A stretch of DNA of 64,000 bases from Clostridiales bacterium Firm_14 (lineage in GTDB: Bacteria > Bacillota > Clostridia > Saccharofermentanales > Saccharofermentanaceae): positions 62,001 through 126,000 of the forward strand of contig LVAT01000006.1 of NCBI GenBank assembly GCA_001604135.1. Direction: 5' to 3'. Every line of letters begins with the position of its first letter. The stretch's first letter is position 1. The translations under genes were made by a program, and so were the position numbers. Of this stretch, positions 1 to 64,000 are shown piece by piece. The notes beneath the pieces were generated by a model. That model saw only the letters and a list, made by a program, of their open reading frames with translations. It made no database searches and had not been told where the DNA came from.

Positions 1-493
1 ACGAGAGGCCGGGATAGTTAAGCTGTCTTAATACTTCGTAGATAGCGACAGCTGCTGCGTTGGAGACATTAAGGCATCTGCAGTCGGCTGCCATGGGGAT
101 CCTGAAGCACCTGTCGAGGTTGGCCCTTAAGATCTCGCCCGGAATGCCGGTGCTCTCCTTGCCGAAGATAAGGTAAATCTCAGATCCTTCAGAAGCTTTT
201 TTGAAATCTATGTCAGAAGGCGGTACCTTCCCGTAACGGGTCATGAAGAAATACTCGCCGTCATTCTTGCTCACAAAGTCCTGCCATGAGTCGTAGAGAG
301 TGTACTCTGCCCATGTGATGTGATTAGTGGATGCTCTCCTGAACTCTGGATTCTCGATGTCAAAACCGACAGGTCCTATGATGTGGAGTGTCGCTCCGGT
401 AGCAACGCAGGTGCGCATGATGTTGCCGGTATTCTGCGGGATCTCCGGTTCAAATAAAACGACGTTTACTATGCTTTTACCTGATTTATTCAT
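1..493 (-). CDS. trmL: tRNA (cytidine(34)-2'-O)-methyltransferase, TrmL-like (3' end cut by window)
   Basis: This leftward reading frame starts at ATG 493-491, just after a GTGGAGAAG ribosome binding site, and is still open at base 1, giving about 164 residues. The family usually has about 155-165 residues, so nearly all of the gene is present. The N-terminus reads NVVLFEPEIPQNTGNIMRTC, the middle holds LIFGKESTGIPGEIL, and the end holds IPMAADCRCLNVSNAAAVA. These are the three SPOUT-fold motifs that form the knotted SAM-binding site. TrmL methylates the ribose of the wobble base of tRNA-Leu in the cytoplasm. I identify the family with high confidence; the exact tRNA substrate is family knowledge. 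Confidence 0.9.
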   Translation of the reverse strand, partial: MNKSGKSIVNVVLFEPEIPQNTGNIMRTCVATGATLHIIGPVGFDIENPEFRRASTNHITWAEYTLYDSWQDFVSKNDGEYFFMTRYGKVPPSDIDFKKASEGSEIYLIFGKESTGIPGEILRANLDRCFRIPMAADCRCLNVSNAAAVAIYEVLRQLNYPGLS

Positions 494-711
494 GTTCTTC
501 TCCACACGGGACATTCTTTATATAGACGGTCATACATCTGCCATGAAAAACCATGCCTCCAAATGGCTACAATAATAACCTCTGATCAACAGTCAATATA
601 ATATTTATTGGAAAGGTGCTTTTCAAGGTTTGAAAATAAATATCAAAGTCTTTTAGCGTTATCAGGCACGAGACCCGACAATAGCCGGATTTTTGTCTAT
701 CCGCGAATAGA

Positions 712-742
712 AAAAACGGAATCCTTTATTCACAAGGATTTG
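712..742 (-). terminator. Probable intrinsic terminator of the M50-like gene
   Basis: Read leftward, AATCCTT pairs with AAGGATT across a seven-base loop and is followed by CCGTTTTTTC. It lies just past the stop of the gene at 750-1793. The stem is short and A/T-rich, so this is a moderate call. Confidence 0.5.
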
Positions 743-749
743 AGCTCCT

Positions 750-1793
750 TTATAAGGCCTTCCCCGGAAAATTATCTATCGCGTGATTAAGCCTGTTGAT
801 ACACTTTCTGCAGTATTCTCTCTCGACGGGAACAGAGAACTCTTCGATCTTCTCCAGAGCCTTTATCGCACAGGTTTTTGCGGTCTCCACGTTGCCGAAG
901 CAGTTAAGTTCATAAAAGCCCTTAACGAACATCGCATTGGGTTCCGTATCCTTCGAAATGTCGTCAATTATCCTGTGATAGTATTCCTTGGCCTTGGAGG
1001 GAACGATGTTGTGGTAAGAGTAGTAATAGACCAGATCCATGCAGATGCCCAGGTTTATCTTGGTATCTATGCTGTTTGGTTTCAGCACGCTCTCGACATC
1101 GGCTACCGCTTCAGGCATCCTGTCAAAATAGTCATTGGCATCCAGATATTCGAAATACAGAAGAAAATACAGCATTCTCTCCGTGTCCCAGACCTTCTTG
1201 TAATTCATCTCTCTTATGGGCTTCAGATCCATCTGGTCGAAAGGAACGCCGGACCTCAGCATGCTTAAGCCTTCCTGCGCATATCCGGACAATGACTTAC
1301 TGGCATTGACCTTGGCCAGGACAGAGATGGTAGTGCAGAATTTTCCGATGATGAAGACAAGTGTCCATGCACCCAGGAGGAAGAATACCGACCCCAGGAA
1401 GTAAGAATAGACCTTGAATGTGGCGATCAGAAGACCTGTAAATATGCCTATTCCGGCAAGGAGCATAACGAGCGCGGACACGATCATATAGCCTTTCTCT
1501 CTGGCAATGAGTTTCTTGCTGTCAGTTTCTGCTTCGCGTTCGAGATCGAATGACGTCAAGACCTGCAAGCCAATTCCGGCTTTGTGCCCCCTTTTTTCCC
1601 ATTTGCCGTTTTTAAGCTTTGTATATTTGAGACCGAATATAAGGATATCCGTGACTTTCATTCCAAAAACTTTTGCAAAGGCTAATTGGAAAAGTCCTTG
1701 AACAAATGTGGACAAGATAAGCCCTACGATAGCCATCACTAAGATAACAATCGGATTGTATGTAAGTTCTCCCAAATATCTTAAATACTGCAT
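750..1793 (-). CDS. Polytopic membrane protein resembling M50 metallopeptidases but lacking the zinc motif
   Basis: The protein has 347 residues. It opens with a membrane helix, then the stretch FVQGLFQLAFAKVFGMKV, then a charged segment LKYTKLKNGKWEKRG, two more membrane helices around residues 105-155, and a soluble helical C-terminal half rich in Tyr and Cys. This layout matches a group of clostridial M50 (site-2 protease-like) proteins, in which the first helix carries HExxH and is followed by a lysine-rich strand. Here the aligned HELGH position reads QGLFQ, so both zinc histidines and the catalytic glutamate are absent. That suggests a non-catalytic relative, but the homology is my inference from layout. 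CAGAGGTAAAG precedes the ATG. It is transcribed divergently from the MFS gene. Confidence 0.5.
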   Translation of the reverse strand: MQYLRYLGELTYNPIVILVMAIVGLILSTFVQGLFQLAFAKVFGMKVTDILIFGLKYTKLKNGKWEKRGHKAGIGLQVLTSFDLEREAETDSKKLIAREKGYMIVSALVMLLAGIGIFTGLLIATFKVYSYFLGSVFFLLGAWTLVFIIGKFCTTISVLAKVNASKSLSGYAQEGLSMLRSGVPFDQMDLKPIREMNYKKVWDTERMLYFLLYFEYLDANDYFDRMPEAVADVESVLKPNSIDTKINLGICMDLVYYYSYHNIVPSKAKEYYHRIIDDISKDTEPNAMFVKGFYELNCFGNVETAKTCAIKALEKIEEFSVPVEREYCRKCINRLNHAIDNFPGKAL

Positions 1794-1914
1794 CTTTACC
1801 TCTGGTTAACACGTTTCCGGGTATTTATGTTGAATATAATAGCATTTTAATTGGGAGCAAGTAAAACACTTCGCCGCATAGTATAATGAGCCAAATCAAT
1901 AACGGCGGTTTCCT

Positions 1915-3114
1915 ATGACAAGCACTAAGAAATTCTGGACATTAAGATATATCATCATCAACGCGACATACTTTGCCGTTTATAGCGGGATTCATGCTTA
2001 TGCGTCCGTTTTCCTGCTCGAAAAGGGCTTCTCCAACACCCTTATCGGAATCACGTTAGCACTTGCCAATATCCTATCAGTCATATTCCAGCCGTTCATC
2101 GCGGGTCTTATAGACAAACAGGGCAAGCTCACAAACCGCAATGTCTCAATGGCATCGACCGCGCTGCTCCTTATAGGCTCCGTTCTCCTGCTCCTCATTA
2201 AGAGCGGGATCGTTGCGATATTCATTATTTTCGCGCTCATATATATGGTGCAGATGGTATACCAGCCGATCATAACGGCGATGTATTTCGAATATGAGGC
2301 AGCAGGATGCCACATCTATTACGGCCTTGCAAGAGGTCTCGGATCTGCAGGATTTGCAGTCACATCCTTCTTCACCGGAAGAGCGATCGGCAGGTTCGGC
2401 GTAAACATCCTCATGATCTTAGACATCATCTTCCTTACTATTGCGCTGGTCGTACTGTATTTCTTCAAGAAACCGAAGACAGGAGCATCTAAGACAGAGA
2501 ATAATGAAGTTGCTCACAACAATCTCTTCAGTTTTATAAAGACATATCCGGGCTTCATGCTTTTCGTGGCAGCTGCAGTCTGCTTCTTCTTCGCGCACAA
2601 CGCGATCAACGATTACATGATCCAGATAATCACACCGCTTGGCGGCACCGAAGCGCAGATGGGAACGGCTGTCTTTATCGCGGCTCTTTTAGAGCTTCCC
2701 ACGATGGCCCTGATCGATAAGATCATGAAGAAGATCTCCGTAAAGAACCTCCTCCTGATCTCAGCGACCGCGTTCCTTATCAAGACGCTCCTGATGCTTA
2801 TTGCGCCCAACATGGTCGTCGTATACATCAGCCAGGCGATGCAGATGTTCGCTTATGCGGTCTTCATCCCTGCCGGCGCTTATTTCGTAAACCAGACAAT
2901 GGCAAGATTAGACCAGGTCAAGGGTCAGGCATATATCAATGTCTCCATAACGCTCGGCGGTGTCTTCTCGAGCCTTGTATGCGGAAGACTCCTTGATATC
3001 AAGGGACCCCACTTCATGCTGATCGTAAGTCTTACTGTTACGGCTATAGGTCTCGTGATCGCATTTTTTGCCCTCAAAGTTGTGGCAATCTCGAGGAAAA
3101 CCGCTCTTAAATAA
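1915..3114 (+). CDS. MFS transporter
   Basis: This 399-residue protein is almost entirely hydrophobic, with about twelve predicted membrane helices and a polar central loop near residue 195 (KKPKTGASKTENNE). A charged loop near residue 70 (GLIDKQGKLTNRN) sits where the MFS signature between helices 2 and 3 falls. The helix pattern is that of the major facilitator superfamily, probably a sugar or nucleoside/drug-type proton symporter. The substrate cannot be read from the sequence. A TATAAT hexamer lies at 1882-1887. The ribosome binding site is weak (GGCGG). The next gene has its own promoter. Confidence 0.8.
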   Translation: MTSTKKFWTLRYIIINATYFAVYSGIHAYASVFLLEKGFSNTLIGITLALANILSVIFQPFIAGLIDKQGKLTNRNVSMASTALLLIGSVLLLLIKSGIVAIFIIFALIYMVQMVYQPIITAMYFEYEAAGCHIYYGLARGLGSAGFAVTSFFTGRAIGRFGVNILMILDIIFLTIALVVLYFFKKPKTGASKTENNEVAHNNLFSFIKTYPGFMLFVAAAVCFFFAHNAINDYMIQIITPLGGTEAQMGTAVFIAALLELPTMALIDKIMKKISVKNLLLISATAFLIKTLLMLIAPNMVVVYISQAMQMFAYAVFIPAGAYFVNQTMARLDQVKGQAYINVSITLGGVFSSLVCGRLLDIKGPHFMLIVSLTVTAIGLVIAFFALKVVAISRKTALK

Positions 3115-3123
3115 AATTCAGTA

Positions 3124-3152
3124 TTGAACATTGTATAGTACCGCGTTATACT
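3124..3152 (+). promoter_or_regulatory. Sigma-A promoter of the lipase gene
   Basis: TTGAAC at 3124-3129 and TATACT at 3147-3152 are separated by 17 bases. The lipase start codon follows 37 bases downstream of the -10 box. Confidence 0.7.
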
Positions 3153-3189
3153 CCCCATATAGGCCGGAAGCCTGATGGGAGAGATTTAT

Positions 3190-4014
3190 ATGAGTAACGA
3201 ATGCTGTTTGAAGTATCCATTATTAATGGTCCACGGAATGGGTTTCCGTGACAGAAAACACCTGTGTTACTGGGGCAGGATCCCCAAAGCACTTGAATCA
3301 CAGGGTGCTAACGTCTTCTTCGGTCACCAGGACGCGGTAGGCTCCGTCGAAGGAAACGCTGACATAATTGCAAAGAGCCTTGATGAAGTCCTTAAGATCA
3401 CCGGCGCGCCGAAGGTAAACATCCTCGCGCATTCCAAGGGCGGTCTTGAATCCAGATATCTCTATAACCATGGTTACAGCGACAAGATCGCTTCGATCAC
3501 CACGATCGACACACCCCACCACGGCTCCAAGACCGTTGATTTCCTCATGCGGGCTCCGAAGTGGATGGTCAAGGCCGCAGCTAAGGGCAACGACGTCTGG
3601 CACAAAATGTTAGGCGACAAGCACCCTGACAGCTACGCATGCTTCGACATCCTCACCACGAAGACTGCAGAGCAGTTTAATATCGACAACCCCACGCCCG
3701 ATAACATCCTGTGCCAGAGCTACGGCTTCAAGTGCAAGGGTTCTTTCTCGGATTCGGTCTTCTGCATTACTTATCCGATCGTTCGAAGATTCGATGGCGA
3801 CAACGACGGCATGGTCTCCACAGATTCCATGCACTGGGCCGACTTTAAGGGAATCAGAACATCTACGACTCACAGAGGAATCTCCCACGCCGACGTTGTG
3901 GACATGAGGCGCAGACGCTTTACGAAGAAAACGCCTTCAGCCGATGACGAAGTCAGTGACATCGTTCCCTTCTACGTCGAAGTCGTAAAGGGATTAAAGG
4001 AATTGGGCTATTAA
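3190..4014 (+). CDS. Alpha/beta-hydrolase, triacylglycerol lipase-like
   Basis: I place the start at ATG 3190, seven bases after GGGAGAG, rather than at the upstream ATG 3175, which lies inside that binding site; this gives 274 residues. The N-terminal VHGMG (residues 14-18) is the usual HG oxyanion-hole motif. The nucleophile elbow is AHSKGG with Ser82, a common variant of G-x-S-x-G in Pseudomonas-type lipases. Aspartates in FDGDNDGMVS and the histidine in HRGISHADV are the likely rest of the triad. TIDTPHHGS is typical of this lipase family. No signal peptide is visible, so a cytoplasmic esterase or lipase is likely. The substrate is unknown. Confidence 0.8.
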   Translation: MSNECCLKYPLLMVHGMGFRDRKHLCYWGRIPKALESQGANVFFGHQDAVGSVEGNADIIAKSLDEVLKITGAPKVNILAHSKGGLESRYLYNHGYSDKIASITTIDTPHHGSKTVDFLMRAPKWMVKAAAKGNDVWHKMLGDKHPDSYACFDILTTKTAEQFNIDNPTPDNILCQSYGFKCKGSFSDSVFCITYPIVRRFDGDNDGMVSTDSMHWADFKGIRTSTTHRGISHADVVDMRRRRFTKKTPSADDEVSDIVPFYVEVVKGLKELGY

Positions 4015-4041
4015 TAAATAATCTCCTTGTAAGTCAATATG

Positions 4042-4079
4042 GGAACTGCCGTCTCTGTTTTGGCAGTTCCTCAATTTTT
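4042..4079 (+). terminator. Intrinsic terminator after the lipase gene
   Basis: GGAACTGCC at 4042-4050 pairs perfectly with GGCAGTTCC at 4062-4070, followed by TCAATTTTTC. Confidence 0.8.
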
Positions 4080-4154
4080 CCACATTTTATTTCAAGTGTG
4101 TTTTAGGTTGCCCTTTTATCCTTAAGCTATAAATCGCAAAGGAGGAATAAGGCA

Positions 4155-5675
4155 ATGATCAGGAAAAAAGTTCTTTTAATACTCGCAATTGCCACAGCAG
4201 CTGCGATGTCTGTCTCAGTCACCGCTTGTCTTGCTTCAAATAATTCTGTCACAGATTCTTCAGATACCACTGCAGAAGTCGTTAATGTGGTAACCGGAGA
4301 AGAATTCAATAACAGCAAAGACGGTGAACACGCGATTGAAATCAGCGGAGACACTGCCGAATATTCAAACATTAAAGTAACCAAGACAGGTGATTCCACT
4401 TCAGGAGATGAGGCAGATTTCTATGGCGACAATGCTGCTGTTTTCGCGACTGACGGAGCAACGTTAACACTTACCGACATCGTAGTTGATACGAACGGCA
4501 CACACGCAAATGCGGTATTCTCATACGGCGAAGGCACGACAGTCAACATCAGCAACTCCAAGATCACTACATCAGGCAACTGCTCCGGCGGCCTCATGAC
4601 TACAGGTGGCGGAACGATGAATGCAACTAACCTTGATATTCACACTACAGGCAATTCATCTGCAGCCATAAGATCTGACAGAGGCGGCGGAACGGTAAAT
4701 GTTGACGGCGGAACTTACGTAACAGACGGCACGGGCTCCCCTGCAATCTACTCCACCGCAGATATCACGGTCAGCAACGCCACGCTCAAATCCACAGCAT
4801 CTGAAGGCGTTGTCGTAGAAGGTAAGAATTCAGTAACTCTTAACAACGTAAATCTGACCGCAGACCACAACAAGAACAACAGCGACAAGACCAATAATCT
4901 CAACGCTGTCATGATCTACCAGTCAATGTCTGGCGATGCATCCGTCGGTCTTGCAACCTTCACGATGACAGGCGGCTCACTTACAAATAAAAACGGTGAC
5001 GTCTTCTTCGTAAATAACACTGCAACTACGATAACGCTCGAAAACGCTGAGATCGTAAATCAGGATGCAAACGGCGTCTTCTTAAGAGCAGCGGCAGCAG
5101 GCTGGGGCTCTGATGGATCTAACGGAGGCAAGGTAAATCTCTACCTCAAAAAGCAGGCCCAGTCAGGCGATATCGTCGTAGACAAAGTCTCTGCTCTTAA
5201 CCTGTATCTTTCGGACGGCACGACATACACAGGCACAGTAAACGGAGCTAACGAAGGTGAAGTTTATGTCGAGATCGAATCAGGCTCCAAGTGGGTCCTC
5301 ACAGGAGATTCATACATCACAGGACTCACGTGTGATACTGATGCAATCGACCTTAACGGCCACAAGCTCTACGTGGACGGCAACATATACAGCACCGGCA
5401 CAGCCTCAACGGGAACAGCTATTACGATAGCAACTGAATCTTCTTCATCCGGAAGGCCGGACGGAATGCCCGGAGAACCCCCTTCAGGAGACAGGACGAA
5501 CGGCGAAAAGCCCTCTGGAGACTTCCCCGGCGATCCTCCGTCAGGTGAAAGACCTCAGGGAGATCCGCCTTCAGGTGACCCTCCGGGAGATCCGCCTTCA
5601 GGTGACCCTCCTTCAGGCAGTCCCGGCGGCAACGGCGGTGAGCCTCCCGCAAAACCAAGTGAAACAACTACTTAA
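4155..5675 (+). CDS. Secreted beta-helix lipoprotein with Pro/Gly/Asp-rich tail
   Basis: The protein has 506 residues. Residues 1-25 form a lipoprotein signal peptide ending in VTAC, so Cys25 would be lipidated and the protein held on the outer face of the membrane. Residues about 45-430 are built of short repeats rich in Thr, Gly, Asn and Val (for example TLTDIVVDTNG, TVNISNSKITTSGN, NATNLDIHTTGN), typical of a right-handed parallel beta-helix as in pectate-lyase folds and adhesins. The last 75 residues are a low-complexity PPSGD/GDPPSG tail, encoded by an imperfect DNA repeat, that could span the wall. No catalytic residues can be assigned. Binding to polysaccharide or surface display is the likely role. 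GGAGG precedes the start. Confidence 0.75.
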   Translation: MIRKKVLLILAIATAAAMSVSVTACLASNNSVTDSSDTTAEVVNVVTGEEFNNSKDGEHAIEISGDTAEYSNIKVTKTGDSTSGDEADFYGDNAAVFATDGATLTLTDIVVDTNGTHANAVFSYGEGTTVNISNSKITTSGNCSGGLMTTGGGTMNATNLDIHTTGNSSAAIRSDRGGGTVNVDGGTYVTDGTGSPAIYSTADITVSNATLKSTASEGVVVEGKNSVTLNNVNLTADHNKNNSDKTNNLNAVMIYQSMSGDASVGLATFTMTGGSLTNKNGDVFFVNNTATTITLENAEIVNQDANGVFLRAAAAGWGSDGSNGGKVNLYLKKQAQSGDIVVDKVSALNLYLSDGTTYTGTVNGANEGEVYVEIESGSKWVLTGDSYITGLTCDTDAIDLNGHKLYVDGNIYSTGTASTGTAITIATESSSSGRPDGMPGEPPSGDRTNGEKPSGDFPGDPPSGERPQGDPPSGDPPGDPPSGDPPSGSPGGNGGEPPAKPSETTT

Positions 5676-5680
5676 AAACA

Positions 5681-5709
5681 AAGGTTGTCTCAAATCGAGG
5701 CAACCTTTT
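5681..5709. terminator. Bidirectional terminator between convergent genes
   Basis: AAGGTTGTCTC pairs with GAGGCAACCTT (one wobble) around AAATC; T-runs lie on both sides. It separates the rightward lipoprotein gene from the leftward operon ending near 5743. It shares its GTTGTCTC core with terminators near 22363, 30222 and 32059. Confidence 0.8.
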
Positions 5710-5742
5710 AGTTTGTCTGTTTCAGTGGGTCTTCAGGCATTT

Positions 5743-6066
5743 TTAAGTCAGAACATCAAACAGTTTATTCTTCTGCGCCGTATTAACCGCTCCGGCTTCA
5801 TAATAGGCGGGATTGTACAGAACTATTCCTGTTTCTTTTCCGGACAACAAGAAGTGTAATTCTGTATTCATATCCATCTCTTCGATCCTGGAATATACCC
5901 TTTTGCTTTTACGTATAAACCTGTCGGTCATAACGCTTCGTGGTATTACTTTTTCTATACCGTGGTATACCGCTTTTATCTCATTGTAATTCTGTGGAAA
6001 AGTTAGCTCTTTGCTGTTTAACTTAACAAAGCAAACAGAATAGCCAACGCTTTTCTTTTCGAGCAC
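5743..6066 (-). pseudogene. Orphan open frame, probably the out-of-frame remnant after a truncated PPOX gene
   Basis: This 107-codon frame overlaps the 3' end of the 79-residue PPOX-like gene by 49 bases in another frame. It has no ribosome binding site of its own; its first codon is GTG inside the upstream gene. The translation (for example GIEKVIPRSVMTDRFIRKSK and LHFLLSGKETGIVLY) does not resemble the second half of a PPOX protein that I recognise. It may be a frameshifted tail, the 3' end of another gene joined by deletion, or a translationally coupled small protein. I cannot assign a function. Confidence 0.35.
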
Positions 6067-6257
6067 GCCTTCGGGTTATTCATATACTGTTTTACTCTCA
6101 TCGAAGATGTGTTTGTCGAGAAATAAAACTGACGCAGCCCGTCGATCTTTCTCGGCTTGAGCATCGCTTTTACATTGGGATATCCCGCCTCATCAACTGA
6201 ACATATAAATGCAACGTTTTGTTTTCTGATAAAACTCTCGATCTTGCTTTTATCCAT
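6018..6257 (-). pseudogene. Truncated pyridoxamine 5'-phosphate oxidase-like (PPOX) protein
   Basis: The 79 residues begin IESFIRKQNVAFICSVDEAG and contain AMLKPRKIDGLRQFYFSTNT and RVKQYMNNPKAC, the N-terminal half of the flavin-binding PPOX split-barrel family, which normally runs to about 130-150 residues. The reading frame ends soon after the NNPKAC strand with an unrelated tail (SKRKALAILFALLS), so the second half of the barrel is missing or shifted out of frame. The family binds FMN or F420-like cofactors. This copy probably cannot fold as a full domain. It is the second-to-last frame of the leftward operon from 10129. A sequencing frameshift would give the same picture. Confidence 0.6.
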
Positions 6258-6276
6258 TTTTCTTATTCCTCATTAA

Positions 6277-7038
6277 TTACATGTAATACCACGTAAAGAA
6301 CACTTTATGCCTGACGATAAATCTCTCAGGATATTTCTCTTCAAGCATCTTTCTGTGCTCCGCATCAAACTGTGCAAGCTGTTTTGCATTCATTGATGCC
6401 ATAACACCGCGGCTGGCCATCATACGGCCATGCCAGGATTCTCTTGTAAAAGGAATATCAACCAGCATCGTTTCCGTATGCGGATCTTCGAAATAGTGTG
6501 TGTTCAGATCCTGAAGTGCCGGCGAGGCGCCTTTCCAATTGCCGTTGATTCTCTTTACAATGCTGTTTGAATCCTGAGCGATTGATTCTTCCTTCAGGTA
6601 GCTCATGTACAATTTCAAAAATACACCACCGGGCTTCAGCAGCGACTTGATCACAGGCACAACGGTATTCGGATCAAAATACCAGAAGCACTGGCATGCC
6701 GTAACAGCATCAAAACTGTGTTCCGGATAAGAAATATCTTCCGCTGCCAAAACTTCGTATTTGATATTGGAATAATCCTTCGAAAGAGCAATGGCCTCTG
6801 TTATTTGCTGTTCTGAAATATCAGTCGCAACAATGTCAGCGCCATACTTGGCAAGGCCTCTCGGTATTACACCGGTTCCCGTGCCCAGATCCAACCATCT
6901 GCTGCCTTGCACGCCGACTCCGATCTCATGCAGTTTTTCGAATACTTCTTCAGGATAAATATCCCTGTATTTCGCATACGCTTTTGAAGTCTTCCCGAAA
7001 TCAAAAGCTTTCCCATCATCTACTGTTAGCTTTTCCAT
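6277..7038 (-). CDS. Class I SAM-dependent methyltransferase
   Basis: This 253-residue protein carries motif I WLDLGTGTGVIPRGLA, the acidic motif II end IVATDIS, and the post-I segment AVTACQCFWYFDP, all typical of Rossmann-fold (UbiE/Coq5-like) methyltransferases. The N-terminus FDFGKTSKAYAKYRDIYP is common in methyltransferases acting on small molecules. The substrate is not evident. It lies 23 bases downstream of the SUKH gene and shares the operon with a second, only distantly similar methyltransferase at 7706-8521. Confidence 0.85.
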   Translation of the reverse strand: MEKLTVDDGKAFDFGKTSKAYAKYRDIYPEEVFEKLHEIGVGVQGSRWLDLGTGTGVIPRGLAKYGADIVATDISEQQITEAIALSKDYSNIKYEVLAAEDISYPEHSFDAVTACQCFWYFDPNTVVPVIKSLLKPGGVFLKLYMSYLKEESIAQDSNSIVKRINGNWKGASPALQDLNTHYFEDPHTETMLVDIPFTRESWHGRMMASRGVMASMNAKQLAQFDAEHRKMLEEKYPERFIVRHKVFFTWYYM

Positions 7039-7061
7039 CTATTTTCCCCTGGTTTTTATTG

Positions 7062-7436
7062 TTACTTCAACTTGTAGAACTCTTCCAACGAATCCGCCTT
7101 AAAAATACTTTCGTTATCTATAGGATCAAATTCATATATCTTCCCGTCCGATATGTAATACGGATTTCCTGCTCCGTCACCGGAAAAGACTACACCATTT
7201 ATTCCGTACTCTTCCTTGTAAAACTGAGTTTCCTTTTTGATCTCATCCAGAGAATAAATGATCCAACTGATTACTATCTCCTCGCCGGTTTGGGGATGAA
7301 CCATGATATCCTGTATTCCGTTCGTCTGACTCAGCAGCGCTTTTAACTCTTTAGGCAAATCAAAACTATCGCAGTCAACAGGCTCCTGCAATTTGATCAT
7401 ACCGTCGTAAAAATCAGCAATAACATCAATTATCAT
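7062..7436 (-). CDS. SMI1/KNR4 (SUKH-family) protein, possible immunity protein
   Basis: The 124 residues show the SUKH pattern: a helix with LPKELKALLSQTNGI, then IYSLDEIKKETQFY, then the core VVFSGDGAGNPYYIS and the end IYEFDPIDNE followed by ADSLEEFY. SUKH proteins often neutralise polymorphic toxins, although many are orphans. No toxin gene is visible nearby. The start overlaps the stop of the previous gene (7433-7436, ATGA), so the two are translationally coupled and likely work together. Confidence 0.75.
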   Translation of the reverse strand: MIIDVIADFYDGMIKLQEPVDCDSFDLPKELKALLSQTNGIQDIMVHPQTGEEIVISWIIYSLDEIKKETQFYKEEYGINGVVFSGDGAGNPYYISDGKIYEFDPIDNESIFKADSLEEFYKLK

Positions 7437-7705
7437 TTTTCAGCTAACCGTTCAAATATCTCTTTAATCAGTTTATCTGAGTTGTCTGTATTTGATCCCG
7501 GAAGAGCCATAATAAATACTCCTGACCAGCAATCCCAAGAGATAAATACATGTTCCTTTTTCATTCGTTCACCGAATTCCGGCAGGATCATTTTCTCGAC
7601 AACATCTATATCGTTGCTGTCCAATTTTGAATTCTCACAAGAGAGACTTCCGTTAGCAACAGTATGCAGTTCCCAGCCGTTATCACTTTTCGAAATTATT
7701 GACAT
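7433..7705 (-). CDS. Hypothetical 90-residue protein coupled to the SUKH gene
   Basis: I do not recognise a family. The protein is small, soluble and acidic, with a likely strand core (HVFISWDCWSGVFIMALPG) between helices, a shape common among immunity-type proteins. It begins immediately after the methyltransferase stop (TGAATG) and overlaps the SUKH gene by four bases, which argues that it is translated. A role as second immunity protein or SUKH partner is inference from position only. Confidence 0.6.
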   Translation of the reverse strand: MSIISKSDNGWELHTVANGSLSCENSKLDSNDIDVVEKMILPEFGERMKKEHVFISWDCWSGVFIMALPGSNTDNSDKLIKEIFERLAEK

Positions 7706-8521
7706 TCACTTTTTTCCAACGATCAAAAAATGCGGGCTGATTCCCATCATCGAATCATCGGTCTCAGATGCATGTATTATCTCAAGCAACCGCGCGCGTC
7801 TGTCAGGCTCTTCCCACTTATTGTTCAGTTCAGGCGTGAACCATACGCAGCCTTCTACAGCGTGCTTGCCCAGTATGGAGAATCCGCCGTCAGACAGCTC
7901 AGTGCAAAGTCCTTCAGGCGTGTGGAAATACGCATCGGCGATAATCCTCGGATATGTGGCGGGACGGATGTGCTCGCCCGTAGCCATTTCGCGCTTTAAC
8001 ATGTCCATGTAGACATCGTCATCGATAAAATCTACGCCGTTGCCATAGACTGACAAAGCCCATGTGGCAGAGCTGAATTTCGAGATGCCGGCAGCAAATA
8101 AAAGACCACCGGGCTTAAGTATACGGTAAGCTTCAAAGATCGCAGTCATCCTGTCTGACAGGTTCATCAGATGATAGAGAGGTCCCATGAGGAGCACTGC
8201 GTCACATGAATCTGAAGGAACATCAACCGCTCTTGCGTCGCCGACTTTAGCAACGTAAGGCGTCTTCATCTCCTTGTTCGCATATTCGACTGCAACAGGT
8301 GCGAGCTCGATCAGAGTGACGTTATTGCCCTGTTCGGCGAGCCACTCGGAATAGCGTCCGATCCCTCCGCCGACATCACAAATGGTTTTGCCTGAACCAG
8401 TAAGATACTTCGAGATTATCTCTTTGGATCTGTAGAACTCGATGACGCCAAGGCCTCTTTCCAGACGTCCGATCTCAGCGCCGCTGTTATAGAAATCAAA
8501 TACATTAGTAATGTCTTCCAT
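7706..8521 (-). CDS. Class I SAM-dependent methyltransferase
   Basis: The protein has 271 residues with a clear motif I (TICDVGGGIGRYSEWLAEQG), the acidic end of strand 2 (VTLIELAP), the motif around VGDARAVDVPSDSCDAVLL and the post-motif GPLYHLMNLSDR. This last segment is typical of small-molecule methyltransferases of the UbiE or antibiotic-resistance type. It is the second gene of a leftward operon and starts 30 bases after the membrane protein gene. The substrate is unknown. Confidence 0.85.
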   Translation of the reverse strand: MEDITNVFDFYNSGAEIGRLERGLGVIEFYRSKEIISKYLTGSGKTICDVGGGIGRYSEWLAEQGNNVTLIELAPVAVEYANKEMKTPYVAKVGDARAVDVPSDSCDAVLLMGPLYHLMNLSDRMTAIFEAYRILKPGGLLFAAGISKFSSATWALSVYGNGVDFIDDDVYMDMLKREMATGEHIRPATYPRIIADAYFHTPEGLCTELSDGGFSILGKHAVEGCVWFTPELNNKWEEPDRRARLLEIIHASETDDSMMGISPHFLIVGKK

Positions 8522-8551
8522 ATATAATTCCCCTTAAATTGCGAAACGTAA

Positions 8552-10129
8552 TTACTTTGCCAGATACTTGAAGAATACGTTGTTCTCGTAATCATACACG
8601 TAGAACTGCGCCTGTACCATAACAATATACTGTTCATCATTGATGTTGCCGAAAGATTCAATACCTGTCTTAATGTCAGTCTCAGGTTCCATCTTGGCAT
8701 ATGTCATGAACGTAAGAAGCGTTGATGTCAGCATGAAGTTGAAGCTCGTATATGCGGCAACGAGGAGCGTTAAGACAATGAGTCTCGGCTTTACCTTCTT
8801 GTTGCCCTTTTCCATCATCTCGTTGAAGCCGTCTGTAACGAACATGACAGCATACAGACAGATCGTAAAGAGCGGCGCCATGGAGCCTCTCATAAGCAGA
8901 TCGTTAGGTCCGCTCATCTTATAGACCGGAATGATTAGCATGGTTGCAACCGCGCACCAGAACATCCAGTCCTTCTTGTATTTCTTGTGGATCAGCAATA
9001 CCCATAATCCGAACTCAAAAACAACGTACGCAACATAATCGATCAGCAAGGTGAGCTTGGAGCCGTAGAACGTCCAGATGAATCCGTAATCGTAAGTCGC
9101 ATTGGAATTGGCCGTATAGAATGTTGCAAAGCAGACAATGAAGACTACCGGTGCAATAAGATTTCCTATGGTGAACAGATTCTTAAGGACTTCCTTTACC
9201 TTAAGCTTTCTGTTGGCAATTACCATCTTGCAGATGCACATCGGGAAAATGCCGATCGCAGCCCACGGCGAATAACAGAATATCAGCGAGCCCAACAGGC
9301 CGATGCTCTTCGAGTTCGTGCATAACAGGAGAAGGATCGTGATAAGCCATCCGGGAAGTGACTGATGGAATACGTTCATGATCTGATAGAAGTTGCCGAC
9401 CACGCGGAAATGCCAGGTCCAGTCTTCCCACGTCGCACCGAATCCCGTGAGCTCATTATAGAAATACGGGAATACATCAAAGCCTGCAAAGATCATGATG
9501 CCGATAAATAAGAATCTCGACTGCTTACCGTAAAGGATCTGAGCGCCTACCGCAACCAGTATCAATCCTATTGCAGACCATAGGAGCAATGTGATCCTCG
9601 CTGCCAGAAGGCCGAAGAGTTTTCCGACTACAGCAGGAACCATCCAGAATACGAAGTAATATGCGAAAGCTACTTTTCCCTCGCCCAATGTCTCAGCAAC
9701 AACAGGGTTCTGCTGTGTCGAGAAATCGAAGATGACAGGCCACTTGTAATTGATAAGATCATTGAGCGTTGCATAACGCACACGGTGATCGCCTATGGAC
9801 CAGCCGAATTCGCCGACGCCGCCAAGATAAAGGAAGAATAAAGCAAACGGAATAAGCCACAGGAAATACGACGCCTTGATCGTGACTGACTTCTCTGCTT
9901 CCGCAAGAGCCGGTTCAGGCTTTTTCTTTGCTATATCAAGATAAGCCCATGCCGCGCTTCCGACTGTAAGTACAGAGAAAAGGATCGCCCACCAGGGCTT
10001 CAGATATCCGATGAAGAAGATAACTATAGGCAGCACAAGATAGATCATGCAGGCAAGGAAGAACTTGCTGAATGTGATCTTTATCTCTTTCTGAAAGAAG
10101 CCCGGCTTCAATTTCTCTGCAGTATGCAT
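8552..10129 (-). CDS. Polytopic membrane protein, GT-C glycosyltransferase-like
   Basis: This 525-residue protein has about eleven to thirteen hydrophobic helices and one larger polar loop near residues 105-160 with GDHRVRYATLNDLINYKWPV, and further on GATWEDWTWHFRVVGN. Polytopic proteins with an acidic or aromatic first external loop of this kind occur in the GT-C fold, which uses polyprenyl-phosphate sugars. The DD/DxD-type catalytic pair is not clear, so I call it only membrane protein with a possible glycosyl-transfer role. It is the first gene of the leftward operon that continues through the methyltransferases. Confidence 0.5.
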   Translation of the reverse strand: MHTAEKLKPGFFQKEIKITFSKFFLACMIYLVLPIVIFFIGYLKPWWAILFSVLTVGSAAWAYLDIAKKKPEPALAEAEKSVTIKASYFLWLIPFALFFLYLGGVGEFGWSIGDHRVRYATLNDLINYKWPVIFDFSTQQNPVVAETLGEGKVAFAYYFVFWMVPAVVGKLFGLLAARITLLLWSAIGLILVAVGAQILYGKQSRFLFIGIMIFAGFDVFPYFYNELTGFGATWEDWTWHFRVVGNFYQIMNVFHQSLPGWLITILLLLCTNSKSIGLLGSLIFCYSPWAAIGIFPMCICKMVIANRKLKVKEVLKNLFTIGNLIAPVVFIVCFATFYTANSNATYDYGFIWTFYGSKLTLLIDYVAYVVFEFGLWVLLIHKKYKKDWMFWCAVATMLIIPVYKMSGPNDLLMRGSMAPLFTICLYAVMFVTDGFNEMMEKGNKKVKPRLIVLTLLVAAYTSFNFMLTSTLLTFMTYAKMEPETDIKTGIESFGNINDEQYIVMVQAQFYVYDYENNVFFKYLAK

Positions 10130-10287
10130 AACGCTCCTATTTATCTTTTTCTCAATATCCTCTCAAATAAATATTATAATCTATTCGCGTGATAATATAA
10201 AAAGCGAAAAAAATTTCTCGAACCACCCAATAATCCGCCTCACTTATGTGTCTATATGGTAGATGCGGACTTAAGGAGGCAAAAGAC

Positions 10288-11718
10288 ATGACAGACAAAG
10301 AACTCGAGCAGATCTACAACGAAGCCTACAAAGCGGTGTACTGGACAGCTATGGCACTTCTCAAGAATGAGGCCGACGCAGAAGACATCGTGCAGGACAC
10401 TTTCGTATCATTGATCGAATCTTACGATTCCATTGAGGATAAGAGCAAAGTAATCGCATGGCTTAAGAAGACTGCTGCCAACAAGAGTCTTAACCGTCTT
10501 ACAAGGACGAAGACAGACAACGTTGAAGACGAGTTCTTTGACTCAGTCGAATCAGTCCCGGAGGACTTCCTGCCGGATTCGATCGTCGAGTCGGAAGACA
10601 CGCGCAAGATCATCATGGACATCATCAACAACGTTTTGTCTGAAGATGTCAGAAGAACACTTATCCTCTTCTACTTTGATGAGATGAGCACGAAGGAGAT
10701 CGCTGAAAGCTTGGGAATCCCTCAGGGAACAGTTTTGTGGCGTCTGAATTTTGCCAAGAAAAAGATCAAGAAGGAGGTCGAGAAGTATGAAGAAGAAAAC
10801 GACACAAAGCTGTACGGTATGGCTATACCGTTCTTAACCAAATTGTTTGCAAAAGAAGCCGAAAAGGTTGCTTTTAAACCTCTACCGGCTTCGCTTTCCA
10901 ATCTGTCCGCATCAACAGAGGCTTCAAAAGCCGGAACAAATCTTGCCAAAACGGCAATAGAGAAAGGGACAGATAGTATGAAAACAAAGATCTTGATCGG
11001 CAGTATTGCCGGCGTAGTTGCTGTCGGAGCAACAATAGGAATAATCATTGGTGTTATTGCCAAGAAGGATGATAAAAAACCTTCAAAGACAAGAGATACC
11101 TTTATCGAAGAGCAGGACAACAGAGGAGATTACATTGACAATTCCCTTACAGAACCTGAGGATGAGACAGAAGAAACAGAAACAACCAAAGCATCCCAGA
11201 AGATAACCGAAGATTCCATCTATATCGCTATGGACGGTATGTCCGCTGAAGAAATCGTTGATAATGTATGGAAAACAAACAGGGTTAAGGTTGGCATGAC
11301 AAAAGATGAATATGCCGAGAAATTCGTTTTACCCGGTGACCTAAGCAAAGCCAAATCAGTTGTAGACAGTTACGATTGGCAGTTTGTTGTTATCCCGTCT
11401 TCAGACAATTACTTTGTGTGGATTAATGCGTCTTTTTCATATGACAAGGATACCTCAGCGATAACTGAAATAAACCAATATTCATTTGTCCAAACAACAC
11501 TATTGATTAATGATGAGGAGTTCTCAAAAGAAGTATTCGAGAAATTCATTGAAAGGTATAAGGCTGAAGGCTATGAGATTTATTCCGATTATGGCCCATC
11601 CGATAAATATAATACGCGTGTCGTCGAATTTAGAGGAAATGGCAGAAAATTCAGAGTAGCTATACATCTTGGCGGGAAAGTGCAGCTTGACATCTTTGTT
11701 CCAGTCGACAGCGAATAA
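10288..11718 (+). CDS. ECF-type RNA polymerase sigma factor fused to a membrane anchor and external domain
   Basis: I start at ATG 10288, which follows AAGGAGG by eight bases; this gives 476 residues. Residues about 1-165 are a complete group IV sigma factor: region 2 with LKNEADAEDIVQDTF and region 4 with LFYFDEMSTKEIAESLGIPQ followed by VLWRLNFAKKKIKK. Residues 165-230 are a low-complexity linker. Residues 234-256 are a membrane helix (IAGVVAVGATIGIIIGVIA) followed by KKDDKK. The last 200 residues are an acidic Thr/Glu linker and a mixed alpha/beta domain predicted to lie outside. Most ECF factors use a separate membrane anti-sigma; here a sensor-like domain is on the same chain. An internal ATG at 10978 behind AAAGGGA could also be used. 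Confidence 0.85.
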   Translation: MTDKELEQIYNEAYKAVYWTAMALLKNEADAEDIVQDTFVSLIESYDSIEDKSKVIAWLKKTAANKSLNRLTRTKTDNVEDEFFDSVESVPEDFLPDSIVESEDTRKIIMDIINNVLSEDVRRTLILFYFDEMSTKEIAESLGIPQGTVLWRLNFAKKKIKKEVEKYEEENDTKLYGMAIPFLTKLFAKEAEKVAFKPLPASLSNLSASTEASKAGTNLAKTAIEKGTDSMKTKILIGSIAGVVAVGATIGIIIGVIAKKDDKKPSKTRDTFIEEQDNRGDYIDNSLTEPEDETEETETTKASQKITEDSIYIAMDGMSAEEIVDNVWKTNRVKVGMTKDEYAEKFVLPGDLSKAKSVVDSYDWQFVVIPSSDNYFVWINASFSYDKDTSAITEINQYSFVQTTLLINDEEFSKEVFEKFIERYKAEGYEIYSDYGPSDKYNTRVVEFRGNGRKFRVAIHLGGKVQLDIFVPVDSE

Positions 11719-11739
11719 ACAGACAATTACAGTTAATTA

Positions 11740-11772
11740 AGCCCCGGGCGGTGATTCCGGGGCTTTTCTTTT
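11740..11772. terminator. Intrinsic terminator between convergent sigma and aldo/keto reductase genes
   Basis: AGCCCCGG and CCGGGGCT (11757-11764) form a perfect eight-base stem followed by TTTTCTTTT on the rightward strand. Confidence 0.85.
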
Positions 11773-12784
11773 ATACTTCTTTTCCAGCAAGTATCTCTTT
11801 ATAATCCTGAAGGTTTTTCTTCAGAAGATTCGGTATGTCTAATTCATAAGGACACCTCGTTTTGCAGATGCCGCAGTCGACGCAGTTCTCGATCTTCATC
11901 ATCTCATTCTGCCAGTGTTCCGTAAGCCAGTTCTCAGACGGCGCTCTTCTTATCATCTGGCTCATTCTCGCGCACTGGTTGATCGTGATATCGACTGTGC
12001 AAGGCATGCAGTATCCGCATCCTCTGCAGAACTCGCCAAGGAGTTCTTTTCTGTCATTATTGATGAATGCCTTTATCTCATCTGTCATGGTTATATCGCG
12101 CTCGAAAAAGCCGAGCCATTCATCCAGTTCTGATTCCCTCTGGATGCCCCAGATCGGGAGCGCATCATATTCGCACATGAACGCCATGCACGCTTCTGAA
12201 TTGGTAAGCAGTCCTCCGGAAAGGCCCTTCATCGCAATGAAACCCATGTTGGCTTTTGCGCAGCTTTCCACAAGTTTAATATCCCTATCTGACGCCAGAT
12301 AAGAGAACGGGAACTGCAGTGTCTCATACAGGCCGCTGGCAATGATATCTTCTGCGACGCCGATCTTATGAGCGGTGATTCCGATGTGCCTGATCTTGCC
12401 CTGAGCCTTTGCTTCCTTCATGCATTCATAAAGATCGTCGCCTTCGCCGTAGCATCTCGCAACGCAGTGAAGTTGGTAGATATCAAGATAATCAGTCTTA
12501 AGGAGCTTTAATGAGGTCTCAAGATCTGACCAGAATTTCTCTTTTGTCGTAGCCTGGGTTTTCGATGAGATATACACCTTATCTCTCATGCCTTCGAAAG
12601 CAAGACCGACCTTCTCTTCACTGTCGGAATATGCTCTTGCGGTATCGAAGAACCTCATTCCGCCGTCATATGCTCTGCGCATTAGCTTAACGGCATCATT
12701 GGTACTTATTCTTTGTATAGGAAGCGCGCCAAACGCATTCTGTGGAACGGTTATACCGGTACGGCCAAGTGTGATATTTCTCAT
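11771..12784 (-). CDS. Aldo/keto reductase with C-terminal ferredoxin domain
   Basis: The protein has 337 residues. The first 240 form an aldo/keto reductase barrel with the catalytic tetrad in FFDTARAYSDSEEKVG (Asp, Tyr), ISSKTQ (Lys) and YQLHCV (His). The C-terminal 90 residues add two cysteine clusters, CRGCGYCMPC and CVDCGICKTRCPYELDIP, which should bind one or two [4Fe-4S] clusters. This architecture is common in anaerobic Clostridia, where the enzyme may accept electrons from the clusters as well as from NADPH. The carbonyl substrate is unknown. It appears to be a single-gene unit, with its own upstream region toward the histidine kinase terminator. Confidence 0.9.
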   Translation of the reverse strand: MRNITLGRTGITVPQNAFGALPIQRISTNDAVKLMRRAYDGGMRFFDTARAYSDSEEKVGLAFEGMRDKVYISSKTQATTKEKFWSDLETSLKLLKTDYLDIYQLHCVARCYGEGDDLYECMKEAKAQGKIRHIGITAHKIGVAEDIIASGLYETLQFPFSYLASDRDIKLVESCAKANMGFIAMKGLSGGLLTNSEACMAFMCEYDALPIWGIQRESELDEWLGFFERDITMTDEIKAFINNDRKELLGEFCRGCGYCMPCTVDITINQCARMSQMIRRAPSENWLTEHWQNEMMKIENCVDCGICKTRCPYELDIPNLLKKNLQDYKEILAGKEV

Positions 12785-12849
12785 AGCGTGCCTCCTTTAA
12801 CTTAAGCTGATAACAACATCCTTACTGCCTTCAATTATACCTTACGCAA

Positions 12850-12879
12850 ACAAAAACCTCTGCACAGCTGGTGCAGAGG
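12850..12879 (-). terminator. Intrinsic terminator of the histidine kinase gene
   Basis: CCTCTGCAC at 12857-12865 pairs with GTGCAGAGG at 12871-12879; leftward the stem is followed by TTTTTGTTTG. Confidence 0.85.
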
Positions 12880-12908
12880 TAATTGTCCCCATTCTTCTAT
12901 TCCGATTA

Positions 12909-14561
12909 TTATCCGAAATTAACAATAGCTTTGAAGATGCCCGGTTCAGATACGAGTTCGAGCTTGAAGCCCAAGATATTGAGATTGTTTTCTGCAATGG
13001 ACAATCCCAGTCCGGTGCCCTTGCCGCCTCTTGAATCTTCGCCTTTTATAAAAGGCTTTTTAAGCGAATCTGCGTCATCGTAAGTCTTATCGGTCTTATT
13101 GATGATAAGCAGCTTTTCAGGATCAATCCTGATACCTACAACGAAGTCCTTGTCACCATATCTGTCGCAGTTTGAGAGAAGATTATCTATGGCCTGCTTA
13201 AGAAGTTTCTTGTCCGTCTTAAGCCTTATATCGCCATCTATCTCAGCCTTCAGTTCAGGGAAAGCCTCAAGGCTTTCTCTGACCAGCTCTGCAACGCTCA
13301 GTTCTTCTTTAACAACATCTAGCTTTCCGGTCTCACTCCGTGAGAAAGACAAGATGTCGCCGATCATGCGATCCATTGTGATGACTTTCTCATTTATGCT
13401 CTTCGAATATTCGCGAACTTTCGTAGGATCTTCGGAAGATGCCTCCATGTTCTCAGCATAGGCCATGATCGCAGCCAAAGGGGTCTTAAGATCATGCGCC
13501 ATGGCTTCAGTGGTCTTTGTCCTGTACTCGAATATCTTCCAGACGGTCTTATCTCTCTGATACCTGATTACTGATAATACCAATGCCAACACAAGTGCAG
13601 CGGCAACATTTATGACTATGATCAACGCGCAGGAAAAAGGCGCAATTTCAAAAACGCTCTGATAATAACTGCCAGAAATACCCACCTGCCAGGTTTTATC
13701 ATACTCTAATTCTTCCGGCGGGTCGTAAAACTCTGTTTCACTTAAATAGCGTATTCCGCCGGTTGTACCGGGAACGACATACAACGTTATGCTGTCTGAA
13801 GAAAGATCCGGTGCTACTCTATTGGTGAGAATCAGCTGTTTCTCGTGAATCATACTGCATTCTATATATTTGTAACCTTTTGTATCAGGAGGCGTGCAAT
13901 CTATATAATACGAGCTTCCTTTATTGTCACACAGCCGGACAACTCCCGGAATGAAACTGCTTGTCTCGTAGTTTATATAGTAGCTTTTCAGCCACACACT
14001 TCGGTCATACGGCATATCTATACCGAGTTGGAAAAGGAGAGGATCCCGTCCGTATTTAAACCACAGATCCGTAAATTCTCTCTCACTATTCATTCCGATC
14101 TCTTCCATATATTCATATAAAGGATCAAGATAAGAAATATCCTCTATAAAATAGGATTCCCGGAAATCGAGTTCGGAACCTTCCAAATAGATCAACGCAG
14201 TATCCTTATCAGTAGCAATCTTATAATCGCCTATGCGGACCTCTGCATAGTTATAGCCAACAGCTTGATAAAATGCGAGATTGTTTTTAAGAGCGTTCAG
14301 ATCTCTTTTGTATTCGGCACTTCCCGGGTCTTCTTTAGACAGAATTTCTGCCAAATGAATTATCTCTTCCTCATAACTGTTTGACTGATCAATTACTTCT
14401 CTCTCCCATAAGCGCTCTTCAAGTCTGTTCAATGCATACTTTGCAACCAATGAGAAGATTAACAGACAGATTAAAAAACAGACAATAAATATCTTCCCGA
14501 ACTTAGGCTCAACAACGGACGTCTTCCTTATAAATTTGCTCCATATTTTTTCCTTGATCAT
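12909..14561 (-). CDS. Membrane sensor histidine kinase
   Basis: This 550-residue kinase has a membrane helix at about residues 27-45, an unusually large external sensor of some 270 residues, and a second helix near 318-340. The H-box reads AMAHDLKTPLAAIMAYAEN, the N-box NLLSNCDRYGD and the G-box GGKGTGLGLSIAENN, so all catalytic parts are present. It should phosphorylate the OmpR-type regulator encoded directly upstream, with which it overlaps by four bases (ATGA, 14558-14561). The signal is unknown; the external domain is rich in Tyr and acidic residues. The ABC transporter genes just upstream at 15404-17049 may be its targets or partners, but a terminator separates them. Confidence 0.9.
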   Translation of the reverse strand: MIKEKIWSKFIRKTSVVEPKFGKIFIVCFLICLLIFSLVAKYALNRLEERLWEREVIDQSNSYEEEIIHLAEILSKEDPGSAEYKRDLNALKNNLAFYQAVGYNYAEVRIGDYKIATDKDTALIYLEGSELDFRESYFIEDISYLDPLYEYMEEIGMNSEREFTDLWFKYGRDPLLFQLGIDMPYDRSVWLKSYYINYETSSFIPGVVRLCDNKGSSYYIDCTPPDTKGYKYIECSMIHEKQLILTNRVAPDLSSDSITLYVVPGTTGGIRYLSETEFYDPPEELEYDKTWQVGISGSYYQSVFEIAPFSCALIIVINVAAALVLALVLSVIRYQRDKTVWKIFEYRTKTTEAMAHDLKTPLAAIMAYAENMEASSEDPTKVREYSKSINEKVITMDRMIGDILSFSRSETGKLDVVKEELSVAELVRESLEAFPELKAEIDGDIRLKTDKKLLKQAIDNLLSNCDRYGDKDFVVGIRIDPEKLLIINKTDKTYDDADSLKKPFIKGEDSRGGKGTGLGLSIAENNLNILGFKLELVSEPGIFKAIVNFG

Positions 14562-15226
14562 ACGACTTTATAACCTCCTCCGATTACAGTCTTGATCGCG
14601 TCACCGGAATTACCCAGAGCTCTTCTTAATTTCTTGATGTGGCTGTCAACGACTCTGTCAGAGCCGTCAAAACCCAAGCCCCAAACAAGATCTAAGAGCT
14701 TGTCTCTTCCGAGGACGATCCCCTTGTTCTCCATGAGAACCTTCAGGAGGAAATATTCTTTGGGAGCAAGCGTGACTTTGCGTCCGCCGGCTTCAACTTC
14801 CATTCTTAACGGATAGAGTTTTATATCACCGCACTCGAGAACGAGTTCCTTATGAATCTCTGCTTCGGTTCTGTTAAGAAGCGCCAGGCACTTGGCGTAT
14901 AACACCTTAAGCGAGAAGGGCTTTACCATATATTCGTCGGCACCGATCTCATAACCTCTTAAGATGTTGTCTTCGTTTCCGAGTGCCGTCAGAAAAACGA
15001 TAGGACACCGGCTCTTGCCGCGAAGGGCTTTGCAGACTTCAAATCCGTTAGTACCGGGAAGCATGATATCCAGGATCGCAATGTCGTATTCCTGTCCGCT
15101 GATGAGGCTTAGTGCACGGTTGCCGTCAGGAGCAGTATCAACATCAAAGGAACCCTTGCTCCTGAAAAAATCAGATACAAGCGTAAGCAGTTCTTCATTG
15201 TCTTCTACGATCAATATCCTGGCCAT
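14558..15226 (-). CDS. OmpR/PhoB-family response regulator
   Basis: The 222 residues comprise a receiver domain (VEDNEEL acidic pair, phosphoacceptor Asp53 in AILDIMLPGTNGFEV, the KPFS lysine near residue 104) and a C-terminal winged-helix DNA-binding domain (LAPKEYFLLKVLMENKG and VDSHIKKLRRALG). It is the partner of the histidine kinase that follows and overlaps it. It probably activates or represses nearby export or envelope genes. There is a clear intrinsic terminator between it and the ABC permease gene upstream. Confidence 0.92.
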   Translation of the reverse strand: MARILIVEDNEELLTLVSDFFRSKGSFDVDTAPDGNRALSLISGQEYDIAILDIMLPGTNGFEVCKALRGKSRCPIVFLTALGNEDNILRGYEIGADEYMVKPFSLKVLYAKCLALLNRTEAEIHKELVLECGDIKLYPLRMEVEAGGRKVTLAPKEYFLLKVLMENKGIVLGRDKLLDLVWGLGFDGSDRVVDSHIKKLRRALGNSGDAIKTVIGGGYKVV

Positions 15227-15344
15227 CAGAATTCCCTCCCATGGGAATACTCTACAATGTGCATGTGTCCTTTGTATGTCCTAAAATGCCCTTTATCAAA
15301 CATTTTGGAATACTTCCCCAAACATCTTTAATTATACTTCAACC

Positions 15345-15378
15345 ATAACAAAAGACGGCCGGAATGATTCCAGCCGCC
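15345..15378 (-). terminator. Intrinsic terminator of the ABC-2 transporter genes
   Basis: Leftward, GGCGGCTGGAAT pairs with ATTCCGGCCGTC (wobbles included) and is followed by TTTTGTT. It lies just past the permease stop at 15404. Confidence 0.75.
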
Positions 15379-15403
15379 TTAAAGATATATATCACAACCG
15401 TTG

Positions 15404-16141
15404 TTACTTAAGTTCTTCTCTTCTGAACTTTACGTAAGAAAGCGCGATGACTGCTGCAATCGCAGCTACTGAAGTAACAAGTGCCATAACGATGTTGCTG
15501 TTGCTCATGTCCATGAGAACGAACATTGACTGTCCGACGGGTGTGAGTCTTACGAATCTCTCTGCCCAATCGAAGTTGAGAAGGAGCTGTGCGATGACGT
15601 TTGACATCAGCATGAGTCCGAGATTGAGGCCGATCGCGCCGCCTAAGTGTCTTATGAACATGGATGCGAAGAAGCATGTTGCAGAATAAGCGATCTCAAC
15701 TACAGTATAGACAAATATTCTTGCAATGATCTCTCTTGCAAAGCTTCCGTCGATACCGGTTACACCCTGCATTCCAAAAGCGATAGCTGTGGTAATTGTG
15801 GTTGCTGCAACACTGTACAAAGCGACTGCTGTTGAGTATGAGATGAACTTCGACAAGAGAATGGCAAATCTGCTGTTGCCTGCCATGACTGCCGACTGGA
15901 TCTTACGTCCATCAAATGCGCCTGTTACATGGATGCCTGCGAAAACACCGATCAGGAAAATTACAAAGGCATTGTAGTTGCTAAGACCCTCAAGGAACGC
16001 ATTATAACCTGTCATTCCGGTACTTAATGCGAGTGTTGCGAAAAGCATCAGCGCAGGAAGCGTGATGATCGCGCCGCCTATTATCCAGAATGATTTAGAA
16101 GAGAAAGTCTGCTTCATCTCCCATTTTAATAAAGTACCCAT
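15404..16141 (-). CDS. ABC-2 type transporter permease
   Basis: The 245 residues form six hydrophobic helices with a short cytoplasmic N-terminus (MGTLLKWEMKQTFSSKSF), the usual size and start of permeases paired with bacitracin-type (BcrA-like) ATPases. It would form the membrane channel of a two-component exporter with the ATPase encoded immediately upstream; the ATPase stop and permease start overlap by one base (TAATG). The cargo is likely an antimicrobial peptide, lipid or similar compound, but it cannot be read from the sequence. Confidence 0.8.
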   Translation of the reverse strand: MGTLLKWEMKQTFSSKSFWIIGGAIITLPALMLFATLALSTGMTGYNAFLEGLSNYNAFVIFLIGVFAGIHVTGAFDGRKIQSAVMAGNSRFAILLSKFISYSTAVALYSVAATTITTAIAFGMQGVTGIDGSFAREIIARIFVYTVVEIAYSATCFFASMFIRHLGGAIGLNLGLMLMSNVIAQLLLNFDWAERFVRLTPVGQSMFVLMDMSNSNIVMALVTSVAAIAAVIALSYVKFRREELK

Positions 16142-17049
16142 TATGCGCCCCTCCCCAAAAGTTCAATATAGTATTCCTCAAGTGTTCTCTCATGCTTTGC
16201 CAAATGCGTTACAAGCAGATTGTGATCCTTCATGAGCTTTGCCACGTCCCTTGTCTCAACATTATCAAAGATCATGATAGTTCCTTCGTCGTTATCGACA
16301 CCGCAAAGTCCGTTTGCTGCAAGGATTTCGACCGCCGTGTCATTACATTCAGTCTCCATGACGATATGCGTTGTGCAGAGATTATCCAGATCATTCTTTG
16401 AGAATGCGGAGATGATCCTTCCGTGCGAGATGACGATATAATCTGTCGCGAGCTGGTAGAGCTCAGCAAGGATGTGGGATGAGACAATGATCGTGATCCC
16501 GTCATCCCTGCATAAAGAAATAAGGAGCTCTCTTACGTCTACCATTCCCATCGGATCAAGACCGTTTACCGGCTCGTCCAATATAAGGAGTTCAGGGTTA
16601 TTTATAAGCGACTGCGCAATACCTAATCTCTGCTTCATGCCGAGCGAGAAATTGCCGACCTTCTTATTCTTAACATCGCCAAGACCGACTCTTTCCAACA
16701 CCTTATCGATCTTGGAGCTGTCATTATTTCCGTAAAGGAGCTGCGCTGACATGAGATTTGCTCTTGCTGTTTTATTGAGTTCCAGGATCGGTTTCTCAAC
16801 GAGGCACCCGAGCTTTCTTCGAGCCTGTGCAAGGCCTGTTTCATCAGATTTTCCGAAGAGTTCAACCGAGCCGTGTTCAATGGGGCTTAAGCCTGTAATG
16901 GCTCTTATCGCTGTGGTCTTGCCTGCACCGTTTTCTCCAATAAAGCCGTAGATCTTTCCTCTCTTGATCTCAAAGGACACATTGTCGAGTACTGTTTTCG
17001 AGCCATATGTCTTAGAGAGATTACTGATCTTTAAGATTGTATCATCCAT
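16141..17049 (-). CDS. ABC transporter ATP-binding protein (bacitracin/antimicrobial type)
   Basis: The protein has 302 residues. Walker A is GENGAGKTTAIRAI, the signature is FSLGMKQRLGIAQSL, Walker B is LLILDEPVNGLDP and the H-loop histidine lies in IIVSSHILAEL. The 70-residue C-terminal extension is typical of the BcrA/YtrB group of exporters. AGGAGG stands nine bases before the ATG. With the overlapping permease gene it forms a two-gene exporter. The shared direction with the downstream two-component genes suggests co-regulation. Confidence 0.92.
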   Translation of the reverse strand: MDDTILKISNLSKTYGSKTVLDNVSFEIKRGKIYGFIGENGAGKTTAIRAITGLSPIEHGSVELFGKSDETGLAQARRKLGCLVEKPILELNKTARANLMSAQLLYGNNDSSKIDKVLERVGLGDVKNKKVGNFSLGMKQRLGIAQSLINNPELLILDEPVNGLDPMGMVDVRELLISLCRDDGITIIVSSHILAELYQLATDYIVISHGRIISAFSKNDLDNLCTTHIVMETECNDTAVEILAANGLCGVDNDEGTIMIFDNVETRDVAKLMKDHNLLVTHLAKHERTLEEYYIELLGRGA

Positions 17050-17145
17050 TCCAAATTATCCTCCTGTTTTGTATGGGTACATGATACCTGCCCATCCTTA
17101 ACAGGAAGATAGCCGAACATTAACGTAACATTAAGATTGGCTTAT

Positions 17146-18396
17146 TTATGAAACCTTCTTGATTATTATCTCGGCCGTAAAACCGCCGCCTTCGCGGTTC
17201 CTTAATTCAAGTCCGCCGCCCATCTTCTCCATAAAGAGCGACGCAAGATAAAGTCCCAGGCCGGAACCGTCCTTGCCGGATCCCGAAGCTTCAGAACCTC
17301 TGTAGAACTTTGTCGTAAGCATTGCAAGTTCGTCTTCAGGCACGCCGGGACCCCTGTCTGACATGATCACGCGGATACTGTCCTTATCGGATCTGAAATC
17401 GACTTCCAATGGCGTTCCGGCATACTTAAATGAGTTGCCTGCGATATTATCTATTACCTGCTCCAGCCTTAATCTGTCAACAAGGATAAGACATTCGGGC
17501 GTGGAAGCTTTGCGTTCGACAGTGCCGTAAAACCTCAGATCTCTGAACATGTCATCGATTATGAGAGAGCTTTCCTCTTTAGGAGTCACCTTCAGCTCCT
17601 CAAGATCATCGAGAGTAGCGCGGAACAGGTTGTCGACAAGCTGTTCAACGGAAGATGCCTTCGACTTGATCACAGAGACCTTCTCACGGATATCAGGCTC
17701 CTTATATTTTATCTCCATGACTTCGCATGTGGCCTTGATCGTTGCAACAGGCGTCTTTATGTCGTGTGAGAGCTCTGCGACGAGCTCCTGTTTGCTCCTG
17801 TTTGCAGCTGCTTCACGCTCTGAAGATAACTTCAGTTCTTCCCTCATCCGGTCGAATGATTCCGTGAACGCACCAAAATAATTATGCTTATCCATATTCA
17901 GCGGCGTATCTAGATTGCCCTTTGACACGTTCGCGGCAAAAGACGAGAGCTTTTTGAAAGGTCTTATGTAGAAATACCAGATGACGATCAGGAGGATAAT
18001 ACCTGCAGCGTATATGACCGCAAGCATCGTGAAGAGCTGGCTCTGCGAGGTCCGGACCAGGGCTTCGTGCTCTTGGGTCCTTGCATTAAACGCAATCTTA
18101 CCCTTGATCACTCCGTCTTCCATATAGTCGAAAACAGACATATCTTCCTTAATAAAGAAATTATTTACTGACTCATAATTATCGTCTGAAAGAAGGACTA
18201 TTTCGCAGGAATAATCTTTCTCGAGCGCGTCGATATCAGCGCCGGAAGAGAGTTTGTCAGAGATCTCATCGCACTTTGTGTTGAGGTCTAACATGTCTAT
18301 CTTGTAGGCAGTCTTCTTTCCGATGTTGTTCCACAGATAAAGACCGCATCCCAGGATAAGCACGGTGTAGATGATGGCGATTATCCGGATCTTCAT
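17146..18396 (-). CDS. Membrane sensor histidine kinase
   Basis: This 416-residue kinase has an N-terminal membrane helix at residues 4-23, an external region of about 100 residues, a second helix near 127-148, a HAMP-like linker and a kinase core. The H-box is AELSHDIKTPVATIKATCEV, the N-box DNIAGNSFKYAG, and the G-boxes DRGPGVP and GKDGSGLGLYLASLF. Its start overlaps the stop of the response regulator by one base at 18396. The divergent neighbours are a MacB-type ATPase and an FtsX-type permease, an arrangement common in antimicrobial-peptide sensing and detoxification modules. Confidence 0.92.
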   Translation of the reverse strand: MKIRIIAIIYTVLILGCGLYLWNNIGKKTAYKIDMLDLNTKCDEISDKLSSGADIDALEKDYSCEIVLLSDDNYESVNNFFIKEDMSVFDYMEDGVIKGKIAFNARTQEHEALVRTSQSQLFTMLAVIYAAGIILLIVIWYFYIRPFKKLSSFAANVSKGNLDTPLNMDKHNYFGAFTESFDRMREELKLSSEREAAANRSKQELVAELSHDIKTPVATIKATCEVMEIKYKEPDIREKVSVIKSKASSVEQLVDNLFRATLDDLEELKVTPKEESSLIIDDMFRDLRFYGTVERKASTPECLILVDRLRLEQVIDNIAGNSFKYAGTPLEVDFRSDKDSIRVIMSDRGPGVPEDELAMLTTKFYRGSEASGSGKDGSGLGLYLASLFMEKMGGGLELRNREGGGFTAEIIIKKVS

Positions 18397-19085
18397 TAAT
18401 CTGTCTCCAGGATATAACCTGTGCCCCAGATAGTCTTTATGAATCTGGGTTCATTGGGATCTTTCTCGATCTTCTCTCTGAGACGCCTGACATGAACATT
18501 AAGCGTCGAGTCAGAGTAGAATGAATCTCCCCATACTTCATCGAAAAGAACATCTTTTGTAACGATAGTATTCTTATGCGCGTACAGACAGGATAAAAGT
18601 GCGAACTCCTTTGATTTAAGGGAGACTGTCCTTCCTTCAACAGTGCAGCTCATGGTTGCGGGGTCTATGGTAAAGACCTCATCTGAAGTCTGTGCTGCGG
18701 CACTGCCGAGCTGCTTAACCGCTTCAAGCCTTTTGAGCTGGACTTTGACCTTGGCTAAGAGAACGCTTAATGTATATGGTTTCTTTATATAGTCGTCACC
18801 GCCGATGTTAAGGGCAACAAGGACATCGTCGTCGCTCTGGCGCGCAGAGATAAAAAGGATTGGCGTATCGTATTTCTCACGTAAGGTCTTGCAGAGCGCA
18901 AAGCCGCTCTCGTTGCCTAAGTTGATGTCGAGAAGGAAAATGTCTGCCGTGTTGTTTTCGAGAAATGACAGGCACTCGTCGGAGCTTGATGCGATGGCGC
19001 ATGTTACGCCGAACATCTCAAAGTATTCCTGCGTCATGCGGGAAAGATCTTGTTCATCATCGATTATTAAACAGTTATAATTCAT
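18396..19085 (-). CDS. OmpR/PhoB-family response regulator
   Basis: The 229 residues contain a receiver domain with DDEQDL, phosphoacceptor Asp53 in LLDINLGNESGFALC and KPYTLSVLLAK, and a winged-helix domain with SLKSKEFALLSCLYAHKN and NVHVRRLREKIEKDP. It is cotranscribed with the kinase gene that follows. The 164-base divergent region toward the ABC transporter genes at 19250 is the natural place for its binding site, but I cannot see an unambiguous repeat there. Confidence 0.92.
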   Translation of the reverse strand: MNYNCLIIDDEQDLSRMTQEYFEMFGVTCAIASSSDECLSFLENNTADIFLLDINLGNESGFALCKTLREKYDTPILFISARQSDDDVLVALNIGGDDYIKKPYTLSVLLAKVKVQLKRLEAVKQLGSAAAQTSDEVFTIDPATMSCTVEGRTVSLKSKEFALLSCLYAHKNTIVTKDVLFDEVWGDSFYSDSTLNVHVRRLREKIEKDPNEPRFIKTIWGTGYILETD

Positions 19086-19249
19086 ATTTCGAAGTATAAC
19101 ACACCGGGCCTCACCCGAAACACATCAGGAATCCATGTAAGAAACAGTTAAGGATTGAGCAAGGCTTACGTAAAGTATTCTTCTCTTAAGAGCCGTATGA
19201 TTGCAGTGTAAGAATTCTGACAAAACCAAACGGAAAGGGAAAAAACAAA

Positions 19250-20008
19250 ATGACAACTACAGTACTTAAAGCAACAGACCTGTGCAAAACATTCTCCAAT
19301 GAGAGCGTTCAGCAGCACGTCTTAAAGAATCTTAACCTTGAGATCAGGAAGGGCGACTTCACGGTAATCATGGGAGACTCCGGCGCAGGCAAGAGCACGC
19401 TCCTTTATTCGCTCTCCGGCATGGACCGTCCGAGCCTCGGTGCAGTCTTATTCGGAAACGAAGATATCTCAAACTACAGCAACGACAAGCTCGCGCTCTT
19501 CAGGAGAAAACACTGCGGATTCGTATTCCAGCAGAACTACCTTAACGACACAATGAGCGTTCTGGACAACATAATCGTATCCGGTCTTCTTAAGAGCCGT
19601 GACAGAAAGGCGATCGCAGCCAGAGCCAAGGAACTCTTAAAGCAGGTGGGACTTGATGAGAGCTGCTTTGGCAAGTTCCCGAACCAGTTGTCCGGCGGTG
19701 AGAAGCAGAGAGTAGCGCTCGTAAGATCAGTTATCAACGAGCCTGAGATCCTCTTTGCAGACGAGCCCACAGGCGCACTTAACTCACAGAACACAGCGGC
19801 AGTATTGGATATCCTCACCGAAATGAACAGAAGAGGACAAAGCATCGTAATGGTTACGCACACGGTCGCAGCAGCCGAGAGAGGCAACAGGATCCTCTAC
19901 TTAAGAGACGGTGTCATCTGCGACGAGATCACACTCACGCCTTACGAAGGCCAGAACCAGGAGCGCCACAGAGAGCTCCGCACATTCCTCGCAGATATGG
20001 GGTGGTAA
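19250..20008 (+). CDS. ABC transporter ATP-binding protein, MacB/LolD type
   Basis: The 252 residues hold Walker A MGDSGAGKSTLLYSLSG, Q-loop VFQQNYLNDTM, signature NQLSGGEKQRVALVRSV, Walker B ILFADEPTGALN and the H-loop MVTHTVAAAE. The LSGGEKQR plus DEPTGALN pattern marks the mechanotransmission-type (MacB, LolD, BceA) ATPases. It works with the FtsX-type permease encoded next, whose start overlaps it by seven bases. The divergent two-component genes probably control it. Confidence 0.93.
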   Translation: MTTTVLKATDLCKTFSNESVQQHVLKNLNLEIRKGDFTVIMGDSGAGKSTLLYSLSGMDRPSLGAVLFGNEDISNYSNDKLALFRRKHCGFVFQQNYLNDTMSVLDNIIVSGLLKSRDRKAIAARAKELLKQVGLDESCFGKFPNQLSGGEKQRVALVRSVINEPEILFADEPTGALNSQNTAAVLDILTEMNRRGQSIVMVTHTVAAAERGNRILYLRDGVICDEITLTPYEGQNQERHRELRTFLADMGW

Positions 20009-22350
20009 ATATGAATTCATTATTCTTCATTGCAAAGAACAACATAAAGAAACACAAGGGTGAGGTCGCGATCCTCTTCACGCTGATCTTCATCTCGGCA
20101 CTGCTCCTTTTCGTATGCCTCTCACTCATGATGTCCGCAACAAACACGATCAATGAGTGTGACGGGAAATATCATGTGGCTGACCTTATGGCCTTTGGTC
20201 CCGGCATCACACTTGAGGAAATGGAAGATGATGTAAAAGATATTGAAGAAATCGAAAGAGCCGAGTTCCTGCCCATGCTTGCCACGTCTTCAGATTATTA
20301 CTACAGAGACATGGCTGAAGCTGATTCCATGTCGTATCAGTTCTATTTTTTTGACACATCACATCCGACATATCTCAATGCTTTCCCTGAAGAGTTTAAG
20401 GACTTAAAGGATGACGAGCTCGTTCTGCCCTATTACATGTCTTACACGGTCAAAGAAGGAGACCGCTTTAATGTAAAGGTAGCGGATAAGGCTTATGCTT
20501 TTAAAGTCAAGGGATTTGTCGAGAATCTTTATTTCGCGACATCAATGAATATAACCGGTTATTATGCTCTCGTAAACCACAATGTTTTCGATGAGCTGGC
20601 AGCAAAGCTTGATCCTACGAACACCTTCGCAGTTGCGTTGTTCAAGACCAAAGAAGGCACGGATCTGCACGAATTTGATCTGAAGGTTCAGAAGGCTTTC
20701 CCGGGCGAAGTCCTGATCGATACCGTTGACCGCGACACGATGAATGTTGCAACAACAGGCATGACTAACATTGCTGCTTCGATCGTTCTTGTCTTCACGA
20801 TAATGCTTGTCGTAATGGCAGTCATCATCATGCACTTCTCGATCAAGAACTTCATCGAGCTCAATGTACAGAATATCGGATTGCTTCAGGCCACCGGCTA
20901 CACGGCAAAGGAACTGCGTTTTGCATGCGTCATGGAACAGATGATCATTGGTCTGATCGCGACCTTTATGGCAGTTGCTGCAGGCATTTTCTTAAGCAGA
21001 CCGTTAAGCAGCCTTTCAGGCATGTTGATGGGCCTTTCCGGTTTCTCCGGAATCTGCATTCCCGCGCTCATTTCGACTCTTATCGGGATCCCCGTCATGG
21101 TCTTCATCGGCTCAATGATCGCTACGACATCTTATAAGAAACTCACTGTCCTGGAAGCTCTGAGAAGCGGCATCACATCACACAACTTCAAGAAAAACCA
21201 CTTTCCTCTTGAAACAAGCCGTCTTCCTCTGAATCTCGCAATGGCCGGAAAGCATATTTTCGGATCACACAAGAAGAGCATATTCATTACCATCATCGTT
21301 GCATGCCTTGCGTTCTCAACATGCCTCGGATTCACACTTTTCCAGAATTGGGCCCTCGATCAGTCAGCACTCTTAAAGCTCGTCGGTTTTGAAGCTTCAG
21401 ACATTCAGGCATATGCGCCGGGCAACATAAAGTTCATGGAAGATATGAGTAACCACCCTGAAGTCGAAAAGGTAAACGGCTGGACAACTTTAGCATCAAT
21501 GGAAGTTACTTATCTCAATAATTCAACTTCACTCGGAATCGATGTTTACAGTGATGTTAACATCCTCGAAAACGAATACATCATCGAAGGACATCTGCCT
21601 CAAAATGAAAAAGAGATCGTGCTTACGGTAGTCGAAGCTGACATCCTCGGTGTATCACTGGGAGATAAGGTCAATGTTAAGTCCATGGTAGATGACGGCA
21701 CGGTAGCCTATACAGTCAGCGGCATCGACCAGAAGATCAACAACATGGGTAAAAAAGCGGTCATGACCGAAGAAGGTGCAAAGCGCCTGAATCCTGACTA
21801 TGAATTCCAGGATGTGATGATTTTCCTTAAGGATTCAGCCAAGTGCAAGGAACTGAAAAAGCAGTGGGAAAAGGAATATCCTGACTTCCAGTTCACGCTC
21901 GTTGAGGACCTCATCGGATCAACGATCGAGATGATGAAGTCAGCAATGGAAGCAATCTGCGTTATCTTCATCATTGCAACATGCTTCGTTGTGATCCTTA
22001 CACAGCTCCTTCTCACCAGAGCGCAGGTCATCCGCGAGAGAACAGACCTCGGTGTATCGAAGGCCCTCGGCTACACATCAGGCGAACTCATGAGAAGAAC
22101 GCTTATGACTAATATGCCGACCATCGTACTCGGCATCGTTCTGGGAATCATAATGCACTACCTGTTCAGTAATCAGATGATCCTTCTGGGCCTTGCATCG
22201 TTCGGCATCAGACAGAACAGCTTTTCCACATCTCCTGTCTGGATGCTGGTAACTGCAGCGATCATCATCGTTTGCGCCCTCGTCACCGCATTCTTCAGCG
22301 GCCGTGGAATCACAAAGCTCGAACCCGTAAAGATACTCAAAGAGGAATAA
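20002..22350 (+). CDS. FtsX-type ABC transporter permease
   Basis: The 782-residue protein has a first helix at about residues 20-43, an external domain of roughly 200 residues, three helices near 255-365, another helix near 430-448, a second external domain of about 190 residues, and three C-terminal helices. This duplicated FtsX layout, with large outside domains, is typical of permeases that pair with MacB-like ATPases and act on peptides or lipoproteins at the cell surface rather than moving solutes. It differs from BceB, which has one large external domain. Function in antimicrobial-peptide resistance is likely but not proven. Confidence 0.88.
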   Translation: MVNMNSLFFIAKNNIKKHKGEVAILFTLIFISALLLFVCLSLMMSATNTINECDGKYHVADLMAFGPGITLEEMEDDVKDIEEIERAEFLPMLATSSDYYYRDMAEADSMSYQFYFFDTSHPTYLNAFPEEFKDLKDDELVLPYYMSYTVKEGDRFNVKVADKAYAFKVKGFVENLYFATSMNITGYYALVNHNVFDELAAKLDPTNTFAVALFKTKEGTDLHEFDLKVQKAFPGEVLIDTVDRDTMNVATTGMTNIAASIVLVFTIMLVVMAVIIMHFSIKNFIELNVQNIGLLQATGYTAKELRFACVMEQMIIGLIATFMAVAAGIFLSRPLSSLSGMLMGLSGFSGICIPALISTLIGIPVMVFIGSMIATTSYKKLTVLEALRSGITSHNFKKNHFPLETSRLPLNLAMAGKHIFGSHKKSIFITIIVACLAFSTCLGFTLFQNWALDQSALLKLVGFEASDIQAYAPGNIKFMEDMSNHPEVEKVNGWTTLASMEVTYLNNSTSLGIDVYSDVNILENEYIIEGHLPQNEKEIVLTVVEADILGVSLGDKVNVKSMVDDGTVAYTVSGIDQKINNMGKKAVMTEEGAKRLNPDYEFQDVMIFLKDSAKCKELKKQWEKEYPDFQFTLVEDLIGSTIEMMKSAMEAICVIFIIATCFVVILTQLLLTRAQVIRERTDLGVSKALGYTSGELMRRTLMTNMPTIVLGIVLGIIMHYLFSNQMILLGLASFGIRQNSFSTSPVWMLVTAAIIIVCALVTAFFSGRGITKLEPVKILKEE

Positions 22351-22362
22351 GGATTACATATA

Positions 22363-22400
22363 AAGGGGTTGTCTCAGTTGAGGCAACCCCTTATTGTTTT
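22363..22400. terminator. Terminator between convergent permease and CPBP genes
   Basis: AAGGGGTTGTCTCA pairs with TGAGGCAACCCCTT around GT, followed by ATTGTTTT. It shares the GTTGTCTC/GAGGCAAC core with the element at 5681-5709. Confidence 0.88.
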
Positions 22401-23328
22401 AATTTGCCGTTATCAGCTTTTTCCTGAATAACACGATCATGACGCCTAACGTTACTGCCAACACACCCGTTGTGATAATACTTGCTTCAATACCGTAATC
22501 AGCACCGTTCAGGATATTGCTTCCTGAAGAGCTCATATCAAAGACCGCGGTAACTCTCTCATCCTTGCCGCTCAGATTGAGTCCTAAGATGCTGTAGAGA
22601 ATGTAGTTCCATGCAGAATGCAGGCCGCATGCTGCCCAGATGCTCTTAAAACGTATCGTAAGAAGTGAGAAGATAAGCGAGATCAATACAAGATTTACTA
22701 TTGCCACAACAATAATGACCGGGCTCCCTCCTGCCATATTTCCGAGATGCGGAATGGTAAACAGAGCAGCCGCAACTCCCAATGTGACCGGAACAGAAGC
22801 CTTCTTTATCAGGAGCTGCTGGACAACGCCTCTGCAGAGAACTTCTTCCATGGCTCCCTGGAAAACGAAGCAGATGGCCATGGCCGATACCATCTTTACG
22901 TCGATATTCGCGAAAATGCCATTGAACTTAAAAGCTCCGGCAAGCACTGCAACGATAATGGATACCGCTAAAAGGATTGTTCCTGCAACAGCGCCTACAA
23001 AATAACTTCCGAACTTTCTTGTAAATCCAAGTTCCGCTATGGTCTTCTTCTGGAACAGCTTCCACAGGATCATTATGACCGCTATCACGACAGAATATCC
23101 GAGATAGGTTATCAGCATGATCGTATTATCGTCGAACAGCTCGCCTTCAAGAGGATTCTTGCCGCACGCAAAATGCACTGCTATGGCAAGCACTTCACCG
23201 ACAAGTTCCGAACCGAACTTGAACACCCAGAATATGATAATGACCTTGATGATATAGAGAATGACGGGCATCTCAGTACGGTTGTTGAATGGGCTGATGT
23301 TCTTTATGAGTTCTTTTACCTTGTTCAT
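22399..23328 (-). CDS. CPBP-family intramembrane metalloprotease
   Basis: I start at ATG 23328 behind AAAAGGAG, not at the upstream ATG 23355; this gives 309 residues. About eight membrane helices are visible. The three CPBP/CAAX motifs are present: MEEVLCRGVVQQL (EExxxR), a histidine in TIPHLGN and a third in GLHSAWNYILY. The family includes prenyl-protein and bacteriocin self-immunity proteases. The gene follows a small XRE regulator with a membrane tail by 80 bases, in the same direction, so the two are probably one transcription unit. Confidence 0.88.
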   Translation of the reverse strand: MNKVKELIKNISPFNNRTEMPVILYIIKVIIIFWVFKFGSELVGEVLAIAVHFACGKNPLEGELFDDNTIMLITYLGYSVVIAVIMILWKLFQKKTIAELGFTRKFGSYFVGAVAGTILLAVSIIVAVLAGAFKFNGIFANIDVKMVSAMAICFVFQGAMEEVLCRGVVQQLLIKKASVPVTLGVAAALFTIPHLGNMAGGSPVIIVVAIVNLVLISLIFSLLTIRFKSIWAACGLHSAWNYILYSILGLNLSGKDERVTAVFDMSSSGSNILNGADYGIEASIITTGVLAVTLGVMIVLFRKKLITAN

Positions 23329-23408
23329 GTAAAATCTCCTTTTCCGGGCACACAAATATATAAGACCGGTCCAGCCGGACTTCTAAAAAAGCAAATCTTT
23401 GGATCAGA

Positions 23409-23789
23409 TCAGGTCGGGAAACCGTTAATGAGGAAATAGATCAGCATCGAGATGAAATCTATTCCGAGTAAAATACCGAATCCTATGAGGACCCACTTAA
23501 TGATTGTTTTCGCGCGCTTGCCGTTCTTCTTCGTAAGGACCTTCTGGTCGATCACGTCTGCCATGGTCTTATGGTCATCCGTCTTGACCGGCTCTATGCC
23601 TTTAAGAAGATAATCCGTGGTCACTTCGAAAATGTCGCTCATTATGACGACTTTATCAAGATCAGGCGTTGCCTGCTCACTTTCCCACTTCGATACAGCC
23701 TGCCTGGATACTCCGACAGCGTCTGCCAGTTCTTCCTGTGACATGCCTTTGGACTTCCTGAGGCTCTGTATTCTATCAGCTATTGTCAT
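23409..23789 (-). CDS. XRE-family regulator with C-terminal membrane helix
   Basis: ATG 23789 follows GGAGGTGG and is preferred over the longer frame from 23828; this gives 126 residues. Residues 5-60 form a helix-turn-helix ([21 protein letters not shown]) of the cro/C1 type. The C-terminal 30 residues form a membrane helix ([20 protein letters not shown]). Such membrane-tethered XRE proteins are common in Clostridia and often control the next gene, here the CPBP protease. Confidence 0.87.
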
Positions 23790-23890
23790 CCGTTCCACCT
23801 CCAAGGTTTGCTGGCCTGAGATTAGCAAAAATGCCCTTTACATAACCACCAACCAGACCTTGAATTTTGTCAACCGGCGGTTGCAAACCC

Positions 23891-25069
23891 TTATTTTATT
23901 GAATAACTCTCAGAATCCTGCCTGAATTTGCGGAAAGAGATCCAACTTAAGCCATGCTTTTCTGCTATCTTCGGAATAGCTTCCAAAATATCACGCAAAT
24001 CCCACGCGATGAAGTCTATATATCCGAAATTAACTCCGGTAGCGCCGCCGACAAACATGAATGAATCCGGCAAGGACTTCTCCAACTCAGCTGTGATCGC
24101 ATCTCTGAGATCAAGTATCTGTGTGCCGCGCGAGTCACTTTCTATCGTATCGAGCGGATAGAACAGATAGCCTCCGACGATACCGTCCTCTTCCAAAGAA
24201 TCCGTAATGTAAGTCTTCTCACGATAGAAGTCATCCATCATGGGAAGGATACAGGTTGAACCTGATATGATATCCCAACGCATTCCGTCCTTTGATTCCT
24301 CATGAGGATTCATTCGGTACGCGCTGTACATGTCGATATACCTGTTAGAATCAAGGAGCTGCTCCCTTGTCATCGAGAGGTTCGAGACGAAATCATCCAT
24401 AATTTCCATAAGACTGATGGAAGGTCTGTTCAAGGGTTTATCCAGGAAATTGATGTCTGCAACAAACTTCATCTCAGCAAGCTCGCCTATAGCCTGATCG
24501 AGGAGGATATACAAAAGCTGATAAGCAGCATTGACGTTACCCTTAATAAGGGGAAGCATATTCTCACAATAAACAGAGAGCATAGCTTGCCCGTTTTCCC
24601 ACTCAGTCCATAAGCGGATATCTGAAGCGCAGACCGAATTCTCGCCCATCACTATCTGGAATTGATCTATTGCATTTCCGTCGGACTGCCTTCCGACATA
24701 AATATTCCAATGTTCAAGCACTTCCTTGGGAGCCCGGTCCTTAAAGTATGCTCTGGAGAATAATCTTGCCCAATCACCTTCGAGGCTCAATATGAGGTCG
24801 TATTTATCTCCTTTGCGGCCGACTTCGGCATAAGTGCCCGCAAAAGCCGGCGACAATAATTTGTGGATTTCTTCCGATATCTGCTCTCTGTCAGCTTTGC
24901 TGTCTATGAGCTGTCTTAAAACTGCTTCTTCCTTTACGAAGTTCTTCCAGCACTCATCAACTCTGATGCGGAAAGACCTGTCGACAAATGGAAACTCCGT
25001 ATATTTTTTCGTGCTCGGATCAGCCAGATTGCTCTGCCTGTCGTTCTTAGACTTATTAAATAAACCCAT
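23891..25069 (-). CDS. Hypothetical protein, 392 residues
   Basis: I do not recognise the family. The protein is soluble, begins MGLFNKSKNDRQ, and alternates helices and strands. It contains WTEWENGQAMLSVYCENMLP, GGYLFYPLDTIESDSRGTQI and, near the end, GGATGVNFGYIDFIAWDL. No membrane helices or signal peptide are visible. It is the last gene of a leftward set with two zinc-ribbon proteins and starts 75 bases after the second of them. Proteins of similar size and start are sometimes found with zinc-ribbon/TPR partners, but I cannot give a function. Confidence 0.65.
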   Translation of the reverse strand: MGLFNKSKNDRQSNLADPSTKKYTEFPFVDRSFRIRVDECWKNFVKEEAVLRQLIDSKADREQISEEIHKLLSPAFAGTYAEVGRKGDKYDLILSLEGDWARLFSRAYFKDRAPKEVLEHWNIYVGRQSDGNAIDQFQIVMGENSVCASDIRLWTEWENGQAMLSVYCENMLPLIKGNVNAAYQLLYILLDQAIGELAEMKFVADINFLDKPLNRPSISLMEIMDDFVSNLSMTREQLLDSNRYIDMYSAYRMNPHEESKDGMRWDIISGSTCILPMMDDFYREKTYITDSLEEDGIVGGYLFYPLDTIESDSRGTQILDLRDAITAELEKSLPDSFMFVGGATGVNFGYIDFIAWDLRDILEAIPKIAEKHGLSWISFRKFRQDSESYSIK

Positions 25070-25144
25070 GCATTGCCCCTTTCGAGATTAAAAAGTTCCG
25101 CTCATCAACATCAAAAAGTCTTTACCTTTGTAAGCCTGATTATA

Positions 25145-25813
25145 TCATTTGTCCTTCAGCTTCAGCTTACTGCCCTCGAAATACAAGACAGACTTACGCT
25201 CATTAACGAATTGTGTGATCAAGTCTTTTTTCTCATTAACAAGAGGTGCAAGCTGGGATCTTACACCGGCGATTGACGATTGGACTGTGGAATAACCTAT
25301 ACCATCAGACTCCAGCTGTGATGTCAGGAGCAGTTCAGCCTCAAGTTTTGCTTTCTTTTCGCTAAGTGGTCTTATCTTCAGTTCTTTCTCCAAAATGTGT
25401 TCCAAAATATCAACAAGTTTATTGCAGGACTCGAAATAAACCTTATCCTCTTCCTCAGCATGCGCAAGAGCATCATTTATAGATTCTCTTACGTTTTTTA
25501 TCCTTGCGGCCGTCAAGCCAAAAGGCTCATCTATCTCAATAAAAGAACGCCATTTTCCGGCACACAGGATTCGTCCTCTGAGAGCTTCAAAATCGCCGGG
25601 ACAAAGCATGAGAACGCAGCGGTACCATACATCGGCTTCATTGAATTCGCAATAATCCAATGCCTTTCTTGCTTTAGTTATCGCATTCTTATCGAAGATG
25701 ATGGAACTTCCAAAAGCGACGCCGCAGTGCATGCACCTGTAGATCATGTTCTCCCGGTCCGGAACCAGCATTGCACCGCATTGGGTGCATATTACCTTGA
25801 TCTCTTCTTCCAT
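25145..25813 (-). CDS. Zinc-ribbon protein with TPR-like helices
   Basis: The 222 residues start with a four-cysteine zinc ribbon (CTQCGAMLVP and YRCMHCGVAFG). A helical hairpin follows with the segment PGDFEALRGRILCAGKWRSF, which matches closely the segment PNDFDALRGLVLCAGKLPSV of the gene upstream, so the two are tandem paralogs. The C-terminal half is a long predicted coiled coil (EKELKIRPLSEKKAKLEAEL). The upstream stop is five bases before this start. Function unknown; a scaffold role is conceivable. Confidence 0.7.
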   Translation of the reverse strand: MEEEIKVICTQCGAMLVPDRENMIYRCMHCGVAFGSSIIFDKNAITKARKALDYCEFNEADVWYRCVLMLCPGDFEALRGRILCAGKWRSFIEIDEPFGLTAARIKNVRESINDALAHAEEEDKVYFESCNKLVDILEHILEKELKIRPLSEKKAKLEAELLLTSQLESDGIGYSTVQSSIAGVRSQLAPLVNEKKDLITQFVNERKSVLYFEGSKLKLKDK

Positions 25814-25818
25814 ATCCG

Positions 25819-26661
25819 TTATTCCTCAGTTAAGTTATCGACCGCACTTTCAACCGGAGCCTGCACCCCTTTATCAGACATATCCAGTTTGTTCAGCTCG
25901 GCATAGGCATTGCTGTATTTTTCTTCCACTTCTGACAGCTTATTATCTGTTTCAATCTTTCTTTTTCTGTAACCGTGCTCTATCTTGTCAAACTTTTTGT
26001 TTTCGATCTTGTCGGGTATGATTGCAATTAAAGCAAAGATTGTAATTGCAGCAGGGAAGATAATAATTGAATTTCTTAAAAAGATATTCGGGTCTGACAG
26101 GAACAAGATAAATACGCCCACTACTAATGAGAGGAACAAAAAGATTGTAAAGCAGCCGAAATTTTTATGTTTCTCCTTATGCTCTTCTGTTGCAATTCCG
26201 TATTGCTTATCCTGTTTGCTCCTTTCAGCAATAAGCTGTTTGTGCGCTCTGGCAATATCAAGCATTTCGGACATCTTATCAAAGTAAGGAAGATCTTCTT
26301 CCCGCGCTCTCTTCCGGATATCATCCAAAGCCTTCTTAAAGCCTTCCGTATCACCATCATTCACTTTATCAGGCTTACGAAGAGTGTTAACAGATGGCAG
26401 TTTTCCCGCACAAAGAACCAAACCCCTTAAAGCATCAAAATCATTCGGGTCATTGGCTAATATTGAATCGAACTTCTCTTTTGCGGAATGGAATTCCCTT
26501 TGCTTCAGATTGTTTTCCGCATCCGCAAGGATCTCGTCACGGTGCATTGCGGCTCCATCAAATGCATTACCGCAGAACGGGCAATCGTATACTCCCTGAT
26601 GCCTGTCAACGATCAGGGCGCCACCACAGCTTGAACATAAATACCTGACTAATTCTCTCAT
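25819..26661 (-). CDS. Zinc-ribbon protein with TPR-like helices and two membrane helices
   Basis: The 280 residues start with CSSCGGALIV and YDCPFCGNAFDG, a zinc ribbon, followed by a TPR-like hairpin (FHSAKEKFDSILANDPNDFD). Two membrane helices lie at about residues 170-188 and 197-215 (FTIFLFLSLVVGVFILFL and IIIFPAAITIFALIAII), and the tail is a coiled coil. It is the first gene of the three-gene leftward unit ending at 23891 and is paralogous to the next gene over its first 100 residues. The membrane helices suggest it anchors a complex of these proteins. Function unknown. Confidence 0.7.
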   Translation of the reverse strand: MRELVRYLCSSCGGALIVDRHQGVYDCPFCGNAFDGAAMHRDEILADAENNLKQREFHSAKEKFDSILANDPNDFDALRGLVLCAGKLPSVNTLRKPDKVNDGDTEGFKKALDDIRKRAREEDLPYFDKMSEMLDIARAHKQLIAERSKQDKQYGIATEEHKEKHKNFGCFTIFLFLSLVVGVFILFLSDPNIFLRNSIIIFPAAITIFALIAIIPDKIENKKFDKIEHGYRKRKIETDNKLSEVEEKYSNAYAELNKLDMSDKGVQAPVESAVDNLTEE

Positions 26662-26743
26662 TCAAGGTTCCCTTATTCCATTGGTTCAACAAATCCCCTG
26701 AAGGCTAAAACCTTCCTAGTAAAGCATTATAGCATGACTGTCA

Positions 26744-27265
26744 TCAGCCTATTGCTTTCTGATACCATTTCAGGTCGTACCATCTGTCGAATTTCTTGCC
26801 GATCTTCTTAAAATGCGCTGCCTCAGCATAACCACAGCTCATATGAAAACAACTGCTGGCATGCGTCAGATATTCATCTTCAGGCTCGCAGTACGCCGTA
26901 CCTGCAAGAAGGTTTACGATTCCCATTTCCTTAAGCCTGGGCTCTATGTTTTTGTACAGAAGTGTTCCTATGCCTTGTCTTCTGTAGTCTTTGTCGACAT
27001 AGATCGACATTGCAGCTGTCCAGGAATATGCCGACCGCACACTGTATTCGCCGGCATACACATAGCCTATGACCTTTCCGTTTTTCTCACATACAAGATA
27101 AGGAAATCTCGCTGTTATCTTCTCGATCCTCTGTCTGAATTCTTCAATCGTCGGTACTTCATATTCGAATGAAACGGCTGTATTCAAAACATAGTGCGAA
27201 TAGATTTCCACCAATCTTTCTGCATCTTCAGCCGTTACATCACGAACTATAACTTTATCGTCCAT
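26744..27265 (-). CDS. GNAT-family N-acetyltransferase
   Basis: ATG 27265 follows AGGAG; the upstream ATG at 27280 lies within that site. The 173 residues contain the acetyl-CoA loop DYRRQGIGTLLYKN, the beta-bulge strand IGYVYAGEY and the segment SWTAAMSIYVD, all close to the phosphinothricin/amino-acid N-acetyltransferase group (YncA/Pat-like). It probably acetylates a small amine or amino-acid analogue using acetyl-CoA in the cytoplasm. It stands alone between two leftward units. Confidence 0.88.
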   Translation of the reverse strand: MDDKVIVRDVTAEDAERLVEIYSHYVLNTAVSFEYEVPTIEEFRQRIEKITARFPYLVCEKNGKVIGYVYAGEYSVRSAYSWTAAMSIYVDKDYRRQGIGTLLYKNIEPRLKEMGIVNLLAGTAYCEPEDEYLTHASSCFHMSCGYAEAAHFKKIGKKFDRWYDLKWYQKAIG

Positions 27266-27348
27266 TATTCTCCTCTTCAAAGCCCGTTATCAGCTTCAAC
27301 ATTTCATTTATGCCTTTTTTCTTATACCTGTTTATACGATGTAATTGT

Positions 27349-28227
27349 TCAGGCCTCTATTGTTTTAATTAGCTCAAAATCATCGAATTTTCCGTGTTCT
27401 CTGGAATATGAATACATGACAGTAAGGTAACTGTAAGAAGAAAAAACTTCACCATATTCAAACTTAATGAACTTCTTCATTTCCATGATGTCGTTCTCAT
27501 CAATGCTGATATCATCCTCATGAAACAAAACAGAAACGAATTCCTTTGTCCTGACGCATGTCAGAGCAGAATCACAGATGCTGTTAAACTCCTTAGGCAG
27601 AGAAAAGCACTCAACAGTCTTCGGGATCTCACCGCTTTGAATTATCCTGATAATTTCCTTCTGCTTGCGCATTGCAGTGACTATTCTGTCCGGAGCATAT
27701 GAAGCACTGGTAAATCCGTAATGAGTGATCTTTAATCCGTATTTTTCGAAAAGCTTAGTAACGGCCAATTGCCACTCGTACCAATTAGTATCTATCGGCT
27801 TGCCCCAAAAAGTGTAATTGATCTCCCTGCTTCTCGTTCTTGCGGATTCCAAATGCTTAATGAAGCTGTCGATCTTGTCATAGCTGCAATTCATTAACGG
27901 CAGGGCATAATCAAATACACCCCTTACCATATATATCCAAAATTCTCTTTTCTTCGAATTCTTCAGTTGCAGATAACTTGAATGATCGAAAGGTACAGTA
28001 AATGTCGGATATCCTTTGACATAGTCTTGGCTTATGTATATTGATTCGGCATTCGGATCACATTCGATATTCAGCTGAATTAAGTAATCGTTATCAATAA
28101 ACTTGGTATATTTGGAAAACTCATAATCCAGAAAGTCTGAGTCAAGTCTCAGCAACCTGGTCATTTCTTTGGTCTTATCCTGATCGCCCAAATAAGCCGA
28201 AAAAACATTGATGTATCTTAATCTCAT
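27349..28227 (-). CDS. Hypothetical protein, 292 residues, last gene of the immunity-like operon
   Basis: I do not recognise the family. The protein is soluble and rich in Tyr, Phe and charged residues, with segments such as YISQDYVKGYPTFTVPFDHS and FWIYMVRGVFDYALPLMN. It starts within two bases of the DUF896 stop, so it belongs to the operon that begins with the SUKH gene at 29765. An immunity or stress role is possible from context only. Confidence 0.6.
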   Translation of the reverse strand: MRLRYINVFSAYLGDQDKTKEMTRLLRLDSDFLDYEFSKYTKFIDNDYLIQLNIECDPNAESIYISQDYVKGYPTFTVPFDHSSYLQLKNSKKREFWIYMVRGVFDYALPLMNCSYDKIDSFIKHLESARTRSREINYTFWGKPIDTNWYEWQLAVTKLFEKYGLKITHYGFTSASYAPDRIVTAMRKQKEIIRIIQSGEIPKTVECFSLPKEFNSICDSALTCVRTKEFVSVLFHEDDISIDENDIMEMKKFIKFEYGEVFSSYSYLTVMYSYSREHGKFDDFELIKTIEA

Positions 28228-28228
28228 T

Positions 28229-28435
28229 TCATTGCTTCTTTTTCACATCTGTAATAGTGCCGTCAGGATGCTTGATCTTGATGCCTTCAAGCTGTGAAGA
28301 CAGATTGCCTACGACCAGAGCCCTGTACTGGTTGCGGAGCTCTGTCTGTTCTTCTTTCTCGGAAGGCGTAAGACCTTCTGTCTTGGATTTCCTGCTTAAC
28401 TCATTTATGCGTTTGATTAACTGATCAAAATCCAT
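28229..28435 (-). CDS. DUF896 (YnzC-type) small protein
   Basis: The 68 residues read LIKRINELSRKSKTEGLTPS followed by EEQTELRNQYRALVV and end with IKIKHPDGTITD, the signature of the DUF896 family of 65-80-residue two-helix proteins (YnzC, YlaC-like names in Bacillus). Some members are induced in the SOS response; the biochemical role is not known. It starts five bases after the DUF2262-like gene stop, and the next gene starts within two bases of its stop. Confidence 0.88.
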   Translation of the reverse strand: MDFDQLIKRINELSRKSKTEGLTPSEKEEQTELRNQYRALVVGNLSSQLEGIKIKHPDGTITDVKKKQ

Positions 28436-28439
28436 GTTC

Positions 28440-29279
28440 TCATCCTGCTATATCTGCGTCGGAAATGGTTCCGTCTTCATCAATTGTGATCTCGATAACG
28501 TGACCCCAGAACATATCTCCGTCGGAATAAAACAGAGTCATGCTGCCGTCGGGTGATACAGTCATTTCCGATATTTCAATCGCTTCGATAAACTTCTCTT
28601 CGGTAATCGGCTCCGGTTCGTTGTCTTCGCTTTCTTCGTCACTTTCAAGCCAGTCATTCGCCAGATCGACAAGGTTTTCTGCGGCAAATTCTTTGTTCTT
28701 CTTATCAAAGTCTGCGAAATCATCTAAGGCCTTCATGAATGCCTCTCGCGCGCCGTCTGCCGTGTCACCGTTGTCCTCGTCTGTTTCCAGGTACGCGGTA
28801 AAAGTATATCCGCCATGTTCGATCTCACCTTCAAACCAGGACATGGATCTGTCCAGTTCGAAATTTCCATACGGCGTATCAATTACGACAGGCTTCGAAA
28901 GTTCTTCCCTTAACTCTAAGAGTTTCTCGTTCTGAACATCTTCTTCCAGGATCTTTATAAGCATATACCTGTTGTTCATGTACGCGCTCTCATAAGGCGC
29001 GAGCACTTTGGGAATGCACTTTCTGACAAGAAGTCTGTAGATCCCGTACTGCTCAAAGTCAAAACCCCAGCCTTTTCTGTCGGGAACATTTTTTATAAGC
29101 CATTCGAGACGTCCTTCTTCCCTTATCAGCTCACCGGTCTCATTATCGACCGATGCAATGAAATTAACTGACGGCTCAAGCCACTTATCCCAAACAGCCG
29201 CTCCGCTGCAGTTTTCTTTAAGCAAAACGGTGATCTCGATCTCTTCTTTTTCGAATCCACTCTCAAATTTTTCCGGCAT
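28440..29279 (-). CDS. DUF2262-like protein
   Basis: The 279 residues have an N-terminal alpha/beta domain and a C-terminal part with the pattern of DUF2262: TPYGNFELDRSMSWFEGEI, then FAAENLVDLANDWLES, then ITEEKFIEAIEISEMTVSPD and the end FYSDGDMFWGHVIEI. DUF2262 proteins are frequent in immunity-protein neighbourhoods. It lies 21 bases downstream of a SUKH protein gene. I am fairly confident of the domain from its pattern, but a profile search would decide. Confidence 0.65.
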   Translation of the reverse strand: MPEKFESGFEKEEIEITVLLKENCSGAAVWDKWLEPSVNFIASVDNETGELIREEGRLEWLIKNVPDRKGWGFDFEQYGIYRLLVRKCIPKVLAPYESAYMNNRYMLIKILEEDVQNEKLLELREELSKPVVIDTPYGNFELDRSMSWFEGEIEHGGYTFTAYLETDEDNGDTADGAREAFMKALDDFADFDKKNKEFAAENLVDLANDWLESDEESEDNEPEPITEEKFIEAIEISEMTVSPDGSMTLFYSDGDMFWGHVIEITIDEDGTISDADIAG

Positions 29280-29300
29280 GGAATTACCCCCTAATGTATA

Positions 29301-29765
29301 TCAAATACCAAGAACGAGCTCGCCTGAAATGATCTTTTCGATAAACTCATTGAAGCTTCCGGCTCTTACATAAGGATCTTCGAATTCCGGTTCCCAGCCC
29401 TCTACGACCTCACCGGTCTCCAGATCGATAGCGTAGTAGTGATAATCTCCGCCTACGCCCATGACGACAGGAAGTGTTTTGTCCCAGAATTCCTTTATCT
29501 CCTTGATCCAGGCATCATCACCTTCAGCCGCATCCAGACTGATATCTTCAAAATCCGAGTGGGTATCTGCAAAGTAATAATCGGTAAGAAACCACACATC
29601 GTCTGTGGCATTTCTTATTATCTTGAAGTTCTCTATAAACTTGAACCATTCCTCAGGAATGTTCTTGTAGCGTGCCAGGACGCCTTCAGGAAAACTTACA
29701 GGCTCATCATATCTCTCAACAGTCCAACCGGCATTATTTGCCCATTCAATAAATCTCTCAATCAT
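29301..29765 (-). CDS. SMI1/KNR4 (SUKH-family) protein
   Basis: The 154 residues show a SUKH fold pattern: EGVLARYKNIPEEWFKFIENF at the N-terminal helix (split here: IPEEWFKFIENF), TDDVWFLTDYYFAD in the centre, and VVMGVGGDYHYYAIDLETGE followed by a hydrophobic strand and ADG-like end. These are typical of immunity-type SUKH proteins. It is the first gene of the leftward operon with the DUF2262-like and DUF896 genes. No toxin gene is seen in the window. Confidence 0.75.
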   Translation of the reverse strand: MIERFIEWANNAGWTVERYDEPVSFPEGVLARYKNIPEEWFKFIENFKIIRNATDDVWFLTDYYFADTHSDFEDISLDAAEGDDAWIKEIKEFWDKTLPVVMGVGGDYHYYAIDLETGEVVEGWEPEFEDPYVRAGSFNEFIEKIISGELVLGI

Positions 29766-29890
29766 AATCGCGCCTCCGGCAATCAGTAAAATCAGGTTTG
29801 GCCGCTACTTACAAAACCCGAAGGAGCGTTCCTTCAGACAGATAGATTATAACATGTGGGATATTTCAAATTAGGTGATTGCAAACAAAT

Positions 29891-29916
29891 AGAGCACCGG
29901 GATATCCGATGCTCTT
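29891..29916 (-). terminator. Terminator of tRNA-Ser
   Basis: Leftward, AGAGCATCGG pairs with CCGGTGCTCT (wobble) followed by ATTTGTTTG, just past the tRNA CCA end. Confidence 0.75.
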
Positions 29917-29919
29917 ATC

Positions 29920-30012
29920 TGGCGGAGAAGGAGAGATTCGAACTCTCGAAACCCTTTTGGGGTTTACACGATTTCCAGTCGTGCGCCCTCGACCAGGCTA
30001 GGCGACTTCTCC
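29920..30012 (-). tRNA. tRNA-Ser(GGA)
   Basis: The leftward strand gives a 93-base class II tRNA. The acceptor stem starts GGAGAAG and pairs with CTTCTCC, and the terminal GCCA carries an encoded CCA. The anticodon loop is CTGGAAA with anticodon GGA, read as serine (UCC/UCU). A long variable arm (AACCCC/GGGGTT-like, AAACCCCAAAAGGGTTT) and the TTCGAAT T-loop confirm tRNA-Ser. Confidence 0.97.
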
Positions 30013-30034
30013 GTATTCATAAAATTGCTCAATG

Positions 30035-30063
30035 ATTGTATAATCTTTGTGTTCAGTTGTCAA
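30035..30063 (-). promoter_or_regulatory. Sigma-A promoter of tRNA-Ser
   Basis: Leftward, TTGACA (30063-30058), 17-base spacer, TACAAT (30040-30035). A near-consensus promoter 23 bases before the tRNA. Confidence 0.85.
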
Positions 30064-30094
30064 CATTAGAAATTATGACTGACCCTAAGATTTA

Positions 30095-30123
30095 TTGTCA
30101 ACGCCCTGTTACTGTGTTATACT
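30095..30123 (+). promoter_or_regulatory. Sigma-A promoter of tRNA-Thr
   Basis: TTGTCA at 30095-30100, 17-base spacer, TATACT at 30118-30123. It lies back-to-back with the tRNA-Ser promoter. Confidence 0.85.
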
Positions 30124-30139
30124 TCATAGGCTTTGACTT

Positions 30140-30215
30140 GCCCCCATAGCTCAGCAGGTAGAGCGCATCCATGGTAAGGATGAGGTCTCCGGTTCAAGTC
30201 CGGATAGGGGCTCCA
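30140..30215 (+). tRNA. tRNA-Thr(GGT)
   Basis: The 76-base tRNA has acceptor strand GCCCCCA, D-stem GCTC/GAGC, anticodon stem CATCC/GGATG with loop ATGGTAA (anticodon GGT, threonine ACC/ACU), T-stem TCCGG/CCGGA with loop TTCAAGT, and an encoded CCA. The acceptor has one C6-A67 mismatch, since the 3' strand reads TAGGGGC. Confidence 0.95.
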
Positions 30216-30221
30216 TAGTAA

Positions 30222-30256
30222 AAAGGCTGTCTCGATCGAGGCAGCCTTTATTGTTT
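30222..30256. terminator. Terminator between tRNA-Thr and azlCD
   Basis: AAAGGCTGTCTCG pairs with CGAGGCAGCCTTT, followed by ATTGTTTT. It serves the tRNA rightward and plausibly the azlCD gene leftward. It belongs to the same recurrent family as 5681 and 22363. Confidence 0.85.
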
Positions 30257-31423
30257 TCAGATGTACATCATGACCACTCCGGCCACAAGTGATGCCAGGC
30301 ACGCGCCTACGGCAACCACGATGAGCGACCTCTCGCAAAAACCGAGGATCAGGGCGACGACAAATCCGATTACCGCAGAAATAATCGAACCCGTGGCATA
30401 AAGGATCGCAGGAAATGTCATGGCTGACAGGACCGTGTAAGGAATATAGTCGAAGAATGCCTTGATCGCGGGCTTTTCGAGCTTCTTGCGGAACAAAGTG
30501 AACGGTATCATGCGGACTAGATAAGTCGTTACGGCCATAACGATGAGGAGCGGAACGAATATCTTGCTGTCGAGAGACCCGTTAGAGCCATTGAAGGCCA
30601 CCTCAGAGGACTCCGGCATGATATATGAAGGCGCCAACACTGCGACTGTGATAACGAGTGCTATGCCCAAAACTATCGCTGTAACCGTTCCGGCCTTGTT
30701 TTCGAGCTTTTTGCGCGCGAAAACGCCGGCCAGCGCTGCAACAACAGCCGCAATTATGATCGCGAAACCCTGTGAGACGTTCTTAGAGAGCACCGGCACA
30801 TAGAAGAATATGCAGGATACGATGCATGCCAGGAGAGAGCCTGAGAGGATAACCTTGTCGTGCTTTGCCTTCGGCATGACGATCGACACGAACATTCCGT
30901 AAATGCCGATTGCAAGGGCATTCGTCAGAAACGGCGGGAATACCTGGCCCAAAATGGCGCCTATTACCGTTCCTGCCACCCATCCCAATATGGGCAGGAT
31001 CGTAAGTCCGAAGAAGTATCTTGCGCCAAATTCTTTTTTCTTGCTGACTGCGACGCCGAAGATCTCATCCGTTATCGCAAAAGCCAGGATTGCTCTAAGG
31101 AGCGGCGTCATGGTCTTGTCGGCCTTCTGGGACAGTGCTATGCCCATCAGCGAATATCTGAGGTTGATTACTATCTGGGAAACGATCATGGCAAGAATGC
31201 CGCCTGCCGTGGTCATGATCCCCAATCCTGCGACCTGGCCTGCCGAAGTAACGTTAAGAAGCGAGATGAGGCCTGCCTGGATCCAGGAAAGGCCCTTGGA
31301 CACTGCAAGGATTCCGAAAGTAAACGATACAGACAGGTAACCTAAACCAATGGGGAGACCGTCTCTGACGCCCTCCCCTAATGTATATCCGTTATCAGTT
31401 GTCTTTACAGACGAATCATGCAT
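30257..31423 (-). CDS. azlCD: AzlC-AzlD fusion, branched-chain amino acid exporter
   Basis: The 388-residue protein joins two subunits that are normally separate. Residues about 15-235 match AzlC: GLPIGLGYLSVSFTFGILAV, then NLRYSLMGIALS, then FAITDEIFGVAV. After two extra helices (about 215-265), residues about 290-388 match AzlD: AVTTYLVRMIPFTLFRKKL followed by FFDYIPYTVLSAMTFPAIL. AzlCD exports branched-chain amino acids and their analogues. Fusing the pair fixes a one-to-one ratio and joins them through an additional hydrophobic stretch. Its start overlaps the preceding lipoprotein stop by eight bases. Confidence 0.9.
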   Translation of the reverse strand: MHDSSVKTTDNGYTLGEGVRDGLPIGLGYLSVSFTFGILAVSKGLSWIQAGLISLLNVTSAGQVAGLGIMTTAGGILAMIVSQIVINLRYSLMGIALSQKADKTMTPLLRAILAFAITDEIFGVAVSKKKEFGARYFFGLTILPILGWVAGTVIGAILGQVFPPFLTNALAIGIYGMFVSIVMPKAKHDKVILSGSLLACIVSCIFFYVPVLSKNVSQGFAIIIAAVVAALAGVFARKKLENKAGTVTAIVLGIALVITVAVLAPSYIMPESSEVAFNGSNGSLDSKIFVPLLIVMAVTTYLVRMIPFTLFRKKLEKPAIKAFFDYIPYTVLSAMTFPAILYATGSIISAVIGFVVALILGFCERSLIVVAVGACLASLVAGVVMMYI

Positions 31424-31991
31424 AGAGTGCTCTTATTTCCTCGAAAGATAGATAGATATCTATATTTGCTTTTGTTTCCTCGATCGTAGGATCATTTATG
31501 TCCTTAAGCTTTGTTACGGTCTGTTCCGAAGTATTAATTCTGTAAAGGACGCCATCGAAAATGTAGTACTTATCAACAGGTTCGAAATCACCGTTATCGT
31601 AAACCGTTGTACGCGTAATAAACATGGAATCGCCCATATTGAAATACTCATCGTACTGCATGCCGTTCTCGACTTCCTTCTCCATCTGGAGCGCCTCGTA
31701 TTTGTTATCAGGAGATAAGGTGTACGTGCAGAATGCCTTAACGCCGCCCAGTGTCGCACCATCCTTAGTCTTCTGCACAACTTCAGCGGCATGTTCTCTC
31801 ATATACTCGTTAAGACCGAAGGTGTAATCGCGCATCTTCGCGTCGACTGAGCCGTAAGACAATGCATTAACAAGTTCGACCGTTTCCGGATTTGAAGGAT
31901 CGGTTGAAGATATCTTCTTAGTGCAGCCTGTTCCGGCCAGGACTAATGAAGCTGCAAGTACTACTGCCACCAAAGATTTCCTAAATCCCAT
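31416..31991 (-). CDS. Lipoprotein of unknown function
   Basis: The 191 residues start with a lipoprotein signal peptide ending LAGTGC (Cys23), followed by a short linker and an alpha/beta domain (VYDNGDFEPVDKYYIFDGVL). The mature protein would sit on the outer face of the membrane. I do not recognise the domain. The gene overlaps the azlCD fusion by eight bases, so the two are cotranslated, but a shared function is only inference. Confidence 0.75.
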   Translation of the reverse strand: MGFRKSLVAVVLAASLVLAGTGCTKKISSTDPSNPETVELVNALSYGSVDAKMRDYTFGLNEYMREHAAEVVQKTKDGATLGGVKAFCTYTLSPDNKYEALQMEKEVENGMQYDEYFNMGDSMFITRTTVYDNGDFEPVDKYYIFDGVLYRINTSEQTVTKLKDINDPTIEETKANIDIYLSFEEIRALYA

Positions 31992-32049
31992 AGTCTTATT
32001 TCCTTTTCTTAATAATTTATATCACTCTTGCCGATAGATTATAGCACAC

Positions 32050-32090
32050 GAAAATAAAAGAGGTTGCCCCAATTGGGACAACCTCTCGAA
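32050..32090 (-). terminator. Terminator of the zinc-ribbon/Ala-Pro gene
   Basis: Leftward, AGAGGTTGTCCC pairs with GGGGCAACCTCT (wobble) and is followed by TTTATTTTCG. Its GTTGTCNC core again matches the recurrent terminator family. Confidence 0.8.
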
Positions 32091-32109
32091 AGATCAATTA
32101 TTGATATCC

Positions 32110-33108
32110 TTATTTGACTTCGCAGTAAGCTACGGCGTAAGGTGTCTTAAGGGAGTCATCAGAAGCAACGATTACTACGTAATAGCCCTTCTTGATGCTC
32201 TTGGAACAGTCAATGTTGTAATAGATCTTGCCGTTATAGTACTCAACAGGAACTATGTCATCAGAGAAAACAGGCTTAGACAGATCGTCCTTGTCGAATT
32301 CCTTATCCTTGCTGTAGTAGTAAGCATAGTAGATCTCTTCGTCAGCTTCGTCGTCAACTTCGATGGAGAATGCCAATGTCTCAGCATCAGTGCTGTAAAC
32401 GCCGGGCTTATCCATGTAATCATCATAATCCCACCACTTGGCTTCTACGATGTAATCATTGAATTCTTCGTCGTAGATCGCGAACTTCTTGCCTTCTTCA
32501 ACTGTATCCTTCTTCTCAATGCGCTGGAGGATATTGCCGCCAAAGCCGCCGTTGATTACTAAGACTACGCCGACAACGATAAGAGCCAGAGCGAGAACGC
32601 CAATACCGACAAACAGAGCGATAAGTCCACCCTTGCCCTTCTTCTTGGGAGCTGCTTCGGGCTCAGCAACGACAGGTGCCGTGGGAATCGGACCGGAAGG
32701 TGCTTCGAAAGGAATCGGCTCAGCTGCTGCGGGTGCTTCAGGAGCAGGTGCTGCTACGGGTGCTGCCTCAACAGGTGCGGGTGCCGGTGCGGGTGCAGGA
32801 GCTGCAGGAACGGGTTCAGCAACAGGCGCCGGTGCCGGAGCAGGTGCTGCCTCTACAGGAGCTACAGCTGCAGCAACTACGGGTGCTACAGGTGCAGGTT
32901 CTGCAACGGGAGCAGGTTCAACTACAGGAGCGGGTTCAACAGGTGCAGGTTCTGCAACGGGTGCAGGAGCAGCTTCTACAACAGGCTCAGCTACAGGAGC
33001 TGCAGGTTCTTCAGCAGCAGGAGTAGGATTCAACATTGCTCCGCATTTAGCGCAGAAAGCTGCCGTCTCTCTTACCGGGCTGCCGCAGTTGGTACAAAAC
33101 TTAGCCAT
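32110..33108 (-). CDS. Zinc-ribbon membrane protein with Ala/Pro-rich linker
   Basis: The 332 residues start with a zinc ribbon (CTNCGSPVRE and CAKCGAMLNP), followed by about 130 residues of Ala/Pro/Val/Glu repeats (APVAEPAPVE type), a basic KKKGKGG stretch, a membrane helix (residues about 163-187), and an acidic external domain of about 145 residues with many Tyr and Asp (YDDYMDKPGVYS, YYAYYYSKDKEFDKDD). The ribbon would be cytoplasmic and the acidic domain outside. Proteins of this design are widespread in Clostridia; the function is unknown. Confidence 0.75.
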   Translation of the reverse strand: MAKFCTNCGSPVRETAAFCAKCGAMLNPTPAAEEPAAPVAEPVVEAAPAPVAEPAPVEPAPVVEPAPVAEPAPVAPVVAAAVAPVEAAPAPAPAPVAEPVPAAPAPAPAPAPVEAAPVAAPAPEAPAAAEPIPFEAPSGPIPTAPVVAEPEAAPKKKGKGGLIALFVGIGVLALALIVVGVVLVINGGFGGNILQRIEKKDTVEEGKKFAIYDEEFNDYIVEAKWWDYDDYMDKPGVYSTDAETLAFSIEVDDEADEEIYYAYYYSKDKEFDKDDLSKPVFSDDIVPVEYYNGKIYYNIDCSKSIKKGYYVVIVASDDSLKTPYAVAYCEVK

Positions 33109-33178
33109 ATCATTATCCTCCCAATATTATTTGCTTCATAAATTAGATAATACTACATCGTCAAAGCACTTGCTATAT

Positions 33179-33210
33179 TAAAAAAGGTGCAGCTTCAGGC
33201 TGCACCTTCA
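33179..33210 (-). terminator. Terminator of the aromatic operon
   Basis: Leftward, AAGGTGCAGC pairs with GCTGCACCTT followed by TTTTAATATAG; it lies 20 bases past the aroQ stop. Confidence 0.88.
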
Positions 33211-33229
33211 CAGGTTGATCGTTTATGTC

Positions 33230-33661
33230 TTATTTTGTGCCGTTAAGAAAATCTATCGCCTCAATATAACCTTCAAAGCCTTTGCCCGTAATGGTTTTCG
33301 AGCAATAGTATGAGACGTATGAGATCTGACGGAAAGCCTCGCGCTCATTTACTTTGGAGATGTGGACTTCAACCGCGGGGATCTGCACGGCTTTCAAAGC
33401 GTCCAGAATAGCTACTGACGTGTGCGTGTAAGCGCCCGGATTTATTACGATCCCGTCGACCTTATCGAAGTAAGCCTGCTGAATGTAATCTACCAGATCG
33501 CCCTCGTGGTTGCTCTGGAGGCACTTTACTTCAATGCCTTTCTTTTCGCAATGCGAGGTGATAAGCGAGACCAGGTCATCGTAGGTCGAAGCGCCGTAGA
33601 TATCGGGTTCCCTGATGCCGAGCATGTTGAGGTTAGGTCCGTTAAGTACAAGTATCTTCAT
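33230..33661 (-). CDS. aroQ: Type II 3-dehydroquinate dehydratase
   Basis: The 143 residues include LNGPNLNMLGIREPDIYG, with the catalytic Tyr in the following strand, NHEGDLVDYIQ, NPGAYTHTSVAI and VEVHISKVNEREAFR, the hallmarks of the dodecameric type II enzyme. It removes water from 3-dehydroquinate to give 3-dehydroshikimate. It is the last gene of the aromatic operon, one base after the trifunctional gene stop. Confidence 0.97.
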   Translation of the reverse strand: MKILVLNGPNLNMLGIREPDIYGASTYDDLVSLITSHCEKKGIEVKCLQSNHEGDLVDYIQQAYFDKVDGIVINPGAYTHTSVAILDALKAVQIPAVEVHISKVNEREAFRQISYVSYYCSKTITGKGFEGYIEAIDFLNGTK

Positions 33662-33662
33662 A

Positions 33663-35228
33663 TTATTTCAGCTTTCCCAAAATATCTGCGATCGCTTTGT
33701 CGTAGAAATCATTCTTCTCTTCGAATCTGTCGTAAGAGACCTTGTAATCGCACCATGTCTCATACTTGTCCTTGCGCTGTTCGTAGAGCTTCTCGACGCC
33801 GTGGAGCTGTGATATCGGTCTGTTCTTATCGGTCAACGCCGTGAGCGGGCGCTCGAGATAGAAAACGTTGGAGTTGCAGCGTACATAGAACTTATTGACG
33901 TCTCTTGTTACGACACCGCCGCCGCAGGATACGACGAGTCCGCTCTGAGGCAGGAACTCTGCTGCGATCTCGCATTCCATCTCACGGAATTCATCCTCGC
34001 CTGATTCGGAAATGACCTCTGCAGGTGTTCTTCCGAACTTCTCTGCAAATGCGATGTCCAGGTCAACTAATGTGCGGCCTGTTACCGTTGCGATGTTCCT
34101 TGCAAGGAGTGACTTGCCTGAGCCCGGCATTCCGATGATCGTGATGTTGCGCATGCGGTTCTCTAAGATCCTGATAACCTTCTCGATGAGCTCAGCTGCT
34201 TCAGAGGGAACATAAGCTGCGCCTTTCTCACTGTCGGGATTGCCCAAAGCTTCAGCGCCGGCTATGTCGCCTGCGAAAATTCTTGAAGACTTATAAGCCT
34301 GAGCTACGAGCATTGCAAGGCCGCCGCAAGTCTTAAGGCCGAGTTCTTCAGCATCCTGTAAGAACCTTGTCCTTGAAGGGTTGTAGACGACGTCTGCGCA
34401 AGCTTCGAGCGCAGGGAATCTTGTAAGGTCAAGAAGTGAATTATTAACCTTCGGGAACATTCCGACGGGTGTGCAGTTAACGATTACCTGAGCGTCACCT
34501 GCCCTGTCGTAAACATTGGAATAGTTGATGTCAGTCTCCAAGTCGCATGCATATGTCTCAGCTGCGCCCAATGTCTTAAGAGCATAGAAAACTGCAGATG
34601 CCGCTCCGCCCGTGCCAAGTACCAAAACTTTCTTGCCGGTTACGGAAATGCCCTTTCTGGTGAGCATGTAGATAAATCCGAAATAGTCTGTGTTCCAGCC
34701 CTTTACCTTGCCGTCTTCGAAAAGAACCGTATTAACGCTTCCTGTCGTTTTCGAAGCATCATCTAATTCATCGCACATTGCGCAGGCATTTTTCTTGTAA
34801 GGGATCGTAACGTTAAAGCCCTTGAAAACGCCGCTCTTGAAGAGTGTCTCCAATTCTTCGGGCTCGCGCTCTATTACCGAATATGAATAGGATGAGTCAA
34901 AAAGACTGTGGATCTCAGGTGAATAAGTGTGTGCGAGAGTTCTGCCCAGAACGCCGAATGCAGGCTTGTTCTGGTGGTCTTTCGAGATATCCATAAGAGT
35001 CTTAAAGAGTTCTCTTACATAAGGTCTGCTCTCGAAGCCCGCAATCTCTTCCAATGCCTTAAACTTCTCTTCTTCCCTGGAAGGAATATAAACATCCAGG
35101 CCGTTTTCTCTCTTGTAGTTTCCGATCTTACGACAGGTTGCCATTCTCTCTTCGAGAAGGTCAAGGATGCTGTTATCGATCTCATCAAGTTTTCCTCTGA
35201 GTTCGTTTAAGTCAGGTCTCTCGCTCAT
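33663..35228 (-). CDS. Trifunctional chorismate mutase / shikimate dehydrogenase / shikimate kinase
   Basis: The 521-residue protein has three catalytic domains. Residues about 1-85 are an AroQ-type chorismate mutase (LRGKLDEIDNSILDLLEER with the RKIGNYKRENG loop). Residues about 88-350 are shikimate dehydrogenase: GVLGRTLAHTYSPEIH, then NVTIPYK, then GWNTDYFGF and the NADP-loop VLGTGGAASAV. Residues 359-521 are shikimate kinase: GMPGSGKSLLARNIA, DLD, SCGGGVV and the lid KNRPIS. All three active sites look intact. It converts dehydroshikimate to shikimate and then to shikimate-3-phosphate, and chorismate to prephenate. GGAGGT precedes the ATG. AroE-AroK fusions exist, but the added chorismate mutase is unusual. 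Confidence 0.93.
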   Translation of the reverse strand: MSERPDLNELRGKLDEIDNSILDLLEERMATCRKIGNYKRENGLDVYIPSREEEKFKALEEIAGFESRPYVRELFKTLMDISKDHQNKPAFGVLGRTLAHTYSPEIHSLFDSSYSYSVIEREPEELETLFKSGVFKGFNVTIPYKKNACAMCDELDDASKTTGSVNTVLFEDGKVKGWNTDYFGFIYMLTRKGISVTGKKVLVLGTGGAASAVFYALKTLGAAETYACDLETDINYSNVYDRAGDAQVIVNCTPVGMFPKVNNSLLDLTRFPALEACADVVYNPSRTRFLQDAEELGLKTCGGLAMLVAQAYKSSRIFAGDIAGAEALGNPDSEKGAAYVPSEAAELIEKVIRILENRMRNITIIGMPGSGKSLLARNIATVTGRTLVDLDIAFAEKFGRTPAEVISESGEDEFREMECEIAAEFLPQSGLVVSCGGGVVTRDVNKFYVRCNSNVFYLERPLTALTDKNRPISQLHGVEKLYEQRKDKYETWCDYKVSYDRFEEKNDFYDKAIADILGKLK

Positions 35229-35243
35229 GTACTATTACCTCCA

Positions 35244-36335
35244 TTAAATTGATACAAGTAAAAGGTCGTAAAGTGCAATAGCTGCAGCAGCTTCGACGAC
35301 CGGAACCGCACGCGGTGCGACGCACGGATCGTGTCTGCCTTCGATGCTGATAGTCGTGTTCTTATGTGCTGCCATATCGACTGTCTCCTGTGTCTTGGAG
35401 ATAGACGGTGTGGGCTTTAGTGCGACGTCAAAGACGATCGGAGCAACGTCACCTAAGCTGATGCCGCCCTGAATTCCGCCGCTGTGATTTGTCTTCAGTG
35501 TCAGATTGCCTTCGTCGTCGAAAGTGAATGCATCGTTATTCTCGGAACCCTTGAGATCAGAGCCCTCAAAGCCGTTTCCGAACTCGACACCCTTAACTGC
35601 AGGGATCGCATAAAGGATCTGCGCGAGCTTAGCTTCGATGCCGTCGAAGATAGGACCTCCGATGCCTTCCGGATAACCGTAGATGACGCACTCGATGACG
35701 CCTCCGACGGAGTCGCCGTCCTGCCTCGCCTGCTCGATCTTCTCCTTCATGAGCTCGCCCTTCGAATCGTCTACAACAGGGAATTCCTTGTTCTCAACGA
35801 TAGCGAGCCTGTTCCTGAAGCCTTCATCGTTGACGCCGTGATCGAAATAAGAATCGTCACTTACGCCCGCAACCTTTTTGAGGTGCGCACTGATCTGAAC
35901 GCCTCTCTTGTTAAGCTCCTGGAGAGCAATCGAACCTGCTATGCAAAGCGGCGCGGTCATTCTTCCGGAGAAGATCCCGCCGCCTGACTTGGATGCCTCG
36001 TCGCCGTAAAGAAGCGTTGCAGCATAATCCGCATGCGACGGGCGCGGGCAGTTTAAGATCGATGAATAATCCTTGGGCTTTGTATTCGTGTTGATAATAT
36101 ATCCGTGAAGCATTGCGCCGTTGCGCTCGAAAATGACCTCGTCAGCTTCTTTTCTGGGTGTTGACCACGCATTCTTTCCGGGTGCCCTTCTTGCCATGAA
36201 AGCTGCCGTCTTGGCTGCATCGGGTGTTACGTCTTCAGGAAGTCCGTTGATATAAACGCCGATCGCCTCACTGTGAGACTCGCCGTAGATCATTATGTCG
36301 AGGGCATCGCCCTGATATGTACTGCTCATGCTCAT
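35244..36335 (-). CDS. aroC: Chorismate synthase
   Basis: The 363 residues show GESHSEAIGVYINGLPEDV, the conserved RRAPGKNAWSTPRKEAD, SGGGIFSGRMTAPLCIAGSI, SGGIQGGISLG and HDPCVAPRAVPVVEA. The enzyme needs reduced FMN and converts 5-enolpyruvylshikimate-3-phosphate to chorismate. It overlaps aroA by four bases (ATGA at 36332-36335) with AGAGGAG in front of its start. Confidence 0.97.
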   Translation of the reverse strand: MSMSSTYQGDALDIMIYGESHSEAIGVYINGLPEDVTPDAAKTAAFMARRAPGKNAWSTPRKEADEVIFERNGAMLHGYIINTNTKPKDYSSILNCPRPSHADYAATLLYGDEASKSGGGIFSGRMTAPLCIAGSIALQELNKRGVQISAHLKKVAGVSDDSYFDHGVNDEGFRNRLAIVENKEFPVVDDSKGELMKEKIEQARQDGDSVGGVIECVIYGYPEGIGGPIFDGIEAKLAQILYAIPAVKGVEFGNGFEGSDLKGSENNDAFTFDDEGNLTLKTNHSGGIQGGISLGDVAPIVFDVALKPTPSISKTQETVDMAAHKNTTISIEGRHDPCVAPRAVPVVEAAAAIALYDLLLVSI

Positions 36336-37576
36336 TTTAAGATCATCTCCTCTTCCACTACTTTCCTGAATTCAGGAAAAGATTTATTGAGACAATCGAT
36401 ATCATCCAGTTCGATATCTTTGCCGGTGGCTGCCGCACATAACACTGCCGCCATAGCCATTCTGTGATCACCCGATGAAGTAAGCACGATATCACGGTTG
36501 ATCTTATCTATATATTCTATCGTAATAATGTCTTCTTCGAGCGTGACTTTTCCGCCTAATGCAGATAACATTTCCGTTATCGCCTTCGCTCTGTCGGACT
36601 CCTTAATTCTCAGGCGTCTGATCCCCTTAAGGACTGTCTTCTCTGATCTGAATGCACCGACGACCGCCATGTAAGGAACGATGTCAGGAATGTCGCTGCA
36701 GTCCATCTCAAGAAGCTTTCTTACGGTATTAGTGTGGCTGTCCTGCACGAAGAAAGTATCACCTTCATTAAGGAAAGTAACACCTGCGAGCTTTAAGAAA
36801 TGAAGTATCTCGCGGTCGCCCTGAACAGAGTCGGTCCTAAGTCCCGTTACCTTCGCCGAACCGCCTTGAATAAGACTTCCCAAGCAGAGGAGAAATGCTC
36901 CGTTGCTCCAGTCGCCTTCCACTTCGAAGTTGCCGTCAGGTGTTGTATTTATTGACTTTGCAGGCACCTTAAAAGTGTCGCCTTCTTTAACTATATCTAT
37001 TCCATACTTAGTGAGTGCATCGGTAGTAAGTTCGATGTAGTGGATCGATGCGATGCCGCCTGTGACATCGATCACAGATTCTTCCCCCAGGCTCGACAGA
37101 GCCATAAGAAGACCTGATATATACTGCGATGAGACGCTGCCGTCGATTACATATCGACCGGGCTCTATGTTTCCCGTAACAGTAATCTCATTAGCCTTTG
37201 CATCTTTAGTAATCTCCACGCCATAAGGCGCGAGGCAGTCAGCGAGCTCTTTTATGGGCCTTTCTATAAGTCTTCCCTTTGTCTTGAAGATGAGATTCTT
37301 AACATTTGAAGACTTTGCCGCGAGAGCAACAGGGATCATGAAACGGAGCGTCGATCCGCTCTCGTTGCAGTTAAGGATTATTTCTTCAGCGTCAGTATTT
37401 TCGAGCGCGCGAAGACAGGATTTGGTAGCTCTGATGTCATCGTTGTCATTATCGGAATCATTGAGGAATCCGCCTCTTGCTCCGAGCAGGAAATTGATTA
37501 TGAGCTCCCTGTGATAGACCGACTTCGACAAAGGCGCTTTGATATCAAGATTAAGATTTCGGCAGGCTATTTTCAT
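36332..37576 (-). CDS. aroA: 3-phosphoshikimate 1-carboxyvinyltransferase (EPSP synthase)
   Basis: The 414 residues contain APLSKSVYHRELI, in place of the more usual PGDKSISHR, then ESGSTLRFMIP, DGSVSSQYISGLL, GDWSNGAFLL, DIPDIVPYMA and RRLRIKESDRA. The transferase joins phosphoenolpyruvate to shikimate-3-phosphate. The PEP-binding loop and the glycine/serine strand differ from the common class I consensus, so substrate-analogue sensitivity cannot be judged by eye. Its start overlaps the aroB stop by four bases. Confidence 0.95.
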   Translation of the reverse strand: MKIACRNLNLDIKAPLSKSVYHRELIINFLLGARGGFLNDSDNDNDDIRATKSCLRALENTDAEEIILNCNESGSTLRFMIPVALAAKSSNVKNLIFKTKGRLIERPIKELADCLAPYGVEITKDAKANEITVTGNIEPGRYVIDGSVSSQYISGLLMALSSLGEESVIDVTGGIASIHYIELTTDALTKYGIDIVKEGDTFKVPAKSINTTPDGNFEVEGDWSNGAFLLCLGSLIQGGSAKVTGLRTDSVQGDREILHFLKLAGVTFLNEGDTFFVQDSHTNTVRKLLEMDCSDIPDIVPYMAVVGAFRSEKTVLKGIRRLRIKESDRAKAITEMLSALGGKVTLEEDIITIEYIDKINRDIVLTSSGDHRMAMAAVLCAAATGKDIELDDIDCLNKSFPEFRKVVEEEMILK

Positions 37577-38640
37577 ACTGATAAAAACTTCAGGAACTCC
37601 TCTTTATTCATCTTCTTGATCTCGGCCTGGCCGATCTTATTTACAAGTATAACCGATAAAGTGTCGCCGCGTTTCTTCTTATCGTTCATGGCACCTTCGA
37701 CGATCGCTTCGGGCGTAATGCCGTCACTTACCGGAAGCTTATAGAGCGTTAAGAGATTCTTCATCCTCTCGGCGTCTTCCGGTGCAAGTGTTCCTGCTCT
37801 TACGCATGAATCGATAATGATCCCCATGCCCTTAGCAACACAGATCCCGTGAGGCTTCGTAAAGCCGCTGTCACGCTCGATCACGTGGCCTACGGTGTGA
37901 CCGAAATTCAGCGTCTGGCGCCTACCGTTATCCGTCTCATCTTCGCCCACTACGCTTGCCTTGTCAGAGACATTCATGCAGACGATCTCTTCTAACAGAT
38001 CTTCATCGGATCTGATGTCGCCGTTTGCTTCTTCGAGCTTATTTAAGAGGTCCGGATCCATTATGAACGCATGCTTTGTAACCTCGCCCATGCCCTCTGT
38101 GAACACCTCATCGGGAAGTGTCTTAAGGAAAGAAATATCTTCCAAAACGAGTGACGGCTGCCAGAATGCGCCGACCTGATTCTTGCCCATCGGGATGTCG
38201 ATCCCGGTCTTGCCTCCGACAGATGCATCGACCATCGCAAGGAGCGATGTCGGAAGCTGGATGACCTTTATCCCGCGAAGGAACGTAGAAGCCGCAAAGC
38301 CCGCCATGTCAGTCGTTACGCCGCCGCCAAGACCTACTACGAAGTCAGTTCTCGTAAAACCTGCTTCAGCCATCTTGTTCCACATGCCGGCGATCTCGTT
38401 GATGTTCTTATTCTGCTCGCCTGCTTCGAAAACATAATCTGTTACTTCAAAGCCTGCTTTCTCGAGTTCTGCCTTGACCTTATTAAGATAGTATCCGGCA
38501 ACATTCGTCTCAGATACGATCAAAGCCTTCAAAGCGCCGGGACAAAGCTTTTTGGCTTCTTCTCCCAAAGCTTCAACGGCATTCTTACCGATAAGGACAT
38601 CGTAGCTTTTGGATGCTGCGTTTACGCGGACTGTTCTCAT
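37573..38640 (-). CDS. aroB: 3-dehydroquinate synthase
   Basis: The 355 residues have GEQNKNINEI, VGLGGGVTTDMAGFAASTFL, QLPTSLLAMVDASVGGKTGI, GMGEVTKHAFI and FGHTVGHVIE, the NAD- and zinc-binding motifs of the family. The enzyme turns DAHP into 3-dehydroquinate, the first ring-closing step of the pathway. It overlaps tyrA by four bases upstream and aroA by four bases downstream. Confidence 0.97.
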   Translation of the reverse strand: MRTVRVNAASKSYDVLIGKNAVEALGEEAKKLCPGALKALIVSETNVAGYYLNKVKAELEKAGFEVTDYVFEAGEQNKNINEIAGMWNKMAEAGFTRTDFVVGLGGGVTTDMAGFAASTFLRGIKVIQLPTSLLAMVDASVGGKTGIDIPMGKNQVGAFWQPSLVLEDISFLKTLPDEVFTEGMGEVTKHAFIMDPDLLNKLEEANGDIRSDEDLLEEIVCMNVSDKASVVGEDETDNGRRQTLNFGHTVGHVIERDSGFTKPHGICVAKGMGIIIDSCVRAGTLAPEDAERMKNLLTLYKLPVSDGITPEAIVEGAMNDKKKRGDTLSVILVNKIGQAEIKKMNKEEFLKFLSV

Positions 38641-39479
38641 ATGCCGTCGACCTCTTCTTTTATCTTTCTGCCTTCATCGAGCAAGTCGCGGAGGCCGTCA
38701 AAATCATCTTCTACAAGTGCTTTTCTGTATTTAGCGAGTTCTTCCTGGAGATGGTCGATCTCGAAGATCAGGTTATCCTTGTTCTCTAAGAAAAGCTGTG
38801 TCCACATCGTGGGATTGAGCCATGCTACTCTCGTCATATCCTTGTAGGAACCTGCTGAGAAACCCTTGTGATTTCTTGATGAAGGACTCTTGATGTATGC
38901 GTTTGAAACAAGATGTGCCATCTGTGATGTGAAGGCGATCATCTTATCGTGCTCATCAGCGTGTGATAAGTGATAGCTGCCGAAACCGCAGGGTGAGAGG
39001 AGATCCTTTACTCTGTCGAGTAAGAACATGTCGTCAAATCTGGGCGGTACTACAACCATCGGTGCGCCGAAGAACATGTCGGCTCTCGCATAAGTCATGC
39101 CGGAGAACTTTGTTCCTGCCATCGGGTGGCAGCCTACGAAGAGAAGTCCGTTTTCTTCAGCGATCTTAAAGCACTTCTCGCAGACAAGTCTCTTCGTACC
39201 GCATGCATCGATTATCATGCCGTTCTTGTTGAAATGTTCCTTATGCTCTTCCATCCAGTTGATGCTGGCTTCAGGATAAAGCGAGAGGATAACGAGATCA
39301 CACTTGCCCAGATTCTCATCCGTCAGTTCCTCATCAATGATTCCCTGCATCTGAGCCATCTGAGTAATGCTCTTCGTACGGTTCCAACCGTAGACCACAG
39401 CTTCCTCATCACTCTTGTAAGCCTTTGCGAAAGAGGCACCTATAAGGCCTAATCCGACTACACCGACTGTCATCTTCAT
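38637..39479 (-). CDS. tyrA: Prephenate dehydrogenase
   Basis: I start at ATG 39479, behind AAAGGAAG, which gives about 280 residues; the frame is open to 39554 but the extra residues have no ribosome binding site. The N-terminus is GVVGLGLIGASFAKAY, a dinucleotide-binding Rossmann turn. DACGTKRLVCE and GCHPMAGTKFSG are typical of prephenate dehydrogenase. It makes 4-hydroxyphenylpyruvate from prephenate for tyrosine synthesis. It follows the aroF terminator and leads the rest of the operon. Confidence 0.93.
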   Translation of the reverse strand: MKMTVGVVGLGLIGASFAKAYKSDEEAVVYGWNRTKSITQMAQMQGIIDEELTDENLGKCDLVILSLYPEASINWMEEHKEHFNKNGMIIDACGTKRLVCEKCFKIAEENGLLFVGCHPMAGTKFSGMTYARADMFFGAPMVVVPPRFDDMFLLDRVKDLLSPCGFGSYHLSHADEHDKMIAFTSQMAHLVSNAYIKSPSSRNHKGFSAGSYKDMTRVAWLNPTMWTQLFLENKDNLIFEIDHLQEELAKYRKALVEDDFDGLRDLLDEGRKIKEEVDGI

Positions 39480-39536
39480 TTTAAATGCACTTCCTTTTCG
39501 AACTGTTAAACTTAGCTGCCCGTATATCTCAGGGCT

Positions 39537-39568
39537 AAAAAAAGACGCTGACACAAGATATCAGCGCC
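39537..39568 (-). terminator. Intrinsic terminator between aroF and tyrA
   Basis: Leftward, GGCGCTGA (39568-39561) pairs with TCAGCGTC (39551-39544, one wobble), followed directly by seven T. It would set a higher level of aroF than of the following genes. Confidence 0.8.
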
Positions 39569-39574
39569 TATTGA

Positions 39575-40573
39575 TTACAGAATGCTTCTTGCTTTTGCAA
39601 TTGCTTCCATTACTTCTCCGAACTGCGCAGGCGTAAGCTGCTGTGCCGCATCGGAGAGAGCCTTTTCCGGATTGCAGTGAACTTCGATCTCGAGAGCATC
39701 CGCACCGGAAACCACCGCTGCCATGGACATCGGCTTTATGAGGTTGGACTTGCCTGTTGCATGTGAAGGGTCACCTACGACAGGAAGGTGTGTGATCTGC
39801 TTCAATACTGAGATCGCGCTTACATCGAAAGTATTTCTCGTGTAAGTCTCATATGTTCTGATACCTCTCTCGCAGAGGATTACGTTCGGGTTGCCCTCGC
39901 TCATGATGTACTCTGCGCTCATCAAGAGTTCCTTGATAGTAGCGGAAAGTCCGCGTTTAAGAAGGATCGGCTTGCCGGTCTTACCGAGTGCCTTAAGAAG
40001 GTCGAAATTCTGCATGTTTCTTGCACCGACCTGAAGGAAATCAACGTCCTCGAAAACCGGGATCTGCTCAGGGCTCATGATCTCAGAGCAGATGGGAAGT
40101 CCTGTCTCCTTCTTGGCTTCAAGAAGAAGTCTGATTCCCTCTTCGTGAAGTCCCTGGAAATCGTAAGGTGAAGTTCTCGGCTTGAAAGCGCCGCCTCTAA
40201 GGATCGTTGCACCTGCTGCCTTAACTGCTCTTGCTGCGTTCATGATCTGCTCTTCGCTCTCTACTGAGCAGGGGCCGGCGATAACTGCAAAATTGCCTCC
40301 GCCGATCTTAACTCCCGAGACATCAACGACTGTATCTTCAGGATGGAACTTTCTGTTTGCCTTCTTGAATGTCTCAGATACTCTCGTTACCTTCTCGATG
40401 ATGTCTAAGCCCTGGAGCATATCGATATCTACTGTCGATGTATCGCCGATGAGTCCTAAGACAGTGCAGAACTCACCCTTGGATTCGTTGACCTTAAGGC
40501 CCTTATCCTCGAACCATGAGATGAGGCTCGCGATCTGCTCTTTTGTTGCCGTGTTCTTAAGTACTGCAATCAT
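39575..40573 (-). CDS. aroF: 3-deoxy-7-phosphoheptulonate synthase (DAHP synthase), AroG-type with regulatory domain
   Basis: ATG 40573 follows GAAGGAG and gives about 332 residues; the longer frame from 40678 would overlap the attenuator. Residues 1-65 are a ferredoxin-like regulatory domain ([20 protein letters not shown]), as in the Thermotoga-type enzyme. The barrel carries [41 protein letters not shown] and [12 protein letters not shown]. It condenses PEP and erythrose-4-phosphate, the committing step of aromatic synthesis, and is the first gene after the leader region. Confidence 0.96.
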
Positions 40574-40630
40574 TGTATTTTCTCCTTCTATACGGGTTCG
40601 GATAACCCTTATGTCTACTGATTTAACTTG

Positions 40631-40672
40631 AATAAAAAACGCTGCGGGGCTCTTAGCGTACCCTGCAGCGTT
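40631..40672 (-). promoter_or_regulatory. Attenuator terminator in the aroF leader
   Basis: Leftward, AACGCTGCAGGG pairs with CCCCGCAGCGTT (one bulge) around an 11-base loop and is followed by TTTTTTATTC, a complete intrinsic terminator 60 bases before the aroF start. Upstream, GCTTTTGC and TAGCG can alternatively pair with the loop segment CGCTAAGAGC, giving a possible antiterminator. Confidence 0.8.
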
Positions 40673-40722
40673 ATTCAAATCAAATCAATCTTTGGTTCTT
40701 TTTGGCGCTAGCAAAAGCCGCT

Positions 40723-40785
40723 TTAGTTCGTCTCCCTAAAGTAGTAATAGTAGCTATACGCATAAAAGAAAACCGCAGTCTTCAT
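40723..40785 (-). CDS. Aromatic leader peptide of the aroF operon (20 residues)
   Basis: ATG at 40785 follows AAGGAG by seven bases. The peptide MKTAVFFYAYSYYYYFRETN has six tyrosines and three phenylalanines in eleven residues, with TAT and TAC codons mixed, then TAA. The following intrinsic terminator lies about 50 bases downstream. This is the classic layout of ribosome-mediated attenuation: scarcity of charged tRNA-Tyr or tRNA-Phe stalls the ribosome and frees aroF from termination. Clostridia mostly use T-boxes for this purpose, so the finding is unusual. Confidence 0.88.
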   Translation of the reverse strand: MKTAVFFYAYSYYYYFRETN

Positions 40786-40815
40786 AAGGAATCTCCTTAA
40801 ATCAAAACTGCGGTT

Positions 40816-40844
40816 ATTAAATCACACCTTTTTGCATATTGCAA
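40816..40844 (-). promoter_or_regulatory. Sigma-A promoter of the aromatic operon
   Basis: Leftward, TTGCAA (40844-40839), 17-base spacer, TTTAAT (40821-40816). The likely start of transcription near 40809 leaves about 24 bases before the leader peptide. Confidence 0.6.
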
Positions 40845-40887
40845 TAACTAATACCAATTTACTAGGTTTCTTCGTCTTCAACGTTCT

Positions 40888-41409
40888 TTATGCAAAATCT
40901 TCCAGTCCCGTCTTCTCATGGATCATGTAGGCAACTCCGTCAGGGTCCATGTCAAGCGCAACTGCGATCTCGTTGTTCATCCTGTTCCTCGCATCTGTCA
41001 GCGCGCGCTCATCCTGGGCATTCAAATGCTTACCTTCCTTCATGAGCTTCTCTGCGTGTCTGTTGATGAGATAGATCAGTCCTACGATATCTTCCCTGCT
41101 GCCGTTAACGATGATATCCGTAAACGTAGCCTTCCGCTCGTTACGGTCTTCGATCCAGCTGCAGTTATCGATCGGAAGCTTGTCGATCAGGGCGATGGCT
41201 TCCTTCTTCGAAGCGACAGGTCTGATACGGCTTACCTGGGCCTCATTATTGAGCGGAACGTATACGTACTGGGACCTTGCTACAAAGAGAGGCTTAAGAA
41301 CATAGTACTTCTGAGGTTTCTCTTTGAAAAAACTGATGTCTTTGATGTCGTCTATCTGACAAACGCCGCTTCCGGCATAAACGATATTGTCGCCAATCTT
41401 AAAGCCCAT
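40888..41409 (-). CDS. CarD-family transcriptional regulator
   Basis: The 173 residues begin with a CarD/TRCF RNA-polymerase-interaction domain (GFKIGDNIVYAGSGVCQIDD, then YYVLKPLFVA), followed by a helical DNA-contacting C-terminal part (LPIDNCSWIEDRNERKATF, LIYLINRHAEKLMKEGK). CarD proteins bind the RNA polymerase beta subunit near the upstream edge of the promoter bubble and stabilise open complexes. AAGGCGG precedes the start. It stands directly upstream of the aromatic operon promoter but with its own transcription unit. Confidence 0.88.
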   Translation of the reverse strand: MGFKIGDNIVYAGSGVCQIDDIKDISFFKEKPQKYYVLKPLFVARSQYVYVPLNNEAQVSRIRPVASKKEAIALIDKLPIDNCSWIEDRNERKATFTDIIVNGSREDIVGLIYLINRHAEKLMKEGKHLNAQDERALTDARNRMNNEIAVALDMDPDGVAYMIHEKTGLEDFA

Positions 41410-41611
41410 ACGAACCCGCCTTTCTTAGAATTTCTAAAAAATATTTATAAAATTTGCGAAAAAGTATTTGTAAATTTCAAATTATGGTATATACTATCAG
41501 TTTTTATTTTAACACGGGTATGTCAAGTGTGTGGTAGACAAATTCGACAAAAAACGCTCTATTTCACGTAATTCATTTGACTTTGCCCACATTTTGCCCC
41601 CGTTTTTTGAG

Positions 41612-41657
41612 CATTTAAAATGCCTGCAGGAGTTCTCAAAAAATCTCCGCAGGCATT
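41612..41657 (-). terminator. Probable terminator of the polyphosphate kinase gene
   Basis: AATGCCTGC (41619-41627) and GGAG pair with CTCC and GCAGGCATT (41649-41657); leftward the stem is followed by TTTAAATGC. Confidence 0.65.
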
Positions 41658-41704
41658 CTTTATGATTTTCGCTTCTTGACCGGCAGCTTCGGCCGGCGCC
41701 GTTT

Positions 41705-43192
41705 TTAGTCCTTGCTGCCCTTCTCGCACGCTTCCTTGATCCTGTCGATGACGATCTCGAGCGCCTTGATGCGCGCATACTTCTTGTCGACGGACTCTAA
41801 GATGTACCACGGCGCGAACTCGGTCGAAGTCTTCTTGATCATCTCGTCTATAGCAGTCTCATACTTGTCCCATTTCTCGCGGTTGCGCCAGTCTTCATCC
41901 GTGATCTTCCACTGCTTCTCGGGATTTGCCTGACGCTCCTTGAAACGCTTGAGCTGCGTGCGCTTGTCGATCTGGACCCAGAACTTGATTACGACGGCGC
42001 CCCAGTCAGTGAGCTCTTTTTCGAACTCGTTGATCTCGTTATAAGCTCTCTGCCAGTCGTTCTCCGAGCAGAATCCTTCGATACGCTCCACCATGACCCT
42101 GCCGTACCATGTACGGTCGAAGATAGCGATGTGGCCGGTCCTCGGAAGCCTCGTCCAGAAACGCCAGAGGAAGTGTCTGTTCTTCTCGTGCGGCTCGGGG
42201 CTCGCGATCGGAAGCACCTCATATCCTCTCGGATCTAATGCACCGGTGATCCTCTTGATATTGCCGCCCTTGCCTGCAGCATCCCAGCCCTCGTAGCAGA
42301 TAATGACAGGGATCTTCTTCCTGTAGAGCTTGTTATGAAGGTCTCTTAATTCATCCTGAAGCTTATCTAACTTCTCCTGGTATTCCTCATCCGTGATGGT
42401 CTTGTCCTTAAGTTCAACCTCCTTAAGCAGAGGCGTCTTCTTCAGCGGGAAGACATTCTGCAGGATCGGAGCTGCCGTATTCTGGTTCTTCAAAGCCGTC
42501 TCGATTCCCTGATTTAAGAATTCCAGTACCTGAAGCTCGGCGAACTTCTTATCCTTACTGTCGATGATGTACCACGGCGCAGTCGGATTATTCGTATCCT
42601 TCAGATACTGGTCGTAAACTTCAAGGCACTCATCGTAGTGCTTGTTCTCATAGAGGTCGCCCTTGTCGACACGCCACTTCGTGTCCTTGTCGTCCATGAG
42701 CTTTTCCAGGCGTTCCTTCTGTTCCTTCTTGCTGATCTGGAAGAAGAACTTCATTACGAGATAGCCGTTATCAACAAGCGTCCTCTCTGTCTTGTTGATC
42801 GAATCGATCATCTCCTCATACTCTTTGTCGTCCAGATAATCCTCAACGCGCGCGTCCGTGATCTCCTCCATCCAGAAGGTGTCATAGAAAGCAAACTTGC
42901 CCTTCTCCGGGATTTCCTTCATGTAGCGGTACAGGAACGGATATCTGAGTTCTTCCTTCGTCGGCTTCGGGAAAGTCTTGACCCTGAAAAATCTCGGATC
43001 GATATTCTTAATGATCTTTCCCAGAACGCTGCCCTTTCCTGCGGCGCCCCACCCCTCGAACATTACCATTACGGGGAGTCCTGCCTCCTTTATCTTCATC
43101 TGGGCCGCGAAAAGCTTCGCCCTCTCATCTTCCAGCCTCTTCGTAAATTCTTCGTCTTCAGGCTTTGCAACCCTAACAAAATCTTTAAGCAT
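41705..43192 (-). CDS. Polyphosphate kinase 2, two-domain (polyphosphate:AMP phosphotransferase)
   Basis: The 495 residues contain two PPK2 domains in tandem. The first has MFEGWGAAGKGSVLGKI and the second CYEGWDAAGKGGNIKRI, both P-loop motifs, each followed by the lid arginines (TFPKPTKEELRYPFLYR and SPEPHEKNRHFLWR) and Walker B-like segments (FYDTFWMEEI, IFDRTWYGRVM). The two-domain class II enzymes transfer phosphate from polyphosphate to AMP, making ADP. GGAGG precedes the ATG. It stands as its own unit. Confidence 0.94.
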   Translation of the reverse strand: MLKDFVRVAKPEDEEFTKRLEDERAKLFAAQMKIKEAGLPVMVMFEGWGAAGKGSVLGKIIKNIDPRFFRVKTFPKPTKEELRYPFLYRYMKEIPEKGKFAFYDTFWMEEITDARVEDYLDDKEYEEMIDSINKTERTLVDNGYLVMKFFFQISKKEQKERLEKLMDDKDTKWRVDKGDLYENKHYDECLEVYDQYLKDTNNPTAPWYIIDSKDKKFAELQVLEFLNQGIETALKNQNTAAPILQNVFPLKKTPLLKEVELKDKTITDEEYQEKLDKLQDELRDLHNKLYRKKIPVIICYEGWDAAGKGGNIKRITGALDPRGYEVLPIASPEPHEKNRHFLWRFWTRLPRTGHIAIFDRTWYGRVMVERIEGFCSENDWQRAYNEINEFEKELTDWGAVVIKFWVQIDKRTQLKRFKERQANPEKQWKITDEDWRNREKWDKYETAIDEMIKKTSTEFAPWYILESVDKKYARIKALEIVIDRIKEACEKGSKD

Positions 43193-43360
43193 AAAAATAC
43201 CTCCAATCCCCGGCAGTCTTAGAGACCACCTAAAATTTTCCTTACACTTTAATTATGAGAACTCCGCCACCAATATGTAAGTCGGGATTTGCATTATTTT
43301 CTCCACGGGCGATTGTGCAGTTGATATAGGTTTTAATTAAGAAAGAGCCTCCCGTCCCTC

Positions 43361-43402
43361 CTTGTCGGTTTTTGTCGTGTTTTGTATGGAAAAACCGACA
43401 AG
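43361..43402. repeat. Perfect 13-bp inverted repeat
   Basis: CTTGTCGGTTTTT at 43361-43373 is the exact reverse complement of AAAAACCGACAAG at 43390-43402, with a 16-base loop. It stands just before, and partly inside, the open frame at 43382. It could be an element end, a terminator-like hairpin or an operator. Confidence 0.8.
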
Positions 43403-43939
43403 CTTTCCCCTTATAATCAAGACACTACATATATTGCACCAAGAAAAATCATACGAAGCTATCTAAATAACAATGATGAGCCCATAATAATGGATAGTGC
43501 ATTTTTCAACAGTCTCAAGAATGATGCTGACCCTTTCTATCCTGATAACAATAAATATTTCCATAATGGCATCTACTATCGCTCTACTAACGAAGTTGAT
43601 ATTGCAAGATACTACACGGAACAAGAAATTCCATTTAAGTATGAACCGGAAATCTGGATAAAAGGTCTTAATTATCCAATCTATCCGGACTTCGTGTTTC
43701 TCATTAAAGAACTCGATCTTTGTAAAATACACGAACATTTCGGCATGAAAAACTTTGCGAACTATGCACAGGCACTCCAAGTAAAGTGCTCAAACTATTC
43801 CAATGCCGGTCTGGTCATGGATTTCGATGTAATCAACACATACAGCTTCGACAGCATACCTTTTGATCTCAGAATGCTAGCAACCAAGATCAACCACGCG
43901 GTTTATGATTCGCTTTTCGCCATGGATATCCCTTGCTGA
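43382..43939 (+). CDS. Putative PD-(D/E)XK nuclease-like protein, likely remnant
   Basis: The frame of 185 codons has no good ribosome binding site; the first start is TTG in a hairpin loop. YYRSTNEVDIARYYTEQEIP, YEPEIWIKG, YPIYPDFVFL and KIHEHFGM follow in the order seen in PD-(D/E)XK nucleases found in phage and helicase proteins (conserved E, then PDF, then E-x-FG). The region is markedly richer in A and T than the flanking genes and is surrounded by inverted and direct repeats, so it may be a fragment of a transferred element. The role is uncertain. Confidence 0.45.
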   Translation: MYGKTDKLSPYNQDTTYIAPRKIIRSYLNNNDEPIIMDSAFFNSLKNDADPFYPDNNKYFHNGIYYRSTNEVDIARYYTEQEIPFKYEPEIWIKGLNYPIYPDFVFLIKELDLCKIHEHFGMKNFANYAQALQVKCSNYSNAGLVMDFDVINTYSFDSIPFDLRMLATKINHAVYDSLFAMDIPC

Positions 43940-43984
43940 TTATTCCAATAACAGGATATCCCTTGATAAATATCCCCATAAACA
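43924..43984. repeat. Imperfect 30-bp tandem duplication
   Basis: GGATATCCCTTG occurs at 43924-43935 and again at 43954-43965; the following bases are also similar (ATTATTCCAATAACA and AATATCCCCATAAACA). The first copy contains the end of the nuclease-like frame. Confidence 0.7.
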
Positions 43985-44140
43985 GCAGTCAACTTTTAGC
44001 TTTGATTAATGGGACAAAAACCTGTCTAAAAAGTTGACTTTTCGAGAAAGTCAGGTTTTCAGCTAGCAAATTGTCCGCAAAATCAAAGACAAAAACGACT
44101 TTTTGAATTTCTCGAAAAACGGGTATCCGAGCACCCCATT
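43985..44140. repeat. Nested inverted repeats in AT-rich intergenic DNA
   Basis: AGTCAACTTTTAG near 43987 is nearly complementary to CTAAAAAGTTGACT near 44025. AAAACCTG pairs with CAGGTTTT, and GACTTT with AAAGTC around TCGAG. The later stretch GACTTTTTGAATTTCTCGAAAAACG repeats elements of the first. No gene is visible. An RNA or a decayed mobile element end is possible. Confidence 0.5.
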
Positions 44141-44154
44141 TCCCGTCATCAGCC

Positions 44155-44182
44155 CATAAAAAAGGGGCATTAGCCCCTCATA
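44155..44182 (-). terminator. Terminator of the 44-residue gene
   Basis: Leftward, AGGGGC, TAAT, GCCCCT then TTTTTTATGGG, about 30 bases past the small gene's stop. Confidence 0.8.
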
Positions 44183-44210
44183 CTTTAAAGACACCGCGAA
44201 CGGAAACTTA

Positions 44211-44345
44211 TCAGCTGACTCTTATCTCTTCCATGAAGGCTTCGTAGTCGACTCTGTCGAGTTCAGCTTCTTCATTAAGATAGTCGAGCATTGTGGTGCT
44301 GCTCTGTTCGCTTTCAATACTGTGGTCGTAAGAATAATCTTCCAT
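44211..44345 (-). CDS. Small acidic protein, 44 residues
   Basis: The frame is ATG 44345 to TGA 44211, behind TAAGGTG, with its own intrinsic terminator. The product begins MEDYSYDHSIESEQSS and ends EAFMEEIRVS; it contains twelve Asp or Glu in its length and no membrane helix. I do not recognise it. The ribosome binding site, stop and terminator together support a real gene too short for usual ORF cut-offs. Confidence 0.6.
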   Translation of the reverse strand: MEDYSYDHSIESEQSSTTMLDYLNEEAELDRVDYEAFMEEIRVS

Positions 44346-44499
44346 AACCGAAACACCTTAAATAGATTACTGTTCGTATTCTACTACTACTTCTTCAAAA
44401 ATTTTTATTACATTTTAATTCGTAACCAAATAATCATATTACGTGCAGGTTGTTCGAAAAACATTTGCAGTATTTAATCATTAAGGTTATTATTCAGTC

Positions 44500-44919
44500 A
44501 TGGATAAAAAGCAATTAACAATTACTCTTTCAATTATCGCCGGCGTACTTATTCTCATTCTGGTAATAGCGCTGGCTATTCGCGGCTGTAACAAGAAAGA
44601 TGTTCTGGTTCCCACGGATACCACGGCATCTTCTGAGACTACAACCACAGAAGCGACTACGACTGAGACTGAAGAACCTACGACTACCACCACCGAAGAA
44701 GGTGAAGTCATCGTAAAACCCGATGACGGTGATACAACACCCACACCTACTCCGGCCACAACATCTTCCGGCAGCGGTTCAAGCTCAGGTTCAGGTTCAG
44801 CTACAAGTACACCTAAGCCGACTGCTACACCTACTACTAAGCCGACTGATCCTACAAAACCTACAGAGGCCGATAACGGCGTAATCGAATTGCCTTTCGT
44901 TCCCGCCGACGAACTCTGA
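44500..44919 (+). CDS. Membrane-anchored Thr/Pro-rich protein
   Basis: The 139 residues start with a signal-anchor helix (LSIIAGVLILILVIALAI), followed by 110 residues of Thr, Pro, Ser and Glu repeats (TTTTEATTTETEEPTTTTTE and TPKPTATPTTKPTDPTKPTE) ending in LPFVPADEL. It resembles a wall-spanning stalk without a functional head. The function is not evident. A strong terminator follows. Confidence 0.65.
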   Translation: MDKKQLTITLSIIAGVLILILVIALAIRGCNKKDVLVPTDTTASSETTTTEATTTETEEPTTTTTEEGEVIVKPDDGDTTPTPTPATTSSGSGSSSGSGSATSTPKPTATPTTKPTDPTKPTEADNGVIELPFVPADEL

Positions 44920-44943
44920 TGATCCAAAAACAATGCAACTAAT

Positions 44944-44976
44944 AAAGTCCCGTTCACAAGACGGGACTTTTTATAT
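44944..44976 (+). terminator. Intrinsic terminator
   Basis: AAAGTCCCGT pairs with ACGGGACTTT followed by TTATATT. Confidence 0.85.
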
Positions 44977-44994
44977 TAGCTTAAAATCCAACTG

Positions 44995-46683
44995 TCAGAA
45001 TTCGATCTTCCTGTCGCAGATATCAAGTGCTGCGGCGCGGTGCGTAACTATGATGACCGTCTTATCCGTCAGCGCACGCAGGTTCTCAAGGAGCTTTTTC
45101 TCAGTCGCGTCGTCAAGTGCGCTGGTGGCTTCATCTAGCACAAGGACAGGTGAACCGGAGAATATGGCGCGTGCGATCGCGATCCTCTGCATCTGGCCTT
45201 CGGACAGACCCGTTCCGCGCTCGCCCAACACCGTATCGATTCCGTTATCGAGTTCACTTATAAACGAATCTGCGCACGCGATCTTCAGCGCTTCGTTGAT
45301 GCGCGCATCATCAGTATCAGAAGACTTATCCGCAAAGCTTACGATCTCACGGACCGTTCCGCTCATTAGCTTATTTCCCTGCGGTACGTAAGCGAACAGG
45401 CGGTGCCATGCTGGTGTAAGTTCCTGACGCGTTCCGTCCGCAAGCGATAGATAGCGCGTGCCTGAATCAGGTTTATAGATTCCCATGAGGAGCATCAGCG
45501 CTGTCGATTTTCCGCAGCCGCTGTGTCCGGTGAACGCGACGTATTCGCCTTTCGAGATCGACAGATTTAAGCCTGATACCGCAACCGGCATATTATCCTT
45601 GATAACGTCGCCAACTTTGCTCGAAGCGGGATAGTAAGTATATGAGACATTGTCCAGGCCGATGCCTGCAAATGAATCGCGGTAGAAAGCGCATATCTTC
45701 TCACGGGGTTCGGAAACTTCAGTCAGATCGTCATCGAAAATCTCGATCTCCATGAGACGCTCAGCGCTCGCGAGCATCTGGTACCAGCGCGGCAGATAGC
45801 CCGTGATGTTTGCAAAGGGCGACTGTATCTGAGTAATGAGCTGCGCGATCGCAGTCAGCGTACCGTACTGGATCGTGCCGGTTAAGATACCGTAAGCGCA
45901 GTAGATGATTCCGAAGATATACATGCCGTTCATGGCAGCGCCGAATCCGAAGTTGCAGACATTGGAGAATCGCGTTCTCTTCATGCGTGCCTTCTTGTGA
46001 TCTGCTGCCTTCGCACGTTCTTCAATCTCTGTCTGGTCCTCTGCAGCGAAAGAGCGGATCACTGTAAGACTGCCGATACGCTCCTGCAGGAATACGCGCA
46101 GCGCACCGTCCTTCTCCTGAACTCTCTTGTGGAACTTCTTCATGGTCTTTCTGAATGTGAAAGTAAGAAGTCCGAGAACCAGTCCCAGAGGGATTACGAT
46201 AAGTGCAAAACGCAGATCGAGAACGATGAGCATTATCAGTGCAGAGAGCATCTTTACCGCCATGCCTGCAAAGCCCGGAATGATCTCCGTGTAATTATTT
46301 GCAACGACTGTCGTGTCACTCGTTAAGCGGTTAAGCCACTCGCCCGAGTGCACTGCTGCCACCCTGCCGAAATCCTTCCGGAGGATGTTATGCATGAGCC
46401 TTTCCTTGAAAAGATTCTCGAAGGTCGCGCGCGACAGTTCAGAAAGCCATCTCGATATGGCATTCATCGCAAGCTGGAAAAGTATGAGGATGATGATGCA
46501 GACGGCGCTTGCTATAAAGCCGTTCAGGTTCTTATCGACAGCGTTGTTTACGATGTCGCGGAGAAAGACCGCATACAAAACACCGCTCGCGCCGTTCAAG
46601 CACTGGACGATGGTCAATGCGAGGATGTAGAGTTTCTTTCTTCCCGGGACTTTATAAAGCCATTTTGTTGCGCTGTCGTTCAT
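44995..46683 (-). CDS. ABC exporter (fused membrane and ATPase domains), RiPP locus
   Basis: The 562-residue protein has six membrane helices in residues 1-310 and a nucleotide-binding domain with Walker A GHSGCGKSTALMLLMG, signature LSEGQMQRIAIARAI and Walker B VLVLDEATSALD. There is no N-terminal C39 peptidase domain, so the leader of a cargo peptide would need a separate protease. Its start overlaps the S24/S26 peptidase gene by four bases. It is the last gene of the presumptive peptide locus and the likely exporter of its product. Confidence 0.88.
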   Translation of the reverse strand: MNDSATKWLYKVPGRKKLYILALTIVQCLNGASGVLYAVFLRDIVNNAVDKNLNGFIASAVCIIILILFQLAMNAISRWLSELSRATFENLFKERLMHNILRKDFGRVAAVHSGEWLNRLTSDTTVVANNYTEIIPGFAGMAVKMLSALIMLIVLDLRFALIVIPLGLVLGLLTFTFRKTMKKFHKRVQEKDGALRVFLQERIGSLTVIRSFAAEDQTEIEERAKAADHKKARMKRTRFSNVCNFGFGAAMNGMYIFGIIYCAYGILTGTIQYGTLTAIAQLITQIQSPFANITGYLPRWYQMLASAERLMEIEIFDDDLTEVSEPREKICAFYRDSFAGIGLDNVSYTYYPASSKVGDVIKDNMPVAVSGLNLSISKGEYVAFTGHSGCGKSTALMLLMGIYKPDSGTRYLSLADGTRQELTPAWHRLFAYVPQGNKLMSGTVREIVSFADKSSDTDDARINEALKIACADSFISELDNGIDTVLGERGTGLSEGQMQRIAIARAIFSGSPVLVLDEATSALDDATEKKLLENLRALTDKTVIIVTHRAAALDICDRKIEF

Positions 46684-47105
46684 CTCTTCAATAGTTTTCT
46701 TAAGAATCTTTTGGTCTTAGAAATTATAACACGCACGGGATAGTGGGCATATCTTGCGCGGACGTATAACTTGTAGCCGAAACTGTTTAAGTCTATCTCT
46801 TTGCCGTTCCTGACAAGCGATGTAAGCACGCCAAGTATCTGCGATTCCTTGATGTTGTATTCCTTAGAAACGCAGTTGTCACCGAGGATGACGTAGCCGT
46901 TCTCGAGCACCTTTACGACGCGGTGCAGAACGTACTGGCCGTTCGGGCGCTTATACAGCGCAACGTCAAATTTCTTAAGGCGGCCATTGGGTTTTGAGAT
47001 TATCGAGATGTCCCTGTCCTGCTTGATCAGTGGCCGCATGCTTACGCCGACGGTCGTGTAGACCAGCTTGCCGCTTTTTTCGAGCTCTTCTTCGAAACTA
47101 ATCAT
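46680..47105 (-). CDS. S24/S26-family signal peptidase (SipW-like), RiPP locus
   Basis: The 141 residues have the catalytic Ser in VGVSMRPLIKQ and, in place of the usual Lys, a His-Arg pair in YVLHRVVKVLENG, followed by VILGDN. This Ser-His arrangement is that of SipW/ER-type signal peptidases. A basic, hydrophobic C-terminal tail (RVIISKTKRFLRKLLKR) may anchor it to the membrane. It overlaps the kinase gene by eight bases and the exporter gene by four, so it is firmly part of the locus. It probably removes the leader of the small peptide. Confidence 0.85.
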   Translation of the reverse strand: MISFEEELEKSGKLVYTTVGVSMRPLIKQDRDISIISKPNGRLKKFDVALYKRPNGQYVLHRVVKVLENGYVILGDNCVSKEYNIKESQILGVLTSLVRNGKEIDLNSFGYKLYVRARYAHYPVRVIISKTKRFLRKLLKR

Positions 47106-47808
47106 GCCTGTTCATGCCCTCGTAAGCGACCTTTGCGGCTTCTAAGTCCATATTGCAGCCGAGTCTGTAGAGCTCGACCTTCCCCGCCATTTTATCAATG
47201 AGCGCCAATGTCTTTTGCAGCGCGAAAACATCGTTCGGGCGGTATGCCTGCTGCAACAGCATAGTGTATGCCTCATCCTTAGTTACGGGAACGATCGAAT
47301 TCCCGGAAGCGCGGGTCAGGATGCAGATCGCCTTAAGCGGAACAGCGATCCTGTTGGAGAGCTTGTGCTTGCCGTCGTATGGCGTGCCGTACGCAGTGAC
47401 CACGTCACCGATATGAAGAAGCGGCTTGTCATCGTTTACCATGACCGCGCGCTCGCCAAAATACTTGCGCCACAATGCGACGTGCGTTGATTTGCCCGTA
47501 CCCGATGCTGCCGTAAAAAGATAAGCGGCACCGTCGACTGCAACAACAGATCCATGAAAAAGGATGGTGTCATAGTAAGGCATCTTCTCTGAGATCTTAC
47601 GGTAGACAGCAAGCTCTTCAAGATAGCTGTCGGGATAGCCCGGATGCTCAGCACGCGAACGCTCGTAATCGATGTCAGCCTGTGTAGTGGCTACGCTGAA
47701 ATCTACAGGTGCATTTGAGATATAAGCAGCGCAATAATCATGAACCGCCTGGTTAAGCGAATTCACTTCTACCGTCTTTCCTGCAAACTCATATTTGTTG
47801 GTCAGCAT
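47098..47808 (-). CDS. HprK-like serine kinase (PEPCK fold), RiPP locus
   Basis: The 236 residues contain the P-loop TAASGTGKSTHVALW, then MVNDDKPLLHIGD, then GTPYDGKHKLSN, the pattern of HPr kinase-like proteins found in peptide-modification clusters. In paeninodin-type lasso loci a related kinase phosphorylates a serine of the precursor. It starts after an intrinsic terminator that separates it from pqqD, so its dose is set by read-through, with AGGGCTT before the ATG. Its likely target here is the 38-residue peptide with its Ser/Thr tail; this is inference. Confidence 0.85.
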   Translation of the reverse strand: MLTNKYEFAGKTVEVNSLNQAVHDYCAAYISNAPVDFSVATTQADIDYERSRAEHPGYPDSYLEELAVYRKISEKMPYYDTILFHGSVVAVDGAAYLFTAASGTGKSTHVALWRKYFGERAVMVNDDKPLLHIGDVVTAYGTPYDGKHKLSNRIAVPLKAICILTRASGNSIVPVTKDEAYTMLLQQAYRPNDVFALQKTLALIDKMAGKVELYRLGCNMDLEAAKVAYEGMNRHD

Positions 47809-47819
47809 AAGCCCTCATA

Positions 47820-47860
47820 AAAAACGGAGACTGCCCTAAGACAGTCCCGTTGTTTTGTTT
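47820..47860 (-). terminator. Intrinsic terminator between pqqD and the kinase gene
   Basis: Leftward, ACGGGACTG and CAGTCTCCGT form a stem (one bulged T) followed by TTTTTTATG. It divides the locus into an abundant upstream part and a downstream part reached by read-through. Confidence 0.75.
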
Positions 47861-47880
47861 CTATTAGTATACCAATACTC

Positions 47881-48138
47881 TCATTCGAGTGCGCCTATCT
47901 TTTGGAGTTCGGAGATAACGCGGTCAACGTCTCTCTCGATCGCTCCCTCAGGTGCCTCAAAACGCTCTTTCATTGCCGCTACGACCTGATCTCTTGTCGT
48001 CTCTTCCTTGAGCAGTTCGACGATCGTGCCAAGCGTCTTATTCCCTTTTACGATTCCTGAGAAATCAGCACCTGAAGTAGGTACAAGATAGGATTCGTCA
48101 GAAGAATTGTGTGTAATAAAATTAGATTTAAGTTTCAT
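47881..48138 (-). CDS. PqqD-family peptide-recognition protein, RiPP locus
   Basis: I start at ATG 48138, which overlaps the peptide gene's stop (TGATG) and follows GGAGG; the longer frame from 48171 would begin inside the peptide gene. The 85 residues, beginning MKLKSNFITHNSSDESYLVP and continuing with GIVKGNKTLGTIVELL and VVAAMKERFEAPEGAIERD, match the small winged-helix RiPP-recognition domain (PqqD, RRE). Such proteins bind the leader of a precursor peptide. The direct coupling to the 38-residue gene supports that role. Confidence 0.85.
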   Translation of the reverse strand: MKLKSNFITHNSSDESYLVPTSGADFSGIVKGNKTLGTIVELLKEETTRDQVVAAMKERFEAPEGAIERDVDRVISELQKIGALE

Positions 48139-48254
48139 CAGCCTCCGACTATCTCTCCTTCTGTTGGACAATTACTACTATTGGTAATAATATCTTCTGA
48201 ATCAAATCTGATCACTTCAAGATCGAGTTCCTCATATGAGATCTTGCTTTCCAT
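48138..48254 (-). CDS. Candidate RiPP precursor peptide (38 residues)
   Basis: The frame runs from ATG 48254 to TGA 48138, preceded by AAGGGGGGA, and its stop overlaps the pqqD start. It lies 14 bases downstream of the 1027-residue protein gene. The product begins MESKISYEELDLEVIRFD and continues SEDIITNSSNCPTEGEIVGG. The first half (YEE-L-EVIRFDSEDIIT) resembles the leaders of small clostridial peptides that accompany PqqD and HprK-like genes. The tail has Ser, Cys and Thr candidate sites and ends in Gly-Gly. The gene is too short for normal ORF cut-offs. This is the probable substrate of the whole locus. Confidence 0.8.
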   Translation of the reverse strand: MESKISYEELDLEVIRFDSEDIITNSSNCPTEGEIVGG

Positions 48255-48268
48255 ATGTTCCCCCCTTA

Positions 48269-51200
48269 TCAATTACCAGGATTATTATAAGCATTTACTG
48301 CATCGTAGTACATAGCAAATGCTTTTACGAGAGATTTCATTTCAGATGTTGTGCTCTGGCTGTCAACGACTGCCTTTGCATAGTTCATAGCTGAATATGA
48401 ATAACTCTGGATCACATTTCCGTTATAGAGGATCTCTACGCTGATGCCATTTGCAAGATTGGTTGCAGGAATCTCCGCTGTCGATACCGAATAGCGGTTT
48501 CCGCCTTCCGAGACCTTGTTTACGGTCTGTCCGTTGACCTTGAATGTATAAGCATCCGGATTAGCAGTGATCGTGAAATAATGCTTGATCTTATTGCCGG
48601 ACAGGAAGACAACGCTGGATCCGTAATAACTGATGCCGTCCTGAAGGCTTCCCACAGTAACTATCTCATAAGAAGGATCTGTAAGTGTCATCGCATCCGC
48701 TGCAAAGATCGGGTCAGAAGGTCCGAACTTAAGCTGGGAATAGTAGCCGTAATTCTTGATCGCGCTTGCAAGAGCAGCCACTTTTCCCGTGTCATTGTTT
48801 GCATAATAGTCGACATAATCCCTGACGGTAAACTGCTCAAACGTGACTGAATATTCTCCGTTGGTCAGTGTCGCAGTTACGGTCTTTGTCATGTCATTCG
48901 GTGCGACCTTGAAATCGAAAACATAGAAGTCTCCTGCGCCCTCTTCCACTACATAGCGTGCAGAATCAAAGCCGATCTCCTGTGTTGCGAATTCAGGAAT
49001 AACGCTGTCTAATGTGAATGTGATCTTTGTATTTGAATCGCGGATACCCTGATCGAGCGCAACATAGTAAGAAACGCCGACATATCCGTCAAGCCTTATC
49101 CTGTAACCGCCGAACTTTGCGAGCTCATTCTGAGGATCGGGTGTGGGAGTCGGAGTATCGCCGCCTTCTTCAGTAATGGTAACGATGTAATTGCCTTCCC
49201 AACCTGCATTCTCGCCTTCAGGCTTAGTGAGAACAAACTGGTTGTTATCATCCAGCTCAATTCCTGTCATAACAACAGGTTCATCTCCGGGATTAGCCTG
49301 GCTCTCTACCTTGATCGATAATGCACCGCTGTTTTCCCTCTTGAGCAGCTTAAGATATACAGCTGTTCTGTTGCGGTCGATATTGAAGAACAGATCATCG
49401 CCGTCAGCAGCTGCTGTAGACCAGTCTTCGGTCTCGCCAAATCTGCACTGTACGCCGTCAACAACCTGAGGTGCTCCGGGGAATCTGATCTCGAATGTAC
49501 CGCCCGGTACGGGATCGCCCGGTACGTTGATACCGATCTCATAGAGTGCGCCCCATTCAGGTTCGTTAGCAGGTTTTGTAATGACGAGTTCGTTATTCTC
49601 GAAAGAGAAGCCGTCGAACGGAACAGTCTCTCCGATAAAGTACTGATCCCAGTCGATACGGAGATCAAGATTATCGACGCCTTCCTTCGGAGTAATAACA
49701 AACTTAACCTTGGTATTATTTTCATATATATCATAGCTGAGGAATTCCTCTGTCAGATCCGTTAACGCACCATCATCAAGTGAATACTGGATCTTTTCGA
49801 TCGGAGTATTCTCGCTCCTGTCGAAATTCAGATACATTCCGGGATACTTCTTTTCGCCTCTGCGGATGTAAACGTCATAAACATCTGCCCAGGAATCACC
49901 GTTTTTGGTGATATTGAATTCCCTGTCAAAGTAGCCTGTTCCTAAAGTCAATCCGCCATCTGTCGAAACATAAGTCGCAACAGGTTCTGTATCATCCTGT
50001 GTAACAACATGGAAATTAATACCCGAAGCGTTCTCATAAGCAGACAGAGGCAGGTAATCACCGTTTACCGTAAAGTTATTGCCTTCGCCTAATTCATAAT
50101 TGATCTCTGTTACAAGGCCGTCTTCGCAATGGAAATAAATACCGCTGTCTCTGATGGCAGTGACCTCTACATAGCAGGGGCCCTGGGTCCAATCGTAATC
50201 ACGTTTATAAAGCGTGAAAGAATTATTCGTTACTGTCGGAGTCAGATCGCCCTGCTTAACACTTAGCGTTCCGTTTTTCGGAACCATAGTGATAGTAATG
50301 CTTTCTGCATCGACAGGTGCGATATTTCCTTCAGGCGGAATTTCCGTAGTCTCTCCGCCTGCATACTGGTATGTATAGGAACTGAAGAGATCATCACTGA
50401 ATGCAACATAGATTCCCGCAGGATCCTGAGGGCCGGGATCACCGTCCTTAACCCATCTGGGAGAATCATAACCGGTTGTTCTGTAAGTATAAGTTTCAGT
50501 CGTTAAGTAAGTAATATTGTTGAATCCATTTCCTGTTTCAGCCGTCGTACCGTCAGAAGCATAAAGCAAAATTCCGCCGTTAACTTTGGCTCCGTTTTCA
50601 ATCAGGAGAACAGAACCATCAGCGCCTGTAAGACTGCCGTCACAAGCAGTGAGTTCTTTGAGGATATTAAGACCATTAGGCTCGGCGCCGCCATTGATCA
50701 CCACTTTGCCGGAACCTGAAATCTTCAGTTTATTAACAGTAAACTCAGTATGGCCGTCGTTGCCCGCATGGTTGATAGTTAAAACGCCATTGCTTGAAAC
50801 ACTAACTTCATTAAGGGTAGAGGGTTCTTTGACCGTCATATCCCCAAATACAAGAAGCGAATAATCATCCTGGATATCGCCTAAACCATTAATGTATGAC
50901 TCAATAGCACCTAAGTCATTCTTATCTCCCGTAAATGCGTTATCAGCTTCTGAGTAATAAGCATATCCGTTAAACTGAGCTCTGCCGCTTCCGAGAAGAA
51001 CAAATCTTAAATCAGACAGACCTCCTGCAACGATCAGACCATTGTTAACGACAACAGGTATATTGTTTTCTTCATGTTCATCGTTGTAACTGTCTTTAAT
51101 AAACTGCTCGATCGTATACGGATGCTGTGCATCCCCGCCATCTACAAAAACAGCAAAACAGAACTGCCCTTCGGGGACGCTGCCTGTATTGACGATTACA

Positions 51201-51352
51201 TCCTCGCTATCATCATTTTCCTTGCAGAAATAATAAACCGTCGGATTGGTATCTGCATTTACGGTCCTTCCGAACGGCAGGCATGTAAAGAAAACGCAGA
51301 GCGTGATCAATGCAGCAATTAAGCCGCGCGAAATTCTTAAAGTACTACTCAT
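48269..51352 (-). CDS. Large secreted modular protein heading the peptide locus
   Basis: The 1027-residue protein starts with a signal peptide (LIAALITLCVFFTCLPFG, cleavage near residue 33). Four modules of 100-120 residues end in a similar strand pair: NNSFTLYKRDYDWTQG near residue 380, DREFNITKNGDSWADVY near 484, NNELVITKPANEPEWGALY near 587 and NNQFVLTKPEGENAGWEGNY near 707, so they are tandem beta-domains. A Thr/Pro linker at about 738 leads to a 290-residue C-terminal domain beginning FGGYRIRLDGYVGVSYYVAL. No sortase signal is seen. AGTAGGTGG precedes the start. It is transcribed with the peptide gene and may be its target, carrier or a linked surface protein. Confidence 0.8.
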   Translation of the reverse strand: MSSTLRISRGLIAALITLCVFFTCLPFGRTVNADTNPTVYYFCKENDDSEDVIVNTGSVPEGQFCFAVFVDGGDAQHPYTIEQFIKDSYNDEHEENNIPVVVNNGLIVAGGLSDLRFVLLGSGRAQFNGYAYYSEADNAFTGDKNDLGAIESYINGLGDIQDDYSLLVFGDMTVKEPSTLNEVSVSSNGVLTINHAGNDGHTEFTVNKLKISGSGKVVINGGAEPNGLNILKELTACDGSLTGADGSVLLIENGAKVNGGILLYASDGTTAETGNGFNNITYLTTETYTYRTTGYDSPRWVKDGDPGPQDPAGIYVAFSDDLFSSYTYQYAGGETTEIPPEGNIAPVDAESITITMVPKNGTLSVKQGDLTPTVTNNSFTLYKRDYDWTQGPCYVEVTAIRDSGIYFHCEDGLVTEINYELGEGNNFTVNGDYLPLSAYENASGINFHVVTQDDTEPVATYVSTDGGLTLGTGYFDREFNITKNGDSWADVYDVYIRRGEKKYPGMYLNFDRSENTPIEKIQYSLDDGALTDLTEEFLSYDIYENNTKVKFVITPKEGVDNLDLRIDWDQYFIGETVPFDGFSFENNELVITKPANEPEWGALYEIGINVPGDPVPGGTFEIRFPGAPQVVDGVQCRFGETEDWSTAAADGDDLFFNIDRNRTAVYLKLLKRENSGALSIKVESQANPGDEPVVMTGIELDDNNQFVLTKPEGENAGWEGNYIVTITEEGGDTPTPTPDPQNELAKFGGYRIRLDGYVGVSYYVALDQGIRDSNTKITFTLDSVIPEFATQEIGFDSARYVVEEGAGDFYVFDFKVAPNDMTKTVTATLTNGEYSVTFEQFTVRDYVDYYANNDTGKVAALASAIKNYGYYSQLKFGPSDPIFAADAMTLTDPSYEIVTVGSLQDGISYYGSSVVFLSGNKIKHYFTITANPDAYTFKVNGQTVNKVSEGGNRYSVSTAEIPATNLANGISVEILYNGNVIQSYSYSAMNYAKAVVDSQSTTSEMKSLVKAFAMYYDAVNAYNNPGN

Positions 51353-51383
51353 AGTTGGCCACCTACTTTCATCAAAAGAAAAT

Positions 51384-51412
51384 CCTATAATACGTCACTA
51401 TAATTATATCAA
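51384..51412 (-). promoter_or_regulatory. Sigma-A promoter of the secreted protein/peptide locus
   Basis: Leftward, TTGATA (51412-51407), 17-base spacer, TATAGG (51389-51384), 32 bases before the 1027-residue protein start. Confidence 0.55.
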
Positions 51413-51471
51413 GGAAAATAGACAAATGGTTAACAACATGCGAAAAAACCGTTACAGATTGAAGAATTACA

Positions 51472-51510
51472 AAAATAAAAACTCCCGCGGGACTTGATCC
51501 GCGCGGGAGC
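51472..51510 (-). terminator. Terminator of the nrdG-nrdD operon
   Basis: CTCCCGCG and CGCGGGAG form a strong stem; leftward it is followed by TTTTTATTTTTG. Confidence 0.85.
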
Positions 51511-51538
51511 TTTTCGCTTACTTATATCACCTTAGTCC

Positions 51539-53944
51539 TTAAGACTTAATGCCCTTGCACTCGTTGACATACTGTCTGATAGGTCCGACGTCTGTATACT
51601 TTCTGACGCCGTCGCCGTCAGGAATGATGAGGACAGGAACGTTAACGATGTCGAACTGCTTTGCGAGCTCTGTATCATCATCAGCGTAGATGAGCTCATA
51701 GTCGAATCTCTGCTCGTCGAACATAGCCTTAACAGCCTTGCACTTAGCGCATGTGTGTGTTGTGAAGAGCATCGGCTTTGTGCCTACTGCGTCAGGTGCG
51801 GGCTTGAGTTCGGGAAGTTCCTTCTCCTCTGCCTTGCTGATCGTAACAGTAGCTGTTCTGGGCTTCATTGAAGACTCGCATGTGTTGTATGTCTTTCTGT
51901 CCTTGAACTCCTGGAGCTTACCGTCGTTCCAGTTCTTGACCGGACGGTAGTAACCTGTGATACGGCTGTATGTTTCGGTCGGGCCGCCGCACTCAGGGCA
52001 AGCTTTTACTTCGCCGGGGAGGTATCCGTGAACGGAGCAGATGGAGTATGTAGGAGACATTGTGTAGTAAGGCAGTCTGTAATTCTCGGCGATCTTTCTT
52101 ACGAGAGATGCAGCAGCCTTCCAGTCAGGGAGACGCTCGCCTAAGAATGCGTGGAATACCGTACCTGATGTGTAGAGAGTCTGGAGGTTATCCTGAACAT
52201 CAAGAGCATCGAAGATGTCTGCTGTGTAGCCGACAGGAAGATGTGAGCTGTTGGTGTAATAGAATACGCCGGAAGCATCGTTTGCAGTGATGATGTCGGG
52301 ATATCTTGCCTTGTCGTGCTTAGCAAGACGGAATGCCGTGGACTCTGCAGGTGTAGCTTCAAGGTTATAGAGGTCGCCGTACTTCTCCTGATAATCGGAG
52401 AGCTTGTTTCTCATGTGGTTAAGAACGTCAGCAGCAAATGCCTGAGCTTCTTCATGAGTCAGATCTTTTCTGAGCCACTTTGCATTGAGGCCTGCCTCGT
52501 TCATGCCGACAAGACCAATCGTTGAGAAGTGGTTGTTGAATGTTCCGAGGTAGTGTCTTGTATAAGGATAGAGACCCTCATCGAGAAGCTTTGTGATCGT
52601 GTTTCTCTTGATCTTGAGAGATCTTGCAGCGATGTCCATGAGGTGGTCGAGTCTCTTATAGAAATCATCAACATCAGAAGCGAGATAAGCGATTCTGGGG
52701 ATGTTGATCGTAACAACGCCTACAGAACCTGTGGATTCGCCTGAACCGAAGAATCCGCCGGACTTCTTACGGAGCTCACGAAGGTCGAGTCTCAAACGGC
52801 AGCACATTGAACGTACATCGGAAGGCTCCATGTCGGAGTTGATGTAGTTGGAGAAGTAAGGAATACCGTACTTTGCTGTCATCTCGAAGAGGAGCTTGTT
52901 GTTCTCTGTCTCTGACCAGTCGAAATCTCTTGTGATGGAGTATGTAGGGATAGGATACTGGAAGCCGCGGCCGTTAGCGTCACCTTCGATCATGATCTCG
53001 ATGAAAGCCTTGTTGACCATGTCCATCTCGGCCTTACAATCCTTGTACTTGAAGTCCATCTCCTTGCCGCCGACGATACAGTTCTGCTCAGCCAAGTCGT
53101 TCGGTACTGTCCAGTCGAGAGTGATGTTTGTGAACGGGCTCTGTGTACCCCATCTTGAAGGTGTGTTAACGCCGTAGATGAAGGACTGGATGTCCTGCTT
53201 AACCTGCTTGTAAGAGAGGTTGTCTACCTTTACGAAAGGTGCAAGATATGTATCGAAAGAGGAGAAAGCCTGAGCGCCTGCCCACTCGTTCTGCATGATG
53301 CCAAGGAAGTTGACCATCTGGTTGCAAAGTGTGGAGAGGTGCTTTGCAGGAGCAGATGTGATCTTGCCTACGATGCCGCCCAAGCCTTCCTGGATGAGCT
53401 GCTTTAATGACCATCCTGCGCAGTAACCTGTGAGCATGGAGAGGTCGTGAATGTGGATATCAGCATTTCTGTGAGCGTCTGCGATCTCTTTGTCATAGAT
53501 CTCAGAGAGCCAGTAGTTTGCTGTGATAGCGCCGGAGTTGGAGAGGATAAGGCCGCCTACTGAATATGTAACTGTGGAGTTCTCTTTAACACGCCAGTCT
53601 TCAACCTTGACGTAGCTGTCTACAAGGTTCTTGTAGTTCAAGAGAGCGGAATTCATGTTACGGATCTTTTCGCGCTGGTTACGATAGAGGATGTATGCCT
53701 TTGCAACGTCCTCATAGCCCATTCTCTGGAGCGTAGCTTCTACGCTGTCCTGAATGGATTCGACGTCAACCTTGCCGCCTTCTGCCTTCTTCTCTGCGTC
53801 TGAAACTGCGTTTAACGCGAGCATATCAATGATCTGATTGTTATACTCTCTCTTCTGTGCAATGAAAGCCTTCTCGATGGCTCCCGAAATCTTGCTTAAG
53901 TCAAACTCTACGACTTTGCCGTCTCTTTTGATGATCTGAAACAT
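51539..53944 (-). CDS. nrdD: Anaerobic ribonucleoside-triphosphate reductase with C-terminal thioredoxin-like domain
   Basis: The 801 residues start with an ATP-cone (MFQIIKRDGKVVEFDLSKIS). The class III catalytic barrel follows. The zinc-binding cysteines lie in CSVHGYLPGEVKACPECGG and the glycyl radical Gly664 in RITGYYRPVKNW. Beyond the usual end, residues about 724-801 form a thioredoxin/glutaredoxin-like domain with the CAKC active site (Cys732 and Cys735) and VPVLIIPDG. The enzyme reduces NTPs to dNTPs without oxygen. The added domain may reduce the enzyme or supply a disulfide step. AAGGAGAGG precedes the start. Confidence 0.95.
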   Translation of the reverse strand: MFQIIKRDGKVVEFDLSKISGAIEKAFIAQKREYNNQIIDMLALNAVSDAEKKAEGGKVDVESIQDSVEATLQRMGYEDVAKAYILYRNQREKIRNMNSALLNYKNLVDSYVKVEDWRVKENSTVTYSVGGLILSNSGAITANYWLSEIYDKEIADAHRNADIHIHDLSMLTGYCAGWSLKQLIQEGLGGIVGKITSAPAKHLSTLCNQMVNFLGIMQNEWAGAQAFSSFDTYLAPFVKVDNLSYKQVKQDIQSFIYGVNTPSRWGTQSPFTNITLDWTVPNDLAEQNCIVGGKEMDFKYKDCKAEMDMVNKAFIEIMIEGDANGRGFQYPIPTYSITRDFDWSETENNKLLFEMTAKYGIPYFSNYINSDMEPSDVRSMCCRLRLDLRELRKKSGGFFGSGESTGSVGVVTINIPRIAYLASDVDDFYKRLDHLMDIAARSLKIKRNTITKLLDEGLYPYTRHYLGTFNNHFSTIGLVGMNEAGLNAKWLRKDLTHEEAQAFAADVLNHMRNKLSDYQEKYGDLYNLEATPAESTAFRLAKHDKARYPDIITANDASGVFYYTNSSHLPVGYTADIFDALDVQDNLQTLYTSGTVFHAFLGERLPDWKAAASLVRKIAENYRLPYYTMSPTYSICSVHGYLPGEVKACPECGGPTETYSRITGYYRPVKNWNDGKLQEFKDRKTYNTCESSMKPRTATVTISKAEEKELPELKPAPDAVGTKPMLFTTHTCAKCKAVKAMFDEQRFDYELIYADDDTELAKQFDIVNVPVLIIPDGDGVRKYTDVGPIRQYVNECKGIKS

Positions 53945-53954
53945 GTTCCTCTCC

Positions 53955-54653
53955 TTAGCTCTCTCCGCGTATTTTTGCCTGCGGTATTATTTTCTTTGCA
54001 CCTTCCAATGCCTTTTCCAATTCTTCGCGCGGCAGTTCGCTCAATCCTTCGCCGTCTAAGAGATCTCCCGAATCCACGAAGTTCTGGAGGAAGTAATTCT
54101 CAGTTCCTTCCACCTGCTCCGCGATCTTCTCGAAATCGCCGGCCTCATGCAAAGGCGATACCACAGTAGTCCTGAACTCGTGGGCAACACCGCTGTCCTT
54201 GATCACCTTGATGCTCCGCTTGATGAGCTCGACATCGAAGTTCTTGATCCCGACTGTCTCTGCATACTTGTCAAAGGTGTTCTTAATATCCATCGCCACA
54301 TAATCCACGTTGCCCTCAGAGAGGATCTTCTCCAGTCTGTCCGGGAACGTGCCGTTGGTATCAAGCTTTACCTTGTAACCCATCGACTTGATCTTTGCGA
54401 TAAACTCACCAATGTCAGAATGCAGAAGCGGTTCGCCTCCCGTGATGGCAACTCCGTCAAGGATTCCCTGTCTTTTCTTAAGGAAAGCGAAAAACTCGTC
54501 TTCACTGATCCTCATGTCTTCCGGGGGATTGAATACCAATGCCGGGTTGTGGCAGAAGGGGCACCTTAAGTTGCATCCGACGGTAAATACCGTACAAGCT
54601 ACATTCCCGGGGAAGTCCAAAAGAGTCAACTTCTGAAGTCCGCCTAAGATCAT
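53955..54653 (-). CDS. nrdG: Anaerobic ribonucleoside-triphosphate reductase activating protein
   Basis: The 232-residue radical SAM protein has VGCNLRCPFCHNPALV with the CxxxCxxC motif, GGEPLLHSDI and LDTNGTFP. It uses a [4Fe-4S] cluster and SAM to make the glycyl radical in NrdD. It has the longer, single-cluster form typical of Bacillota. It is the first gene of the operon; nrdD starts ten bases after its stop. Confidence 0.95.
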   Translation of the reverse strand: MILGGLQKLTLLDFPGNVACTVFTVGCNLRCPFCHNPALVFNPPEDMRISEDEFFAFLKKRQGILDGVAITGGEPLLHSDIGEFIAKIKSMGYKVKLDTNGTFPDRLEKILSEGNVDYVAMDIKNTFDKYAETVGIKNFDVELIKRSIKVIKDSGVAHEFRTTVVSPLHEAGDFEKIAEQVEGTENYFLQNFVDSGDLLDGEGLSELPREELEKALEGAKKIIPQAKIRGES

Positions 54654-54723
54654 GCCCCAATACCTCGCTTCTAAATTGAAAATAGGTGCGAATGCGCCCC
54701 GTATCTCTCCGGGACGCTCTTAA

Positions 54724-54775
54724 AGATTACCTATATGTTGTGGTTGTGTCAACCTCAAAACCCAATATATTGTGC
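54724..54775 (-). promoter_or_regulatory. nrdG-nrdD promoter overlapped by two NrdR-type boxes
   Basis: Leftward, TTGACA (54752-54747), 17-base spacer and TAATCT (54729-54724) form a good sigma-A promoter. The sequence ACCCAATATATTGTGC at 54760-54775 matches the NrdR box consensus in 14 of 16 positions. A second, weaker box (11 of 16) lies at 54728-54743, one centre 32 bases from the other, the usual spacing. The boxes flank and overlap the promoter, so NrdR would repress it when dATP is high. Confidence 0.75.
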
Positions 54776-54884
54776 TTGTAATCCAACTGTAATAAAACCG
54801 GAAAAACAAGTCAAACAATAGGGTTTCAAGACTTTTTTATAAATTTTTGAACTTTTTTTAGCGCAAAATGTAATATTTCTTCCC

Positions 54885-54922
54885 CGAAAAAAGTCCGAGG
54901 AATGACATTTGATCCCCGGACT
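54885..54922 (-). terminator. Terminator of the SDR operon
   Basis: Leftward, AGTCCGGGG pairs with CCTCGGACT (one wobble) followed by TTTTTTCGGGG, 26 bases past the SDR stop. It shares the CCGAAAAAAGTCCGA core with the direct repeat at 58494-58599. Confidence 0.75.
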
Positions 54923-54947
54923 CATCCACGCAGCTTAACAGTCTGCT

Positions 54948-55643
54948 TTAGTCTTTCTTCTTTTTCTCGATCCTGTTGAACTGAGGTCTGACTTCGACCT
55001 CTGTCACGGCCGCGCCCTCGCGCATGTTGATGACCGACTTAACGCACTCTGCTGTATCTTCGGGAAGCAGATAGCAGCCCTCCTCTTCGGAAGGCGTGAA
55101 GTCGGCATTCCTGTAGAGCTTGGTCCCCAGCGTAAGATCCGGGCAGACCGTGACGACTCTTATTCCGGTCTTCCTGACCTCCTCGTAAAGGCTCCTGCTG
55201 TAACTTCTAAGGCCTGCCTTGAGAGCGCCGTATACGGCACCATGCGTATTTATCCTCGTTGAAGTGACTGATGCGATATTGATCACCATGCCCTTCGTAT
55301 CTTTGAGCTTCGGGATAAGTGCGGAAGTTAAGATCATCGGAGCTTCCAGATCCGTCCTGCACATCTCCTTGATCTGGTCGGGCGTGTTGAATTCGGCAAG
55401 GCCGTAGTATGCCGAGCCTGCCGCATTGACCAGAAGATCGACAGTCTTTATTTCAGATACTTTCTTTAAAAGAATATCCGTATCTCTTATATCCAATGAG
55501 ATCCTCTTCTCGAAAAAGTCCGCGTCCTCAGGGAAGATCCTTCCGATGCCGTAGACTTTATAGCCCTCTGAAGAGAGCATCTTTGATATCGCAAAACCTA
55601 TTCCGGAAGACGCTCCGGTGACGATCGCTGTCTTTAATTCCAT
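54948..55643 (-). CDS. Short-chain dehydrogenase/reductase
   Basis: ATG 55643 follows GGGAGAAG; the 231 residues show VTGASSGIGFAISKM, the NAAGSAYYG strand, NIASVTSTR and the catalytic YGALKAGL (Tyr-x-x-x-Lys). It uses NAD(P)H; the substrate is unknown. It overlaps the SplB-like gene upstream by ten bases and is the last gene of the operon from 57311. Confidence 0.9.
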   Translation of the reverse strand: MELKTAIVTGASSGIGFAISKMLSSEGYKVYGIGRIFPEDADFFEKRISLDIRDTDILLKKVSEIKTVDLLVNAAGSAYYGLAEFNTPDQIKEMCRTDLEAPMILTSALIPKLKDTKGMVINIASVTSTRINTHGAVYGALKAGLRSYSRSLYEEVRKTGIRVVTVCPDLTLGTKLYRNADFTPSEEEGCYLLPEDTAECVKSVINMREGAAVTEVEVRPQFNRIEKKKKD

Positions 55644-56608
55644 GTGAAGATCTTCTCCCTTCCGATATGCTTTTCGAGCAGGCCGCAAACGAATTCCTGC
55701 ATTGCTTTGTCAGTATCAGGTTCGTACTGCGCGACTCCGTCCTTTATGACATAAGGATACCATGCAGTCTTAGAATCAGGATATGCCTTGCGCATTCTGT
55801 TTAAGTAGTCCGAAGATATCCTGAACGTGCCGACGCTGACATCAGTGAGCCTGCCAAGATCTATTGAAGCAGCGCACTCGTCGATGAGATCCTTATATGC
55901 TTTTTCCCAATCAGGGATCTTGATTATCGGATCGAAACAGAGCCTTACCTTGGCACCGGCTTCGATCGCTTTCGCGGCAGCATTGATCCGCGCGCTGACA
56001 GGTGCGGTGTTGCGTTCCAAGCTCTCAACGACCTCCGACGGCGACACCGTAAATGCATAGATAACATTCGGTATATTGCCGGTCACCAGAACGGCGGCTT
56101 TTGTCCTTAGCTCTACGAGCAGGTTATCGTATGTGAGCGCCATATCCTTCCAGAAATCGGCATGTCCCGTAAGTGAATTCATCGCAAGAAGATCTGTGTC
56201 GTAGGAGGCGCAGACATACATCGGACCTTCCTTCAGCTTCTCTTCGACGTCATTTCTGTAGTCTTCGAGATTAACAAAGACGACCATATTGGACGACGGA
56301 TACATGCCCTTGAGATAGCAGTACTCGCAGTCAAAGGGGCAGTTCATCATGGAGCTCGCGTAGTAGAAACTCTTATTGCCGAACGACTGGCACACCGGCG
56401 CTCCCTTAAAGATCCTGCTGCCGTCTCTTACAGCGATTATCAACGCCTGGTGGTCCTTCTGAAGAGGCGCATCCTGCCTCTTCCTGTCGAAAACATCCTT
56501 GTAGTGCTTTATCTTAATGACGTGCGCATCAGGGATCTTAGAAAGGATCTTCTCCGTCAGCGGGTACCCGAAAGCTCTTTCCTCAACGTAGATATGAGCA
56601 AATCTCAT
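55634..56608 (-). CDS. splB: Radical SAM protein of the spore photoproduct lyase family
   Basis: I start at ATG 56608, behind GGAAGGGAGG; the longer frame from 56674 has no such site. The 324 residues include NCPFDCEYCYLKGMYP with the radical SAM CxxxCxxC motif and the SPL-type segments YASSMMNCPFD, VELRTKAAVL and RLCFDPIIKI. Spore photoproduct lyase repairs UV-made thymine dimers in germinating spores. Its length is near that of true SplB (about 340). The presence suggests descent from spore-formers. It overlaps the nucleosidase-like gene by 26 bases. Confidence 0.88.
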   Translation of the reverse strand: MRFAHIYVEERAFGYPLTEKILSKIPDAHVIKIKHYKDVFDRKRQDAPLQKDHQALIIAVRDGSRIFKGAPVCQSFGNKSFYYASSMMNCPFDCEYCYLKGMYPSSNMVVFVNLEDYRNDVEEKLKEGPMYVCASYDTDLLAMNSLTGHADFWKDMALTYDNLLVELRTKAAVLVTGNIPNVIYAFTVSPSEVVESLERNTAPVSARINAAAKAIEAGAKVRLCFDPIIKIPDWEKAYKDLIDECAASIDLGRLTDVSVGTFRISSDYLNRMRKAYPDSKTAWYPYVIKDGVAQYEPDTDKAMQEFVCGLLEKHIGREKIFTWN

Positions 56609-57311
56609 CGAGCACCTCCCTTCCGGCTTTCTTGTCCTTAACAGGAAGCCGTTCTTCCTTACGCATTTTATCAATCAGCGCCAGCAGTTCCTCTTCTCTT
56701 CCGGCCGCAGCGCAGTAATGCTCAAGGTCTTTGAGTTCGTTGCGCATATAGTGTGTCAGGCGCATCTCTTCGAAAATACCATCCGGCAGGAACTCATAAT
56801 CTTTTGAACCGTCTTTTGCGGTAAGGAGCTCTGCAATCTTTTTTATCTCATCAAGATGCTCTCTTATGAGCTGTGTCACTACATTTTTAGAAGGGAAATT
56901 ATCGCCGCTGTCTGATACGACTTTATATATCGCGAGATTAGACGGAGGGATCACCTTCAGAACGGCGTCGCAGATAAGCGAAGATTCCATGTCGTAGAGC
57001 ATGCCATCTTCAACCGAAGTTACGGCCTCCGAAGCAGTCGTGATGCTCATCTCATCTGCGCCCGAATCGAAAAGAATATCCGGATAAAAGCGTCTTCCGG
57101 TAGCAGTCGAAATTACCTGATTTATGAGATACCCTTTGCCCTTATCTTTGCCGGCACATACTCCGACATTAAGAACATGGTCATTAGGCGTTAATCCGAT
57201 TTTCGAGACCGTGCTTATCGTGCATCCGCCAACGCCCGTGACGACGATCTCGCCGGGCAGTCCGGTGAGTGCTGATGCTTCACATTTAAGAGCTGTAAGA
57301 ATATATAACAA
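56583..57311 (-). CDS. Nucleoside phosphorylase/nucleosidase-like protein
   Basis: The 242 residues show VTGVGGCTISTV, NVGVCAGKDKGKGYLINQV, DMESSLICDAV and YKVVSDSGDNFPS, the sequence order of the PNP/MTA-SAH nucleosidase fold with its active-site Met-Glu-Ser. It may hydrolyse a nucleoside; substrate is uncertain. It is the first gene of the unit with SplB, hinting at nucleotide-repair by-products, but this is inference. Confidence 0.75.
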   Translation of the reverse strand: MLYILTALKCEASALTGLPGEIVVTGVGGCTISTVSKIGLTPNDHVLNVGVCAGKDKGKGYLINQVISTATGRRFYPDILFDSGADEMSITTASEAVTSVEDGMLYDMESSLICDAVLKVIPPSNLAIYKVVSDSGDNFPSKNVVTQLIREHLDEIKKIAELLTAKDGSKDYEFLPDGIFEEMRLTHYMRNELKDLEHYCAAAGREEELLALIDKMRKEERLPVKDKKAGREVLDEICSYLR

Positions 57312-57332
57312 GTGAACTGCTCCGGTAGGTTT

Positions 57333-57361
57333 TTGATAATTATATTATAAAGTGTTAATAT
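57333..57361 (+). promoter_or_regulatory. Sigma-A promoter of trpS
   Basis: TTGATA at 57333-57338, 17-base spacer, TAATAT at 57356-57361. The short leader (about 25 bases) leaves no room for a T-box. Confidence 0.65.
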
Positions 57362-57392
57362 TAGTCGTCTTAAAAGACAACGGAGGATACTT

Positions 57393-58382
57393 ATGGACAG
57401 ATTACTTACGGGCCTTCAGCCCAGCGGCTCACTTACGATCGGAAATTATGCGGGCGGCATCTCGCAGGTCGTAAACTACCAGAAAGACTATGAGACATTG
57501 CTCTTCGTCCCTGACATGCATGCAATCACAGTACCCCAGGATCCTGAGGCACTGCACAGGAACATCATCAACGCTATCGCGATGTATATCGCCTGCGGCG
57601 TCGATCCGAACCTGCCCAACATGCACATCTACATTCAGTCGGAGAATCTCTATCACGCAAATCTGTCCTGGATCTTCGAATGCCACACACCTCACGGTGA
57701 CTTAACAAGAATGCACCAGTTCAAGGCTAAGTCAGCTCTTCACGAAGCTTTCACTGAAGGCCTCGTAACATATCCTGACCTTATGGCTGCTGATATCCTT
57801 CTTTACGATCCCAAGTATGTTCCTACCGGAATCGACCAGAAGCAGCACGTTGAGCTTGCAAGAAACCTTGCGATCAGGTTCAACAACCGTTACGGCGAAC
57901 TCTTCAAGATCCCTGAGCCCCTGATCCCTACGATCGGCGCCAAGATCCGTGATCTTCAGACACCTACTCAGAAGATGAGCAAGTCCACGGATAACCCGAA
58001 GGCATCTGTCTTCCTCTCTGATCCCGAGAAGACGATCAGAAAGAAGATCATGTCCGCAGTTACAGACTCTGACGGCATCATCAAGTTCGACGAAGACGAG
58101 AAGCCCGGCGTATCCAACCTTCTTACCATCTATTCAGTATTCACAGGCTGCGCTATTGAAGATGCAGTCGCTAAATTCGAAGGCGGCGGATACGGTGACC
58201 TCAAGAAGGCAGTTGCTGACGCAGTCGTTGAAAAAGTCGTTCCTTTCCAGGACAAGTACAACGAAGTAATTAACAGCGGCATCATCAACGACATTCTTGA
58301 TGCCGGCCGCGATTACACAAACGAGATCGCAAAAGAGAAGTACGAGCTCGTAAGAAAGGCAGTCGGATTCGGCAGAGTCTGA
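57393..58382 (+). CDS. trpS: Tryptophanyl-tRNA synthetase
   Basis: The 329 residues start GLQPSGSLTIGNYAGGI, whose TIGN corresponds to the class I HIGH motif, and later have QKMSKSTDNPKA, the KMSKS loop. QKQHVELARNLAIRFN is typical of the family. It charges tRNA-Trp. AACGGAGGA precedes the start. It is a single-gene unit. Confidence 0.97.
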   Translation: MDRLLTGLQPSGSLTIGNYAGGISQVVNYQKDYETLLFVPDMHAITVPQDPEALHRNIINAIAMYIACGVDPNLPNMHIYIQSENLYHANLSWIFECHTPHGDLTRMHQFKAKSALHEAFTEGLVTYPDLMAADILLYDPKYVPTGIDQKQHVELARNLAIRFNNRYGELFKIPEPLIPTIGAKIRDLQTPTQKMSKSTDNPKASVFLSDPEKTIRKKIMSAVTDSDGIIKFDEDEKPGVSNLLTIYSVFTGCAIEDAVAKFEGGGYGDLKKAVADAVVEKVVPFQDKYNEVINSGIINDILDAGRDYTNEIAKEKYELVRKAVGFGRV

Positions 58383-58406
58383 GACTTATTTTCAGAATGA
58401 AATGCA

Positions 58407-58436
58407 AAGCTGTCCTTCGGGGCAGCTATTTTATTA
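58407..58436 (+). terminator. trpS terminator
   Basis: AGCTGTCC, TTC, GGGGCAGCT, then ATTTTATT. Confidence 0.8.
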
Positions 58437-58493
58437 GCTGACCGTCAGAATCTGGCATGCCAATAAGCTATGTTTTTCGAGAGTGTCTTAAAC

Positions 58494-58599
58494 ATTCCGG
58501 AAAAAAGTCCGACCATGTCGGAACTATATCTGGAATATCGATCTGCTTTCTTTGAAATTCCGGAAAAAAGTCCGACCATATCGGACAAATATCTGGAAT
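58494..58599. repeat. Two 43-bp direct repeats spaced 63 bp apart
   Basis: The copies at 58494-58536 and 58557-58599 share 39 of 43 bases. Each contains a hairpin (TCCGAC, CATG or CATA, TCGGA) that on the leftward strand is followed by CTTTTTTCCGG, like a terminator. Since 63 is a multiple of three, both strands also read as repeated peptides, but no good start is present. Confidence 0.8.
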
Positions 58600-58752
58600 T
58601 TACACCCCTGCTTTTCAACCTCAGACCGCGGTTTTGGGCCGCGCACCGTATTGGTGACACGATTCTTACAGGGTGGTGCTTGATGTTTCGGAGGCACAAG
58701 CCGATACTAAACTCACATCTGCAGGTGATTTCACGAAAGGAACGGATTTGAC

Positions 58753-59607
58753 ATGGTCGAGTTTGGTGAACAGTTAAGAAGAGCAAGAGAAGCGAAAGGA
58801 ATGACGCAGCAGTCTCTGGCTGAGCAGCTCTATGTCACAAGACAGTCTGTCTCAAGATGGGAGTGTGGCGACCGTTATCCTGATCTTATTACCACAACTA
58901 AGATTGCCCAGATTCTTGAAGTGAGCCTTGACGACCTTTTATCCGGAAAAGAAATGGAAAAAGTAGTAGAAAGAAACCCTGTAGTAGAAAACAAGACCGC
59001 AAACAACATCATGACCGCGCTCTATGCCGTTACACTTCTGGCGCTGACATTGCCGTTCATCGATGCACTTCTGACACAGAGCATCACCCCGGACAGTTTC
59101 AAAGGAAATATCCCGGCGCTGATCGCAACTGTACTTAAGATAATCATTTTTACATACGGACTGATCAATGCTATAAAAGGTTCCCTGTCGCCTAAGAGGA
59201 TGGGGGCCGTTATCGGAGCATTTTTCTTGTCCAACTGCATCGCGAACTCTAATACCTTAGTTGTCCTGTTTTCCCAGATTACGTTATCGAAAATCCAGCC
59301 CGGAGATTTACTGAAGATCATAGGCTTTTCCGCTTTCTCTTTGCTGCCCGGAATCTGCGGTGCGATTGCTGCATTTTTCTTCTTTATCAAAAACAAAAAG
59401 CAAATGATATGGCCCGTGCTGATAATGGCAGTCTCATGCATCGGAATCCTTTTCTCCGCATTCGGAAAATTCTCTATACTTATCAGATACAGCGAAGAAT
59501 ATTCTCTGATCCACACGCTCGGACTGATCCTTAGCATTGCAGTCTTCGCCCTGATCATCTGCCAGACGGTCACGCTGATGAGGAAGCGAAAAAACGCAGG
59601 CAAGTAA
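58753..59607 (+). CDS. XRE-family regulator with membrane domain
   Basis: The 284 residues begin with a helix-turn-helix (GMTQQSLAEQLYVTRQSVSRW and CGDRYPDLITTT), then about six membrane helices in residues 95-275. AAAGGAAC precedes the start. Such membrane-bound XRE proteins occur widely in Bacillota; the signal is unknown. It follows the 63-bp-spaced direct repeat. Confidence 0.85.
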   Translation: MVEFGEQLRRAREAKGMTQQSLAEQLYVTRQSVSRWECGDRYPDLITTTKIAQILEVSLDDLLSGKEMEKVVERNPVVENKTANNIMTALYAVTLLALTLPFIDALLTQSITPDSFKGNIPALIATVLKIIIFTYGLINAIKGSLSPKRMGAVIGAFFLSNCIANSNTLVVLFSQITLSKIQPGDLLKIIGFSAFSLLPGICGAIAAFFFFIKNKKQMIWPVLIMAVSCIGILFSAFGKFSILIRYSEEYSLIHTLGLILSIAVFALIICQTVTLMRKRKNAGK

Positions 59608-59617
59608 ATAAAAACGA

Positions 59618-59655
59618 AAAAGGAGATGAATACCTCATCTCCTTTTCCTTTTTCC
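59618..59655 (+). terminator. Terminator of the XRE gene
   Basis: AAGGAGATGA pairs with TCATCTCCTT followed by TTCCTTTTTCC. Confidence 0.85.
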
Positions 59656-59916
59656 AAAATCTACTCCCCTATCACCAATAAGTGCGTTTTGGGTTGTGTC
59701 AAAGCCCTTATTCCTTTCTTTGACACTTACCCTTACTCCACTTAGATTTTAAGAAATCCTGTTATTTCCTGTCCATAAAAATCGTATATACCAAATTACC
59801 AAACAGGAATTATTCCGCGAATATCCGATTTGTCTTTAGTGCACTAAAAAGGGCATTCATACCGTCATACGCGGTATCACAGAGATTCGGACGGGTAATT
59901 TCCGGGGTCTGTAAAA

Positions 59917-59951
59917 CATCAAAAAGCCAGAAAATTCATTCCGGCTTTTCA
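59917..59951 (-). terminator. Terminator of the OhrR-like regulator gene
   Basis: Leftward, AAAGCCGGAAT pairs with ATTTTCTGGCTTT (mismatches) followed by TTGATG. Confidence 0.65.
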
Positions 59952-60005
59952 GGTTTTCGATTTTAAATAGGCACCTTATTGAATGTCGTATCTTGGTCGG
60001 GTTAC

Positions 60006-60431
60006 TTATTCTTCAAGAAGCTTATATAAAATCTTATATAGTGTCACCGCTTCGCTCTTATCGAGCTTCACGCATGAGCCGATCTTTTCCGGAATCTGCC
60101 TGGCCTTCTTATAAAGCGCCTTTCCGTCTTCCGTAAGCGAGACGACTACCACACGCTCGTCCTCTTCACTTCTGTTCCTCTTAATGAGTCCCTGTTTCTC
60201 CGTATTCTTGAGCATCGGAGTAACTGTTCCGGTATCGAGCATCAGCCTCTTGCAGAGCTCTCCCACCGTGATGCCGTCCTTCTCCCAAAGCACCAGAAAC
60301 ATTATGTATTGCGTATACGTAATGCCTAATGGTTTAAGGTGCGGCGTGTATAAGTTTACCACTTTTCTTGACGCTGCATAGAGGGGAAAACAAAGCTGTG
60401 TATCAAGTTTCATCGATTCATCGATCTTCAT
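60006..60431 (-). CDS. ohrR: MarR-family regulator, OhrR-like
   Basis: The 141 residues have a winged helix (ITVGELCKRLMLDTGTVTPM, RSEEDERVVVVSLTEDG). The N-terminus reads DTQLCFPLYAASR with Cys14 at the place of the peroxide-sensing cysteine of OhrR. Such proteins repress peroxide-defence genes until this Cys is oxidised. The gene follows the glutathione peroxidase gene by 12 bases and probably controls it. The symbol is inferred from the cysteine and context. Confidence 0.8.
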   Translation of the reverse strand: MKIDESMKLDTQLCFPLYAASRKVVNLYTPHLKPLGITYTQYIMFLVLWEKDGITVGELCKRLMLDTGTVTPMLKNTEKQGLIKRNRSEEDERVVVVSLTEDGKALYKKARQIPEKIGSCVKLDKSEAVTLYKILYKLLEE

Positions 60432-60443
60432 ACGTATCTCCTG

Positions 60444-60986
60444 TCAGATAAGGCTCTCTACAAATGCCCTTACTTCCTTCATGTCTGCGGTGGGTTCAAA
60501 GCGCTTGACCACGTTGCCGTTTCTGTCTACAACGAACTTCGTGAAGTTCCACTTGATGTCAGGCTTAGATGCATAATCCTTGTCGCTCTTTGCGAGCATC
60601 TTGCTCATTACGAGTGCTGTGGGGCCCTTGCCGAATCCTTCGAAGCCCTTCTGCTCCTTAAGATATTTAAACAGAGGAAGTGCGTTCTCACCGTTGACAT
60701 CAGACTTCTTCATCTGGGGGAACTGTGTCTTGTACTTGAGCTGGCAGAACTCGTGGATCTCTTCATCTGTGCCGGGAGTCTGGTCAGCGAACTGGTTGCA
60801 GGGTACGTCGATAACTTCAAATCCCTTGTCGTGAAGGTCTTCATACATCTGCTCGATCGGCTTGTAGTGAGGTGTGAAGCCGCAGCCTGTTGCCGTGTTT
60901 ACAATGAGGATTACCTTGCCCTCGTAATCCTTGAGAGAGATCTCCTCTCCTTTGGGTGTAGGTACTGTGAAATCATATATTGACAT
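60444..60986 (-). CDS. Glutathione peroxidase-family thiol peroxidase
   Basis: ATG 60986 follows GAAGGGAG and gives 180 residues; the longer frame from 61049 has no such site. TATGCGFTPHY has a Cys in place of selenocysteine, PCNQFADQTPGTDEEI holds the Gln and the block after it, and WNFTKFVVDRNG the Trp-Asn pair. The Cys type mainly uses thioredoxin as reductant and acts on organic peroxides. It is cotranscribed with the OhrR-like gene. Confidence 0.93.
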   Translation of the reverse strand: MSIYDFTVPTPKGEEISLKDYEGKVILIVNTATGCGFTPHYKPIEQMYEDLHDKGFEVIDVPCNQFADQTPGTDEEIHEFCQLKYKTQFPQMKKSDVNGENALPLFKYLKEQKGFEGFGKGPTALVMSKMLAKSDKDYASKPDIKWNFTKFVVDRNGNVVKRFEPTADMKEVRAFVESLI

Positions 60987-61017
60987 ATTGCTTTCTCCCT
61001 TCGTTTTGTATTTGATT

Positions 61018-61048
61018 AAATTATATTGTGTCAAATATAAATTGTCCA
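61018..61048 (-). promoter_or_regulatory. Promoter and candidate OhrR operator of the peroxidase operon
   Basis: Leftward, TGGACA (61048-61043), 17-base spacer and TATAAT (61025-61020) form a promoter. An imperfect inverted repeat AAATTATATT (61018-61027) and AATATAAATT (61034-61043) spans it around GTGTC, resembling AT-rich OhrR-type operators. Confidence 0.5.
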
Positions 61049-61083
61049 TCCCAAATTCCGTCGTTTATTGTTATTTTTCAGAC

Positions 61084-61116
61084 ATCAAAAAAGGCACCCC
61101 GGAAGGATGCCTTTTC
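61084..61116 (-). terminator. Terminator of the triple-fusion gene
   Basis: Leftward, AAAGGCATCC pairs with GGGGTGCCTTT (one wobble) followed by TTTTGATG. Confidence 0.75.
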
Positions 61117-61132
61117 TTGATTATTTATATAC

Positions 61133-63334
61133 TTATATGATTCCGTTTTCATTAAGCCAGGCGGATACATCTTTTGGCATGGATGAACCGCCGGAATAGT
61201 GGATCGACAGGCCGTCCTCCAAAACGGCATCGGGTGCGAGCTTTGCTATCGCCGTCAGGCTCTGGCCGAACTTGCCGCCGCCGTGGGAACAGAAAGGAAG
61301 TATGCGCTTGTTTGTAAAGTCATACTGTTCAAGGAAGGATGCGATTGGCATCGGTATCGACGCCCACCAGTTCGGATAACCTAATATGATCGTGTCATAT
61401 TGATCCCAGTTCTCGACCTTGCCCTTGATCTCCGGTCTGGCCTGATTATGCTGGTCTTCCTGAGCCTGCATCAGGACAGTGTTGTAGCTTGATGAGTAAG
61501 GCTTTACAAGCGTGATCTCGAAAATATCGGCGCCTGTCTGCTTCTGTATCTCATTTGCGATCTTCCTGGTATTGCCGCCCCACGAGAAGTAAACGATCAG
61601 GACCTTGCCGTCTGCCTTTGCCGTGGTATCCGATGCTTTGGCATTTACGGTTCCCGTGCGGTTATAATCCGCATTTCTTACCAGGCGCACGCCAAGGTTA
61701 TAACTTGCAAGATTCGTCTCTCCTGCTGCTCTGTAAGCACTTCTCATGTTCTTTCCGAAGTCATTCCATCCGCCGCCGCGGTAAACGTGTCTTGTGCCGG
61801 TTGCAGCACCGGTGGGATCTGTTTTCGCGGTCACATCGTAATCGCCGTAGTAATCCCAGCACCACTCATTTACATTGCCGTGGCAGTCGTAAAGACCCCA
61901 GTCATTTGGCTCAAAACTTCCAACGTCGACCGTTGTCTCACGGTATTCGCCGGGCCTTGCCTCGAGCACGGAATCATTGAAATAGTTCTCTTCGATCTCA
62001 TAAGGATAGTGACCGTAGAAATTTGCTTCCGTCGCATCAAGTGACTTCTTCAGATTGAAAGGTGTCAGCGTGCCCGCACGGCATGCATATTCCCACTCTG
62101 CCTCAGTCGGAAGCCTGTATCCGTTAGCGGAGATGTCCCAGCTTACGCCGTCTTCCGATACCGTATAGACCGGCGTAAGTCCTGCCTCCTTGCTCTTGGC
62201 GTTCGCGAAAGCAATGGCATCAAGCCAGGAGATATTCTCTACAGGGAGCTTTTCACCTTTGAAATTGCTCGGATTGCTGCCCATCAGACGCTCATATTCT
62301 GCCTGCGTGGTCTCATAAGGATCGATATAGAAGGACGATACACTTACTTCATGCTGTGTCTCATCTTCGATGCGCCAGTTTTCCGTCTCAGGGCTTCCCA
62401 TAAGGAATTTGCCTCCGTTTATCAGGAGGAAACCGTCGTCTATCTTAGTAAGATCAGTAACCCCTGAAGATGCGGCAGACGTATCACCTGAAGTCGAAGC
62501 AACCGCACTTTCCGTAGTCTGCGAAGATGTCTCCTGTGCGGAAGGCTCCCAGCCTGAACTGCCTATATTATCATTTGTATTTTTCGAGAAGATCATATTC
62601 ATCACCAATCCCATAATCACTGCGCACAGAACGAATATCAGATGTATCAGCTTCTTATTTGTCTTGTCGCTGCTCTTATTCTGAACAGCTGACATCAGGG
62701 CAGCCTTTTCGCCGATATAAGCCCAGAAGACCAGTATCAGAATGTTTTCGATAAACACAAGGACTCCTGCCTTCTCGTAATCCAGGAAAGCAAAAGGCAC
62801 TCTGAAGAACAGATAATCGAAGATCCTGTTCTGAATAAAAAAGTACAGGCCTGTTCCGGCTGCCAGACAGAACACGGCAGACAAAACCGTCTTAACTTTA
62901 TCAGAGAGCTTGAACCCGGCTGTTATCACCGGCACATGAAGCCCCAGGTGTATACCCATCAGTACAAATGACCAGTGGGACATGGAAAGATGCATCTGTC
63001 TTGCAAGCGAGACCTTTACCATTCCGTACATGAAAGGAACTGCGTGTCCGCTCATCGACATACCGCTTACTGCGGTCATTGTCATGGACAGAAGGAGCAG
63101 TATAGCCGCCGCAGTCAGCAGTATCCTGTATCCGGTGTATCTGCCTTTGAAAAGCGCGCCATACCACTTTCTGTTTAAGATCTGGTGCACGATAACTGTC
63201 ACCGTCATTCCGATGCCTATCCATTCGTGCAGGAAATCACCTGTCACCTGGTAGGCCATCAGGCAAAGAAGGAGGACAGTCATTAAAACATCAACACTTC
63301 TTTTGATGACCATGCTGTTCTTGTTATCTTTCAT
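61133..63334 (-). CDS. DUF4405 membrane domain - formylglycine-generating enzyme domain - flavodoxin fusion
   Basis: I start at ATG 63334 behind GGAGGAGG; this gives 733 residues. Residues 10-260 have seven membrane helices with histidines in FLHEWIG, VIVHQIL, SHWSF and GIHLGLH, the pattern of the DUF4405 cytochrome-b561-like family. A Ser/Thr linker (residues 265-300) leads to a formylglycine-generating-enzyme/SUMF1 domain at about 305-555: GGKFLMGSPETENWR, YRLPTEAEWEYACRAG, HGNVNEWCWDYYG and RGGGWND. The last 150 residues are flavodoxin: VLIVYFSWGGNTRKIANE and GYPNWWASIPMP. With a cytoplasmic basic start and seven helices, both soluble domains would lie outside. It follows a lipoprotein flavodoxin gene by 25 bases. 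Confidence 0.82.
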   Translation of the reverse strand: MKDNKNSMVIKRSVDVLMTVLLLCLMAYQVTGDFLHEWIGIGMTVTVIVHQILNRKWYGALFKGRYTGYRILLTAAAILLLLSMTMTAVSGMSMSGHAVPFMYGMVKVSLARQMHLSMSHWSFVLMGIHLGLHVPVITAGFKLSDKVKTVLSAVFCLAAGTGLYFFIQNRIFDYLFFRVPFAFLDYEKAGVLVFIENILILVFWAYIGEKAALMSAVQNKSSDKTNKKLIHLIFVLCAVIMGLVMNMIFSKNTNDNIGSSGWEPSAQETSSQTTESAVASTSGDTSAASSGVTDLTKIDDGFLLINGGKFLMGSPETENWRIEDETQHEVSVSSFYIDPYETTQAEYERLMGSNPSNFKGEKLPVENISWLDAIAFANAKSKEAGLTPVYTVSEDGVSWDISANGYRLPTEAEWEYACRAGTLTPFNLKKSLDATEANFYGHYPYEIEENYFNDSVLEARPGEYRETTVDVGSFEPNDWGLYDCHGNVNEWCWDYYGDYDVTAKTDPTGAATGTRHVYRGGGWNDFGKNMRSAYRAAGETNLASYNLGVRLVRNADYNRTGTVNAKASDTTAKADGKVLIVYFSWGGNTRKIANEIQKQTGADIFEITLVKPYSSSYNTVLMQAQEDQHNQARPEIKGKVENWDQYDTIILGYPNWWASIPMPIASFLEQYDFTNKRILPFCSHGGGKFGQSLTAIAKLAPDAVLEDGLSIHYSGGSSMPKDVSAWLNENGII

Positions 63335-63358
63335 AAGACGTCCTCCTCCGTTCATTAA

Positions 63359-64000
63359 TTACTGAATACCGCTTATCCAGGATCTTACGTCATCTTCGGA
63401 AGGGCCGGCGCCGAACCTCTTACCGTCAAGCCAGTTCCCTGAGCCTGCATTTTCTTCAAGGATCTTGCCGCTTCTTCCGATACCGCTTCCGCCAGATGTG
63501 CAGAACGGGATGACTGTCTTGCCGTCGAAATTGTATTTTTCAACGAACGTGTCCATGATCCTCGGAGCCTCTCCCCACCAGATCGGATAACCGATATATA
63601 TTGTCTTGTAGCCTTCGAGAGATACCGGCTCACTTGCTATGCCGGGACGTGATTTGGAGTCGTTCTGCTCCTTTGTCGTACGGCTGTTCTTATCATTCCA
63701 GTTAAGATCATCGCTTGTATATGGCTGCTCAGGAACGATCTCATAAACGTCGCCGTTCGTGATCTTTGCGATCTTTTCCGCTACATCTTTTGTCGTTCCT
63801 GTTGCCGAGAAATATACTACCAGAACATCCTTCCCGCTTTCTGTCGGCTGTTCCGCGGTTGTATCTTCTGACGTGACATTAGTCTCTTCTGTCACCGTAG
63901 CCTCAGTTTCTTTGGTGGTTTCTTTGGGCTCCTGTGTCGCAGAAGTTTGTGTTTTAACTGACTCCGTTGCTCCGCCGCATGCTGCGAGCGATAATGCGAG
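63359..64000 (-). CDS. Lipoprotein flavodoxin (5' end beyond window)
   Basis: The leftward frame is open to the end of the window, giving at least 213 residues. Its first visible codons include LSLAACGGATES, a lipobox, so the start is just outside. After a Thr/Glu-rich linker comes a flavodoxin domain: VLVVYFSATGTTKDVAEKIA, the FMN-phosphate loop, and IGYPIWWGEAPRIMDTFVE. It resembles the C-terminal domain of the next gene. An external flavodoxin, tethered by lipid, is unusual and probably works with that gene. Confidence 0.85.
   Translation of the reverse strand, partial: LALSLAACGGATESVKTQTSATQEPKETTKETEATVTEETNVTSEDTTAEQPTESGKDVLVVYFSATGTTKDVAEKIAKITNGDVYEIVPEQPYTSDDLNWNDKNSRTTKEQNDSKSRPGIASEPVSLEGYKTIYIGYPIWWGEAPRIMDTFVEKYNFDGKTVIPFCTSGGSGIGRSGKILEENAGSGNWLDGKRFGAGPSEDDVRSWISGIQ

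Follow-up and report, generated by a model that had tools for sequence, protein, structure and literature searches.

Within the window (the whole 64,000-nucleotide stretch of DNA analyzed), the locus at 44,995–51,352 probably encodes the central machinery by which the products of a dispersed leader-peptide system are processed and exported. It would act in trans, and one substrate cassette adjoins it. Conservation and adjacency of its parts, their co-occurrence across genomes, and a second module in which long cores carry a similar leader are all apparent from the sequences. A preliminary description of the locus, in which one peptide is bound by PqqD, phosphorylated, cut, and exported, is partly supported.

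Organization of the locus

All six leftward genes of the preliminary description, an unlisted 38-residue gene (48138–48254) among them, were confirmed in place: giant, peptide, PqqD, HprK-fold kinase, S26 peptidase, and ABC exporter. The features of the region are as follows.

48269..51352, − strand: giant protein of secreted type, 1027 aa, N-terminal signal-type segment; no Pfam/NCBIfam match at E <= 1
48269..49021, − strand: C-terminal 250 aa of the giant, β-sandwich plus helical hairpin, twice (alignments, model with pLDDT 91, genome search)
48269–48574, − strand: last ~100 aa of the giant, a domain common to other peptide-paired proteins
48138..48254, − strand: leader peptide gene, 38 aa; leader, residues 1–26 (48177–48254)
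48141–48176, − strand: predicted tail SNCPTEGEIVGG of the 38-aa peptide; stop codon, 48138–48140
47881..48138, − strand: PqqD-family protein of 85 aa (counted from ATG) that presumably binds the leader; PF05402, 38.1 bits
47827..47848, − strand: terminator-like hairpin in the pqqD/hprK gap, 9 pairs then a T-rich run; consensus match only
47098..47808, − strand: HprK-fold kinase; P-loop, invariant H85, K106, D127, and GTPxxGK; fold comparison
46680..47105, − strand: S26 (SipW/archaeal-type) peptidase; S-M-R-P and L-H-R motifs; sub-cut-off family matches
44995..46683, − strand: ABC exporter, membrane and ATPase domains, 562 aa; PF00664, 107 bits; PF00005, 92 bits
44944..44970, + strand: terminator-like hairpin between the convergent stalk and ABC genes; consensus match only
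44500..44919, + strand: stalk protein with a single hydrophobic segment at the N-terminus, a stretch rich in Thr/Ser, and the tail NGVIELPFVPADEL at the C-terminus

The genes had been described as overlapping by 1–10 bases at most joints. This is correct for three of five (peptide/pqqD, 1 nt, formed by the peptide stop codon as described; hprK/S26, 8 nt; S26/ABC, 4 nt). The giant and peptide genes are instead separated by 14 nt, and pqqD and hprK by 72 nt containing the hairpin. PqqD, kinase, peptidase, and exporter form one module, as had been proposed. The Pfam listing for the ABC exporter contains no C39 peptidase domain. A stalk protein accounts for 10 of the 11 like-length neighbor genes adjoining the module in the loci compared; in the exception (L046) the ORF picked belongs to the other strand. 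A second, weaker terminator-like hairpin is called on the opposite strand at 44944..44970.

A dispersed family of leader peptides

Eight members of the peptide family are present in the same genome (motif search, E <= 4.7e-5), and strong matches occur in 25/148 related genomes (best E <= 1e-4, a threshold chosen for this analysis). The family leader follows the consensus Y-x5-E-[VI]-[IV]-x-F-x3-D-[VI]-I-x-x-S and precedes a short, acidic, variable tail. SD-like sites accompany 56 of 65 parsed peptides; the figure for the remaining small ORFs starting with ATG is 130 of 1779. Given these sites and the eightfold recurrence of the motif, the 38-codon gene is beyond chance; the motif, SD-like sites, and adjacency controls likewise disfavor a translational leader or chance ORF. 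None of 40 peptides scanned against NCBIfam and Pfam match at E <= 0.1, and the family was not found in the literature searched, leader-motif strings included. Among close orthologs, synonymous changes are not in excess in the leader (2 against 7 bases, 26 codons). The preliminary description missed both the dispersal of the family and the membership of the giant in the cassette.

A leader of the form Y-E-x4-E-V-I-x4-E-D-I-I-T with a variable tail had been predicted before pqqD in relatives, and was found in the six closest-relative loci fetched (L038–L042, L044), with the peptide directly before pqqD. The expected conservation of position does not extend to L045–L047 (genomes G023, G059, and G063), where the same syntenic module has no adjoining peptide and peptides lie elsewhere in the genome. 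Ruminococcus flavefaciens loci contain like peptides and modules. In a second module of the same genome and in G005, the leader [TR]P[EK]M[ED]VVRFxxxDVI[VA]AS precedes cores of about 90–100 aa. In line with general RiPP criteria, the precursor is gene-encoded and has a conserved leader and a separate core, divided at a predicted boundary, and a conserved PqqD-family protein, an RRE as judged from sequence, is encoded with it.

The Ser at the leader–tail junction is present in all 87 parsed peptides (65/65 and 22/22). Position −3 is V or T in 59 of 65, and −2 is free. Signal peptidases follow a −3/−1 rule, with which this pattern and the junction Ser agree. Unparsed peptides (2/67 and 3/25) were left out of the junction and tail counts. 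The junction Ser does have exceptions among these, as a 27-aa ORF (L206) reads DVITTA and the L052 peptide deviates from the motif.

Secreted partners and their C-terminal domain

In 56/68 cases the ORF preceding a peptide gene is signal-bearing and at least 600 aa long, compared with 132/4945 for control ORFs. The upstream proteins often combine BspA-type LRRs with the common C-terminal domain, which is found in 57/63 (34/40 among those outside model building) and has no match in 6/63. The control for this domain is not clean, since 41/409 other long ORFs also match, mostly truncated giants in short loci (L065–L103). Seven of the 63 giants were left out of the C-terminal alignment (L052, L057, L104, L111, L121, L140, and L141), and a whole-protein search recovers the domain in four of these (L057, L104, L111, and L141). 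A Foldseek search with the C-terminal model of the giant (pLDDT 91) returned no PDB match at E <= 0.001, which is no proof of a novel fold. For many C-domain proteins, no peptide gene follows (L259–L264).

Across 148 genomes, counted regardless of relatedness, the three components co-occur (Fisher test; both, first only, second only, neither): PqqD and peptide, 20/7/5/116, p 1.3e-14; C-domain and peptide, 24/8/1/115, p 9e-20; C-domain and PqqD, 24/8/3/113, p 9e-18. There are exceptions. G019 (97% complete) encodes peptides and C-domain proteins, yet neither PqqD (P0002) nor HprK has a match there, and the less complete genomes G003, G036, G042, and G057 also have peptides with neither PqqD nor HprK. 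In seven genomes PqqD is present but strong short peptides are not, and in four (G038, G049, G054, and G074) the C-domain occurs with neither.

The processing proteins

The PqqD protein scores above the Pfam gathering threshold (PF05402, 38.1 vs 23.4 bits), and matches to it occur in 27/148 genomes, this one included. According to PMC5067487, the affinity of a PqqD-type B1 protein for a lasso leader is in the nanomolar range.

Family matches of the kinase are weak and lie under the curated cut-offs (ScmC, the best in NCBIfam, 26.6 vs 125 bits; HprK_rel_A, TIGR04352, 16.2 vs 200 bits). A PDB search with the kinase alignment gave three chance-level matches (E 0.23 and above). The structural model (pLDDT 94) adopts the fold of HprK/P-PEPCK (Foldseek 1kkm, E 1.5e-6) and aligns with HprK/P 1ko7 (VIA) with Z 12.3 and rmsd 2.5 over 120 residues. 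In 13 aligned kinases H85, K106, D127, and GTPxxGK are invariant, and D126 is nearly so. PMC9266682 gives His-Lys-Asp-Asp as the precursor-kinase motif; with residues matched in this analysis, the kinase agrees with PadeK-type precursor kinases in both fold and motif. Of 27 loci fetched around matches to PqqD, 24 have a full-length hprK; L054 retains a remnant, none is found in L056 or L061, and in L052 hprK lies by a second pqqD copy.

The S26 protein also falls short of family cut-offs (archaeal-type signal peptidase I TIGR02228, 26.7 of 51.85 bits; SipW model NF046067, 19.5 of 190 bits). S-M-x-P and [LI]-H-R motifs were identified by eye in 23 such proteins, and we take these to be the catalytic Ser and His motifs of S26 peptidases.

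Modification of the peptides

The locus had been described as a lean RiPP cluster whose sole modification may be core Ser/Thr phosphorylation by the HprK-like kinase. The conserved fold and kinase motifs, the Ser and Thr in the window tail, and the phosphorylation of lasso precursors by related kinases (PMC9266682) would fit this reading, which is nonetheless improbable. Ser, Thr, and Tyr are all missing from 12/65 and 11/22 tails (23/87 in total), and therefore universal tail phosphorylation is rejected; only 1/87 peptides ends in Ser, the PadeK site. The 6-kb locus indeed contains no radical SAM gene, as had been noted, but a radical SAM/SPASM maturase adjoins a further peptide cassette, L104, elsewhere in the genome. 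These enzymes form one family in 9/148 genomes, this one included, all nine with module and peptides. Furthermore, L052 and the module of R. flavefaciens ND2009 each contain an NTP_transf_5 gene; that of the present genome, at C13:285–300 kb, is outside the fetched peptide cassette at 249–267 kb.

The nearest model for four SPASM proteins scanned is TIGR04463 (114, 144, 114, and 146 bits vs a cut-off of 525), and the SPASM enzyme of related modules, P0007, matches ScmE with 48.5 bits (cut-off 400). In some cassettes the maturase lies by Cys-containing peptides (CTWELP, CQYELP, CKFETP, CPSELE); no peptide was seen in the stretches around two of the nine genes (L245, L246). Cys occurs in 19/65 tails, including those of genomes without an L104-type enzyme (G023). 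The kinase and, in one subclass, the SPASM enzyme are candidates for core modification.

The most likely target of the kinase is the junction Ser or a non-peptide partner, rather than the tail in general. Phosphorylation of the junction Ser, gating the S26 cut, is a tentative refinement of the trans-acting module. It is favored by the presence of this Ser in every parsed peptide and by the regular retention of full-length hprK. At an ordinary −1 position, signal peptidases are expected to accept Ala and Gly as well. However, strict peptidase preference explains the invariance too, the unparsed L206 ORF departs from it, and HprK could act on another protein.

Proposed mechanism

The biochemical roles we infer begin with substrates of 30–60 aa, in which a leader of almost constant length (~25 residues) is followed by a short, acidic, variable tail. 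Being dispersed through the genome, these must be served in trans. PqqD, as an RRE, would bind the leader, the S26 peptidase would cut after the conserved Ser of D-[VI]-I-x-x-S, and the ABC protein would export the tail. A radical SAM/SPASM enzyme would modify the subclass with Cys-containing tails, often C-x-x-E-[LT]-P. The exported tail may then act with a secreted protein whose gene directly precedes that of the peptide, a joint role suggested by gene order and co-occurrence.

The function of the tails may be sought in surface assembly, with tails as ligands of the C-domain of the giants, stalks of like ending (WELPR, IELPFVP) as tethers, and exported tails competing with or licensing tethering. 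Peptide and adjoining stalk do end alike at L104 (CTWELPRN/HDWELPRV) and L137 (WELPDH/EWELPEL), the stalk gene adjoins the module in close loci, and C-domain, peptide, and module co-occur. ELP is found in 8/87 tails, compared with a mean of 1.09 and maximum of 5 over 2000 shuffled-tail sets. This idea is rather unlikely, as 79/87 tails, that of the window included, have no ELP, and many giants have no neighboring peptide or stalk. Less likely still is a wider scheme of surface assembly or signaling for rumen Clostridia, in which one PqqD/HprK/S26/ABC module ripens genome-wide leader peptides, mostly co-encoded with C-domain proteins, the exported tail, mimicked by WELP/IELP-type stalk ends, decides between holding and release of the partner, and junction-Ser phosphorylation gates cutting.

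Comparison with known systems

The trans-acting module resembles Firmicute lasso clusters that have a split B1 and a PadeK-type kinase (paeninodin) in its PqqD-type binder, HprK-type kinase, ABC exporter and, in some modules, NTP_transf_5. Firmicute lasso leaders contain a Y-x-x-P-x-[IL] motif, and the family leader is of the same kind. The system here differs in having no cyclase, no B2, an S26 peptidase instead, short tails without C-terminal Ser, and dispersed precursors paired with secreted proteins. A lasso cluster with cyclase and B2 protease elsewhere in the genome is extremely improbable. PMC7533575 does describe rumen lasso clusters accompanied by kinase, PqqD, and nucleotidyltransferase, and R. 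flavefaciens lasso leaders resembling the present one, but lasso cores there span 22–39 residues compared with a median tail of 11. The reading is rejected because the genome has no match to B2 (PF13471) and no cyclase-sized Asn_synthase: none is in the locus, and the genome yields only 22.1 bits over 31 residues. In the scan of L201, the adjoining AsnB is identified as an ordinary Asn_synthase/GATase protein encoded on the opposite strand.

Prochlorosins are a trans-acting RiPP system in which one enzyme set serves many scattered precursors with one leader and variable cores. The present system is alike in these respects, and differs in having no lanthionine synthetase and in placing precursors behind giant secreted proteins. 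The SynChlorMet cassette comprises ScmC and ScmE, matched here by kinase and SPASM enzyme far below both curated cut-offs. The HPr-rel-A system likewise pairs an HprK-related protein with a PqqD-type partner, again at a score well under its cut-off. As in ranthipeptide/sactipeptide maturation, a SPASM maturase lies by Cys-containing peptides in some cassettes; here TIGR04463 scores are 114–146 vs 525 bits, and 19/65 tails have Cys.

This rumen bacterium appears to use one small gene set to recognize, cut, and export scattered tiny peptides. Genes so small are easily left unannotated. If the trans-acting reading is true, genome miners would gain a leader motif for finding precursors, rumen Saccharofermentans and Ruminococcus, including cultured R. 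flavefaciens strains, would have trans-acting peptide export tied to large surface proteins, and the function of the HprK/PqqD/NTP_transf_5 set outside lasso clusters would be directly testable in harmless bacteria that can be cultured.

Organization of the locus

All six leftward genes of the preliminary description were found at their assigned positions; they are listed 5' to 3', followed by a convergent gene downstream of the module (pqqD, hprK-like kinase, S26 peptidase and ABC exporter genes).

Features of the window locus
48269-51352, leftward: secreted-type protein, 1027 aa
48138-48254, leftward: 38-aa peptide, AAGGGGGG ribosome site 5 nt upstream of ATG
47881-48138, leftward: PqqD
47098-47808, leftward: HprK-like kinase
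46680-47105, leftward: S26 peptidase
44995-46683, leftward: ABC exporter
44500-44919, + strand: stalk-like protein

Overlaps, described for most joints, are present at three of the five (1, 8, and 4 nt); at the remaining joints the genes are separated by 14 and 72 nt. The 72-nt gap holds a terminator-like hairpin, so substrate and PqqD may be produced in excess over the enzymes. In the stalk-like protein, a single hydrophobic segment at the N-terminus is accompanied by a Thr-rich stretch, and the chain ends in the tail NGVIELPFVPADEL; 10 of 11 like-length genes adjoining the module in relatives encode such a protein. Elsewhere in the window, a 740-aa ORF (61133-63355) appears by eye to combine sulfatase-modifying-factor-like and flavodoxin-like parts with membrane segments.

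A dispersed peptide family with a fixed leader

Searches with an alignment of seven peptides identified eight matches in the Firm_14 genome (E ≤ 4.7e-5), spread over six contigs, and strong matches (best E ≤ 1e-4, a threshold of our choosing) in 25 of 148 related genomes. None of 40 peptides was matched by Pfam or NCBIfam models at E ≤ 0.1. In nearly all 68 peptides of the fetched and retained stretches (67 distinct), a common leader of constant length, Y-x5-E-[VI]-[IV]-x-F-x3-D-[VI]-I-x-x-S, precedes a short acidic tail (median 11 aa). Every parsed peptide has the junction Ser, both in this set (65/65) and in loci L154-L223 (22/22), which include named Ruminococcus flavefaciens loci; 2/67 and 3/25, respectively, were left unparsed, among them a 27-aa ORF of L206 (DVITTA) and the off-motif peptide of L052. 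Val or Thr occupies position -3 in 59 of the 65. Read against the signal-peptidase cut-site rule, these residues fit a signal-peptidase-type cut after Ser, as judged from sequence, and the strict conservation of the Ser leaves room for its phosphorylation.

Pairing with large secreted-type proteins

Each of the eight Firm_14 peptides is encoded immediately 3' of a protein of 744-1485 aa; a signal-type segment is present in seven of these proteins, the exception (L105) starting near a contig end, and all eight match a common C-terminal domain (C-domain). Across the fetched loci, the ORF preceding the peptide is signal-bearing and at least 600 aa long in 56/68 cases, versus 132/4945 for other small ORFs. 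BspA-type LRR_5 repeats occur in four of five sister proteins scanned. The C-domain, modeled as a β-sandwich plus helical hairpin and present twice in the window protein, was matched in 57/63 proteins upstream of peptides (34/40 of those outside model building) and in 32/148 genomes. On contig C9 of Firm_14 (L107:8992-9614), two such cassettes point toward one another, with approximately 260 bp between the peptide ORFs.

Counted over the 148 genomes with kinship ignored (both, first only, second only, neither), co-occurrence is 20/7/5/116 for PqqD and peptide, 24/8/1/115 for C-domain and peptide, and 24/8/3/113 for C-domain and PqqD. Seven PqqD-bearing genomes lack strong short peptides, of which G073 and G076 carry divergent peptides in their loci (L062, L063). 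Genome G019 (97% complete) has peptides and C-domain, yet no match to PqqD or kinase queries; G038, G049, G054, and G074 have the C-domain without a PqqD match or strong peptide. Like these genomes, arrays of C-domain proteins in G051, in which most members have no peptide behind them, and peptide-less examples in L260-L264 count against a one-to-one rule. One tandem array (L259 and L057, G051:C34) comprises at least seven C-domain proteins, a single terminal peptide gene and a SPASM-bearing module nearby. Genome G005 retains pqqD, but hprK is reduced there to a remnant of 53 aa, S26 and ABC genes were not found beside it, and genome searches gave neither a strong short peptide nor a C-domain match. 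This looks like a natural loss; G005 retains a second-type module.

Module proteins

The window PqqD is a clear PF05402 member, with relatives in 27/148 genomes (Firm_14 included). Full-length hprK occurs in 24 of 27 loci fetched around PqqD matches, a remnant in L054 and none in L056 or L061. The window kinase scores far below curated cut-offs of known HprK-like families; its AlphaFold model nevertheless has the HprK/P-PEPCK fold (pLDDT 94), and all 13 kinases aligned have His85, the P-loop with Lys106, Asp127, and GTPxxGK. A search with it found 455 encoding stretches in genome contigs. The best 80 of these come from Clostridia, among them Saccharofermentans (66-84% identical) and Ruminococcus; the latter include R. 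flavefaciens FD-1, ND2009, SAb67, and YAD2003. Membrane and ATPase domains were both identified in the exporter. Weak matches alone liken the S26 protein to SipW/archaeal-type enzymes, and S-M-x-P and [LI]-H-R are conserved across 23 S26 proteins compared. In L051 (10674-11099), the S26 peptidase is 35% identical to that of the window and its module neighbors 66-77%; it looks like a swapped gene.

Candidate modifying enzymes

The proposal that the kinase is the only modifier does not hold: radical SAM/SPASM and NTP_transf_5 genes in related modules and cassettes make it one candidate among others. The kinase gene shares an operon with a radical SAM/SPASM gene in L055, L057, and L058, and Firm_14 has an enzyme of this type, 36-37% identical, in another cassette.

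SPASM-bearing cassette of Firm_14
G000:C13, L104:8539-15140: SPASM enzyme, giant protein, peptide ending DPDCTWELPRN, stalk ending HDWELPRV

At E ≤ 1e-50 the SPASM family occurs in 9/148 genomes, all nine with module and peptides. However, no peptide was seen in stretches L245 and L246 around two of the nine genes, and Cys tails also occur in genome G023 in the absence of the enzyme; both observations argue against a tight link between SPASM and Cys tails. The R. flavefaciens ND2009 module (L185) includes an NTP_transf_5 gene, as does L052; L164, L177, L179, and L198 hold genes of similar length. A general tail kinase was rejected, 12/65 and 11/22 parsed tails having no Ser, Thr, or Tyr. Known lasso kinases target a C-terminal Ser, according to part of PMC9266682; such a Ser ends 1/87 parsed peptides.

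Tails, stalks, and a portable leader

It is tempting to speculate that tails are ligands of the C-domain and that stalk proteins tether the giant proteins bearing it. The basis for this surface assembly is an excess of ELP (8/87 tails; mean 1.09, maximum 5, in 2000 shuffled sets) and the likeness of stalk and peptide tails: stalk proteins have ELP-type ends, nearly matching the neighboring peptide's tail in L104 and L137. The window tail, however, lacks ELP. In L164 (7086-7628), a lipoprotein-like ORF with a Ser/Thr-rich stretch continues in frame into a leader peptide with tail SIELPIIPIR, although an internal ATG could begin the peptide on its own.

Second module of Firm_14
G000:C23, L037:11299-16307: PqqD/S26/HprK/ABC module with 146-aa leader-bearing ORF and acyltransferase gene

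Its kinase is 48% identical to that of the window. The 146-aa ORF, just upstream, carries MKTPEMEVVRFNESDVIVASG and then approximately 100 residues; a pair of similar ORFs occurs in G005, one adjoining its second module.

In rumen bacteria, HprK, PqqD, and nucleotidyltransferase accompany lasso clusters, as part of PMC7533575 describes. The Firm_14 genome gave neither a B2 nor a real cyclase match, and a lasso cluster was rejected. A term search of a 2026 survey of bacteriocins from rumen isolates (PMC13289728) returned no PqqD, HPr, or Saccharofermentans. By sequence, the leader is portable, borne by tails of mostly 5-20 aa or by cores of approximately 100 aa, the pattern that a leader-directed export route would show. 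The system would work like a RiPP leader/RRE system acting in trans.
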